Assembly (NCBI GenBank): GCA_017992455.1
Contig: JAGOOP010000012.1
Location: forward strand, 1 to 51,560
Direction of reading: 5' to 3'
DNA from: Candidatus Omnitrophota bacterium
Lineage (GTDB): Bacteria; Omnitrophota; Gorgyraeia; Gygaellales; Profunditerraquicolaceae
DNA: 51,560 nt
The stretch's first letter is position 1. The number at the start of each line of letters is the position of its first letter. The notes beneath the pieces are model-generated. The model did no database searches. It saw only the letters and a list, made by a program, of their open reading frames with translations, and was not told the DNA's origin. Position numbers and translations under genes: made by a program. This document shows positions 1-51,560 of this stretch, one piece after another.

Positions 1-20
1 ACCATTTCCGTCTCGTTCAT
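1..20 (-). CDS. Probable start of prmC (partial)
   Basis: An ATG on the minus strand opens a reading frame (MNETEMV) 26 bases after the prfA stop and runs off the window. A GGGGAC stretch lies just upstream. In many bacteria the gene after prfA is prmC (hemK), the methyltransferase that modifies the GGQ glutamine of release factors. Only seven codons are visible, so the identity rests on position alone. Confidence 0.35.
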
Positions 21-46
21 CGTCCCCGGTGCCGCCCGTCTGCCGC

Positions 47-1111
47 TTACTGCGCGGCGGCCTCTTTTTCCTCGGCGGCCTTGAGGAGCGCGTCGGTGAA
101 TTCCTCGAACTGGCCGTCCATGATGGATTCAAGCTGATAACTCGTGTAATTGATCCGGTGATCGGTCACCCGGCGGTCGGGATAATTGTATGTTCGGATC
201 TTTTCGCTCCGGTCGCCGGTGCCGATGAGGGTCTTGCGCTGATCGGACACTTTTTTCGCCTCAGCCTGCTGGAGAGCGTCAAGCAGGCGCGTGCGCAGGA
301 CCCGCATTGCCTTGACCTTGTTCTTGCCCTGCGAACGCTCGTCCTGGCAGCTGACCACCAGGCCCGTGGGGATATGGGTGATACGCACCGCGGAATCCGT
401 CTTCTGCATGTGCTGGCCGCCGGCGCTCGATGCGCGGTATGTCTCGATCTTCAGATCGCTCTGATTGATGACGAGATCGACATCTTCGGGCTCGACCATC
501 ACCGCAACGGTCGCGGTCGAGGTGTGTATCCTGCCCTGCGCTTCGGTTGCGGGAACCCGCTGGACGCGGTGCACTCCGCTCTCGAATTTGAGCCTCCGGT
601 ACGCATCACGGCCGCGCACGCCGAACACCACTTCCTTGAACCCGCCCTCGTCGGTCGGATGCGAGGACATCAGATCCACATCCCATCCTTTCGACGCCGC
701 ATACTGAGTGTACATGCGGTACAGGTCGGCGGCGAACAGCGCCGCTTCGGCCCCGCCGGTCCCCTGGCGGATCTCGACCATCACGTCCTTGCCCGCATCC
801 CTGTCTTCGCCTTTGAGCGCATCCTTGATCTTCCCTTCCAGGGCAGCCTGTTTCTCCCTGAGCTGCGGCAGTTCTCCCCGCGCCATGTCGAGCAGCTGCG
901 TATCATGCTTTTCGGCGAGGAGCGATTCAAGACCGGCGATCTCACGAGCAAGCCTGGTATATTCCCTGAACATGGACACCGGCCCTTTGAGCCCCGAAAG
1001 TTCCTTGGCCAGCTTGTTATACTTCTCGGTATCCGCCATGAGGCTGTGGTCGGCGAGCATGTGCTCGAGCTCGGTGTAGCGCGCTTCAAGCCTTTGAAGT
1101 CTGTCGAACAT
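47..1111 (-). CDS. prfA: Peptide chain release factor 1
   Basis: RF1 recognises UAA and UAG in the ribosomal A site and triggers peptide release. The 354-residue protein has the usual length. It carries the codon-reading tripeptide region (VPATEAQGRIHTS) and the catalytic GGQ loop at about residue 230 (SSAGGQHMQKTDSAVR). The family more often has GGQHVNKTDSA, so the residues after GGQ are slightly unusual. The start at 1111 gives the standard N-terminus MFDRLQRLEARY; an upstream in-frame ATG would add 14 unrelated residues. It follows rpmE closely and is probably cotranscribed with rho and rpmE. Confidence 0.97.
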   Translation of the reverse strand: MFDRLQRLEARYTELEHMLADHSLMADTEKYNKLAKELSGLKGPVSMFREYTRLAREIAGLESLLAEKHDTQLLDMARGELPQLREKQAALEGKIKDALKGEDRDAGKDVMVEIRQGTGGAEAALFAADLYRMYTQYAASKGWDVDLMSSHPTDEGGFKEVVFGVRGRDAYRRLKFESGVHRVQRVPATEAQGRIHTSTATVAVMVEPEDVDLVINQSDLKIETYRASSAGGQHMQKTDSAVRITHIPTGLVVSCQDERSQGKNKVKAMRVLRTRLLDALQQAEAKKVSDQRKTLIGTGDRSEKIRTYNYPDRRVTDHRINYTSYQLESIMDGQFEEFTDALLKAAEEKEAAAQ

Positions 1112-1157
1112 GTCTATTATATCCCTCGTGTCATGCAACGAACCGCGCTGCACCCGG

Positions 1158-1361
1158 TCATTTCGTCTTGCCGTACTTCTTCATGAACTTATCAACGCGG
1201 CCTGCCGAATCGACGAGCTTCTGCTTGCCCGAGAAGAACGGGTGGCACTTGGAGCAAATTTCGACCCGGATGTTCGGCTTGGTCGAACGCGTGTGGATCG
1301 TCTCGCCGCAGGCGCAGACGATCGTACAATCCTTGTAATTCGGATGGATCTTGTCTCTCAT
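1158..1361 (-). CDS. rpmE: Ribosomal protein bL31, zinc-binding form
   Basis: This 67-residue large-subunit protein begins MRDKIHPNY and ends in a lysine-rich tail. Four cysteines in CAC and CSKCHPFF form the zinc site of the C+ type of L31; the CHPFFSGKQ segment is the family signature. The ATG at 1361 has a purine-rich AGAGAGGGAA just upstream. An upstream in-frame start would add nine residues that do not match the family. It lies between rho and prfA, a common arrangement. Confidence 0.97.
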
Positions 1362-1384
1362 GGCATTCCCTCTCTTTTCTTTGA

Positions 1385-2650
1385 TCATGTCCTCTGGTTC
1401 ATCGATCCCAAGAATTCTTCATTGTTCTTGGTCTTGCCTAATTTCTCTATCAGAAGCTCCATTGCTTCCACATTGTTCAGTTCGTTGAGGACCTTGCGCA
1501 ATATCCAGACCTTGTTGAGTTCGTCCGGTTTCAGCAGCAGTTCCTCGTGCCTCGTATTGGACCGCTTGATATCGATCGCCGGGTAGACCCTGCGCTGGAA
1601 AAGATTGCGGTCGAGCTGCAATTCCATGTTACCCGTGCCCTTGAACTCTTCGAATATGACTTCGTCCATCCGCGATCCCGTATCGACCAGCGCGGTCGCG
1701 ATGATCGTCAAAGACCCGCCTTCTTCGATGGCGCGCGCTGCGCCGAAGAAGCGTTTGGGTTTCTGGAGGGCGTTTGAATCAATACCGCCGGACAAAACCT
1801 TCCCGCTGTGCGGGACGACCGAATTGTACGCGCGCGCGAGCCTGGTGATGCTGTCAAGCAGGATCACGACGTCCTTGCCGTGTTCGACGAGGCGGCGGGC
1901 TTTTTCCAGCACGATCTCCGATACCTGGATATGGCGTTCCGGAGGCTCGTCGAATGTCGAAGAGATGACCTCTCCCTTGACGTGGCGCTGCATGTCCGTG
2001 ACCTCTTCGGGACGCTCGTCTATCAACAGGACGATCAACACGACATCGGGGTTATTGACCATGATGCCGTTGGCGATCTTCTGCAGCAGCACGGTCTTGC
2101 CGCTGTACGGCTGGGCCACGATCAGGCCGCGCTGTCCCTTGCCCATGGGGGTCAGAAGCGACATGACGCGCATGGATACCTCCTCCGGCGCGGTCTCGAC
2201 ATTGAACCGTTCATGCGGATACACGGGCGTCAGATTATCGAACAGGACCTTGTCCTTGACCTCGTCCGGATTCTCGAAATTGACCGCTTCGACCTTCAGG
2301 AGCGCGAAATATTTCTCGCCCTCTTTCGGCGGCCGGATCTGTCCCGAGACCGTATCGCCGGTCCTCAGCTCGAATTTCCTGATCTGCGACGGGGATATGT
2401 AAATATCGTCCGGGCAGGGCAGGTAGTTATAATTCGGAGAACGCAGGAACCCGAACCCCTCGGGCAGGATCTCAAGCACTCCCTCGCCGAACATCAACCC
2501 TTCCTTCTCGGCCTGGCCCTGCAGGATCTTAAAGATCAGATCCTGTTTTTTCAGGCCGCTGAAGCCGTTGACGCTCAACTCTTTTGCGAGCTTGTTCAAC
2601 TCGGTTATTTTCATGTCCTTCAGTTTACTGATATCTAACTTGTCCACCAC
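1385..2650 (-). CDS. rho: Transcription termination factor Rho
   Basis: Rho is the hexameric RNA-dependent ATPase that ends transcription. The 421-residue protein has an N-terminal helical domain, an RNA-binding cold-shock-like domain (GFGFLRSP, about residue 70), and a RecA-type motor with the Q-loop [20 protein letters not shown] and the segment [11 protein letters not shown]. The P-loop reads AQPYSGKT (residues 179-186) where Rho normally has APPKAGKT or APPRTGKT; the essential GKT is kept. The start is a GTG with a strong AAGGAGG upstream, and it overlaps the coaE end by 16 bases; a second GTG follows at 2647. Confidence 0.97.
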
Positions 2651-3252
2651 ATCCTCCTTAGTTCCGTTACTGCTTTGCGTAAATCCTTACGCGTTCCATT
2701 GTTATCTATTACAAAATCCGCCATACGGACCTTATCCTGGAGAGGGATCTGCGAATGAATGCGTCTGAACGCCGCAGCTTTGCTTAAACGGCGGCTGCTT
2801 TGCACCCTCTTTATCTGATGATTGCGCGACGCCGTCACGACGACCAGGCGGTCCACGTGCCGGTGAAAACCCGTCTCAACGAGCAGGGGCGCGTCGACGA
2901 CAACAACCCCCTTTTTGACGGCTGCGATCCGGTGCTTGACGATCTTCAGGATCGCCGGATGCATGATATTATTCAATGACTTCAACTGCGCGTCGTCGCT
3001 GAAAACGATACGCCCCAGCGCCTCCCGGTCGATCGCGCCCGAGCGCCGACACACGATCCGGGTGCCGAACCGCCGCACGAGCGCCGCATGGACCCTGGTG
3101 CCGGGCGCAAGCAGTTCATGGCCGACGGCATCCGCGTCGATGACCCGGGCGCCGAAACCCTGAAGCATGCCGGCGACGGTGGTCTTGCCTGTGCCAAGGC
3201 CGCCGGTAAGGCCGATCACCAGGCGCTCAGATCTTTTTGCGGGCTTTTTCAT
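2635..3252 (-). CDS. coaE: Dephospho-CoA kinase
   Basis: CoaE phosphorylates dephospho-CoA, the last step of coenzyme A synthesis. The 205-residue protein has a P-loop [12 protein letters not shown] near the N-terminus, followed by the [11 protein letters not shown] segment typical of the family, and [10 protein letters not shown] in the middle. The ATG at 3252 was chosen because it places the P-loop about 14 residues in; a longer reading lies inside glgA. It overlaps the glgA end by 26 bases and the rho start by 16, indicating translational coupling in one transcript. Confidence 0.94.
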
Positions 3253-4624
3253 AGAGCTGGATATATTTCTTCGCGGATTCGGACCATGAAAAATCACAGC
3301 GCATGGCAGCAGCAACAAGCTTTTTCCATTTATCCGCAGATTCATAGGCCGAAAGCGCCTTTTTGACGGTCTTTAACAGCTCGTCGGCGCTGTATGTGCC
3401 GAAAACGAAACCGTTGGATGCGTCCACCGTATCGGCAAGGCCGCCGGTCTTGAACACCAACGGCAATGTTCCGTATTTCATGCTGATCATCTGGCCGAGG
3501 CCGCACGGCTCATACCGCGACGGCATCAGGAATATATCGCTTCCGGCATAGATCTTGTGCGCGAGCGCGTCGTCGAACTTCAAATGAAGGGAGATGACCT
3601 TCGGGTACTTCTTTATCATCTTCTCCATGATCTCGTGATATTTCGCATCGCCGGTGCCGAGGATCACCATCTGCAAAGACATCCGGCACATCCTGTCAAT
3701 TCCTTCGGCGACGATGTCGAACCCCTTCTGCTGCGCCAGGCGCGATACGACGCCGATAAGCGGCACGTTCTTCTTCACCGGGAACTTGCACAGCTTCTGC
3801 AGGTCCTCCTTGCACGCGGCCTTGCCGGCCGGGTCTTGTGCCGAAAATTTCTCAGCGATGAACGTGTCGACCGCGGGGTCCCAGATGGAATAATCAAGGC
3901 CGTTGATGATGCCGAACAACGAGTCCTTGCGGTGGTCCAGGACGCCTTCCATGCCGAAACCGAACTCTTTGGTCCGGATCTCTTTGCTGTACGTATCGCT
4001 GACCGTATTGATCACGTCGGAGAACATGATGCCGCCTTTGAGGCAATTGATCCGGTCGTAATATTCCAAAGCTTCCACGCCGAAGAAGCTCCAGGAAAGC
4101 CCCAGTTTCGGGAACTCATCCTTGCTGAACAGCCCCTGATACCCGATATTGTGGATGGTGAAGACCGTCCGCATCCCTTTATAGAACGGATCCGTCGAAT
4201 ACGTCATTGACCGCATATATACCGGCACGAGCGCCGACTGCCAGTCGTGGCAATGGATGATATCCGCTTTAAAATTTATTTCCTTGAGCAGATCGAGCGT
4301 CCTGCGGCAGAAATACGAGAACCGGTCGATATTATCGATATAATCGCCCGACTTGTCGCCGTAGAGCGCGTCGCGGCCGAAATAGAAATCGTGATCGATG
4401 AAATAGACCTTGACCGCTTTGCCCAGCGTTGCCGCCGACAGGCCGTCCCGCACCTGTTTGATCCCGAGCCCTGCCTTCGCATGCACCATTTTATACCCGG
4501 GCATGACGACGATGACTTCATGGCCCGCCTTTTCCAGCGCCGCCGGCAGCGCGCCTGCCACATCCGCAAGCCCGCCGGTCTTGGCGAACGGCACAACCTC
4601 GGACGCACACATGACGATCTTCAT
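3227..4624 (-). CDS. glgA: Glycogen synthase (ADP-glucose type)
   Basis: GlgA is a GT5 glycosyltransferase that extends alpha-1,4-glucan from ADP-glucose. At 465 residues it has family length. The N-terminal KTGGLADVAGALP binds ADP-glucose. The C-terminal GT-B half has the conserved region MPSRYEPCGLGQMISMKYGTLP and a second KTGGLADTV. The ATG at 4624 follows an AAGGAGG site. A 26-bp inverted repeat separates it from polA. A GH57 protein at 38020 could act on the same polymer. Confidence 0.96.
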   Translation of the reverse strand: MKIVMCASEVVPFAKTGGLADVAGALPAALEKAGHEVIVVMPGYKMVHAKAGLGIKQVRDGLSAATLGKAVKVYFIDHDFYFGRDALYGDKSGDYIDNIDRFSYFCRRTLDLLKEINFKADIIHCHDWQSALVPVYMRSMTYSTDPFYKGMRTVFTIHNIGYQGLFSKDEFPKLGLSWSFFGVEALEYYDRINCLKGGIMFSDVINTVSDTYSKEIRTKEFGFGMEGVLDHRKDSLFGIINGLDYSIWDPAVDTFIAEKFSAQDPAGKAACKEDLQKLCKFPVKKNVPLIGVVSRLAQQKGFDIVAEGIDRMCRMSLQMVILGTGDAKYHEIMEKMIKKYPKVISLHLKFDDALAHKIYAGSDIFLMPSRYEPCGLGQMISMKYGTLPLVFKTGGLADTVDASNGFVFGTYSADELLKTVKKALSAYESADKWKKLVAAAMRCDFSWSESAKKYIQLYEKARKKI

Positions 4625-4640
4625 AGACCCTCCTTAAATA

Positions 4641-4713
4641 ATGGGGACGGTTCTCAAAGGCGGGGGCAGTTCGACGGGCGGGGTCATCCCCCGCCTTTGA
4701 GAACCGTCCCCAT
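4641..4713. repeat. Family 2 palindromic repeat overlapping polA end
   Basis: Two perfect 26-bp inverted arms (4641-4666 and 4688-4713) flank a 21-base loop. The arms begin ATGGGGACGGTTCTC and continue into a G-rich stretch. The core GGGACGGTTCTC is shared with the inner palindrome at 7488-7522. The right arm lies inside polA and encodes its last residues; the polA stop codon lies in the loop. As RNA it would form a very stable hairpin between polA and glgA. It resembles the REP-like repeats mobilised by REP-associated transposases, but no such transposase is in this window. Confidence 0.85.
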
Positions 4714-7248
4714 GTTTTCCATCCGGTTCCAGTTGGGACCTTGGGCGACATCGACTTTGACCGGGACCACAAGCTCGATGGCATGTTCCATGATATCCCG
4801 CACCAGCGCGGCGACCTGCATAACGAGCGGCTGCGGCACGTCGAACAGCAGTTCATCGTGTATCTGCAGGATCATGCGCGCCGGTATACCTCGCATCCGC
4901 ATCACATCGCTCAAACGGACCATCGCAAGCTTTATCATGTCGCTCGCAGACCCCTGTATCGGCGCATTGACTGCCTGGCGCTCGGCGAACTGGCGCACTC
5001 CGATATTCCGGTCCTTTATCTCCGGCAGATACCGCCGGCGGCCGAGTATCGTGGCGACAAATCCGTCCTGTTTCGCTTTTGCGATCTGATCGTCTATATA
5101 TGCCTTCACGCCCGGATAGGTGGCAAAATACGCGTCGATGAACTGCTGCGCGGCAGCGATGGGAATGGACAGGTCCCTGCTTAAACCGTATGCGCTCAAA
5201 CCGTAGACGATGCCGAAGTTGATCCGTTTGGCAGCAGAGCGCATTTCGCCGGTCACGTCCGATTCCGCGCATCCGTACACAAGCGCAGCGGTCCTGCGGT
5301 GCACGTCGGCATCATCCCGAAATGCTTTGATCAACTCTTCATCGCCCGACATATGCGCAAGTATCCGCAGTTCTATCTGGGAGTAATCGAACGAAACGAG
5401 CATGCTGTCGGGAGAGAACGCGACGATCGCTTCCCTGATACTGCGCCCGAGCTCCGTCTTGACCGGGATGTTCTGCAGGTTCGGATTGCTCGAGCTCAAC
5501 CTGCCCGTCTGCGTTCCGGTCTGGTTCAGCGTTGTATGGAGCCGGTCCGTCAGCGGATTGACCAGAAGCGGCAGCGCGTCGACATATGTCGATTTCAGCT
5601 TCATAAGCTGGCGGTATTCAAGGAGCATACGCGGGAACTCATGGCGCTCGGCAAGGCCGCGCAGGACCTCTTCGTCCGTTGAAGGACCGGTCTTTGTCCT
5701 GCGGCCGGCCGGCAGCTGCAATTTCTCGAAAAGGACCTCGCGCAGCTGTTTGGGCGAGTTCAAATTGAACTCGCACCCGCACAATCCGTATATATCGCGG
5801 ATGAGCCGGGCGATCTTCTGTTCCAGTTCCCCGGATAATTGTTTAAGCCTGGCGCAATCGAGACGGATACCGTTCATCTCTATCTGGGCAAGCACCCGGA
5901 CCAGCGGCATTTCGAGCGTTTCAAAGAGCGTTATCAATTCGTTATCCCGCAGCGCACGCTCGAGCAACGGATGCATGCGGCGCACCAGGCCGACCGCGGC
6001 TGCGCTGTCAAGAGGCTCCCCTCCGGTCGCAGGGGTCTCTTTGAGATATTCCCATGCGATATCCTCGAGCGCAAAATTGCTGCGCGCAGGATTCAACAGG
6101 TACCCGGCGATCATCGTATCGAAAAAGATGCCGTTGAGCTCGACCCCGTCCGCCGCAAGGGCGACGGCGAGTTTCTTCAGGTCATGGCCGACCTTGGAAA
6201 CAGCAGGATCGGCGAGAACGTGTTTGACGCCCGGCCCGGCTTTCTCGACCCGGAAGATCCTGTCGCCGGAGCCGAATGACAGCGAATCGAGCCCGGCGCC
6301 GGCAACATACAACGCCCCCGGCGCGCAGGCTGCGGTCATATCTTTATCGACGATGAATTCAGCGGACACTGCCGGAAGCGCCGGCTGTGCCGATGCCGGA
6401 AGATCTTTCAGGAAAGCCTTCAGCTCATACTCGGTGAATATCCGGGCAAGCTTCTTGACATCCGGCTCTTTAATGGCAAGGGAATCAAGGCTGAACGCAA
6501 GGTCCATCCGGTCGTCAAGCACCGCAAGTTCTTTGTTCAGCGCTATCTGCCGGGCATTCTCCTCTATCGCCTGGCGCAGTTTCCCCGCCGGAAGCCGGCC
6601 TGCCGCCTGGACAACTTGTTCGGCCGATCCATATTCGGCAAGGAGCGCAACCGCCTTCTTTGCCGTGATCCCGCGTATGCCCGGGATATTGTCCGCCGTA
6701 TCCCCGACGAACGCGATAAGATCCGGTATCTGCGCCGGCGCAAGGCCGATCTTCTCCTTGACGCGCGCGGTATCATACATGCCTTCTGCATCCTGGGGAT
6801 TGAGCACCGCGATGTCTTCGTCTACCAGCTGGAGCAGATCCTTATCGGCGGATATGACGACCGTTCGTACGCCCTGCTTCTTTGCCTTATGAGAAAGAGT
6901 GGCGATAATGTCATCGGCCTCGAACCCCGCCTGTTCGAACAACGGAATGCCGTAGGCGGCGACGATATCCTTGATAACGGGTATCTGCCCGGACAGACCG
7001 TCGGGCATTGCCTCGCGCTGGGCCTTGTATGCCGCGAATTTCTTCTGTCTGAAGGTTTCGCGCGATACGTCAAAACAGACAGCCAGATGAACGGGTTTGT
7101 GGTCCTTGATCAGCTTGCGAAGCATGCGCACGAAGCCGAAGATCGCATTGGTCTGTTCGCCTTTCGATGTCGTCAGGCCCCTGATAGCATAAAATGCCCG
7201 GTAGCACAAAGCGGTGGCATCGATCAGGAATACTGTTGCGTTACCCAT
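4684..7248 (-). CDS. polA: DNA polymerase I
   Basis: PolA fills gaps and removes RNA primers in replication and repair. The 854-residue protein has an N-terminal 5'-nuclease (FLIDATALCYRAFYA, FEADDIIATL), a middle 3'-5' exonuclease-like domain, and a family A polymerase with motif A (SFDYSQIELR), motif B (KRINFGIVYG) and motif C (QIHDELLFD). The exonuclease domain lacks the DxE metal ligands (the equivalent reads ALYVAGAGLDSL), so proofreading is probably absent, as in Bacillus. The last nine residues, MGTVLKGGG (846-854), come from a palindromic repeat rather than from polA ancestry. A promoter and a leader of about 145 bases precede the gene. Confidence 0.96.
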   Translation of the reverse strand: MGNATVFLIDATALCYRAFYAIRGLTTSKGEQTNAIFGFVRMLRKLIKDHKPVHLAVCFDVSRETFRQKKFAAYKAQREAMPDGLSGQIPVIKDIVAAYGIPLFEQAGFEADDIIATLSHKAKKQGVRTVVISADKDLLQLVDEDIAVLNPQDAEGMYDTARVKEKIGLAPAQIPDLIAFVGDTADNIPGIRGITAKKAVALLAEYGSAEQVVQAAGRLPAGKLRQAIEENARQIALNKELAVLDDRMDLAFSLDSLAIKEPDVKKLARIFTEYELKAFLKDLPASAQPALPAVSAEFIVDKDMTAACAPGALYVAGAGLDSLSFGSGDRIFRVEKAGPGVKHVLADPAVSKVGHDLKKLAVALAADGVELNGIFFDTMIAGYLLNPARSNFALEDIAWEYLKETPATGGEPLDSAAAVGLVRRMHPLLERALRDNELITLFETLEMPLVRVLAQIEMNGIRLDCARLKQLSGELEQKIARLIRDIYGLCGCEFNLNSPKQLREVLFEKLQLPAGRRTKTGPSTDEEVLRGLAERHEFPRMLLEYRQLMKLKSTYVDALPLLVNPLTDRLHTTLNQTGTQTGRLSSSNPNLQNIPVKTELGRSIREAIVAFSPDSMLVSFDYSQIELRILAHMSGDEELIKAFRDDADVHRRTAALVYGCAESDVTGEMRSAAKRINFGIVYGLSAYGLSRDLSIPIAAAQQFIDAYFATYPGVKAYIDDQIAKAKQDGFVATILGRRRYLPEIKDRNIGVRQFAERQAVNAPIQGSASDMIKLAMVRLSDVMRMRGIPARMILQIHDELLFDVPQPLVMQVAALVRDIMEHAIELVVPVKVDVAQGPNWNRMENMGTVLKGGG

Positions 7249-7394
7249 TTTCTGGAATTGTCTGCATGGGAATCAATAGAAGGATGGCAGTCGGGACGAA
7301 CAGCTATAGAACAAAATCAAACCAAGACCTATGTCTTATTATTCGAGGCATCAAACTTTGATAACTCTCTGAAATTTAGGCAGGTTACATCCTT
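7249..7394 (-). other. Long untranslated polA leader
   Basis: About 145 bases lie between the expected transcription start of polA and its ATG, which is long for this compact region. It is AT-richer than the neighbouring genes. No recognisable riboswitch, tRNA or coding frame was found. It may be the remnant of a lost gene or a regulatory leader. Confidence 0.35.
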
Positions 7395-7400
7395 ACTATG

Positions 7401-7428
7401 ATAATATCAAATCAGGGGTTTCTGTCAA
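7401..7428 (-). promoter_or_regulatory. Sigma70-type promoter of polA
   Basis: On the minus strand a perfect -35 TTGACA (7423-7428) and a -10 TATTAT (7401-7406) are 16 bases apart. This is the only strong promoter-like match upstream of polA and lies just inside the nested repeat at 7438-7563. It probably drives polA, glgA, coaE, rho, rpmE and prfA. Confidence 0.7.
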
Positions 7429-7437
7429 GCAAAAAAA

Positions 7438-7563
7438 GGCTAAAAACGGGGTCAGAATTATTTATTTGCTGCAATGGGCTGAGTTATCATAGGGACGGTT
7501 CTCGTAGAGAACCGTCCCTATGATTTCCTAAGCAAATAAATAATTCTGACCCCGTTTTTAGCC
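7438..7563. repeat. Nested palindrome: family 1 repeat enclosing family 2
   Basis: Two perfect 33-bp arms (7438-7470 and 7531-7563) carry the family 1 core GGGGTCAGAATTATTTATTT. The 60-base spacer contains a complete 35-bp palindrome of family 2 (7488-7522, core GGGACGGTTCTC with a 3- to 5-base loop). The right arm directly abuts the nitroreductase stop codon. Both ends read GACCCCGTTTTT outward, so the outer hairpin could work as a terminator in either direction. With the polA promoter and leader this accounts for the whole 315-base gap between polA and the nitroreductase gene. Confidence 0.9.
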
Positions 7564-8163
7564 TTACCATTTTTCCCAGTGGATATTCGCTTCGTTGAAC
7601 TTGTTCTGCGGTTTCTCTACGCCGGCCGGATGGCCGACCGCGATCACGTTGAGAGGGATGACCGTATCCGGCAGACCCAGGACTGCGCGCACATGTTCAA
7701 CGCGTTCCTGAAGCGGATACATGCCGGACCACACTGCGCCCAACCCCATGCTTTCAGCCGCAAGCAGGATGTTCTGGCTTGCCGCAGAACAATCCTGGAC
7801 CCAGAAATCGCGCTCAACGCCGGATAACGCTTTGGACATATCCCCGCAGACCACGATACACGCGCCCGCCTTCACGATCATTTTCGTATACGGCAGTTTT
7901 TCAGCGAGTTTTGACAGCGTCGCCGGATCGGTCACTGCGATGAACTGCCACGGCTGCTTGTTGACCGCGCTCGGCGCTGCCATGCCGGCCTTTATCAGGG
8001 TCACGATCTCATCCCGGGTGGCCGGCTCACCCGTGTAATGGCGCACGCTTTTGCGGGAATGGATAACGGAAAGCGCGTCCGCGGCACAACAACGGCCAGC
8101 CGCCATGACGCACAAGGACAGGGAACATAAAAAAACGAAGAATCGGGCTCTCATATTTTTCAT
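7564..8163 (-). CDS. Exported nitroreductase-family protein
   Basis: This 199-residue protein belongs to the FMN-dependent nitroreductase family: SRKSVRHYTGEPA near the start of the mature domain, AAPSAVNKQPWQFIAV for FMN binding, and ESMGLGAVWSGMYP in the C-terminal half. A hydrophobic N-terminus (ARFFVFLCSLSLCVMAAG) predicts a signal peptide, which is unusual because most relatives are cytoplasmic. The ATG at 8163 overlaps a -10 box; if that promoter is used, translation would begin at the second ATG, 8154. The protein ends in EKW and its stop touches the palindrome at 7438-7563. The substrate is unknown. Confidence 0.88.
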   Translation of the reverse strand: MKNMRARFFVFLCSLSLCVMAAGRCCAADALSVIHSRKSVRHYTGEPATRDEIVTLIKAGMAAPSAVNKQPWQFIAVTDPATLSKLAEKLPYTKMIVKAGACIVVCGDMSKALSGVERDFWVQDCSAASQNILLAAESMGLGAVWSGMYPLQERVEHVRAVLGLPDTVIPLNVIAVGHPAGVEKPQNKFNEANIHWEKW

Positions 8164-8190
8164 TCTATCCCATTGAAAAAGAAAAGGCAA
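8162..8190 (-). promoter_or_regulatory. Possible nitroreductase promoter
   Basis: On the minus strand TTGCCT (8185-8190) and TAGAAT (8162-8167) are 17 bases apart. The -10 overlaps the first ATG of the nitroreductase gene, so it would make a leaderless or nearly leaderless transcript starting at the second ATG (8154). The -35 lies at the edge of the inverted repeat at 8186-8255. Confidence 0.45.
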
Positions 8191-8255
8191 GGGGATAATC
8201 TACTTACTCACTGTCCGGCAATGATTGCCGTGAGAACAGCTTCGATCCCCTTGCC
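8186..8255. repeat. 70-bp element with 11-bp terminal inverted repeats
   Basis: The ends GGCAAGGGGAT (8186-8196) and ATCCCCTTGCC (8245-8255) are perfect inverted repeats. Inside, CGGCAA-TGA-TTGCCG (8216-8230) forms a second hairpin, partly extended by CTCAC and GTGAG. On the minus strand the distal arm is followed by CTTTTCTTTTT, so it could be a Rho-independent terminator for the acsB operon. It could also be a small mobile repeat. Only one copy is seen here. Confidence 0.6.
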
Positions 8256-8291
8256 TCCATACGGTGGTACTTCTGACGATGTTACTTTACC

Positions 8292-8324
8292 GCGAATCAG
8301 GTATTTGTAAATGGCCGGATTCGC
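8292..8324. terminator. Weak hairpin after the lipoprotein gene
   Basis: GCGAATC (8292-8298) and GATTCGC (8318-8324) form a 7-bp stem starting just after the stop of the lipoprotein gene at 8329. The T tract lies on the plus-strand side only, so it does not look like a proper intrinsic terminator for the minus-strand operon. Confidence 0.25.
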
Positions 8325-8328
8325 CTTT

Positions 8329-8877
8329 TTACTGACTCTTTTCTACTTCAGGCCGGAGAGCGGGAAGATCGGCGATGACCGCCTTGCAAAAGAGATCCAC
8401 CGCTCTATCGAAATCATCGGCAAGCCAGCCCCGGTAATACACCCGGTAATTCTTGCGCCAGTTCCCATTATCGGTTTTGCAGGCCAGATCGATGGAAATA
8501 CCGTCATAATCCTCGTTAAAACGGTAAATAGGAAAGATCAGGATGAACAGGAATGTGCCGTCAGCCTTGCGGTAGAAACGCACGCGGCCGTTCATGACGA
8601 TATCGGCGGCCTCCGGCGGATCAGCAATGATGAGACCTTTTTTCCGCAATGCTGCGGCAAGCGCCGACGAAATGGATTGTACGCGGGGATCGTCGTGTTC
8701 GCGTGAAGAAACGATACAAACATGGACCGAGGAAGGCGGCGCGGATATCGAAACGGATACCGGATCGTCGAGCCGGTTTGCCGCAGAATATTTCAACTCG
8801 ACACAGCCGGCAGCGGTACATGCCAGGAACATGAGCGCAGCCGCGCCGTGCGCGATACTGCGGGTCTGCGTCCGCAT
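8329..8877 (-). CDS. Lipoprotein of unknown function
   Basis: This 182-residue protein has a lipoprotein signal peptide (MRTQTRSIAHGAAALMFLAC) with a likely lipidated cysteine at residue 25 (AAGC). The mature part holds a segment resembling small outer-membrane assembly or stress lipoproteins (SISSALAAALRKKGLIIAD, about residues 70-90), but I do not recognise a named family. The ATG at 8877 follows a clear GAGGAGG site, 26 bases after acsB, so the two genes are likely cotranscribed. A longer reading to 9402 lies inside acsB and was rejected. Confidence 0.75.
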   Translation of the reverse strand: MRTQTRSIAHGAAALMFLACTAAGCVELKYSAANRLDDPVSVSISAPPSSVHVCIVSSREHDDPRVQSISSALAAALRKKGLIIADPPEAADIVMNGRVRFYRKADGTFLFILIFPIYRFNEDYDGISIDLACKTDNGNWRKNYRVYYRGWLADDFDRAVDLFCKAVIADLPALRPEVEKSQ

Positions 8878-8903
8878 AGGACAAACCTCCTCGAACCACC
8901 GCC

Positions 8904-11090
8904 CTAAACCAAAGGCTCCATCTCCAGGGCAGGATGGCCGACTTTTTGCAGGTATTCGACCAGCTGTTCCGCGGTCGTCGCATTCGATTCGTCGGCGATC
9001 TTGTCGATAAGACCGGGGATGCCGATCTCCTGCGCCCGTTTCTTCAACCGGTCCCCGAGGATATCTTTGAGCTCCTTGGGCATCCAGACGAGGCGTTTCA
9101 ATCCGCCTTCGGCAAAGATGAATTTCTTGCTGACGACGTATAATTTTCCGATACCGAGGAAACCCGGCGTCTGCACCCCTCCGCCGACCGAACCCGCAAG
9201 GGTCGTAAAGTTCATGCCGCTGGGCGTTATGCCGACGAAATCGCGGTTGACGATCATAACGCCGTTGGCCTCCGGCACGACCGCGAGGATGCATTCGAAG
9301 CAGCCGCACGAAGACTGAGGAGAATCCATGAGCGAATACATGCTCACCTTCTCGATCGTCTTGTTCGAGGTATCGTACACGAATTCGTTGATCTTGTCCC
9401 ACTGCCCGAGCCGCTCGTCAATGGTCCTGCCTTTGGGCAGCGGCTGGTTCGGCCCGGTCGGATTGATCTCGAACGCCGCCTTGCCGTCGAGCCAGGAATA
9501 CGCGCCGCACAGGCCGAGGCGCTCCGGTGTGATGATGCACACGTGATTGGGAGCAAAGCTCTGGCACAGGGTGCAGGAATAATACGTGTCCACCGACTCA
9601 TCGGACATACCGCTCAGCCGCTCGTCCCGCTCGTCATATACCTTCATGGCCTGTTTCAGGAGCCGTTCGACATCCTCTTTTTTCGTGTACAGCTCGACCT
9701 GCACTTTGTCGACGATCGCGCTGAACTCGGCATGGAGCATCGTATGGAGGATCGTGCCGATATGCTTGAGCCTGAACCCTTTCTCGAACGCCTCTTTTGA
9801 CACGCGGATCCAGTTAATATCACGCTGGCCGATATGCATGATGCCCTGCGCATAATTGACGAAGCGGTGGATCTGGCGTTCCAGAATGGGCTCGAAATCC
9901 TTCTGCATCTTGCGGCCCGCAACCTTCACGACGATAGCCAGCGGCATGGACCGCCTGCCGTTTTCAAGCTGGTCGATATCCGGGCCCGAGATCGAAACTT
10001 TCCCGTCCTCGATCCCGCCGATGGCAGCGCTTGTGAGGAACTCGAACGACAAACCGCCTTTGCCTCCGAACTCCGCATACAGCTGTTCCTTGCGCACGCG
10101 TTCGCCTTCGAATGCGGCCGCATACGAAACCGGCACCGGGACCTGGGTGCGTTTGACCTTGATCCCGCGCGTGAGGATGCATTGCGCGACGATCTTCGAA
10201 TAATCTTTTTCGGTCACAAGGGCCTCGAACAGCGTCGTATCGATCTTGGGAAGCTGCGGGACCTCAAGGTCCGTGATGATCGGCAGGCCGAACGCGAGCA
10301 CCCCGAGCCCTGTCGCGACGATGACCTCATCCACATGGCTTAACAGCACGACGAACGCGGGCACGCGGTTCTTGACATACTCGGCGATCCCCTGCCATTG
10401 CCCGGGTTTCAGCCCGCCGTAGATGAACGGCGCGCGCACCGCCCAGTTCACCGCGTAGATCGCGGACAGGTAATCCTCTCCCAGGGGAACGATATAATTC
10501 TCCAGCCCCATCTCGACGCCTTTATTCTCCATCTGTTTGGCCAGGGTCAACCCCTTCACATTGCCGACCAGGATGCTGACGATACTGTTGACCTGGAAAT
10601 TCTTGATCATTTCGATCGCCGCATCCTCGTCTTTCGCTGGACCGAGTATCACGGCAACGCCGGCGATCCTTCCGTCCACAAGCTGTATGCCGAGCGACCG
10701 CAGGAGCTTGTCGGGAAGAAACCCTGCATACCCGTCCTGCGGGTGTTTTTTATCCATACCATGGAGGACAGCGAGGATCTCCTCGCACAGGAGCGTGGCA
10801 ACGCCTTTGTTGAGGACGCCGCCGAGCGCCGGGATGGACAGACCGTTTGCGGCGGGCTTGTTCTTGTTCAGCCCCTCTGCCTGATCAAGCACGTCAAGAC
10901 AATCGCCGAGCGTCTTGACCTCTTTATTCAATAATGCGAGCGCGAGCGGCAGATAAAAATTCGTTTCCGGGAATGCGACCGCCGCGGTCTTGCCGTTTTT
11001 TTTGATTGCCTCTGCAAGCGCGGTCCGCGTCAGGCCGCACACCGCATCCGCACCCTTGGTCCCTAATTGCACCAGAACATCCGCCGACAT
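8904..11090 (-). CDS. acsB: Acetyl-CoA synthase, CODH/ACS subunit
   Basis: AcsB assembles acetyl-CoA from CO, a corrinoid-bound methyl group and CoA in the Wood-Ljungdahl pathway. The 728-residue protein has the full bacterial length. All six A-cluster ligands are visible: C506, C509, C518 and C528 in SCTLCQSFAPNHVC...LC, and C595 and C597 in SCGCFEC. From memory these positions equal those of the Moorella enzyme, which supports the ATG at 11090 (preceded by GGAGGATAAT). The partner subunits (CO dehydrogenase and the corrinoid protein) are not in the window. It follows a flavoprotein by one base and is last but one in the metF operon. Confidence 0.96.
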   Translation of the reverse strand: MSADVLVQLGTKGADAVCGLTRTALAEAIKKNGKTAAVAFPETNFYLPLALALLNKEVKTLGDCLDVLDQAEGLNKNKPAANGLSIPALGGVLNKGVATLLCEEILAVLHGMDKKHPQDGYAGFLPDKLLRSLGIQLVDGRIAGVAVILGPAKDEDAAIEMIKNFQVNSIVSILVGNVKGLTLAKQMENKGVEMGLENYIVPLGEDYLSAIYAVNWAVRAPFIYGGLKPGQWQGIAEYVKNRVPAFVVLLSHVDEVIVATGLGVLAFGLPIITDLEVPQLPKIDTTLFEALVTEKDYSKIVAQCILTRGIKVKRTQVPVPVSYAAAFEGERVRKEQLYAEFGGKGGLSFEFLTSAAIGGIEDGKVSISGPDIDQLENGRRSMPLAIVVKVAGRKMQKDFEPILERQIHRFVNYAQGIMHIGQRDINWIRVSKEAFEKGFRLKHIGTILHTMLHAEFSAIVDKVQVELYTKKEDVERLLKQAMKVYDERDERLSGMSDESVDTYYSCTLCQSFAPNHVCIITPERLGLCGAYSWLDGKAAFEINPTGPNQPLPKGRTIDERLGQWDKINEFVYDTSNKTIEKVSMYSLMDSPQSSCGCFECILAVVPEANGVMIVNRDFVGITPSGMNFTTLAGSVGGGVQTPGFLGIGKLYVVSKKFIFAEGGLKRLVWMPKELKDILGDRLKKRAQEIGIPGLIDKIADESNATTAEQLVEYLQKVGHPALEMEPLV

Positions 11091-11091
11091 A

Positions 11092-11973
11092 TTATCCTCC
11101 CATTGAACGAGCAAGATCATCAGCCAGGACCTTGCTCTCGTTGATGACATCGTCCCATGATTTATTATCCTGCACAGGATCCCTTCGTGTACAGACCGCT
11201 CCGCTCGCATAGACTGCCGGCACGCTCGTGCACATCGCATCATCCACGATGATCCTGCCCGAGGCATCGAGCTCGACGTCCTTCAAAAAACCGGTATTGG
11301 CTTTTTTCGGCTCGGGCATGAACACCGGAAGCCGGGTGCCGATGATCTTGCCCTCGGCGAGCCTGACCGCCTGAATACCGCCTTCGCCGATAAGCTCGAC
11401 CACGTCGGTCGAAAGGATTTCGACCGATGTATCGCCTCCGCCGGCATCACGCGAAATGACTTTGACCTCTTTTTGCTTTCCGGCAAGGGCATGCGCCAGC
11501 GACAGGGCATTGCTGCCTGAGCCCATAATGCACACCGGATCGCTGATCAAATGGCTGCGGAAACTCTTGAAATCGGCGAGGGAATCAAGGGTATACACCC
11601 CTTCTTTATGGATCCCGTCGACCTCGGGCAGCACGGTCCCGGCGCCGGAACAAACGACGAGATAGTCGTACGCGCAGGTTTCCCTCCGGCCCGCTTTGTT
11701 GTGGTACGAAAGCTGTTTACGCACCGGCGCGACGGACACCGCCTCGCACTCTTTGAGGAACTCGATATTGTTCTGCTGATAAAAATCAGGCGGGACGAGC
11801 AGCAGGTCCTTTTCCTTGACACTGCCGGTCAGATAATCCAGGAGCCGGCGTTTGTCATACGCGGGATACGCAGAACGCGTGATGAGCGTTATGGAATAAT
11901 CCGGGCGGGCCTGGCGCAGGGATACCGCAACGGTATGGCCTGCGATGGAAGCGCCGATAATGACGACTTTCAT
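11092..11973 (-). CDS. FAD/NAD(P)-dependent oxidoreductase (small)
   Basis: This 293-residue flavoprotein has an N-terminal FAD-binding Rossmann motif (VVIIGASIAGHTVAVSL), a DYLVVCSGA segment, a second dinucleotide motif (VCIMGSGSNALSLAHAL, about residue 150) and a C-terminal ASGAVC that matches the FAD-binding end of rubredoxin reductase- and NirB-like proteins. It is shorter than those families, which usually have an extra C-terminal interface domain. Its ATG overlaps the metF stop (ATGA) and its stop lies one base before acsB. I infer a redox partner for MetF, standing in for the MetV or RnfC2 proteins of other acetogens. Confidence 0.85.
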   Translation of the reverse strand: MKVVIIGASIAGHTVAVSLRQARPDYSITLITRSAYPAYDKRRLLDYLTGSVKEKDLLLVPPDFYQQNNIEFLKECEAVSVAPVRKQLSYHNKAGRRETCAYDYLVVCSGAGTVLPEVDGIHKEGVYTLDSLADFKSFRSHLISDPVCIMGSGSNALSLAHALAGKQKEVKVISRDAGGGDTSVEILSTDVVELIGEGGIQAVRLAEGKIIGTRLPVFMPEPKKANTGFLKDVELDASGRIIVDDAMCTSVPAVYASGAVCTRRDPVQDNKSWDDVINESKVLADDLARSMGG

Positions 11974-12839
11974 AATCCCGCCTCATCGATAACGCGCGGC
12001 ACCACCGTATCCCAGCCGATCGGCATGATATGCACGCCCCGGCACATCGATCTCAATTCCTTTATCAGCCTCACCGCGATCGCGACGGACTGGGCGACCT
12101 TGTCTTTGGCGCCTTCCATTTCTTTGATCAGGCCGTCCGGGACATATACGCCGGCGACGTTCTTGTTCATGAATCTGGCCATGCCGGCGGATTTCAAAAG
12201 AACGATGCCGGCGAGGACCGGGACCTTCAGATGTTTTGTCTTTGACAGAAAAGTTTCGAAGGTCTTGACGTCATATACCGCCTGGGTCTGAAAAAATTCG
12301 GCTCCTGCCTCGATCTTCTTTTCCATCTTCATGATCTGCGGCTCAAGGGGATCCGCTCCGGGATTGACCACCGCGCCGACACAAAAACGGGGCGCGGCCC
12401 CGGCCAATTTATTATCCTTCATATCGGCCCCGCTCTGCAGTTTTGCAGCGACTTGCAGCAACTGGACCGAATCGAGGTCGAAAACCGGTTTTGCCTCGGG
12501 ATGATCGCCGAGAGTCGGATAATCCCCGGTCAGGATGAGCAGATTCTCGATGCCCAGCGCCGCGGCGGAAAGGATATCGGATTGCAATGCAAGGCGGTTC
12601 CGGTCGCGGCACGTGAGCTGAAATACCGGGTCCAGGCCGCGCTGCTTTAAAAGCGCGCACACGGCGAGGGACCCCAGCCGCATGACCGAACTCTGCAGGT
12701 CGGTGACATTGATCGCATCGACCCTGTCCCTGACCAACTCTGCGTCCTCAAGGATTTTTTTGGTTTCGATGCCTTTGGGCGGGCCGATCTCAGAGGTGAT
12801 GACGAACTGGCCTGAACGGATTTTGTCTTTAAAAGCCAT
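11970..12839 (-). CDS. metF: Methylenetetrahydrofolate reductase
   Basis: MetF reduces 5,10-methylene-THF to 5-methyl-THF, the last folate step of the Wood-Ljungdahl methyl branch. The 289-residue TIM-barrel protein contains the family's N-terminal EIGPPKG, the region NLLILTGDYP and AGAEFFQTQAVYD. It is the first gene after a strong promoter and overlaps the next gene by four bases. No metV was seen. Context with acsB points to carbon fixation or acetogenesis rather than methionine synthesis. Confidence 0.92.
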   Translation of the reverse strand: MAFKDKIRSGQFVITSEIGPPKGIETKKILEDAELVRDRVDAINVTDLQSSVMRLGSLAVCALLKQRGLDPVFQLTCRDRNRLALQSDILSAAALGIENLLILTGDYPTLGDHPEAKPVFDLDSVQLLQVAAKLQSGADMKDNKLAGAAPRFCVGAVVNPGADPLEPQIMKMEKKIEAGAEFFQTQAVYDVKTFETFLSKTKHLKVPVLAGIVLLKSAGMARFMNKNVAGVYVPDGLIKEMEGAKDKVAQSVAIAVRLIKELRSMCRGVHIMPIGWDTVVPRVIDEAGL

Positions 12840-12895
12840 GGGATGAACGCACGTGACGTTGTGAGGGATGATACCGGCGCCTGCCGGATTTATCC

Positions 12896-12924
12896 ACTAT
12901 ACTAAAAAAAAACACCTTTGTCAA
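12896..12924 (-). promoter_or_regulatory. Sigma70-type promoter of the metF-acsB operon
   Basis: A perfect -35 TTGACA (12919-12924) and a -10 TATAGT (12896-12901) are separated by 17 bases on the minus strand. The spacer contains a run of nine T. The -35 begins five bases after the rlmD stop. It should drive metF, the flavoprotein, acsB and the lipoprotein. Confidence 0.8.
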
Positions 12925-12928
12925 AAGC

Positions 12929-14164
12929 TTATTGCCTCACCAGGCGGACAACGGTTTCCATATGCGGGGTATGGGGGAACATATCGACCGGATGGACCGC
13001 CTGCACGGAGTACGCGGGCAGGAGAGTTTTGAGGTCCTGTACAAGATTCCATGGATTACACGACACATACACCACATGGCCGATGCCGCTTTCGACGATG
13101 AATGCGCGGTCTTTTTTGGTCAGCCCCTGCCGCGGCGGGTCCACGATCAGGCAGGAATAGGAACGCAGCTTTCCCGATCCCGCTGCTTCGGCAAGGAATG
13201 CCTGAGCATCCCGGCAGACGAACTCCGCGTTGGACACGCCGTTGGCGCGGCAATTCGCCCGCGCGTCCTCGATATTCTGCTCGATGATATCGATGCCGGT
13301 CACGCGGCCGGCGCCCGCCGCGATCTGAAGGCTGATGCCCCCGCACCCGCAGAAAAGATCCAGCACCGTGCCCGCGCAGGGCCCGGCCTGGCCGCGGATG
13401 ACGTCATATAGCCGGCTGCAGCAATACGGATTCGTCTGAAAAAAACTCCGGGGGCGTATCCGGTAATCGATCCCGTTGACCTGCTCGCGGATGTACGGTG
13501 CTCCGTGCAAAAGCACCTCCCCGGTCCCGAGGGCCGTATCGCTGGCGCCGGGGTTCAGACTCACATACACGGACGCGACACTGCCTGTTGACGACAGCCG
13601 CTCGACGAGCGGGACAAAGATCTCGCGCCTGCGTTCGAACTCTTCAGTCCGCAGCCGGGCAGCGAGGATCACCATCACCTCGCCGGAAGCCTTACTGTGG
13701 CGCATACCGACATACCGCAGGAACCCTTTCTGCCGTTTGAGATCGTACGGCTCGACTTTGTATTCCCGTATCCAGCCGCGCACCTCAGCGAGAACGGCAT
13801 TGACCTGCGGGTAAAAGATCCTGCACTCGGAGATATCCACGACTTCGCTGAATTTCTCCTGCGGCCGCAGCCCCACGAGCGGCGCGTCGGCCGTACCGGA
13901 AACCGCGAACTCCATCTTGTTGCGGAAATGCCATATCTGCGGGGACGGAATGATATCGTGTACTTCCTGCGGATGGAACTGCGCAAGCAGGTTCGTTATA
14001 TAGGTCTGCTTATAGGCGAGCTGGTCTTGATACGAACGGTCCTGCGTCAGGCATCCGCCGCAGGCCCCGAAGGAAGGGCATAAAACGGGGTCAGAATTAT
14101 TTATTTGCCCGCCATGTGCACGCCGGCAAATAAATAATTCTGACCCCGTTTTTAGCTTTACCAT
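12929..14164 (-). CDS. rlmD: 23S rRNA (uracil-5-)-methyltransferase, TRAM-less
   Basis: A member of the RlmD/RlmC (RumA/RumB) family that makes 5-methyluridine in RNA with SAM. Iron-sulfur cysteines lie at residues 29, 35 and 38 (LCPSFGACGGC), the SAM motif in LDLFCGCGGISL, and the catalytic cysteine in VYVSCNP. The ATG at 14164 overlaps the DUF486 stop and gives 411 residues. Residues 4-28 are encoded by the palindrome at 14081-14154. The N-terminal TRAM domain found in RlmD is absent; RlmC lacks it naturally, so the exact target is uncertain. No in-frame ATG, GTG or TTG exists between the repeat and the first cysteine. Confidence 0.85.
   Translation of the reverse strand: MVKLKTGSELFICRRAHGGQINNSDPVLCPSFGACGGCLTQDRSYQDQLAYKQTYITNLLAQFHPQEVHDIIPSPQIWHFRNKMEFAVSGTADAPLVGLRPQEKFSEVVDISECRIFYPQVNAVLAEVRGWIREYKVEPYDLKRQKGFLRYVGMRHSKASGEVMVILAARLRTEEFERRREIFVPLVERLSSTGSVASVYVSLNPGASDTALGTGEVLLHGAPYIREQVNGIDYRIRPRSFFQTNPYCCSRLYDVIRGQAGPCAGTVLDLFCGCGGISLQIAAGAGRVTGIDIIEQNIEDARANCRANGVSNAEFVCRDAQAFLAEAAGSGKLRSYSCLIVDPPRQGLTKKDRAFIVESGIGHVVYVSCNPWNLVQDLKTLLPAYSVQAVHPVDMFPHTPHMETVVRLVRQ
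14081..14154. repeat. Family 1 palindromic repeat between DUF486 and rlmD
   Basis: Arms 14081-14109 and 14125-14154 carry the core GGGGTCAGAATTATTTATTT and flank a 15-base loop; they differ by one A. The right arm starts three bases after the DUF486 stop codon. The whole element is an open reading frame in the rlmD frame and forms residues 4-28 of that protein. Confidence 0.9.
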
Positions 14165-14487
14165 TTCTTGAAGATGAAGACGACCGCTGCGATCATGAAC
14201 ATGAAGCCCACGATATAATTCCACTTCAGCCCTTCTTTGAGGTACAGGACGGAAAAAGCGCAGAAAACGGCAAGGGTGATGACCTCCTGGATGGTCTTGA
14301 GCTGGGCGGTCGAATACCGGTATGAACCGATACGGTTGGCAGGCACCTGGAAACAATATTCGAACAGCGCAATGCCCCAGCTGGCAATGATCGCGATCCA
14401 CAAAGGACTGTTTTTATGTTTGAGATGGCCGTACCAGGCGAACGTCATGAAAACGTTCGATACGGTCAAAAGCAGGATTGTTTTCAT
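14158..14487 (-). CDS. DUF486 (DMT-superfamily) membrane protein
   Basis: This 109-residue protein has four predicted membrane segments and conserved DUF486 features (LTVSNVFMTFAWYGHLK, ASWGIALFEYCFQVPANR, QLKTIQEVITL). Such proteins resemble half-size drug/metabolite transporters; the substrate is unknown. The gene sits alone between a half copy and a full copy of the family 1 repeat. It lies 32 bases after the folD stop, and its own stop overlaps the rlmD start. The arrangement looks like an inserted cassette within the folate/rRNA-methylase neighbourhood. Confidence 0.93.
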   Translation of the reverse strand: MKTILLLTVSNVFMTFAWYGHLKHKNSPLWIAIIASWGIALFEYCFQVPANRIGSYRYSTAQLKTIQEVITLAVFCAFSVLYLKEGLKWNYIVGFMFMIAAVVFIFKKW

Positions 14488-14496
14488 AGCTGAAGA

Positions 14497-14522
14497 AAAT
14501 AAATAATTCTGACCCCGTTTTA
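14497..14522. repeat. Half copy of family 1 repeat at the folD stop
   Basis: A single arm with the core GGGGTCAGAATTATTTATTT, read on the minus strand, begins at the folD stop codon TAA and ends about 10 bases before the DUF486 ATG. No matching opposite arm is nearby. It is a direct repeat of the arm that lies just after the DUF486 stop. Confidence 0.85.
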
Positions 14523-15356
14523 CAGCCCTGCGGATTCGACGAGGTTGCGCATGAGCATGGTGACGGTCAGCGGCCCCACCCCGCCGGGCACGGGCGTGAT
14601 CCAGCCGGCGCGTTTTTCAGCGGCGTCGAACTCGACGTCGCCCACGATCTTGTCTCCCACCCGGTTGATGCCGACATCGATGACCACGGCTTTTTCCTTC
14701 ACCCAGTCGCCCTTGATGAGCCCGGCCTTGCCGACCGCGACGATAAGGATATCCGCCCTGCGCACGTGCTCCTCGAGCTTCCCCGCCTGCGAGGTGCCGA
14801 TGTGGCACACGGTGACCGTGGCGAGCTTATCGAGCAATGCAAGCGCGAGCGGCTTGCCCACGATCTCGCTGTGGCCGACGATAACGACTTCCTTGCCGGA
14901 ATAATGCAGGCCGATGGAATTCAAAAGTTCCATGACCGCCGCCGCGGTGCACGGCAGGACCTTGGCCTTACCGAAGACGATCCTGCCCATGTTCGCCGGA
15001 TGCATGCCTTCGACGTCCTTTTCCGGCGCGATATACTGGCTGATCTTTTTGTAATCCATATGCAGCGGCAGGGGCATCTGGATGATGATGCCGGAAACGG
15101 ACGCGTCATTGTTCAATTTCCGTATATATTCGACGAGCTTTTCTTCGCTCGTTTCTTTCTCGAGCGTATGGGCGTCGTATTCGATGCCCAGAAGCTCGGC
15201 ATTCTTCTTCTGCGATTTGATATACACATCGGACGACGGATTCACGCCGACCTGGATGCTCGATAATTTCAGGCGTTTCGGCGACGACAGGACCTTTGAT
15301 TTGATGATGCTCTTGATCTGATCGGCGATCAGTTTACCCTCTAACAATTTTGCCAA
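14520..15356 (-). CDS. folD: Methylene-THF dehydrogenase/methenyl-THF cyclohydrolase
   Basis: FolD interconverts 5,10-methylene-THF and 5,10-methenyl-THF with NAD(P), and usually also opens methenyl-THF to formyl-THF. The 278-residue protein has the catalytic lysine region (VYIKSQKKNAELLGI), QMPLPLH, PEKDVEGMHPANMG, a Rossmann motif VVIVGHSEIVGKPLA, and the C-terminal PVPGGVGPLT. The start is TTG at 15356, fixed by a GGAGGTG site; no ATG is available. It overlaps fchA by 23 bases. Its stop codon lies in a repeat copy. Confidence 0.95.
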   Translation of the reverse strand: MAKLLEGKLIADQIKSIIKSKVLSSPKRLKLSSIQVGVNPSSDVYIKSQKKNAELLGIEYDAHTLEKETSEEKLVEYIRKLNNDASVSGIIIQMPLPLHMDYKKISQYIAPEKDVEGMHPANMGRIVFGKAKVLPCTAAAVMELLNSIGLHYSGKEVVIVGHSEIVGKPLALALLDKLATVTVCHIGTSQAGKLEEHVRRADILIVAVGKAGLIKGDWVKEKAVVIDVGINRVGDKIVGDVEFDAAEKRAGWITPVPGGVGPLTVTMLMRNLVESAGL

Positions 15357-15894
15357 TGGACACCTCCGTATCTTGACGGATGGAACGGATCGCATCCCGG
15401 TACCCGTCCAGCTCGCGCCGGACCGTGCCGGCGCGTCCGTCATCCTTGAGCATTTTCAGATTGATGTCGACGTTCCAGTATGCGCCGGCGAATGCCGCCT
15501 CGATGAGCCCGATCGCGACCGCCACGTCGCTGGCAAGGTTGACGTTCCCCTTCACGCACAACAACGGGCACAAAGCCGCCGCCTCGCGGCAGAGACGGCA
15601 TATTTCAAGGGGGACGCGCAGCGACTGCTCGAGGTCGCCGCTGGAATAGGCGGCGACGTCTTCGTCGATAAGCCGAAGGAATGCCGCGCGGAGGCGTTCG
15701 GAATCCGCGCGGGCCGCAGCCATCTCCTGTTCGTACGCGGCGTATTTCGGCTTGCCGATGGTGAAATTGACGACCATGCTCAATAATCCCGTGCCGAGCG
15801 CCGCAGCCATCGCGCTTGCGGACCCTCCGCCGGGCGCGGGAAGCTTCGCGGCCAGATCGTCGAGATACCGGGCGACACTTGCATCCTTATACAT
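15334..15894 (-). CDS. fchA: Methenyl-THF cyclohydrolase / cyclodeaminase family
   Basis: The 186-residue protein belongs to the formiminotetrahydrofolate cyclodeaminase family: LPAPGGGSASAMAAALG near the N-terminus is the family signature, with GNVNLASDVAVAIGL in the C-terminal half. In acetogens FchA performs the cyclohydrolase step between formyl-THF and methenyl-THF. Coupling to folD by a 23-base overlap suggests this role here, although FolD itself is often bifunctional. The ATG at 15894 overlaps the yraN end by eight bases. Confidence 0.88.
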   Translation of the reverse strand: MYKDASVARYLDDLAAKLPAPGGGSASAMAAALGTGLLSMVVNFTIGKPKYAAYEQEMAAARADSERLRAAFLRLIDEDVAAYSSGDLEQSLRVPLEICRLCREAAALCPLLCVKGNVNLASDVAVAIGLIEAAFAGAYWNVDINLKMLKDDGRAGTVRRELDGYRDAIRSIRQDTEVSIGKIVRG

Positions 15895-16276
15895 CGCTGA
15901 CCTCGTCGTTTTCGTCAAGGACGAATGCGTTGCGTATGAGCCCGACCTGCGGGGTGGACCCCGTCCGGTCGATCGATACGACATCGAACCGGCACGGCGC
16001 ATCGAGAAGCCGCCTGCTCTGCAGGAACAGGAGCGCGGCCCGCGCCATCCGGCGCTGTTTGTCGGCGGTCACCGAATCCGCGCCGCTGCCGCAGGACGCC
16101 GTGCGGCGCGTCTTGACCTCGATGAAACAGATCGTCGGACCGTCCGCGGCGATGATATCGATCTCTCCCGAACGCGTCCTGAAATTCCTGGCGATGCAGC
16201 GATAGCCCCGCTTCAGAAGAAAGCCGAGCGCCAGGTCCTCCCCTTCTTTACCCAGACAGCGGTTTGCCTTCGACAC
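15887..16276 (-). CDS. yraN: YraN/UPF0102 nuclease-fold protein
   Basis: This 129-residue protein has the endonuclease-like fold of UPF0102: GKEGEDLALGFLLKRGY, then RSGEIDIIAADGPTICFIEVKTR with the acidic and lysine residues of a restriction-endonuclease-like site. Its cellular role is not settled in the family. The start is GTG at 16276, overlapping the rnhB end by 29 bases. The order rplS-rnhB-yraN is common in bacteria. Confidence 0.9.
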   Translation of the reverse strand: MSKANRCLGKEGEDLALGFLLKRGYRCIARNFRTRSGEIDIIAADGPTICFIEVKTRRTASCGSGADSVTADKQRRMARAALLFLQSRRLLDAPCRFDVVSIDRTGSTPQVGLIRNAFVLDENDEVSDV

Positions 16277-16880
16277 CGCAGAAACTTATCCGGTGGATCC
16301 GCGACCGGCCGAACCGCTCGATGGCCCGGCGGTGCCGCTTGGTCGGATATCCTTTATGCTGTATAAATCCCCAGGACGGGAAAATGGAATCGTAGATGCC
16401 CATGATGCGGTCCCGGGTGACCTTTGCGAGGATCGATGCGGCCGCGATACTGCGGTCTTTCTGATCGCCTTTGATAATGCGGGTATTCGAAAAAACAGTA
16501 TCGATCCGGACAGGGCCGTCGATAAGGATATGGACCTCTTCGGGCCTGAACCCGGGCAGCCGGCAGATAAGGCGCTCGATCGCCTGTTCCATGGCGCATC
16601 GGGTGGCATTGAGGATATTCAGGCGGTCGATGACCGCTTCATTCACAATGCCGATGCCATAGGAAGAGTGCGCGATGATCTCGAGGTACGCGGCAAGCCG
16701 CCGGGAAACGCTCAGTTTCTTCGAATCGTCGATACGGTTGTCGAACGAATTTTTTTTAAGGCACACCGCCGCTGCCACGACCGGCCCGGCAAGGGGGCCG
16801 CGGCCCGCCTCATCGACGCCGATGATCACGGTCTTGCCGCGCTTCCTGTACGTGCGCTCATAATACCGCATGTCGCGCAT
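16248..16880 (-). CDS. rnhB: Ribonuclease HII
   Basis: RNase HII cuts RNA in RNA-DNA hybrids and at single ribonucleotides in DNA. The 210-residue protein shows IIGVDEAGRGPLAGPVVAA with the first catalytic Asp-Glu pair, DDSKKLS, IDGPVRID and DQKDRSIAAASILAKVTRD. It has family length. Two ATGs three codons apart could serve as start (16880 or 16871). It starts 11 bases after the rplS stop. Confidence 0.96.
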   Translation of the reverse strand: MRDMRYYERTYRKRGKTVIIGVDEAGRGPLAGPVVAAAVCLKKNSFDNRIDDSKKLSVSRRLAAYLEIIAHSSYGIGIVNEAVIDRLNILNATRCAMEQAIERLICRLPGFRPEEVHILIDGPVRIDTVFSNTRIIKGDQKDRSIAAASILAKVTRDRIMGIYDSIFPSWGFIQHKGYPTKRHRRAIERFGRSRIHRISFCGVEGKPLSG

Positions 16881-16891
16881 GCCACCGCACC

Positions 16892-17254
16892 TTATGCAGA
16901 CGGCTTTTCCTTATCGGCGGCATCGATCTTGGTCGCGGATTTGCCGATCTTCTGCCTGAGATAATACAGCTTGGCGCGCCGGACCTTGCCGCGCTTGATG
17001 ACCTCGATGCGCTCGATGTTCGGGGAATACAGGACGAACACGCGCTCGACCCCTTCACCGGAAGAGACCTTGCGCACGGTAAAATTCGAGTTGGTGCCCC
17101 GGCCCTTGACGGAAATGACGATCCCTTCAAAGGGATGCAGGCGCACCTTATCCCCCTCGGGGATCTTGGTCATCACCTTGACCGTGTCCCCGACGCCGAA
17201 TTTCGGGTATTCCTTTTTGGTGAATTCCTGTTCGATAAGCTTGATCTTATCCAT
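16892..17254 (-). CDS. rplS: Ribosomal protein bL19
   Basis: A 120-residue 50S protein at the subunit interface. The sequence [31 protein letters not shown] and [18 protein letters not shown] matches L19 throughout, followed by [12 protein letters not shown]. The C-terminal tail is slightly extended and charged. The ATG at 17254 follows AAAGGAGATG. It lies four bases after trmD, as in many genomes. Confidence 0.97.
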
Positions 17255-17258
17255 TGTA

Positions 17259-17957
17259 TCATCTCCTTTTTAACAGATCCGGCCTGCGTTGTCTTGTCCG
17301 GGCGAGCGCCTGTTCCCTGCGCCATTGCCCGATCTTTGTATGGTCGCCGCTCACCAGGACAGCGGGGACCTTCATGCCCCGGTAATCCGCAGGCCGCGTA
17401 TAGTGGGCATACTCTAATAGATTACCTTCAAATGACTCAAAATTCAAGGAATTTTTATCTCCGAGCACGCCGGGAAGCAGCCGCGCGACCGCATCGACCA
17501 GCACCATGGCCGGCAATTCCCCTCCGGTCAGGATATAATCGCCGATCGAGATCTCTTCGTCGGCCAGATGCCGGCGCACCCGCTCATCCACCCCTTCATA
17601 ATGGCCGCATATGAGTATCAGGCGGCCGCAGCGCGACAGCTGTTTCGCTTTGGCCTGCGTCAACGTTTTGCCCTGCGGGCACAGAAGGATCACGCGCGCC
17701 TTCCGGCCTGCGGAGGCCTTTCCCGCGAGCTTTTTGACCGCTTCGACCGCGCGGAAAATGGGATCCGCCATCATGACCATGCCCGGGCCGCCGCCGAACG
17801 GGCGGTCATCCACCTTGGAATGTTTATCGGTTGAAAAAGACCTCAGGTCATGGATATACAGCTTCAGTGCGCCCTTTTCCCGGGCGCGCTTGACCATGGA
17901 TTCGTTCAGGACCGGTTCGAACATCCCGGGGAATATCGATATGATATCAATCCGCAT
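17259..17957 (-). CDS. trmD: tRNA (guanine-37-N1)-methyltransferase
   Basis: TrmD methylates G37 next to the anticodon, preventing +1 frameshifts. The 232-residue SPOUT protein starts [15 protein letters not shown] and has [14 protein letters not shown], the knot segment [12 protein letters not shown] and [15 protein letters not shown]. The ATG at 17957 was chosen because the family starts here; the longer reading runs into tgt. It begins one base after the tgt stop. Confidence 0.96.
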
Positions 17958-17958
17958 G

Positions 17959-19095
<1,137 letters not shown>

Positions 19096-19105
19096 TTATT
19101 TTCGG

Positions 19106-19134
19106 TTGAGTTTGACGACGATATATGGTAGCAT
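19106..19134 (+). promoter_or_regulatory. Possible promoter of the polyprenyl synthetase gene
   Basis: TTGAGT (19106-19111) and TAGCAT (19129-19134) are 17 bases apart on the plus strand. The transcription start would fall about at the ATG at 19141. No ribosome binding site is seen before that ATG, so a leaderless mRNA is possible. Confidence 0.4.
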
Positions 19135-19140
19135 AAAAAC

Positions 19141-20181
19141 ATGTTCAACGAAATAAAAAAGAGGATCGATGCCCAACTGCGCTCGTATGTCGCGGGGATC
19201 GAGGCGGATTACGGCCTGAAAAAGATATCCCCCGTACTTTCGCGCCATATCAAAGAATATCTGCTGCGGCCCGGCAAACGCGTGCGCAGCGTTTTGTTCG
19301 TCGCGGGATACCTCGGCTATGCGGCCCGGCCCGGGCCCGGCCTGTACCGGTCCGCGCTCGCGTTCGAACTGCTCCACAACTTCATGCTTATACACGACGA
19401 CATCATCGACCGGTCCGTGCTGCGCCGGGGCTCGCCCGCGATGCACACCGCGCTTGAGCGCGTTCTTGCGCCGTACCCCGCTCTGAAGTTCAACGGCAGC
19501 GATCTTGGCATTGTGGTCGCTGACGTCATATACGCGATGGCGATCGACGCCTTTATGAATATCAGGGAGGATCCGCGCCATAAGGAAGCCGCTCTGCGGA
19601 AATTCACGGAAGCGGCTGTTTTTACCGGAAGCGGGGAATTTGTCGAGATGCTCGCGGCAGCCAGGCCGATAGGGCAGATAACCCGGAACGATATTTATAC
19701 GATCTATGACCTGAAGACGGCGCACTATACGTTTTGCGCGCCGCTGGCCGTCGGGGCGATCCTGGCGGGCGCGCCCTCAGACCAAAAGGCGCATCTGGCG
19801 GACTACGGGATCAATATCGGCAGGGCATTTCAGATCAACGACGATATCCTCGATATGTGCGCTTCAGAGGCCCAGACGGGAAAGACATCACTGACGGACA
19901 TCAAAGAGTCGAAGAAAACGCTTCTTATCTGGCATGCATACCGGAATGCATCGCCGGCAAACCGCCGCGTCATGCAGAGGATATTCGATAAACGGCAGCC
20001 GACCCGCGGCGATATGGAAAAGATACGGGATATTGCCGGATCAAGCAACAGCGTCGATTTCTGCCGCAGCCGGATCAAACGCCTCATACGGGCCGCGGCG
20101 GCGGCGCACCGCAGATTGACCATGAAACCGCGCTTCAAAGAACTGCTCTCGATCCTCCCCTCGGTCATCCTGCGGGCTTAG
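19141..20181 (+). CDS. Polyprenyl diphosphate synthase
   Basis: A trans-prenyl transferase that lengthens isoprenyl diphosphates with IPP. The 346-residue protein has the first Asp-rich motif (LIHDDIIDRS, about residue 96), LRPGKRVRS for substrate binding, and the second motif FQINDDILDM. Chain length cannot be read with certainty; geranylgeranyl- or octaprenyl-type products are both possible. It is the only plus-strand gene in the window and its stop overlaps the response-regulator stop by four bases. IPP supply would come from dxr and ispG at 33-36 kb. Confidence 0.9.
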   Translation: MFNEIKKRIDAQLRSYVAGIEADYGLKKISPVLSRHIKEYLLRPGKRVRSVLFVAGYLGYAARPGPGLYRSALAFELLHNFMLIHDDIIDRSVLRRGSPAMHTALERVLAPYPALKFNGSDLGIVVADVIYAMAIDAFMNIREDPRHKEAALRKFTEAAVFTGSGEFVEMLAAARPIGQITRNDIYTIYDLKTAHYTFCAPLAVGAILAGAPSDQKAHLADYGINIGRAFQINDDILDMCASEAQTGKTSLTDIKESKKTLLIWHAYRNASPANRRVMQRIFDKRQPTRGDMEKIRDIAGSSNSVDFCRSRIKRLIRAAAAAHRRLTMKPRFKELLSILPSVILRA

Positions 20182-20771
20182 AACGATCGGTTACACGTCG
20201 CGCATACGAAATGGCTGAAAAACCAGTGGCCGTCCGTGCGCGAAAAATCAGGGATCATATCCAGTTGGACCGTGCCTTTGCAATGCGGGCATTCGAATAG
20301 ATCGACCATGCCCATGTCCTGTTGAAGGCGCTGTGCGTCCGCGCGCCCCTCCTGGACCTGCAATTTATACGCGACCATGTGCTTGCGCATGTCTGCCTTG
20401 AACAAAAGGCCCCTGATCTTGCTGAGCATCTCTCCGGGCGAATAAAATCCTTTGACCGCGAAATCGTTCGCGCCGAGTTCAAGGCCTTTCTTGACCGTAT
20501 CGCGCTCGCCGAGGACCGAAAAAATGATCACGGGAAGGTCTTTGGTCTGCGCATCGCCGCGTATGGCCTTGAGTATATCAAACCCGCTCATCTGCGGCAG
20601 GACGATATCCAGAAGCACCAGGTCCGGCCTGCCGGATCTGATCATCTGCATCCCCTTCTGGCCGTCGTCAGCCTCCTGAACGGCATACCCCTCGCTTTCG
20701 AGGAAATCCTTGTAGATCTTGCGGAAACCCGGTTCGTCCTCAATGATCAGGATCGTGCCTTTTACGCCCAT
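20178..20771 (-). CDS. Response regulator with C-terminal zinc ribbon
   Basis: This 197-residue protein starts with a receiver domain (LIIEDEPGFRK, phosphoacceptor Asp in LVLLDIVLPQMSG, Lys in FAVKGF). Instead of a DNA-binding domain it ends with two cysteine pairs, CPHC and CATC, about 40 residues apart, that look like a zinc ribbon. Output is therefore likely protein- or RNA-directed, or unknown. It follows a membrane histidine kinase by 33 bases with a GGAGG site. Confidence 0.88.
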   Translation of the reverse strand: MGVKGTILIIEDEPGFRKIYKDFLESEGYAVQEADDGQKGMQMIRSGRPDLVLLDIVLPQMSGFDILKAIRGDAQTKDLPVIIFSVLGERDTVKKGLELGANDFAVKGFYSPGEMLSKIRGLLFKADMRKHMVAYKLQVQEGRADAQRLQQDMGMVDLFECPHCKGTVQLDMIPDFSRTDGHWFFSHFVCATCNRSF

Positions 20772-20804
20772 CTTTTCCTCCTTGGCTATTGTCCTGTCAT
20801 CCCT

Positions 20805-22748
20805 CTAGCTTTGTGCCAGCGGGATCGTAAAAATAAAACTGCTTCCTTTGCCCGGGATGGATTGCACGGTCACATCCCCGTTCTGCAGCTTCATGAACTG
20901 TTTGGCGATATACAGGCCCAGCCCTGCGCCCCCGCCTGCGACCGGCGCGCCGTCCAATGCCATATCGCGCGTGAACATCCGGTTCAAACGGTCCCGGGCG
21001 ATCCCCGGCCCCGTGTCGATAACCGCGACGATCGCCTTCGTTTCGGCGTTCGATACACGCACGGTGATCGAGCCGGTCTCGGTGAACTTCAATGCGTTAT
21101 GGATCGTATTGCCGATCCCCTCGACGAGCTTTTCCCTGTCCGCCCGCACGATCAACTCGTTCTCCAGTCCCGTGATCACGAGCTGGAGCCCCTTTGCCTT
21201 GATCTGCTCGTAGTACTGCGCCGCGGCCTCATCCACGATATCCTTGAGCGCCACCGGCCTGATATCCATGGAGATGACGCCGCGTTCGATGCGCGATACG
21301 TTCAGAAGATCCGAAAGCATGCGGTAGTTCTTTTCGGTGATATGCTGCATGTCCTCGAGGTATTCGCGCTGTTTCGCGGTCAATTCCCCGGTCAGGCCCG
21401 CAAGCATATTATAGATGAATCCCTTGAGCTGGGCAACGGGGGTCTTGAGCTGATGCGAGACCATCGATACGAAATCGCTCTTCATCTGATCGACGCGCTT
21501 GCGTTCGGTGATGTCCTGCAAAGACGCGATGCTGCGCATCGTGCCCGGGATCATGGCGATCGTCATGAAGATGTCCCTGATCTGGCCCGAACGGCCTCTG
21601 AACTTGAACTCATACGTGCGCGGCGCCAGGCCCGGATCGATCCGCCGCAGGCGGTGGTATTCGCGTATGCGCTCTGCATCCTCAGGGGTAGCGATAAAAT
21701 CCATATAACTTATTTTATTCTCGATCTGAGCCTTGGCATAGCCGGAAAGCTTCTCGAACTCGGTATTGGCCAGGGAGATCATTGTGTCCTCTTCATAGAT
21801 AGCCGTGGCGGTGCCGGTCGTTTCGAAGATGACCCTGTATTTATCCTCGTTCTCGCGCAAGACCCGTTCGACCCCCATGCGCTTGAGATCGATCGCGTGG
21901 AGCGAACACGCGTTCTCCCATATAAGGAACGTGAACACGATGATCGTCAGGATCGTCAGGAGGGAAATGCCGATCCGCAGGCTGTAGAACTCATAGCGCA
22001 CTCCCGTCAGGATAAGCCAGCCGAGCAGGATCGGAACAAGGATGCCGATAAACAGCATGCGGCGCGCCATGATGCCGCCTTCGGTATCGCTTGCGATGAC
22101 CTTCATAAGCCCGCTGTCAAGCCGCGCGGAAAAACCGGCGATGCATACGAGGATGAAACCGATCGCCGTATGGACCGCCATATGTTTGAACGGATGGAAC
22201 CCGTACAGGTCGGGAGTGGCGAATATATATCCGATGACCGTCATCAACCCGATAAGGCCGCTCGCCAGAAAGAACAACTCGGCAATACGGCGCAGGAACG
22301 ACGCGCGCGCCTCGAACAATACGAACGCCGCGCCTGTCAGCATAAAATTCATTGCGGACAGCGGCGACATCCTCCCCGGGAAAGGCACGGAATACGCAGC
22401 CGTCGCGCCGGAGAACAACAGGGTGTCGATGCCCAGGTCGATGCCGAGCGCGTATTCGCACAGCGTGGCTGTGCCGGCCGCGGCGACCGCGCACGCGCAC
22501 ACAACGCGCGCCTTCGAAAAAAATCTGGTCCGGACCGTCAACGTGCACACTGCAGCCGATAATACCATAAAGCAGACTGCCGTATTCGGGGTCATGGGAA
22601 CAAACCCGGGAAAGACGCTTTTCAGGAAGGGAAGATCGGCTGCCCATCCGGCCAATACCGCCGCGCTCATGACAAAAAGAAGGCCGCCGACGCTCTGAGA
22701 TACAGCGAAAAAAAACCGCGCAAAACGGTTATGAGAGCCGTTCACCAT
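20805..22748 (-). CDS. Membrane sensor histidine kinase with PAS domain
   Basis: The 647-residue protein has about eight hydrophobic segments in residues 10-290, resembling a MASE-type membrane sensor, then a PAS domain (about 310-430), a HisKA domain with the phosphoacceptor histidine in SMVSHQLKTPVAQLKG, and an HATPase domain (NALKFTETG, DTGPGIA, GAGLGLYIAKQ). It probably phosphorylates the response regulator 33 bases downstream. The signal is unknown. A promoter lies 32 bases upstream. Confidence 0.93.
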   Translation of the reverse strand: MVNGSHNRFARFFFAVSQSVGGLLFVMSAAVLAGWAADLPFLKSVFPGFVPMTPNTAVCFMVLSAAVCTLTVRTRFFSKARVVCACAVAAAGTATLCEYALGIDLGIDTLLFSGATAAYSVPFPGRMSPLSAMNFMLTGAAFVLFEARASFLRRIAELFFLASGLIGLMTVIGYIFATPDLYGFHPFKHMAVHTAIGFILVCIAGFSARLDSGLMKVIASDTEGGIMARRMLFIGILVPILLGWLILTGVRYEFYSLRIGISLLTILTIIVFTFLIWENACSLHAIDLKRMGVERVLRENEDKYRVIFETTGTATAIYEEDTMISLANTEFEKLSGYAKAQIENKISYMDFIATPEDAERIREYHRLRRIDPGLAPRTYEFKFRGRSGQIRDIFMTIAMIPGTMRSIASLQDITERKRVDQMKSDFVSMVSHQLKTPVAQLKGFIYNMLAGLTGELTAKQREYLEDMQHITEKNYRMLSDLLNVSRIERGVISMDIRPVALKDIVDEAAAQYYEQIKAKGLQLVITGLENELIVRADREKLVEGIGNTIHNALKFTETGSITVRVSNAETKAIVAVIDTGPGIARDRLNRMFTRDMALDGAPVAGGGAGLGLYIAKQFMKLQNGDVTVQSIPGKGSSFIFTIPLAQS

Positions 22749-22779
22749 GCATCACCGTGAGGATCTGACATTTGGGCGT

Positions 22780-22808
22780 ATCGTATCATAGCCGCAAACG
22801 AGCGTCAA
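22780..22808 (-). promoter_or_regulatory. Sigma70-type promoter of the two-component genes
   Basis: TTGACG (22803-22808) and TACGAT (22780-22785) are 17 bases apart on the minus strand. They lie between the queA stop and the kinase ATG, so the kinase/regulator pair seems to be a separate transcript from queA. Confidence 0.6.
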
Positions 22809-22817
22809 CGTTTTTTA

Positions 22818-23807
22818 TCACACGACGAGCATCGCGTCGCCGTAGCTGTAAAACCGGTATTTTTCCCTGACCGCTTCGGCATACGCGGCATGGGTGAGCC
22901 CGGTGCCTGCAAAAGCGCAGACGAGCATGAACAGGGTCGTGCGCGGCAGATGAAAATTCGTCACCAGGCAGTCGACGAGCCTGAACCGGTGGCCCGGATA
23001 CATAAAAAGGCCTGTCGCTCCCCCCGTATTGCCCTGCGCATAACTTTCAAGCGTCCTGCACGTCGTGGTCCCGACGGCAACGATCCTTCCTGTGCCCGCG
23101 CGCGCCCGTGCAAGCAGGTCCTGCGTTTTATCAGGCACATCGAAGGATTCCTCTGCCATGACATGCTGCCGGATATCGTCAACGGTCACCGGCTTGAACG
23201 TCCCGATCCCCACATGAAGCGTAACATACGCCGTGCCGACGCCGCGGCGGCGGATATCATCAAGCAACGGCCCGGTAAAATGCAGCCCTGCGGTCGGCGA
23301 AGCGACCGAACCATGCGGCCCTGCGTACACCGTCTGGTAATACACCTCGTCCAGCGGTTCAGGCGCGCGTTTGATATAGGGAGGCAGCGGTATCTCTCCG
23401 GCGGCATATACCGCGTCGGCGGAAACATCATCGAAGGTGATCTCTCTTTCGCCGGTGCGCGTTGCCGTGATGCCGGGGTCTGCGAAACAGATACGTTCCC
23501 CCTCCCTCAGGCGCCCGGGCTTGAACATGGCCTCGAAACACGAACCCTGTTTCTGCCGCAGAAGGAAGACCTCGACCGCGCCGCCGGTCGCGCGCCGGCC
23601 CCGCAGCCTGCAGGTGAGGACTTTTGTATTATTGAGGACCAGGAGGTCCCCGGCACGCAGATATGTCCCGATATCCCTGAAAAACGCGTGCGTTACGGTC
23701 CCCGCCGCCCGGTCGACGACGAGCAGCCGGCAGGCATCCCGCTCTTTGAGCGGATATTGCGCTATCAATCCTTTGGGAAGATCATAATCAAAATCGGACA
23801 ATCTCAT
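22818..23807 (-). CDS. queA: S-adenosylmethionine:tRNA ribosyltransferase-isomerase
   Basis: QueA moves the ribosyl part of SAM onto preQ1-tRNA to form epoxyqueuosine. The 329-residue protein begins MRLSDFDYDLPKGLIAQYPL, contains GSVASPTAGLHFT and ends with LVTNFHLPRTTLFMLVCAFAG, all family signatures. Its ATG overlaps the spoIID-like stop (ATGA). Together with tgt it completes two consecutive queuosine steps, though the two genes are 4 kb apart. Confidence 0.96.
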   Translation of the reverse strand: MRLSDFDYDLPKGLIAQYPLKERDACRLLVVDRAAGTVTHAFFRDIGTYLRAGDLLVLNNTKVLTCRLRGRRATGGAVEVFLLRQKQGSCFEAMFKPGRLREGERICFADPGITATRTGEREITFDDVSADAVYAAGEIPLPPYIKRAPEPLDEVYYQTVYAGPHGSVASPTAGLHFTGPLLDDIRRRGVGTAYVTLHVGIGTFKPVTVDDIRQHVMAEESFDVPDKTQDLLARARAGTGRIVAVGTTTCRTLESYAQGNTGGATGLFMYPGHRFRLVDCLVTNFHLPRTTLFMLVCAFAGTGLTHAAYAEAVREKYRFYSYGDAMLVV

Positions 23808-24967
23808 TGAGGGATATCGTGTCTATGGATGTTCTTGATCTGCGATCCGGGATAGTAGAACGCCAGTATATCGGCGCAGGTATAACCGGCCTTAGCCATG
23901 AAATATGCTCCCCACTGGCACAGGCCCGCGCCGTGGCCCCAGCCGTTTCCGGAGAACTCGATCGTATTGCCGCGCACCACTGCGGTAAAATTGGTACTTT
24001 TGAGCACGTCGGGCCCGATGATATCCCTGAGGTCCTTCGCAGCGACGACCGCGGCCGCTTTCGAACGCCTGTGCAATATCACGGTCCTGATGCGTCCCGA
24101 CCGGCCGATATCGAGGGCTTCCGCCGCGCGAAGCCCGTCAGCGTCCACACCCGCCTGTGCCAGCCGCGCGACGAACTGCTCGACGGGAAATGCGGCGCGC
24201 CATGAAAAATGCGGAGACCCTTTGCAATAGACGCAGTCAACGCCGGAAAGCGGCGGGATGTCGATATTCCACAATGCGCCCGCCGCCTCGGTATGACCGC
24301 CGCAGGTCGAGTGATAATACGAGGGGAAGACCTTGCCTTGATAGGTAATGACGTCGCCGGAGGTCTCGGCACACGCATCGGTGATGCGGTACCGCATGGC
24401 CGCGGTGCCGCCGTATACCTGCGAATATACGTCGCCGGTCACGTCGTAATCCCGCGAAGCGTTCTGTTTCATCGCATACAGAGCATACGTGCGGAAAACG
24501 ATCGCATGCGCCCGGAGCGCCTCGGACGGCCAATAATGGGATATCTCCCGCACCGCAATGCCTCTGATGTAATCTTCCAGGCCCGCATGATTGACCAGCG
24601 TCATCGCCCCGCGGCCGCGGATGATCGCAAGATGGCCGGGATACCGGCGGCCGTTCACCTCGAGCCCTTCGGGAGTGTCGGCGCGAAGGAACAGTTTGCC
24701 GTGCCGATACCGCTTCCCGCCGATGTTGAGGGCGTATTTGAAAGCGGTCACCGCGCCCCGAAGGTCCCTGCCCGTTGCCAGGACCTCATGCGTCGCGGCG
24801 TCCTCGATACGGTAATATCCGTCGATCGAAACCCGGGCCATGACCGCGTCGCGCAGAACCGCGACGCGTACCGTTCCCGCACCCTGCGCACGCGCGGACG
24901 TCCACCCGAAAGACCATACGGCCGCGAAAACAATACAGAGCGTTCGACGGGTCACCGGCGGGACCAT
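23804..24967 (-). CDS. SpoIID/LytB domain protein
   Basis: This 387-residue protein has a signal-peptide-like N-terminus and a SpoIID/LytB domain: VREISHYWPSEALRAHAIVFRTYALY in the middle, STCGGHTE, and GWGHGAGLCQWGAY at the C-terminal end. SpoIID is a lytic transglycosylase acting on denuded peptidoglycan. In non-sporulating diderms such proteins have a probable cell-wall role. The ATG at 24967 was chosen because it precedes the signal sequence; it overlaps DUF2905 by 16 bases. Confidence 0.9.
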   Translation of the reverse strand: MVPPVTRRTLCIVFAAVWSFGWTSARAQGAGTVRVAVLRDAVMARVSIDGYYRIEDAATHEVLATGRDLRGAVTAFKYALNIGGKRYRHGKLFLRADTPEGLEVNGRRYPGHLAIIRGRGAMTLVNHAGLEDYIRGIAVREISHYWPSEALRAHAIVFRTYALYAMKQNASRDYDVTGDVYSQVYGGTAAMRYRITDACAETSGDVITYQGKVFPSYYHSTCGGHTEAAGALWNIDIPPLSGVDCVYCKGSPHFSWRAAFPVEQFVARLAQAGVDADGLRAAEALDIGRSGRIRTVILHRRSKAAAVVAAKDLRDIIGPDVLKSTNFTAVVRGNTIEFSGNGWGHGAGLCQWGAYFMAKAGYTCADILAFYYPGSQIKNIHRHDIPQ

Positions 24968-25167
24968 AGCCGAAAAATGACTGAAAGGATAATGCTGATC
25001 AAAACGGAGGTCGCAAGCGGGAAATAAACGGTCACATTCTTCTTCTGGATCATAATATCGCCGGGCAGCTTCCCGAGCCACGGGACCCGGTGTACGAACG
25101 TCAAGAACGCGCCGACCGCTATCAGGACGGCGCCGAGGATCATCAATGTCTTTCCGGCTTCATGCAT
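24952..25167 (-). CDS. DUF2905 small membrane protein
   Basis: A 71-residue protein with two membrane helices around a short loop. The GRLPGD-like segment (LGKLPGDIMIQKKN) is the family signature. Function is unknown in the family. It is often found near ruvB and queA, as here; it starts six bases after ruvB and overlaps the spoIID-like gene. Confidence 0.9.
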   Translation of the reverse strand: MHEAGKTLMILGAVLIAVGAFLTFVHRVPWLGKLPGDIMIQKKNVTVYFPLATSVLISIILSVIFRLWSRR

Positions 25168-25173
25168 ACCGCG

Positions 25174-26232
25174 TCATGGTTCGAATAACTGCCCCTGCTT
25201 TTCCTTCGGCACAACGCCGAGATGGCGGAACGCCAGTTTTGACGCCACCCTGCCGCGGGACGTGCGTTTGAGATACCCGGCCTTGAGCAGATACGGCTCA
25301 ACCGTATCGACGAGCGTATCGACCTCCTCATTCAGGCTGGCCGCAAGGGATTCCACGCCGACGGGGCCTCCGTCGAACGATTCGATGATCAGTTTCAGGA
25401 CCCGGCGGTCGAGCTCGTCAAGGCCGAGCGTATCGGTGCCGAGCTCGTCAAGCGCCTGAGCCGTGAACGCGCCGTCTATTTTTTCCAGACCGGCGACCTG
25501 CGCGTGGTCCCTGACCCTGCGCAAGAGCCGGTTGGCAATGCGGGGCGTTCCGCGCGCCCTTCTGCCGATCTCAAGGCAGGAGTCGCGGTCGACCGCCATA
25601 CCCAGAAGCTTTGCGGACCGTTCGACCACCGCAGAGAGGTCCTCGACGCTGTAGAAATCGAGATGATAGAAAATACCGAACCGGGAACGCAAAGGCGATG
25701 TCAGAAGCCCCGAGCGGGTGGTCGCCCCGACGAGCGTAAAGGGCTTCAGATGGAATTTGATGGTCTTGGCATAGGGCCCTTTATCGATGATGAAATCGAT
25801 CTCGAAATTCTCCATCGCCGGATACAGGAATTCTTCGACGACCTTGGAGAGCCGGTGGATCTCATCGATGAACAGGATGTCTCCTTTTTCCAGGTTGGTG
25901 AGGATGCCGATAAGATCCCCCGCCCGCTCGATCGCCGGCCCCGACGTGACGGTGATCTTGGCATGCATCTCATGGGCGATGATATGGGACAGGCAGGTCT
26001 TGCCCAGGCCCGGAGGCCCGGAAAAAAGCACGTGTTCCAGGGGCTCCTTGCGCTGGCGCGCCGCAGTGATGCAGACCTTGAGATTGGAAATGACGTCCTT
26101 CTGGCCGATGAACTCCGCAAGCTTCACGGGCCTGAGAGATAAATTAAGTACTTTATCCTCGTCAGTTTCCTGTTCCTGCCGCAGGGGATCGACCGGATCC
26201 TTCGGCATCTTCTGATTCTGAGGTAGGGTCAT
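25174..26232 (-). CDS. ruvB: Holliday junction helicase subunit RuvB
   Basis: RuvB is the AAA+ motor that drives branch migration with RuvA. The 352-residue protein has LRPVKLAEFIGQ, the Walker A SGPPGLGKT, Walker B LFIDEIHRL, the sensor region GATTRSGLLTSPLRSRFG, and a C-terminal winged helix (RTSRGRVASKLAFRHLG). The ATG at 26232 makes a 71-base overlap with scpA; a second ATG at 26208 is possible. ruvA and ruvC are not in the window. Confidence 0.95.
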   Translation of the reverse strand: MTLPQNQKMPKDPVDPLRQEQETDEDKVLNLSLRPVKLAEFIGQKDVISNLKVCITAARQRKEPLEHVLFSGPPGLGKTCLSHIIAHEMHAKITVTSGPAIERAGDLIGILTNLEKGDILFIDEIHRLSKVVEEFLYPAMENFEIDFIIDKGPYAKTIKFHLKPFTLVGATTRSGLLTSPLRSRFGIFYHLDFYSVEDLSAVVERSAKLLGMAVDRDSCLEIGRRARGTPRIANRLLRRVRDHAQVAGLEKIDGAFTAQALDELGTDTLGLDELDRRVLKLIIESFDGGPVGVESLAASLNEEVDTLVDTVEPYLLKAGYLKRTSRGRVASKLAFRHLGVVPKEKQGQLFEP

Positions 26233-26962
26233 AGGGAATTATATTGTTGGCATTGCGGACCATCTCGATCGGTCCGAACGGCTCCTGCTGACGGCAGACG
26301 ACCTCTTTCATCTTGACCAGTTCAAGGACCGCCAGGAACGTCACGATCATCTCGGTCTTGTCGCGCGCGCGCTCGAAAAGCTCCGTCAGGCCGATCGCCG
26401 GGCGGATCAACAGGTCGTGCAGGATATCGTGGACCTTCTCCTCGACGGTAAATTCGTCCTTGATAACGCTGTAGAACAGGTCGCGGGACGTATCCTTGAG
26501 GGCGCGGGAGAACGCCGATATAAGGTCGAAGATGCTCGATTCGAAATATTCGGGCGACGGCGGCCCCTCGGGGATATCGCGCTCGAACGTGCGCGGACGC
26601 TTGAAAATATCCTGCTGGTCCGTTTCCTTCTGGCGCAGTTCCTGAGCGACCTGCTTGAACCGCTCGTATTCCAAAAGCTGCTTGATGAGCTCCGCGCGCG
26701 GATCGTCCTCGGGGACCGGCTGTTCTTCTTCGGGCGCGGGAAGCAGCATTTTCGATTTGATCTGCATAAGCGTCGCCGCCATGACCAGGAACTCTCCGGC
26801 GACGTTGAGATCAAGGATCTTCATGAGCTCAAGATAATCCATATACTGCCGGGTGACCTGGGCGACGGGGATGTCGTAGACGTTCAAATGGTCCTTGCGG
26901 ACCAGATACAACAACAGGTCCAGAGGGCCTTCAAACAGCTGCAGCTTTATCTTATAGCTCAT
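26162..26962 (-). CDS. scpA: Segregation and condensation protein A
   Basis: ScpA is the kleisin of the bacterial SMC complex. The 266-residue protein starts MSYKIKLQLFEGPLDLLLYLV, the family signature, with EFLVMAATLMQIKSKMLLP at residues 60-80 and a C-terminal winged-helix segment (VTFLAVLELVKMKEV). The acidic middle is typical of the linker. scpB is not in the window. It overlaps trpS by 11 bases and ruvB by 71. Confidence 0.94.
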   Translation of the reverse strand: MSYKIKLQLFEGPLDLLLYLVRKDHLNVYDIPVAQVTRQYMDYLELMKILDLNVAGEFLVMAATLMQIKSKMLLPAPEEEQPVPEDDPRAELIKQLLEYERFKQVAQELRQKETDQQDIFKRPRTFERDIPEGPPSPEYFESSIFDLISAFSRALKDTSRDLFYSVIKDEFTVEEKVHDILHDLLIRPAIGLTELFERARDKTEMIVTFLAVLELVKMKEVVCRQQEPFGPIEMVRNANNIIPYDPTSESEDAEGSGRSPAAGTGN

Positions 26963-27944
26963 ATCTCATGGCCGCGCGCGCATCACGCAGCGTTTCCTGA
27001 GCGGCCGCGCGGGCGCGTCCGGCGCCGTCAGCGAGGATATCGAGGATCTTTTGCTTATCTTTGAGGAGCGCATCGCGCCTTTCCTGCAGCGGCCGCAGCT
27101 TATCGGCGATGGCCGATGCAAGCCGTTTCTTGCATTCGGTGCACCCGATCGACGCCTGGGCGCAGGCGGATCTGAGCTCCAAAATGCGGTCCGGGGCGAA
27201 TATGCCCCAGTATGAGAATACCGCGCATATGTCCGGATGGCCCGGATCGGAAAGCCTGATACGCTGCGGATCGGTGATCATCGCCTGGACCTTGGCGCGG
27301 ACCGTATCGGCCGGATCCGACAAATTGATCGTATTATTATAACTTTTGCTCATCTTTCTTCCGTCGAGGCCGGCCAGGCGCGAGGCTGCGGTCAGCTTCG
27401 CCTCCGGTTCGGGGAAAACGGCTGCCTTATACAGGCTGTTGAACCGGCGGGCGATCTCCCGGGTCAATTCGAGATGCGGCAATTGGTCCTCTCCGACAGG
27501 GACCGCGTCCGCTTTATACAGCAGGATATCCGCCGCCTGCAGGACCGGATACCCGAGAAACCCGTACGTATGCAGGTCGCGCGTCGAGACCTCGCGGAGC
27601 TGCTCTTTATACGTCGGACACCGCTCGAGCCACCCGAGCGGGGTCAAACACGAAAAGATCATGTGCAGTTCCAGATGCCCGGCGACATGCGATTGAACAA
27701 ACAGCGTCGACCGGGCCGGATCGATACCGGCGGCGATCCAATCGGCGACGTTATCGATAACGGACGCGCCAAGCCCCTGCGGGTCCTCATATTCGCCCAT
27801 CAACGCATGCCAGTCCGCGACCATGAAGAAACACTCGTAATCCTTTTGAAGCGCAACCCAGTTATCGAGCGTGCCGACAAGATGGCCGAGATGAAGCTTT
27901 CCGGTGGGGCGCATTCCGCTTAAGATCTTCTTTCGGGCAGCCAT
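26952..27944 (-). CDS. trpS: Tryptophanyl-tRNA synthetase
   Basis: A class I aminoacyl-tRNA synthetase of 330 residues. It shows the HIGH-like motif in RPTGKLHLGHLVG, the tryptophan pocket region PVGEDQLPHLELTREIA, and the KMSKS motif in GRKMSKSYNN. Its length is that of bacterial TrpRS. It begins five bases after the infB stop. Confidence 0.96.
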   Translation of the reverse strand: MAARKKILSGMRPTGKLHLGHLVGTLDNWVALQKDYECFFMVADWHALMGEYEDPQGLGASVIDNVADWIAAGIDPARSTLFVQSHVAGHLELHMIFSCLTPLGWLERCPTYKEQLREVSTRDLHTYGFLGYPVLQAADILLYKADAVPVGEDQLPHLELTREIARRFNSLYKAAVFPEPEAKLTAASRLAGLDGRKMSKSYNNTINLSDPADTVRAKVQAMITDPQRIRLSDPGHPDICAVFSYWGIFAPDRILELRSACAQASIGCTECKKRLASAIADKLRPLQERRDALLKDKQKILDILADGAGRARAAAQETLRDARAAMRYEL

Positions 27945-27949
27945 GATGT

Positions 27950-30223
27950 TTATTCGAGCGTCCTGGCTATTTTCTCGATCCGGTACACTTCGACCACGTC
28001 CCCTTCCATCACCTCGTTGAAGCCTTTAAAGGTCATTCCGCACTCATACCCTTCTTCAACCTCGCGGACATCGTCCTTAAAACGTTTCAGCGAAGACAAT
28101 TCGCCCTCGAACACGGGGCGTCCGTTCCTGACGATGCTGACCGGATTATGGCGGTTGACCATGCCTTTCGCGACCAGACAACCCGCAATGGTGCCGCTCG
28201 ACAGGCGGAATACTTTTTTGATATCCACCCTTCCGACAAAAACCTTCTTGAGCTTCGGTGCGAGCATCCCTTCGAGCGCCGCGCGGATATCGTTGACAAG
28301 CTCGTAGATGACATTGTAGATCCTGACATCCTGGCCTTCCCGGGCGACCGCCTCCTTGGCGGCGTCATCGACGACGACGTTAAAACCGAGGATAAGGGCG
28401 TTCGAGGCGACCGCGAGGATCACGTCCGAGGAAGTGACGTTGCCGATCCCTTCATGGAGAATGCACAGCTGCACCTCGTCGGACGGGATCTTTGCGAGCG
28501 CTTCCTTGATCGCTTCGGCCGATCCCTGGGCGTCGGCCTTCAGAACAAGATTGAGCTCTTTGAGCTTGCCTTCTTTGATCTGCGCATACAGGTCTTCGAG
28601 CCCCATGCGCTTGATCGGCTGCATGGCGTGCTGTTTGGCTTGTTCCTGGCGCGCGAGCACAAGGTCCTTGGCTTTTTTCTCATCGACGATCGAAAAGAAT
28701 TTTTCGCCCGCGTCAGGGACACCGGTGATGCCCAGGACCTCGACCGGACATGCCGGCCCGACCTCGGTCACCGCATGGCCCCGGTCATTGAACATCGCGC
28801 GGATCTTTCCGTAGAACTCGCCGACGATGATATTGTCGTTCAGATGGAGCGTGCCGTTCTGCACGAGGAGCGTCGAGACCGGGCCGCGGCTTTTGACCAG
28901 TTTCGACTCGATAACGACCCCCCTGCCGAGGCGGCCGGGGTTGGCTTTGAGCTCGAGCATCTGGGCTTCGAGCAGGATCATCTCGAGCAGCTCGTTGATG
29001 CCCTGGCCGGTCTTGGCCGATACGGGGATGGTGATGGTCTTGCCTCCCCAGTCTTCGGGGACAAGGCCGAATTCTCCGAGCTGTTTCTTGACCCGGTCGG
29101 GCTCTGCCTGCGGTTTATCGATCTTATTCAGGGCGACGATGATGGAAACGCCTGCGGCCTTCGCGTGATCGATCGCCTCGCGCGTCTGCGGCATCACCCC
29201 GTCGTCCGCGGCGACGACAAGCACCACGATATCGGTCACGCTGGCGCCGCGCGCGCGCATCGCGGTGAACGCCTCATGGCCCGGAGTGTCGAGAAATGTG
29301 ATCTCGCCCTGCGGCAGTTTGACGCGGTACGCACCCATGTGCTGCGTGATCCCGCCGAACTCGGAATCAGCCACTTTCGACTTCCGGATGGCGTCGAGGA
29401 TCGATGTCTTTCCATGGTCGACATGGCCCATGATCGTGACGATCGGCGCGCGGGGCTTCAGATCCCCGGGATCGTCTTTTTCTTCGTGTATGCTTAACGC
29501 CGCTTCTTCCTCGGTCGGCGCCTCGACGATACGATAGCCGTATTTCTCCGCAACGGACGCGACGACCGCAGGATCGACATTCTGATTCAACCCCGCCATC
29601 ACGCGCCTGGCCATAAGCTCCATGATGAGAACGGACGACTTGATCTGCAATCGTATAGCGAGGTCCTTGACGGTAATGGGATACGCGATCTCCAGTTCTT
29701 TGAGCTGCCGGGCCGGCGCTGCAACAACAGGCGCAGGCTTTACCTCTTCCGGGGCGGCGGCGGGCTGATGCGCGGCAACAGGCTTATGCGCGGCGGCAGG
29801 CTTATGCGCGGCGCCGGCGGCCTTTGTTTTCGCGGCCGGCTCATTTGCAGCGGCCGCAGGTACCGCAAGGGGCTCTTTTTTCGCTTGCTTCCTGGCGATC
29901 TCGACTGCCGGTTTATGCGCAGGAGCCTGCGCCGCCGGTTCTGCGGCCGGCGCACGCACGGCCGCGGCCGGAGCCGGCGCAACGGCCGCATGAAGCGGCT
30001 TCTCCTCCGCAGCGGAACGGACAGCAGGTTTCTTGACAACGGCCGGTTTTTTTATCTTTGCCGCAGCAGCCGTTTTTTCTTTCGTCCTGGCAGCAGGCGT
30101 ATGGCGGACCGCCGTTTTCGCCTTTGCCGCAGGCTTTGCTGTCCGGGCATGCGCCTTCTCTTCAGCCACGGCTTTCTTCATCTTCGGCTTTTCCGCGGTC
30201 TTCGCTTTTTTTATTTTTTCCAT
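27950..30223 (-). CDS. infB: Translation initiation factor IF-2
   Basis: IF-2 is the GTPase that places initiator tRNA on the ribosome. The 757-residue protein has a low-complexity Ala-Lys-Pro N-terminus (1-165), an IF2N domain ([18 protein letters not shown]), the GTPase motifs [16 protein letters not shown] and NKIDK, then the C1 and C2 domains with [18 protein letters not shown]. Three 18-bp repeats lie in the linker. It starts one base after nusA in the conserved rimP-nusA-infB order. rbfA, often next, is replaced by trpS. Confidence 0.96.
29763..29816 (-). repeat. Three 18-bp tandem repeats in infB
   Basis: Three consecutive 18-bp units beginning GGCTTATGCGCGGC (the first has GGCTGATG) encode [12 protein letters not shown] and AAHQPA in the flexible linker of IF-2. 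Such in-frame repeats may vary in copy number between strains. Confidence 0.75.
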
Positions 30224-30224
30224 A

Positions 30225-31433
30225 TCACTTCTCCAGCAATTTCTTGGCTTCTTTGATCAACTTCTCGGCTTTCTTATCCCCGATACCTTTGACTTTGGTA
30301 AGGGTCTCGATATCGGCATGCGCGATATCGGCAAGAGATCTCAACCCGGCTTCCGCAAGGGCAGCCACGGTCTTCTCTCCCACCCCGGATAATTGCTCTA
30401 AAGAACCAGTTGGTGCTTCTTCGGTTGACTGCTGCTGTTCCTGCTGCCCGGCCGCATTTTCCCTGCCGGCCGCTTCGAGCAGCGCAGCTGCGATCGCCGC
30501 TTTGGTCCTGACATCAAGTTCCCATCCGACAAGTTTCGATGCAAGACGGACGTTCTGCCCGTGCTTGCCGATCGCCAGCGACAGCTGATCGTCGGCAACG
30601 GTCACCTCCGCATGCCTGGTCTCCTTGTCCAGTTTTATCTCTCCGACTTCCGCAGGCAAAAGCGCCGCCTTGATATATTCCCTGATATCGTCGTTATACC
30701 TGACGATGTCGATCTTTTCCCCGGAAAGTTCCGTCACGATGTTCTTGACCCGGCCGCCGCGCATACCGACGCATGCGCCGACGGAATCCACCTTCTCGTC
30801 CTTCGACCAGACCGAGATCTTGGTCCGCTCGCCCGGCTGGCGCGATATGGACTTGATCTCGACGATCCCTTCATAGATCTCCGGGACCTCGAGCTCAAAA
30901 AGCTTTTTCACCAGGTTCTGATGCCTGCGCGTCAGGATGATCTGGGCGCCCTTGTTGTCTTTTTTTACCTCGAGGATCATCGCCCTGATACGCTGCCCCT
31001 GCCGGAACTCTTCCTTCGGGGACTGCTCCATTTTCGGCAAAAGCGCTTCCGCTTTGCCGAGCAGGTCGACCACGATATTGCCTTTTTCGAAACGGTACAC
31101 GGTGCCCGATATGATCTCGCCCACCTTGCCCTGGAATTCGCCGTACACGACATCCTTCTCGGCTTCACGGATCTTCTGGATGATGACCTGGCGCGCGGCA
31201 GAGGCCGCGATCCTGCCGAAATCGACGTTGGTGATCTCTTCCTTGTTCCGGTACGCGGTTATCTCGCCGCTTTCCGGGTCGAGCTTAACCTCAAGCTCCT
31301 CATTCGGTTTGATATCGATGACGCGCTTCACCGCGCTCAAAAGCGCGGACTCGACGGCCTGGACCAGGACTTCTTTCTTGATCCCTTTTTCCCGCTCTAT
31401 CTGCTCGATGATATCCAATAATTCTTTTGACAT
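30225..31433 (-). CDS. nusA: Transcription factor NusA
   Basis: NusA binds RNA polymerase and modulates pausing, termination and antitermination. The 402-residue protein has the N-terminal polymerase-binding domain, an S1 domain (GEIISGTVYRFEKGNIVVDL), two KH domains (GACVGMRGGRVKNI, AIGKHGQNVRLASKL) and a C-terminal helix-hairpin-helix pair (LSGVGEKTVAALAEAG, VKGIGDKKAEKLI), joined by a Gln-rich linker. It follows rimP by 23 bases. Confidence 0.96.
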   Translation of the reverse strand: MSKELLDIIEQIEREKGIKKEVLVQAVESALLSAVKRVIDIKPNEELEVKLDPESGEITAYRNKEEITNVDFGRIAASAARQVIIQKIREAEKDVVYGEFQGKVGEIISGTVYRFEKGNIVVDLLGKAEALLPKMEQSPKEEFRQGQRIRAMILEVKKDNKGAQIILTRRHQNLVKKLFELEVPEIYEGIVEIKSISRQPGERTKISVWSKDEKVDSVGACVGMRGGRVKNIVTELSGEKIDIVRYNDDIREYIKAALLPAEVGEIKLDKETRHAEVTVADDQLSLAIGKHGQNVRLASKLVGWELDVRTKAAIAAALLEAAGRENAAGQQEQQQSTEEAPTGSLEQLSGVGEKTVAALAEAGLRSLADIAHADIETLTKVKGIGDKKAEKLIKEAKKLLEK

Positions 31434-31456
31434 GAACGTTCCCTTTCTTGTATCCT

Positions 31457-31918
31457 TTAATCGATGATCTGTTTCGCCTTATTGATCTTGTCTAACGGAA
31501 GTTCCAGGCACCCCTGTGTTGTCTGTAACGCCACCCGGATGTCCGACACGTCGGTGATCACTCCATCCCATTCTATTTTACCATTGATCGGCTCTTTAAG
31601 AAAGCACTTTACGAGCCGGGAAGCGCATCGCTTGAAATCTCCTGCGGTCCGCAGCGGCCGGTCAAGGCCGGGAGAACAGACCTCAAGGACATACTGCGTG
31701 GTGAGCATCTGTTCCGTTTCCAGCATATCGCCGATCTCGCGGTTCAGACGGCTGCATTCCCCCATGGAGATGCCGCCCTGCGGATGATCCGCGATAACCC
31801 GCAGGACAAGCCCCTGCCCTTCGAAGCGGTATATGAGCTCCACAAGTTCTACGCCCCGCTCCGAGAGGAAATTCCCGACCGCTTCCTGCAGTCTGGCCAT
31901 CAATTGCTCATTGCTCAT
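31457..31918 (-). CDS. rimP: Ribosome maturation factor RimP
   Basis: RimP helps assemble the 30S subunit. The 153-residue protein has GVELVELIYRFEGQGLVLRV, the GISMGECSRLNREIGDML segment and YVLEVCSPGLDRPL, all typical. The length matches the family. Its ATG overlaps the proS stop (ATGA), linking translation of the two genes. Confidence 0.94.
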   Translation of the reverse strand: MSNEQLMARLQEAVGNFLSERGVELVELIYRFEGQGLVLRVIADHPQGGISMGECSRLNREIGDMLETEQMLTTQYVLEVCSPGLDRPLRTAGDFKRCASRLVKCFLKEPINGKIEWDGVITDVSDIRVALQTTQGCLELPLDKINKAKQIID

Positions 31919-33162
31919 TTCATGCTCTCTTTGACAAGCGCCAGGATCGCCGCAGGCGTATCCACGGTCTTGCCGCCGGTGCGGCGGTTCTTGTATTCAA
32001 GGGTGCCGTTGGCAATAAAATCGCGGCCGATAACGATCTGGACCGGGATCCCGACCAGCTCGGCGTCCTTGAACTTGACCCCGGCGCGTTCATCACGGTC
32101 ATCAAGCAGCACCGTATATCCCCGGCCCTCAAGCGTATCGTGCAATTCCCTGGCTTTGGCTACCACGGAATCATTGGTCACATCGAGCGGGCTGATCAGG
32201 ATATCGAACGGCGCCACTTCCTTCGGCCACACGATCCCTTTCTCGTCATGATTCTGTTCGATCACGGTCGCGATAAGCCGGGACACGCCGATACCGTAAC
32301 AGCCCATGACGATCGGCAGGCTTTGGCCTTTCGCATTGAGGTAATTCGCGTTGAGCATGGACGTGTACTTGGTGCCGAGCTTGAATATATGCCCGACCTC
32401 GATCGTATTGACCTTCTCGAGCGCGCCTTTGCATTTCGGGCACACCGGCTCGGTTCCTTCCTGATACGGTCTGGGCGCCGTGCACTGCGAACAGACCGAC
32501 ACAAAGTCTTCTCCGCACGCGGCCGGAACCATGAATTCATGGGAAACGCTGCCGCCCATGACCCCGGAATCGGCCTCGACGGCAAGACACGACAGGCCGA
32601 GCCGCTTGAATATGCGGTTGTACGCGCCGAACATGGTCTGATAGCTGACATCGAGCGCAGCCTCATCGACATCGAAGCTGTATGCGTCTTTCATGATGAA
32701 TTCGCAGCAGCGCACCAGGCCGAACCGCGGCCGCATCTCGTCGCGGAACTTCGTCTGGATCTGATACAATGTCAGCGGCATCTGTTTATAGGACGAAACA
32801 TGGTTGCTCACCAGGTCCGTGATCACCTCTTCGTGCGTGGGCCCGAGGCAGACGTTCCGGCCCCGGCGGTCGGTAAATCGGATCATGACATCGGCGATCG
32901 TCTTATCCCTGCCGGTCTTCTGCCATAATTCCATGGGCTGTAACGCGGGCAATAATAACTCGTGGGCGCCGGCCGCGTCCATCTCCGACCGGATGATCGT
33001 TTCGATATTGTTCAGGACCCGTAAACCGAACGGCAGATATGAATACACCCCGGCCATCAGCATCCGGATAAGGCCGGCGCGCAGCATGAGCTGATGGCTG
33101 GCCGATTCCGCTTCCTGCGGGGTTTCTTTCAACGTGGGGATCAGATATTTTGTCCAGTACAT
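31915..33162 (-). CDS. proS: Prolyl-tRNA synthetase lacking the INS editing domain
   Basis: A class II synthetase of 415 residues, against about 570 in most bacteria. Motif 2 (FRDEMRPRFGLVRCCEFIMKD) and motif 3 (GCYGIGVSRLIATVIEQN) are intact, with the C-terminal anticodon-binding domain. The INS editing domain, normally inserted between SHEFM and IEVGHIFKLGTKY, is replaced by about 35 residues with CSQC and CPKC, probably a zinc ribbon. INS removes mischarged Ala-tRNA(Pro). Proofreading may be lost or done by a free-standing protein elsewhere. Confidence 0.94.
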   Translation of the reverse strand: MYWTKYLIPTLKETPQEAESASHQLMLRAGLIRMLMAGVYSYLPFGLRVLNNIETIIRSEMDAAGAHELLLPALQPMELWQKTGRDKTIADVMIRFTDRRGRNVCLGPTHEEVITDLVSNHVSSYKQMPLTLYQIQTKFRDEMRPRFGLVRCCEFIMKDAYSFDVDEAALDVSYQTMFGAYNRIFKRLGLSCLAVEADSGVMGGSVSHEFMVPAACGEDFVSVCSQCTAPRPYQEGTEPVCPKCKGALEKVNTIEVGHIFKLGTKYTSMLNANYLNAKGQSLPIVMGCYGIGVSRLIATVIEQNHDEKGIVWPKEVAPFDILISPLDVTNDSVVAKARELHDTLEGRGYTVLLDDRDERAGVKFKDAELVGIPVQIVIGRDFIANGTLEYKNRRTGGKTVDTPAAILALVKESMK

Positions 33163-33167
33163 GATAT

Positions 33168-34229
33168 TTAACTCCGTTCTAATATCGATATTTCGCGCAA
33201 TAAGGTCCGGACGCTTTTATCCGCCGCGATCTTCCTGACCGGCCTGCCTTTTTTAAAAAGCAGGCCCGTTCCTTTACCGAATGCGATACCGATATCCGCA
33301 TGGCGCGCTTCGCCCGGGCCGTTCACCACGCAGCCCATCACGGCCACGGTCAACGGTTTTGCGCGGCGGCAAACCCCCTCCGCCGTACGGGCCATCTGTC
33401 TTTCCAGGTCCCTGACGATGCCGACGAGATCCACCTCGCACCTGCCGCACGTCGGACAGCTGATGATCGAAGGGCCGTAATTCCTCAATCCCAGGGAAGC
33501 AAGCAGTGCCCTTGCCGTCTTCACTTCTTCCTGCGGCGTATCGGTCAGGGATATCCTGATCGTGTCGCCGATACCGTCGATCAGAAGCGACCCCAATGCC
33601 ACGCACGACTTGATCATGCCTTCGAACGGAAGGCCCGTCGCGGTCACTCCCAGATGGAGCGGATAGTCGCATCGCGGCGCGATCGCGCGGTACGCGGCGA
33701 TCGTGCCGCCTGCGTCATTCGCCTTGACGGAAAGGACGATATCGCGGAATTTATACCGTTCCAGCTGCCGCGTATATGCCAGCGCCGCAGCAACCATCAG
33801 CCGCACCGGATCCCCTGAACCCCTGACCGATCCTGAATTGAGCCCGACCCGTATCGGGATCCCTGCGTCGAGAGCAGCGCGCGCGACCTGCTTGACCTGG
33901 TCCGGCCTGAAAATATTCCCCGGATTCAGCCGGATCTTATCGGCGCCGGATGCGACCGCCGCAAGCGCGAGCCGGTGATCGAAATGGATATCCGCAACGA
34001 GCGGTATCGATATCTCTTTCCTGATCAGCCTGATCGCCCGGGCATCATCGAGATCCTTAACGGCGACGCGGATGATCTCGCAGCCGGCTTTCTGCAGAGC
34101 GGCGATCTGCGTGATGACCCGCCGGACATCGGAGGTCTTCGCCTTTGCCATCGACTGGACGGCAACGGGATTGTTCCCGCCGATCTTCACCGGACCGATC
34201 CTGATAACGCGCGATATCCGCCTTTTCAT
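33168..34229 (-). CDS. ispG: 4-hydroxy-3-methylbut-2-enyl diphosphate synthase
   Basis: IspG is the iron-sulfur enzyme of the penultimate MEP-pathway step. The 353-residue protein has the NPVAVQSMAKAKTSDV start, VADIHFDHRLAL, IRLNPGNI, and the cluster cysteines in CPTCGRC and in MGCVVNGPGEA. It is the short bacterial form without the plant/Chlamydia insert. Its ATG overlaps the rseP stop; dxr, from the same pathway, is two genes upstream. Confidence 0.96.
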   Translation of the reverse strand: MKRRISRVIRIGPVKIGGNNPVAVQSMAKAKTSDVRRVITQIAALQKAGCEIIRVAVKDLDDARAIRLIRKEISIPLVADIHFDHRLALAAVASGADKIRLNPGNIFRPDQVKQVARAALDAGIPIRVGLNSGSVRGSGDPVRLMVAAALAYTRQLERYKFRDIVLSVKANDAGGTIAAYRAIAPRCDYPLHLGVTATGLPFEGMIKSCVALGSLLIDGIGDTIRISLTDTPQEEVKTARALLASLGLRNYGPSIISCPTCGRCEVDLVGIVRDLERQMARTAEGVCRRAKPLTVAVMGCVVNGPGEARHADIGIAFGKGTGLLFKKGRPVRKIAADKSVRTLLREISILERS

Positions 34230-35320
34230 CTCGTAAAGAACCTGTTGTAGATCTCCTGCGCCTTCTGTATGTATCCGAATTTCGCCAGATCGCTGACGAA
34301 CACAAGGGCTGCCAGAAGGATCAAAAAACCAAAACCTACCTGATTGAATATTTCTTCCGCTTTCTTGCTTAACGGCCTGCGCCGGATCTTTTCGATTGCC
34401 AGAAGCACCAGATGCCCGCCGTCGAGCGCCGGCAAAGGCAGCAGATTAAAAATGCCGAGGCTTATGCTCAGGATCGCGATAAAGCTTAACAGCGCGGTGA
34501 TCCCGAGCTTCGACATTTCAGACGTGATAACGAACATTCCCAATGGCCCGGTCACCGAATCCTTGACGGACAACTGCCCGGTGGCCATGGACCAGAGCGC
34601 CTGATACGTCAGGACGGTCAGGTCGTACGTGCGCTGAACGCTTAAGACAAAAGCGCGGGCTATATCCGCCTTCACGATAACGGTGTCCCCTTTCGGGGTG
34701 ATGCCGAGCAGACCCACCGTGCGCTTGCGGCCTGTTTCCGACGTCACGGTCTGCTGTTTCAGCTCCACGTCAAAAAACAACGGCTGCCCCGCGCGCTCGA
34801 CCGCAACGCGCACCCTGCCGCTTCCGCGATGACGGCGCACCTGCTGCTGAAGATCGTCCCAGTACCGGACCGGCGTATCCCCGATAGAAATGATCGTATC
34901 CCCTGCCGCGATACCCGCCTGCTGCGCTCCCAGCCCGTCAAGGACGGTCCCGACCGCGGGCAGGAGCCGCGGGTATCCCGCGATGAACACGATCCAGAAG
35001 AACAGGATGCCCAGCAAATAGTTGAATAACGGACCGAAAAATATGATACGGAATCTTTTGGCGATCGATGCCGCGAGGAATTCGTCCGGAGCGCCTTTGG
35101 CTTCCTCGGTATTGTCCCCTGCCATCTTGACATACCCTCCGAACGGCAGCATGGACAACGCGTATTCGGTATCCCCTTTTTTACGGGTCAGCAGTTTCTT
35201 GCCGAAACCGAGGGAAAACACTTCGACGCGGACCTTCGCTTTCTTTGCGGCGATAAAATGCCCGCATTCGTGCACCACGATCAAGATGCTCAAGATGATA
35301 AAAAAGATAAGCAATGTCAT
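34226..35320 (-). CDS. rseP: Site-2 metalloprotease RseP
   Basis: An inner-membrane zinc protease that cuts transmembrane segments such as those of anti-sigma factors. The 364-residue protein starts with a helix holding HECGH (residues 17-21), has GYVKMAGDN, one PDZ domain (about 120-200; GAQQAGIAAGDTIISIGD) and the third ligand region LPLPALDGGHL. The family often has two PDZ domains. The start at 35320 shares one base with the dxr stop (TAATG). The dxr-rseP-ispG order is common. Confidence 0.94.
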   Translation of the reverse strand: MTLLIFFIILSILIVVHECGHFIAAKKAKVRVEVFSLGFGKKLLTRKKGDTEYALSMLPFGGYVKMAGDNTEEAKGAPDEFLAASIAKRFRIIFFGPLFNYLLGILFFWIVFIAGYPRLLPAVGTVLDGLGAQQAGIAAGDTIISIGDTPVRYWDDLQQQVRRHRGSGRVRVAVERAGQPLFFDVELKQQTVTSETGRKRTVGLLGITPKGDTVIVKADIARAFVLSVQRTYDLTVLTYQALWSMATGQLSVKDSVTGPLGMFVITSEMSKLGITALLSFIAILSISLGIFNLLPLPALDGGHLVLLAIEKIRRRPLSKKAEEIFNQVGFGFLILLAALVFVSDLAKFGYIQKAQEIYNRFFTR

Positions 35321-36417
35321 TATTGCGCCTTTCCAAGTGTATGCCGGGCCCTGTTCCGTGCCCATGCATCGGCTTCTTTGATATCGCCCAGGGCGGGGCG
35401 TTTCAGGCTCCGATGCGCGTCCATCACCCTTTCGATGACGCGCGGAATATCGACGAACCGGATACGCCGGCCGCAGAACGCCTCTACCGCCACGTCGTTC
35501 GCCGCATTCAATATAACAGGCATCGTGCCTCCGGCGGTTGCGGCGCGCAACGCGAGCGCCAGACACGGGAATGCGGCCATATCCGGCTTCTCAAAACGAA
35601 GCGCTTTGATCTTCACGAAATCGACCGGCGCGACGCTCCCGGCGATCCGGTCCGGATACGAAAGCGCATACTGGATCGGGATGCGCATGTCGGTCGCGGA
35701 CAGCTGCGCCATGATCGAACCGTCGATGAACTCCACCATCGAATGGATGACCGATTCCGGATGCACCAGAACCTTGATCCGTTCCGGCCCGACGCCGAAC
35801 AGATGCATCGCCTCGATGACCTCAAGCCCCTTGTTCATGAGCGTCGCCGAATCGACGGTGATCTTCGTACCCATCTTCCAGCGGGGATGCTTCAATGCAT
35901 CGGCGACGGATATACGTTTCAATCCCGTTCTGGACATGCCGCGGAACGGGCCTCCCGACGCGGTCAGATGGATCGTTTTGACCGTTCTGCGGTTTTCCGC
36001 CCGGAGGCACTGCCAGATCGCGGATTGCTCGCTGTCTATCGGGATGATCTTCACCCCGCGCTCTGCGGCACGCTTCATGACAAGCGGACCCGCCATAACA
36101 AGCGCTTCCTTGTTCGCCAGGGAGATCTCTTTCCGGGCGTCTATGGCCCAGAGCAGCGGACCAAGCGCAGCGCTGCCGCTGATCGCGATAAGGACATGGT
36201 CGACCCGGGGATCCTCGCACATACGGCGCAGGGCGGCCGTATCGTCCCCCGCGCCGACGATCCGCGGCCGGAACGCCGCTGCCTGCCGCATAAGAAGCTT
36301 CACGTTCGAGTATCCGCTCAACGCCTCGACAGAGAACTCTTCCGGATGGCTGCGGATAACCGCCAGCGCATTCGTGCCGATGGAACCGGTGGAACCCAGG
36401 ACCGCAACGCGTTTCAT
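35320..36417 (-). CDS. dxr: 1-deoxy-D-xylulose 5-phosphate reductoisomerase
   Basis: Dxr converts DXP to MEP with NADPH, the committed step of the MEP pathway. The 365-residue protein has the N-terminal VAVLGSTGSIGTNAL, IPIDSEQSAIWQ, LTASGGPFRG, the metal- and substrate-binding DSATLMNKGLEVIEA and HPESVIHSMVEF. It lies one base after cdsA. Length is slightly below the usual 385-400. Confidence 0.96.
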   Translation of the reverse strand: MKRVAVLGSTGSIGTNALAVIRSHPEEFSVEALSGYSNVKLLMRQAAAFRPRIVGAGDDTAALRRMCEDPRVDHVLIAISGSAALGPLLWAIDARKEISLANKEALVMAGPLVMKRAAERGVKIIPIDSEQSAIWQCLRAENRRTVKTIHLTASGGPFRGMSRTGLKRISVADALKHPRWKMGTKITVDSATLMNKGLEVIEAMHLFGVGPERIKVLVHPESVIHSMVEFIDGSIMAQLSATDMRIPIQYALSYPDRIAGSVAPVDFVKIKALRFEKPDMAAFPCLALALRAATAGGTMPVILNAANDVAVEAFCGRRIRFVDIPRVIERVMDAHRSLKRPALGDIKEADAWARNRARHTLGKAQ

Positions 36418-36418
36418 A

Positions 36419-37225
36419 TCAGAAATTGAACGTTGTGAGCGTTATGTAAAAATAAAAAACCGGCGCCGTGAATAAAAGGCTGTCGATGATGTCGAGGATC
36501 CCGCCGAACCCGGGTATCACCGAAGACGAATCCTTGATGTCGCAGTCCCGCTTGATGAGCGACTCGGAAAGATCGCCGATCTGCGCGAGGATCCCCATGG
36601 ATACGCCGATGAGCGCACAATGCAGCAGAGAAAAAGACCCGGGCATGAAAGGTTTCGACAATAAAGCGCCGGCGACGCTGAACACCAGCCCCCCGAGCGA
36701 ACCTTCGACCGATTTCTTCGGGCTGATCCGGGGGATGAGCGGCGTCCTGCCGAACCGGCTGCCGACGAGATACGCGCCGATATCCCCGAGCTTGGTGATC
36801 ACCAGCACCGCGATGACGTACCCCGTGCCTCCGGGCAGAAGCCTGATCCGCACCAGAAAACTGAAGAACCAGGCGACATACAGGATGCCGAAGATCGTCG
36901 TGGAGATGCCGACGACCGCACCCCGGTTCTCCCTGCGCTTGAACTGCATGATGATCAGGAACAACAGCGCCACGACGATGAATAACAACTCCCACCCCCG
37001 TGTCAGCTCGAACTTGAACAGGATCGATGCGGGGATGACCGCGCCCATTGCGATGCCGAAATATTTGAATATGCTGATGCCTTTTTTTTCGAGCATCGTG
37101 AAGAATTCATACAGCCCGAGCACCGTGACCGCCATGACCGTGACGACCAGAGCGACCCGGGAAACAAGCGCCGCCGCGCATACGCCGATCAACGCCGCTG
37201 AGCTGATGATACGCAGGGAGAACAC
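36419..37225 (-). CDS. cdsA: Phosphatidate cytidylyltransferase
   Basis: CdsA makes CDP-diacylglycerol from CTP and phosphatidate in the inner membrane. The 268-residue protein has about eight hydrophobic segments and the C-terminal signature KRDCDIKDSSSVIPGFGGILDIIDSLLF (about 215-245; key residues KRDxxIKD, PGxGGxxDxxDS). The start is GTG at 37225, three bases after uppS. Confidence 0.95.
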   Translation of the reverse strand: MFSLRIISSAALIGVCAAALVSRVALVVTVMAVTVLGLYEFFTMLEKKGISIFKYFGIAMGAVIPASILFKFELTRGWELLFIVVALLFLIIMQFKRRENRGAVVGISTTIFGILYVAWFFSFLVRIRLLPGGTGYVIAVLVITKLGDIGAYLVGSRFGRTPLIPRISPKKSVEGSLGGLVFSVAGALLSKPFMPGSFSLLHCALIGVSMGILAQIGDLSESLIKRDCDIKDSSSVIPGFGGILDIIDSLLFTAPVFYFYITLTTFNF

Positions 37226-37228
37226 GTC

Positions 37229-37954
37229 TTATGCCTTTCTTTCAATGCCGCCGAACCGGCGGCTCCGCTTCGCATACGCCTCGATGGCCTCAAGCAGGTC
37301 CGCTTTCCTGAAATCGGGCCAGTACTTCGACGGGAAATACAGTTCCGCATACGACAGCTGCCATAAAAGGAAGTTGCTGACACGCTGTTCGCCGCTCGTG
37401 CGGATCAACAGATCCGGGTCCGGAAGGCCCGCGGTGTACAGATATGACCCGAAGGTCTTTTCCGTCACATCGCCCGGCTTCACCCTGCCCCGGGCGCAAT
37501 CCCGCATCAATGCCTTGACCCCGTCAAGTATCTCCTGGCGGGAGCCGTAATTCACGGCAAGGACGAGCGTCAACCCCGTATTATCCCCGGTCTTTTCTTC
37601 TGCGCGCTCGATCGTGCGGATGACGAACTTCGGCAGCGCCTCACGCCTGCCGATAAACCTGACCCTGATATTTTTCCGGGCGAGATTGGCGATCTCGCGC
37701 CCCAGATACACGTCCAATAACCGCATCAACGCCTTGACCTCGAACGTCGGCCGCGACCAGTTCTCGGCCGAGAACGCGTAGAGCGTCACGACCTCGATGC
37801 CGATATCGGATGCCGCCTGGACGATCTCTTTCACCCTGAAAACCCCTTCACGATGGCCCATGGTCCGGGGCAGGCGGCGTTCCTGCGCCCAGCGGCCGTT
37901 GCCGTCCATGATGATGGCGATGTGGCGCGGCAGGGTCCTCATTTTCGTGTCCAT
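37229..37954 (-). CDS. uppS: Undecaprenyl diphosphate synthase
   Basis: UppS is the cis-prenyltransferase that makes the lipid carrier for peptidoglycan and polysaccharides. The 241-residue protein carries HIAIIMDGNGRWA with the catalytic aspartate, HREGVFRVKEI, YAFSAENWSRP and the C-terminal DLLIRTSGEQRVSNFLLWQ. The ATG at 37954 has no clear ribosome binding site; a second ATG at 37942 is possible. A strong palindrome ends 12 bases upstream. It heads the long uppS-to-queA gene run. Confidence 0.95.
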   Translation of the reverse strand: MDTKMRTLPRHIAIIMDGNGRWAQERRLPRTMGHREGVFRVKEIVQAASDIGIEVVTLYAFSAENWSRPTFEVKALMRLLDVYLGREIANLARKNIRVRFIGRREALPKFVIRTIERAEEKTGDNTGLTLVLAVNYGSRQEILDGVKALMRDCARGRVKPGDVTEKTFGSYLYTAGLPDPDLLIRTSGEQRVSNFLLWQLSYAELYFPSKYWPDFRKADLLEAIEAYAKRSRRFGGIERKA

Positions 37955-37966
37955 GGCGGCGGATAC

Positions 37967-38001
37967 AAAAAAATTACAAACAGACTGTTTGTAATTTTTT
38001 T
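37967..38001. terminator. Perfect 35-bp palindrome, likely bidirectional terminator
   Basis: A perfect palindrome around base 37984: seven A, TTACAAACAG, one central base, CTGTTTGTAA and seven T. With a T run on both strands it looks like a terminator after the GH57 gene, whose stop is 18 bases upstream on the minus strand. It stands 12 bases before the uppS ATG. Confidence 0.75.
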
Positions 38002-38019
38002 GCCGGCGGCTCCCTCTGG

Positions 38020-39600
38020 TTAACTATGGTAGTGGTAATCTATATCCGGAAAGAGGTTATCCCTCGATTCTACTTCGCCCAGCCACTCCTCATCGATGGC
38101 ATTGGCTTTGATATCCTCATATAACCGGTTGAACTGCAGCAGATGGTCCTTGGTGCGTTTGACGGCGTAGGACGTATGCGTTCCGGTGCCCAGGATGAAC
38201 GCCCAATCGGAACTCTGCGCCAGAAGCAGCTCCCTGAGCGCCTGGTTCAGGGCGCGGCGCATCGCCCCGGCCGCATGCGGGTAATTATGCGCCAGTTCAG
38301 ACATGCGGTATGAGGCCTCGTGCAAATGCCGGTAGATCCAGTCATTGGACCCCTGCATCCACATCTCGCTGTATCCTTTATACCCCCAGCTCGACATCGA
38401 CGGAGTGATGACCTGGAGCCGCGGGTTCTCCGCCAGGTATTCCGACGGCGTTATCATCCTGATGGTATCCTGGTCGCAGGAAAGCTTCCTGATCAGGAAC
38501 TCAAGCCACTGCGGCCCCTCATACCACCAGTGGCCGTACAATTCCGCGTCATAGGGCGAGACGATGATGGGTTTGCGCCCGATCATGTCATACAGATGCT
38601 CGACCTGCTTCTGGCGGTTGAACATGAAATTGCCCGCATGGGACGCCGCTGTCTCCCGCGCCCAGTCGGGCTCATACGGCTCTTTATGCGGCGTGTCGCC
38701 GGTGATACGGTAATACTTGATGCCGGTGTTGATCCTGACCCCGTCGGGATGGATATACGGCTTGATGTATTCATACTCAAGGTCAAAACCGACGTCCCGG
38801 TAGAACTCGCGGTAATTATAGTCGCCCGGGTACCCTTCGATCGATGACCATACCTGCTTGGATGACTCCAGGTCCCTGGCGAACGCGGCAACACCGGTGC
38901 CTTTGCAATACACCGGAGAGAACACCCCGTATTTCGGCCGGGGGGTCCCGTGGAGGACCCCGTGCGAATCGGTGAAAAAATATTTTATGCCGGCCTCCCT
39001 GAGCAATTCATCCTGACCCGGATAATATCCGCATTCAGGCAGCCAGATGCCCCGGGGTTTCCGTCCGAAATTCTTTTCATAATGGGACGCGGCGGTCTTG
39101 AGCTGCGCCCTCACGGAATCACGGCACACATCCATAAGGGGGAAATACCCGTGCGTCGCGCCGCAGGTAATGATCTCGATCTTGCCCGCATCCTGGAAAC
39201 TCCTGAACGCGGCCACGAGGTTCCGGTTGTATTGCTCGAACGTGTCGCGGCTGCGGCAGAAATGGTTGACGTACATGATGGCGAGCCGCTGGAATTGCCG
39301 CTGCCAGGTGGTACGCTCGATCTCTTTATGGGCAAGCTCGATAAGGCTGTTGATATGCCTCATATAGCGGTTCTGCAGCAGGGGATCCGTCAGCATGCTG
39401 ATGAGCGTCGGGGTCAGCGACATCGTGACCCGGAAATCGATATTATCCTTGAGAAGTTTCTCATACATCCAGATCAAAGGGATATACGTTTCCGTTATCG
39501 CCTCATACAACCAATCCTCCTCGAGAAAATCCTCATGCTCCGGATGGCGCACGAACGGCAGATGGCTGTGCAAAACCAAACACAGGTATCCTTTATTCAT
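38020..39600 (-). CDS. GH57 (DUF1957) glucan-branching-type enzyme
   Basis: This 526-residue protein is a glycoside hydrolase family 57 member of the DUF1957 type, related to 1,4-alpha-glucan branching enzymes. It starts GYLCLVLHSHLPFVRHPE; the nucleophile is probably the Glu in IWLPECGYYPG and the acid/base Asp in VSPYDAELYGHWW. A C-terminal helical domain completes it. It probably modifies alpha-glucan made by GlgA (3227), although those genes are far apart. No signal peptide is seen. It ends the operon that starts at the 41.85 kb promoter. Confidence 0.9.
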   Translation of the reverse strand: MNKGYLCLVLHSHLPFVRHPEHEDFLEEDWLYEAITETYIPLIWMYEKLLKDNIDFRVTMSLTPTLISMLTDPLLQNRYMRHINSLIELAHKEIERTTWQRQFQRLAIMYVNHFCRSRDTFEQYNRNLVAAFRSFQDAGKIEIITCGATHGYFPLMDVCRDSVRAQLKTAASHYEKNFGRKPRGIWLPECGYYPGQDELLREAGIKYFFTDSHGVLHGTPRPKYGVFSPVYCKGTGVAAFARDLESSKQVWSSIEGYPGDYNYREFYRDVGFDLEYEYIKPYIHPDGVRINTGIKYYRITGDTPHKEPYEPDWARETAASHAGNFMFNRQKQVEHLYDMIGRKPIIVSPYDAELYGHWWYEGPQWLEFLIRKLSCDQDTIRMITPSEYLAENPRLQVITPSMSSWGYKGYSEMWMQGSNDWIYRHLHEASYRMSELAHNYPHAAGAMRRALNQALRELLLAQSSDWAFILGTGTHTSYAVKRTKDHLLQFNRLYEDIKANAIDEEWLGEVESRDNLFPDIDYHYHS

Positions 39601-39633
39601 CGTTTTCCTTTGGTTGAAGATGAACCTGCGGTC

Positions 39634-40716
39634 TCAGGCGGCTGCAGCGATACGGCCCTGCGCCGGTTCCTCTTTGACGACGATGCTCGTCTGTGTCTGA
39701 CGGCTCACGATCGGCGTGATGGTCCGGACCTCGATCTGATCGGATGAGGTCGCCTGGACCGGGATCACCTGTTTTCCGTCGGGAAGAGCGTAACGCATGG
39801 TAAATGTTCCGTCGGGCCTCAGCTGGATCGGTTTTCCCTGGACCGTCACCGCCGCGTCCGGCTCTGTCGCGCCGTACACGATCAGTTCACAGTCGACGAC
39901 CAGCCAAAACTTCCTGCCCTTGCCCCGTTTTTTGACCGGGGAACCCATGGACGTAATTCCGGGCGACGACAATATCCCGGAGAACAAGGCCTTTTTCATG
40001 CGTTCCTGCCATGCCTTGCCCATGGACGTATGCCCCATGCCGAAACCCATGCCGTACAGCCTGCCGAACATCTCATCGGGGACCATCCATTCTTCATCGG
40101 TGACCCAGGACGGCCCGTCGAGCGGCGTGTGCACGACATTGGAGCGGACGATCGTAACGAACTCGCCGTTGGCAAGCTTCAAACCATAATCCACGACCCA
40201 GGACCTGCCCGGAGCGCCGGTATCGATATACCAGTTGTTCGCGTCATGGCCGAGCTCTATATCGAAATACCGGTGCGCGTTATTGCCGTTGAACACGATA
40301 TGGCTGATATCATACACGCGCAGCGCTTTCTGGGCACCGTGGAACATATCCTTCAGCCGCTGCTTCAGCGAATCCCAGGTCGACAGGGTAACTTCCCAGT
40401 ATGAGTGCAGCCACCAGGGATCGCGGACCTGCAGGACCATGCGGTCCTTGCCGTAGCCGCCGGGAAGATCCTGCGGCAGCGCCCGCTGCATCCTGCGAAC
40501 CTGGGGATGAGAGAACTTTGTTTTTTCGATCGCGACCTCATTCAGGCCGAGCGTATCTTTCTGCACCGGTACCGGCTGTGTCTGGGCGGCGATCTGCCTG
40601 CCGGGCCTGCGGCTTACGGCCTTTTGCCTGACAACCTTCGGGGCCGATTTTTTTGTCCGGGCCGGCCTGCGGATGATCTTTTTGATCTTATCCTTGACTT
40701 TACGCATCACTGCCAT
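39634..40716 (-). CDS. DUF4912 protein
   Basis: This 360-residue protein has a basic, proline- and lysine-rich N-terminus (1-55), then a DUF4912 domain with VLQVRDPWWLHSYWEVT and ALRVYDISHI, and a C-terminal glycine/basic region plus an Ig-like stretch (KPIQLRPDGTFTMRYALPDG). DUF4912 genes often neighbour DUF1957 glucan enzymes, as here, 33 bases apart. The domain may bind a glucan or act in its assembly; this is inference from context. Confidence 0.87.
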   Translation of the reverse strand: MAVMRKVKDKIKKIIRRPARTKKSAPKVVRQKAVSRRPGRQIAAQTQPVPVQKDTLGLNEVAIEKTKFSHPQVRRMQRALPQDLPGGYGKDRMVLQVRDPWWLHSYWEVTLSTWDSLKQRLKDMFHGAQKALRVYDISHIVFNGNNAHRYFDIELGHDANNWYIDTGAPGRSWVVDYGLKLANGEFVTIVRSNVVHTPLDGPSWVTDEEWMVPDEMFGRLYGMGFGMGHTSMGKAWQERMKKALFSGILSSPGITSMGSPVKKRGKGRKFWLVVDCELIVYGATEPDAAVTVQGKPIQLRPDGTFTMRYALPDGKQVIPVQATSSDQIEVRTITPIVSRQTQTSIVVKEEPAQGRIAAAA

Positions 40717-40750
40717 ATGCCACCCCCTTGCTTAAAACACGATCCCGTCG

Positions 40751-41128
40751 CTACTTCTTTGCTTTTCCTGAAACCACGGCGTTCTTCAGGTCATTCTCCA
40801 GCGCGCTGTTGAGCTTGCGCAGCTTATCGATCTCCGCTTTCAAAGATTGATTTATCAACTGCTCCTGCAAAAGAGTTTTCTGGGCGGCGTCGAACACGGC
40901 GCGCTCGCCGGCGAACGATTCCTCGGCCTTGCGCAGCGCAACCTCGAGCGCATCCTTTTCCTGCTTGATGTCGTTCAACGACTTTTCCGCGTCGTACCGC
41001 TTAATCTCCTCCCCGTGCTTTACGGCGAGATATTTCCTGCCCTGCACGCACGACTGGACCGCGACAAGCAGGAAAACGATATTACAGATACCCAGGACAA
41101 CGACCAATTTGTTTTTCAAGAATTCCAC
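40751..41128 (-). CDS. Small membrane-anchored coiled-coil protein
   Basis: A 125-residue protein with one N-terminal membrane helix (LVVVLGICNIVFLLVAV) followed by a long coiled coil (about residues 40-115) rich in Glu, Lys and Leu. No family is recognised. The start is GTG at 41128 after a GGAGGGCCAC region. It lies between the OmpA lipoprotein and DUF4912 in one operon, which suggests a role in an envelope-linked structure. Confidence 0.75.
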   Translation of the reverse strand: MEFLKNKLVVVLGICNIVFLLVAVQSCVQGRKYLAVKHGEEIKRYDAEKSLNDIKQEKDALEVALRKAEESFAGERAVFDAAQKTLLQEQLINQSLKAEIDKLRKLNSALENDLKNAVVSGKAKK

Positions 41129-41144
41129 CGTGGCCCTCCATTTT

Positions 41145-41777
41145 TTAGATCCCTGCCTGCGGCAGCTTTATCTCCTGCGCTTTCGGCATCGGCGGCATGA
41201 TCAGGAGCTCCATCCGCCGGTTCGCCTGCCTGCCTTCCTTCGCGGCATTGTCCGCGACCGGCCTGTATTCACCGTATGCGCACGCCGACAGCCGCCATCC
41301 GGGAATGCCTTTTTCATCCTGCAGATAATGCACGACGCTCAAGGCGCGGGCGGCGGACAACTCCCAGTTCGATTTCCATCCTGACGCCTGGACCGGCTCA
41401 TTGTCCGTATGGACTTCGACGCGGATCTTTGAACCGATCGCATTCTCGCTCAGAACGCGCCCCGCCGTATCGAGGATCTCGTATGCCTCGGGCCGCAGCT
41501 TCGATTTCCCGATATCGAACAAAAGATCGGCGGAACATATGAGCGCAAGCCCCTCCCCGGTCATCTGCAGCGCGGCGGCCGCGCCGTCTATTTCTTTTTG
41601 AAGCCCTTGTTCAAGGACACCCATGACCTGCGTCAATGCATCAGGCTCGGCGACAGACTCCCCGGCCTCTGGGGCTTTCTGCTCTTCGGCTACGAACGGT
41701 TTAGGCACGGCAGCCAGGCAGCCATATAAAAAGAGCAAAGAACAGACGGCGCTCAAAAACCGGCCCGCCGGACACAC
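41145..41777 (-). CDS. OmpA-family lipoprotein
   Basis: The 210-residue protein has a lipoprotein signal (FLSAVCSLLFLYGC, lipidated Cys at residue 20) and a C-terminal OmpA domain that binds peptidoglycan (LLFDIGKSKLRPEAYEIL, VEVHTDNEP, SAARALSVVHYL, NRRMELLI). The frame is open to a TTG at 41831, but that codon overlaps the -10 box, so GTG at 41777 is preferred; a TTG at 41798 is also possible. It probably anchors the outer membrane to the wall. It heads the operon with the coiled-coil, DUF4912 and GH57 genes. Confidence 0.85.
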   Translation of the reverse strand: MCPAGRFLSAVCSLLFLYGCLAAVPKPFVAEEQKAPEAGESVAEPDALTQVMGVLEQGLQKEIDGAAAALQMTGEGLALICSADLLFDIGKSKLRPEAYEILDTAGRVLSENAIGSKIRVEVHTDNEPVQASGWKSNWELSAARALSVVHYLQDEKGIPGWRLSACAYGEYRPVADNAAKEGRQANRRMELLIMPPMPKAQEIKLPQAGI

Positions 41778-41829
41778 TGTTTGCCCGCATATCCTCAAGT
41801 ATTTGCTGTAAAAGGGATTAGTGTTATTC

Positions 41830-41858
41830 AATATAACATAACCTCATGTACCCGTCAA
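41830..41858 (-). promoter_or_regulatory. Sigma70-type promoter of the OmpA-GH57 operon
   Basis: TTGACG (41853-41858) and TATATT (41830-41835) are 17 bases apart on the minus strand, between the purA stop and the OmpA lipoprotein gene. With the palindrome at 37967-38001 it bounds a four-gene unit. Confidence 0.75.
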
Positions 41859-41872
41859 GCGAATTCAGCGCA

Positions 41873-44396
<2,524 letters not shown>

Positions 44397-44411
44397 GATG
44401 GAGCTCCTTCG

Positions 44412-46154
44412 CTATTTTGCCGTGAATATCTTCCTGAATTCTTCTTTCGAGGGCGGCAGCTTCGAGCTGAAGATATTCTGGTTGTGGACGACATATGTCG
44501 GGCTCGAGACGATCTGTAATTCTTCGTTCATCGCTATGTTCTCTTCAAGAAGGGCGGTGCCCGAAACGCCCTGCGCGCAGTCCTTGACCGGAGCGGGATC
44601 GAGCATCCCCAGGCAATCCTGCCACCAGGAAGATTCGATATGGCGCACGCGGCAGTTCAAATAATTCCAGAAATAAGCCGGATAATGCTTTTTTACGCAG
44701 ACGCACCGCTTCATCTCTTCCAATTCGGCAACACCCTTGACCGTCACCAATTCCCCGTTCTTGCGCGCCGCCAGGAAATGTATCTGCGGATCGAACTCCT
44801 CAAGCGTATACAACAGCGTCGTAATATGCGGGTCATACAGGCTCAGGAATACGTCGATCTTGCCGGGTATAGCCGGACGGCCGAGGAACATGGCAACGCC
44901 GCCGAACTGCGGCTTGAGCAGAAAAAAACCGTTCTTTTCTTCGAACCTGTCTTTCATCGCCTCATAGCCCGGATCCTGCGCAAGGGCCGGGCCGAATATA
45001 TACGCGGGCAGCGTGGTCAGCCCCAGGTCGTCGATCAACTTCTGCGCCTGCGGACCCGGGTACGGCACGCGGGTGACGGCGATGCCCGGAAAGCCCTTCC
45101 TGAACGAATCGACTGCCTGATCGATCTCGCAGGAATAACAATTCTTCGGAACAACGACCGTCACGGGGACCTTGACGTCCTGGCCAAAAACACATCGGGC
45201 GTTCTTCGTTCCCGGTTCCTCGCAGGTGCCCGTACGCGCACCCTGCTTGCAGTTCGAATCCATGAAACACCGGGGGCCGAGGCCGAGAACCTGCGGATCA
45301 GCGGCGATGCTGTCGGAAAGCCGGATCTCTTCCACCTTGAAATCAACGATCGCGCGATCCTCGATCTTCAGCGCCGCCTTGCCCATGCGCCTGCCCTGCC
45401 AGCTCGGGCGCAATAATAACGTCGCGCCCGCTTTCGAGAACGGCTCCTGCGAAAGTCTTCCGCCGCCGATAACGACGACATCGATGCCTTCTATTGTCTT
45501 GATCAATTCCAGATCATCGGCCTCGCCGAGACGGCTCAGGAGCACGATGCAATCAGCTCCTGCGGCCTTCGCGCGCGTTATCGCGCCGGCGACGGCCGCC
45601 TTCGGATCCCGGATCTCGAGACCGCCCGTCTTGGGGCGGGCGGACAGCGGCGTTGCGCCGATGAGACCGACCTTGACCCCGGGAAACGCCCTGACGACAA
45701 AAGGCGCGACGCCCGGAACATCACAGTTCGCCGAAACGAACGCAAAACGGTATTTCCGCGCGGCATCTTCAATGAACTGCCTGCCGAAATTGAACTCCTC
45801 GCCCCCGACCGCAGCCGCGTCGTATTGCATATATTCCATGGCCTTGAGCGCCGTTTCCGTGCGGATCATATCCAGCTCGGCCGACTGCGTATATTCGTCC
45901 ATAAGGCCGCCGGCACAGAACGCCCCTGAATCGACGAGCAGTACATTCGGGGACGACGTTCGGATATCCTTCACGAGTGTTGCCCTTCGCGCAACGCCGC
46001 CGTCGACCTCGACGGGGCAGCTGCAGGGATACAGCATCGCATGGGTCTCGCCGGTGAACAAAAGCGTGACATCAGCCGCGAGAACGCGGCCGGCAGCGAA
46101 GAAAACGAACCCCAGGACCGCTCCAAGCGTCCCGCGCAGATATGCCATTTTCAT
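44412..46154 (-). CDS. Exported phosphatase-like/thioredoxin-like fusion
   Basis: The 580-residue protein has a signal peptide, a domain like 5'-nucleotidase metallophosphatases (about 30-300) and two thioredoxin/DsbA-like regions (about 325-425 and 430-575). The metal-site motifs are eroded: GETHA for NDLH/NDxH, DSGAF for DxGD, GGEEFN for GNHEF and GGGRLS for GHxH. It has PCSCP and GGVARRATLV, found in a Cys-containing subfamily. A CxxC pair lies at 338-341 (NCYSCE), with more cysteines near RCVCVKKH and NYLNCR. A periplasmic thiol role is likelier than phosphatase activity. ATG at 46154 follows GAGGGG. Confidence 0.75.
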   Translation of the reverse strand: MKMAYLRGTLGAVLGFVFFAAGRVLAADVTLLFTGETHAMLYPCSCPVEVDGGVARRATLVKDIRTSSPNVLLVDSGAFCAGGLMDEYTQSAELDMIRTETALKAMEYMQYDAAAVGGEEFNFGRQFIEDAARKYRFAFVSANCDVPGVAPFVVRAFPGVKVGLIGATPLSARPKTGGLEIRDPKAAVAGAITRAKAAGADCIVLLSRLGEADDLELIKTIEGIDVVVIGGGRLSQEPFSKAGATLLLRPSWQGRRMGKAALKIEDRAIVDFKVEEIRLSDSIAADPQVLGLGPRCFMDSNCKQGARTGTCEEPGTKNARCVFGQDVKVPVTVVVPKNCYSCEIDQAVDSFRKGFPGIAVTRVPYPGPQAQKLIDDLGLTTLPAYIFGPALAQDPGYEAMKDRFEEKNGFFLLKPQFGGVAMFLGRPAIPGKIDVFLSLYDPHITTLLYTLEEFDPQIHFLAARKNGELVTVKGVAELEEMKRCVCVKKHYPAYFWNYLNCRVRHIESSWWQDCLGMLDPAPVKDCAQGVSGTALLEENIAMNEELQIVSSPTYVVHNQNIFSSKLPPSKEEFRKIFTAK

Positions 46155-46165
46155 CAACGCCCCTC

Positions 46166-47749
46166 TTACAGTTTGACCAGCCGCACGGCCAGTATGTTCT
46201 CCAGGGATTTTATTTTCTCAAGCAGTTCGTTCGAAATCGGGCTGTCGACGTTCAGGATCGAGACCGCGACGCCGCCGACCTCCTTGCGGCCGAAAACCAT
46301 AGCGGCGATATTGATCTTATTCTGGCCCATGAGCGTGCCCACGGACCCGATGATCCCGGGAACGTCCCAGTTCTTCATGACAAGCAGATACCCGGACGGC
46401 GACGCCTCGACGTAGAAATCGTCGATCTTGACGATGCGCGGTTCGCGCTTGGGAGACAGCGTTGCCGCGGCGGAGCGCGTTTCTTTATCGGTCTTGATCG
46501 TCACCGTGACAAGATTGTTGAACTCGGCGTCATCGGCCTTTGTCTGTTTTATCTGGATGCCGCGGCTGCGCGCCAGCGGCATCGCATTGATAAAATTGAC
46601 CGTTTCCTTGAGCACCGGGGACAGCATGCCTTTGATGATCGCCATGGAAAGCGACGTGGTGTCGTATTTCGTCAGGTCCCCGGAAACGCGGATCTCGATC
46701 TCGTTGATCCGGCCTTCGATCATCTGCGCGGAGAACTGGCCGAGTTTTTCCGCCATGACGATATACGGCTGCAGGACCTTGTATAATTCCGGGTCGATGT
46801 TCGGGTAGTTCGCGGCATTATGTATGCCCCGCCCTTTCAGGAAATCCGTGAGGCATTCGGCTATTTCGATCGCGACATTGACCTGCGCCTCTTCGGTCGA
46901 GGCGCCGAGATGACATGTCGGGATAACGCTCTCGAGCTTTAACAGCTCGCCGTCGGAGGCCGGCGGCTCGGTCTCGAACACATCGAGCGCCGCGCCCGCG
47001 ACCTTTCCCGATCTGATCGCGTCCGCAAGGGCTTTCTCGTCGATGATCCCGCCGCGCGCGCAGTTCAATATCCGCACCCCTTCCTTCATCATCGCGAAAG
47101 CCTTGTCCGATATCATGTGCATGGTATCGTCGGTCAACGGGACATGGACCGTGATAAAATCGGACGCCCTGTACAATTCTTCCAGTTCCACGACCTCGAT
47201 GCCGAGCGTTTCGGCGACCTCTTTGGACAGATACGGATCATACCCTTTGATCTTCATGCCGAACGACGCAGCGCGGCGGGCGACCTCCCTGCCGATACGG
47301 CCCAGGCCCACGATACCGAGGGTCTTTTTATATAATTCGACCCCCATGAACTTAGACCGCTTCCATTCGCCTTTTTTCATGGATGCGGCCGCCTGAGGGA
47401 TGCTGCGGGCCAGAGACAAAAGCAAAGACATCGTATGCTCGCAGGTCGAGATGGTATTGCCCGCAGGCGCGTTCATGACCACGATGCCTCGTTCGGTGGC
47501 TGCCGGGACATCCACGTTATCCAGCCCCACACCTGCGCGCCCGATAACCTTCAGTTTCGTCCCCGCGGCGATAATATCCTTGTTCGCCTTGGTCGCGCTG
47601 CGCACCAACAACGCGTCGTAATCCTTTATAACTTCTTTCAGTTCCTCGGGTTTCATCCCGGTCTTAACATCGACCTGAAAGTCCTTTTCCTCCCGGAGTA
47701 TCTTAAGGCCTTCTTCCGACAATGAATCGCTTACGAGAATTTTGAACAT
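46166..47749 (-). CDS. serA: D-3-phosphoglycerate dehydrogenase
   Basis: SerA starts serine synthesis by oxidising 3-phosphoglycerate with NAD. The 527-residue long form has the substrate domain, a Rossmann motif (LGIVGLGRIGREVARRA), catalytic residues in LNCARGGIIDEKAL and CHLGASTEEAQ, then the ASB domain and a C-terminal ACT domain (VMKNWDVPGIIGSVGTLMG) that senses serine. A strong promoter precedes it, and a class V aminotransferase that may perform the next step is the upstream neighbour. Confidence 0.96.
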   Translation of the reverse strand: MFKILVSDSLSEEGLKILREEKDFQVDVKTGMKPEELKEVIKDYDALLVRSATKANKDIIAAGTKLKVIGRAGVGLDNVDVPAATERGIVVMNAPAGNTISTCEHTMSLLLSLARSIPQAAASMKKGEWKRSKFMGVELYKKTLGIVGLGRIGREVARRAASFGMKIKGYDPYLSKEVAETLGIEVVELEELYRASDFITVHVPLTDDTMHMISDKAFAMMKEGVRILNCARGGIIDEKALADAIRSGKVAGAALDVFETEPPASDGELLKLESVIPTCHLGASTEEAQVNVAIEIAECLTDFLKGRGIHNAANYPNIDPELYKVLQPYIVMAEKLGQFSAQMIEGRINEIEIRVSGDLTKYDTTSLSMAIIKGMLSPVLKETVNFINAMPLARSRGIQIKQTKADDAEFNNLVTVTIKTDKETRSAAATLSPKREPRIVKIDDFYVEASPSGYLLVMKNWDVPGIIGSVGTLMGQNKINIAAMVFGRKEVGGVAVSILNVDSPISNELLEKIKSLENILAVRLVKL

Positions 47750-47783
47750 ATACCGCTCCTTGTCTTTGTATGCGAAGAGGCAT

Positions 47784-47813
47784 ATTATACCTCAATTCCG
47801 GCGCGTTAATCAA
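47784..47813 (-). promoter_or_regulatory. Sigma70-type promoter of serA
   Basis: A perfect -10 TATAAT (47784-47789) with TTGATT (47808-47813) 18 bases upstream, on the minus strand. It should drive serA, the thiol-like fusion, the synthase-like gene and purA. It lies between serA and the palindrome at 47834-47915. Confidence 0.75.
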
Positions 47814-47833
47814 GCAAAAACATAGGAAATGGA

Positions 47834-47915
47834 AGGCTAAAAACGGGGTCAGAATTATTTATTTGCCGCAGAATGCCGAGCTAACAAATAAATAATTCTG
47901 ACCCCGTTTTTCAGC
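47834..47915. repeat. Family 1 palindromic repeat after the aminotransferase
   Basis: Arms of about 32 bases (47834-47865 and 47883-47915) carry GGGGTCAGAATTATTTATTT in inverted orientation around a 17-base loop, with small mismatches near the ends. Both ends read GACCCCGTTTTT outward. It starts 13 bases after the aminotransferase stop and could terminate that transcript before the serA promoter. Confidence 0.9.
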
Positions 47916-47928
47916 TCTTTAAACGCAG

Positions 47929-49077
47929 CTAACCCTTACCGGCCAGGAATACCTTTTGCGCGGCAGCCACTCCGGCGCCCATCTGGAATGCATACCCCAT
48001 TTGAGCGAGGACCTTTTCCAGGCACGATATGCCGGCGATGATGTCGAACTCGCCGATATAGCCCATATGCGCGAACCGGAAGATCTTCCCCTTCATTTCC
48101 GACTGCCCTCCGGCGATCGTCACCCCGTACATATCGCGCATGGTCTTGACGAGCTTCTCGCCGTCGAAACCTGCGGGAACCTTGACCGCGGTGACGACGT
48201 CGGAATACGCATCCGGCGCGAACAACTCAAGTCCGAGGGCCGTGACCGCGGCCCTCACCGCATCGGCCATGGTATGATGCCATGCAAAGATCTTTTCCAG
48301 CCCTTCGGCCTTCATGAGCCTGATCGCCTCGTTCAAGGCGATGATCAATCCGATGGCAGGGGTCCAGGGCGTATCGGTCGAGGCATACGCTTTTTTGGCA
48401 GCCTTGAGATTGAAATAATATTTGGGGCATTTCGAGCTTTCGGCAAGTTTCCATGCTTTTGCCGACACCGATATGAACCCGAGGCCCGGCGGCAGCATGA
48501 GCCCTTTTTGCGATCCCGAAACGACGACATCGCAGTGCCACGCGTCGCTTTTCAGGTCGATGGCGCCGAGGCCGCTGACCGCGTCGACGATGAGGACCGC
48601 ATCCGAATGATCGACGATATCCCCGATCGCTTTGATGTCGGTCGCAACGCCCGTCGACGTCTCGCATAAGGTGGTAAACACCGCCTTGATCCGGCCTGCG
48701 CCGGCCTTTAATTTCGCCCCGATATCCTTCGGATCGACGGCCGTGCCCCATGCGACCTTGATGACGTCGCATGCGATGCCGTATGCCTGACATATCTCGG
48801 TCCACCGTTCGCCGAATTTGCCCGCATCGACGACGATGACCGCGTCGCCGGGCGAAAGAAAATTGATGACCGCGGATTCCAGCCCTCCGGTTCCCGATGA
48901 CGCCAGGATATACACATCATGGGCGGTCTGGAAGACATATTTCAGGCCTTCGTGCGCCTCTTTGAGGATCGCCTGGAACTGCGGCGTCCGATGATGGATG
49001 ATAGGCCGGGACAAAGACTCGCAGACCTCCGGCGGAAGCGGCGTCGGCCCGGGGGTCAGAAGATAATTTTTTTTCAT
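47929..49077 (-). CDS. Class V aminotransferase (serine-pyruvate/phosphoserine type)
   Basis: This 382-residue PLP enzyme resembles alanine-glyoxylate and serine-pyruvate aminotransferases: LTPGPTPLPPEV at the N-terminus, SGTGGLESAV, DAVSGLGAIDLK and SGSQKGLMLPPGLG with the PLP lysine. Its location beside serA and the lack of serC here suggest it converts phosphohydroxypyruvate to phosphoserine, as related enzymes do in some archaea and bacteria. That role is inference. It follows clpP by 26 bases. Confidence 0.87.
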   Translation of the reverse strand: MKKNYLLTPGPTPLPPEVCESLSRPIIHHRTPQFQAILKEAHEGLKYVFQTAHDVYILASSGTGGLESAVINFLSPGDAVIVVDAGKFGERWTEICQAYGIACDVIKVAWGTAVDPKDIGAKLKAGAGRIKAVFTTLCETSTGVATDIKAIGDIVDHSDAVLIVDAVSGLGAIDLKSDAWHCDVVVSGSQKGLMLPPGLGFISVSAKAWKLAESSKCPKYYFNLKAAKKAYASTDTPWTPAIGLIIALNEAIRLMKAEGLEKIFAWHHTMADAVRAAVTALGLELFAPDAYSDVVTAVKVPAGFDGEKLVKTMRDMYGVTIAGGQSEMKGKIFRFAHMGYIGEFDIIAGISCLEKVLAQMGYAFQMGAGVAAAQKVFLAGKG

Positions 49078-49103
49078 GCATTCACCTCTTGTTGGATACG
49101 AAG

Positions 49104-49712
49104 CTATTTTTTTTGTTTTCCGATGATGACCTCATCGACCAATCCGTAATCCTGCGCTTCTTTCGACGACATGAAATAATCGCGGTCGGTATCTTTCTGG
49201 ATGCGGTCGAGCGGCTGGCCCGTATGTGCGGACAGGATATTGTTGATCTTGTCGCGCAGTTTCAATATCTCGGTCGCCTGGCGGGATATGTCCTCCGCCG
49301 CGCCCTGCACGCCGCCCCAGGGCTGATGGATCATGACCCTGGAATTCGGCAGGGAAAAACGCTTGCCTTTTGTCCCGGCGCATAACAGGATGGCGCCCAT
49401 GCTCGCGGCCTGGCCGACGCAATAGGTGGCCACGTCCGGCTTGATGAACTGCATGGTATCATAGATCGCCAGCCCCGCGGTGACCGATCCGCCCGGAGAA
49501 TTGATGTATATGCTGATCTCCTTGGCGGGATCTTCCTGCTGAAGGAACAAAAGCTGGGCGATAACGACATTGGCCACCATGTCATCGATCGGCGTGCCCA
49601 GAAAAACGATCCGGTCCTTCAAAAGACGGGAATATATGTCGTACGCGCGCTCGAATCCTTTTGATGTTTGTTCCACGACCATCGGGACCAATATCTGCGA
49701 TTTTGCCGTCAC
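49104..49712 (-). CDS. clpP: ATP-dependent Clp protease proteolytic subunit
   Basis: ClpP forms the barrel-shaped serine protease fed by ClpX or ClpA. The 202-residue protein has [20 protein letters not shown], the active-site serine in [14 protein letters not shown], the histidine in [11 protein letters not shown], and the aspartate near the C-terminus (DTDRDYFMS). The start is GTG at 49712 after GGAGGTGAT. It follows the trigger factor gene, the usual order, but clpX is not next. Confidence 0.97.
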
Positions 49713-49741
49713 GTATCACCTCCGTTTTAACCCGCGTCCGT

Positions 49742-50629
49742 TCATCCGTTCCCTTCCTTCACATCCCACTTCGCGTTCGCGTATAATAATTCCATGACCT
49801 TGTGCGTCATCTGGTCGTCGATCGCAATGCCTTCTGTGCGGGCGATGCTCGATAACACCAGATACACGAGGACCTGCCGGCGCGCCTGCGGCTCGAGCTC
49901 TTTACGCAGCGCCTCCTCTTCCTCGACGATCTTTTCTTTCGGAACGCCTTTTAACGCCAGATCGATCTTGGTCTGGCGCAGCATTTCCTCCAGCTGCTTG
50001 GACACGAGCGACTGGGGTAATTTGACGTCGAGCCCTTTGGTGAGATGGTCGATAAGCTGTTTTTCGACCGCATGACGCTGGGCATTGTCCTTGGCAACGA
50101 GGGCCTGGCGTTCCATAACCGCCTTCAGCTCATCAAGAGACGGATACCCCAGCCCCCGGGCGAACGCATCGTCCATCGTATCGATCGTGCGGGATTCTTT
50201 GATCGAATCAAGCTGCCGCTTGATCTCGTCGGAACTGACCGCGGGCTTTGCATACGTCAATGCGATACCTTTGTAATTCTTGACCACTATCTCCGGGGTG
50301 ATCTCGACTTTCGCCTTAAAGGATAACAGCGTACGCTCAAGCTTGACGTCGGATATCTGCGGATAATCGATCGCCTCGATCTTTTCCTGGTCGAGCGCCT
50401 GCTGATACGCCTCGGGGATCAACTCGCGCAGGACCTGCTCGTGCGCGACATGGGAATATTCCTTTTCTATGATATCGCGCGGCGCGTGGCCCGGGCGGAA
50501 CCCCTTGATCTTGGCTTCCTGCGTGATCTTTTTGAACACATCCTCGAATTTGTTCTTTACGACGTCCCCGGCGACCTCCACGCAGAGCTCGCGCGTCGCA
50601 TGGTCCAGTTTCTTTACTTCAGCTTTCAT
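49742..50629 (-). CDS. tig: Trigger factor without PPIase domain
   Basis: Trigger factor binds the ribosome exit tunnel and shields nascent chains. The 295-residue protein has the ribosome-binding N-domain with the signature GFRPGHAPRDIIEKEY and the C-terminal helical chaperone domain. It goes from the N-domain straight into the C-domain (AKPAVSSDEIKRQLDSIKE), so the middle FKBP-type prolyl isomerase domain (about 100-130 residues) is missing. Full-length members have about 430 residues. The tig-clpP order supports the identity. Confidence 0.9.
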   Translation of the reverse strand: MKAEVKKLDHATRELCVEVAGDVVKNKFEDVFKKITQEAKIKGFRPGHAPRDIIEKEYSHVAHEQVLRELIPEAYQQALDQEKIEAIDYPQISDVKLERTLLSFKAKVEITPEIVVKNYKGIALTYAKPAVSSDEIKRQLDSIKESRTIDTMDDAFARGLGYPSLDELKAVMERQALVAKDNAQRHAVEKQLIDHLTKGLDVKLPQSLVSKQLEEMLRQTKIDLALKGVPKEKIVEEEEALRKELEPQARRQVLVYLVLSSIARTEGIAIDDQMTHKVMELLYANAKWDVKEGNG

Positions 50630-50672
50630 GCGTTCCTCTTTGGTATAAGCGGATTGATAATTTCACCTGCAT

Positions 50673-51375
<703 letters not shown>

Positions 51376-51395
<20 letters not shown>

Positions 51396-51560
51396 TCAAC
51401 CCCTCCGATGAATAAATAATCATTTTCGGCCTGCCGAGCAGCGTGATCTTGTTCTCGGGCGCCGAATAGACCGCGGATTCGCTGTACGAGACGTTCGGGC
51501 CGCGCGTGATCGTGACATTGCCGAAGCACAGTATCCGCTCTATCTTCGATCCCGCCCCGG
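51376..51560 (-). CDS. lptA: LptA/OstA-like protein, C-terminal part
   Basis: The minus-strand frame read from the window edge ends at a TAA (51376-51378) after 60 codons and overlaps the lptB start. It contains GNVTITRGPNVSYSESAVYS followed by LLGRPKMIIYSSEG, the repeated beta-strand pattern of OstA/LptA domains that carry LPS across the periplasm. Position directly before lptB is the usual one. The N-terminal part is outside the window, so a fusion with LptC cannot be excluded. Confidence 0.7.

Follow-up and report, generated by a model that had tools for sequence, protein, structure and literature searches.

The leader of an RlmC/RlmD-type m5U methyltransferase gene, located in a window of 51,560 nucleotides (the whole stretch of DNA analyzed) from a Candidatus Omnitrophota genome, was most probably lengthened by a TIR dimer, which would have inserted behind a pre-existing rlmD start codon, kept the frame, added a disordered tail and brought in a hairpin weakening initiation (we put the probability of this reading at roughly 0.87). 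The element would be non-autonomous, and the same arms enclose the gene of the Y1/HUH tyrosine transposase which would mobilize it in trans. It would have inserted next to the DUF486 stop codon, between the old overlapping rlmD ATG and the codon of the first Fe-S cysteine, and since the frame would have been kept with no in-frame stop, RlmD would retain its old start and gain about 22 residues in comparison with the sister species. The direct support comes from the repeat family itself, its link with a transposase gene, a site that is empty in the sister species, the old start codon, the absence of the TRAM domain independently of the repeat, and the open frame.

The methyltransferase gene (positions 12929-14164, minus strand, 411 amino acids, TRAM-less) belongs to a minus-strand run consisting of folD (14520-15359; PF00763/PF02882), a single arm of the repeat, the gene encoding a DUF486 (DMT_6) membrane protein (14158-14487; PF04342, 163 bits) and the methyltransferase gene. 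The order folD-DUF486-rlmD-metF is common to this genome and to that of G001, a member of the same genus (JAKPTF010000113.1, MAG: Candidatus Omnitrophota) carrying no copy of the repeat. The rlmD ATG (14164-14162) overlaps the last codon and the stop codon of DUF486 (14160-14158) in the sequence ATGGTAA. The single arm (14497-14522, unstranded) lies at the folD stop codon and provides its TAA, and folD in G001, where the repeat is not present, ends with ...GGCATCTGA (ATC TGA).

The leader extends over 84 nt on the minus strand (14081-14164), starting with the ATG and ending just ahead of the C29 codon, and the initial annotation correctly described the repeat as an open frame encoding residues 4-28. 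The frame from the ATG reads MVKLKTGSELFICRRAHGGQINNSDPVL-C29PSFGACGGC; the peptides expected from the tail, if it is made, would include TGSELFICR and AHGGQINNSDPVLCPSFGACGGCLTQDR. The palindrome (14082-14152, unstranded) is made up of two inverted GGGGTCAG arms, forming a dimer, and is one of about 40 copies dispersed in the genome. It is 71 nt long and near-perfect, with two 31-nt arms (14082-14112 and 14122-14152) which are 97% complementary and separated by a 9-nt loop; the homology with the ends of the family may extend to about 14076-14156. The GCCCTT next to C29 may belong either to the host or to the element, the consensus end of which is AAGGGC, and the C29 codon may therefore lie at the edge of the element.

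The protein scored 242.9 bits with TIGR00479 (RlmD; cut-off 183.55), the match starting at model position 57, and its Pfam match was PF05958. The RlmC models gave scores similar to or above that of TIGR00479, yet these were under their own strict cut-offs. The nearest solved structures in terms of sequence are 8z62, deposited as a U747 methyltransferase, and that of P. abyssi PYRAB10780 (2jjq). The name RlmD would best be taken here to mean RlmC/RlmD-type; the target uracil is not readable from the sequence. Among the features of RlmD (RumA), the Fe-S cysteines and the catalytic SCN(P) cysteine are present and the N-terminal TRAM domain is absent: C29, C35, C38, C114 and the SCN(P) nucleophile C369 are invariant in the alignment of 11 methyltransferase sequences, and no match was obtained in a profile search of the protein with TRAM (PF01938), in agreement with the absence of this domain stated in the initial annotation. 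The TRAM model does match elsewhere in the same genome, as well as in 14/14 control genomes. The comparison with G001 gave dN 0.20 and dS 0.98 (a ratio of about 0.2), which indicates that the gene body is under purifying selection on average, this average including the time before the insertion. The gene is patchily distributed: a search of 58 further genomes from the family gave clear full-length matches in just 3.

The transcript of the leader has a predicted folding energy of -53.7 kcal/mol (z = -7.97, equaled in 0 of 200 shuffles), and the corresponding stretch in G001 gave a z of +0.8. The hairpin begins about 12 nt 3' of the rlmD AUG, at the edge of the footprint of the initiating ribosome. 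The rlmD gene might be a young pseudogene in the process of being lost, its translation being shut off by the very stable hairpin behind the AUG, and the scarcity of the gene in the family is consistent with this idea. However, the 383 codons past the leader are intact, all the conserved catalytic and Fe-S residues have been kept, and the dN/dS ratio, averaged though it is over pre-insertion time, also speaks against this, which makes the loss of rlmD possible but rather unlikely. With the insertion behind the old start codon, the hairpin is likely to lower RlmD synthesis, and would most likely do so by weakening initiation and making it dependent on ribosomes finishing DUF486. In the AlphaFold model based on the 11-sequence alignment, residues 1-25 show pLDDT values below 50 and no secondary structure, whereas confidence is high from the Fe-S region onward and the rest of the model is at about 90. 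The added stretch most likely amounts to a tail of about 25 residues that is disordered and tolerated.

Apart from the ATG at codon 1, the frame contains no ATG, GTG or TTG until codon 84, which bears out the claim made in the initial annotation that none of these codons occurs between the repeat and C29. With the repeat in frame and no plausible start other than the one ahead of it, a functional protein would have to be translated through it, and we infer that this is the case. The repeat might instead be a non-coding 5' leader, if translation began after it, either from a non-standard codon or from the ATG present at its edge (TTATGCCC), which is out of frame with C29 and would have to be combined with a frameshift. 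Rare-start candidates are indeed present inside the repeat (codon 12 is ATT and codon 21 ATA), and many REPs assigned to the N-termini of proteins have been reported to be in truth extragenic (PMC3733652). On the other hand, codon 84 is situated beyond the three clustered Fe-S cysteines, and G001 shares the upstream ATG, as does G015, another member of the family, so that a downstream start seems quite improbable.

The repeat is moderately abundant in the form of dispersed dimers: 86 matches were found genome-wide, at about 40 places, and 43 full or half copies were read; the consensus arm is AAGGGCTAAAAACGGGGTCAGAATTATTTATTT. A typical copy consists of two facing arms and a variable core, and mostly measures 61 nt, counted from the GGGG on one outer side to the CCCC on the other; GGGGTCAG occurs in nearly every arm listed. 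In one copy (7448-7553), a second palindrome (GGGACGGTTCTC...GAGAACCGTCCC) is nested in the loop, as is also the case at L074 1573-1676. The full copies are located at a median distance of 10 nt from gene 3' ends and about 70 nt from 5' ends, and the neighboring genes are mostly co-directional. These gene ends were obtained with a simple home-made caller based on codon usage, in which the most upstream start was taken, and the 5' distances are therefore approximate; the caller missed rlmD, the longest frame of which overlaps DUF486, and the 5' distance listed for the rlmD copy is wrong. With the same caller, no copies were found to lie wholly inside a gene.

Extended proteins were seen only in the case of rlmD (at the N-terminus), thiC and a NUDIX gene (at the C-termini). 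ThiC (L100 327-1661) carries a tail of 18 residues at its C-terminus, which comes from a repeat copy and ends in ...MEEKAKAKNGVRIIYSKKPACRNK, and the ThiC ends in G003, a further repeat-free relative, and G015 are short and unrelated to this tail. The NUDIX gene (L009 1930-2703), located beside the Y1 transposase gene, ends in ...KAKNGVRII, where AKNGVRII and the stop codon are encoded in the arm. A Pfam scan of ten ORFs overlapping copies gave a match for ThiC only; the other ORFs spanning copies, which had no Pfam match, were treated as spurious. A reading which we consider very unlikely is that the TIR dimer acts as a portable cassette for both control and coding, in which the open frame would have supplied the N-terminus of RlmD and the C-termini of ThiC and the NUDIX protein, the hairpin would set the ratio of DUF486 to RlmD expression, and some of the fusions would have been kept by selection. 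Stop codons are missing from 14% of the strand-frames in the 37 shorter full copies, which means that an open passage through the repeat is not rare by chance. There is a slight chance of a local misassembly at the rlmD repeat, the MAG being 89% complete, although usual reads are longer than the repeat.

The comparison with the repeat-free relatives shows what the site looks like when it is empty. In G001, the junction reads AAATGGTAATGCCCGCAGTGTGCCCG, with, counting from the first cysteine, an ATG at -6, an ATG at -4 and a GTG at -1, and rlmD starts in the same ATGGTAA overlap with the DUF486 stop, 6 codons ahead of the cysteine. The same overlapping start is present in G015 (ATGGTAATT...), where the sole in-frame start lies at -15, and RlmD in G003 begins 2 codons ahead of the cysteine. 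The fact that G001 and G015 share the overlapping start means that the rlmD start has been inherited. In comparison with G001, the leader shows a net gain of 66 nt, a multiple of three corresponding to about 22 residues, and the first cysteine has moved from codon 7 to codon 29. In G001, the 11-12 nt separating the DUF486 stop from the cysteine align poorly, and the 5' edge of the insertion is therefore placed only approximately; the length of the leader varies among the relatives aligned. The 2-15 codons present before the cysteine in G001, G003 and G015 are too few for a TRAM domain, the absence of which was judged in the relatives from this short space, since the Pfam model misses the TRAM-like N-terminus of L021. 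The class-level relatives mostly have the same short N-terminus, and G094 retains a longer, TRAM-like one. Going by these relatives, the start codon and the loss of TRAM are older than the insertion, and the repeat merely lengthened the leader. The suggestion made in the initial annotation that TRAM gave way to the repeat, which would also have brought in the start codon overlapping the end of DUF486, agrees with the lack of TRAM and with the overlap, but is refuted by the very comparison which it named for this purpose: repeat-free relatives from the same genus and family begin near the cysteine themselves (-6 in G001, -2 in G003, -15 in G015), with no room for TRAM and, in G001 and G015, with the same start. 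A domain "loss" can therefore be misattributed to a neighboring repeat.

The transposase gene which links this repeat to a mobile element is a Y1_Tnp gene on contig C4 (L009; 1177-1869), the arms being located at 1167 (+) and 1940 (-); the protein carries an HIH (HUH-type) motif. Among ten genomes, an arm-flanked Y1_Tnp gene was found in five of the seven with copies and in none of the three without. G005, G006, G038 and G053, which belong to the same family, each have copies and an arm-flanked Y1_Tnp gene, and neither was found in G001, G003 and G015. G014 and G052 have copies, and no arm-flanked Y1_Tnp gene was found in them, possibly owing to the incompleteness of their assemblies. A different 30-nt inverted repeat (AAAAAAAGGGGGACGCTTCCC...), perhaps belonging to a second TIR family, occurs near another Y1_Tnp gene (L011 1923-1995).

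A search of the literature for the arm sequence itself yielded unrelated papers only. In TIRtrons, TIR arms sharing the motif GGGGWSAS flank TIRYT genes (Di Nocera et al. 2013, PMC3733652), and the present repeat matches a TIRtron/TIRYT-associated TIR in its flanked transposase, its abundance and this motif, with which GGGGTCAG is in keeping. The solitary arms and inverted dimers are likewise scattered, here mostly just past gene 3' ends; the differences are that the repeat occurs in Omnitrophota and that one copy encodes an N-terminus. TIRYT genes and TIR dimers co-occur across Omnitrophota genera, which fits the descriptions available on other phyla.

The REPINs or REP doublets associated with RAYTs also consist of two short repeats in inverted orientation which together give a long hairpin, supposedly mobilized in trans by a Y1 transposase, whereas the arms here are not self-palindromic and it is the whole dimer that forms the palindrome. 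Assignment to the GTAG REPs or classical REPINs was rejected, as no GTAG tag was seen at the arm ends and a single arm has, by inspection, no hairpin of its own. The Rickettsia palindromic elements (RPE) are similarly carried in frame within protein-coding genes, and proteins decorated N-terminally with RPEs are expressed in R. conorii (PMC3733652). Their sequence and mobilizer differ, however, and RPE identity was rejected since the copies here are mostly intergenic and frequent in-frame insertion into ORFs was not encountered. As regards the protein, RlmC (RumB) and other m5U methyltransferases devoid of TRAM also start just ahead of the first Fe-S cysteine, but the present enzyme clears the RlmD (TIGR00479) cut-off and misses the strict RlmC ones.

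REP-type repeats have been found to give neighboring genes stop codons and proteins 20-30 residues, N-termini included; the intragenic cases described are GTAG and CGTC REPs, and the frequency of TIR copies in proteins is not stated (PMC3733652). The rlmD gene thus provides a clean case of a housekeeping protein lengthened N-terminally by a transposase-linked palindrome, with no start codon downstream and with an empty site to compare it with inside the genus. It is of an ordinary, well-documented kind, in which a TIRYT-linked palindrome extends a protein, probably by being read in frame, and what is unusual is the position occupied by a known repeat.
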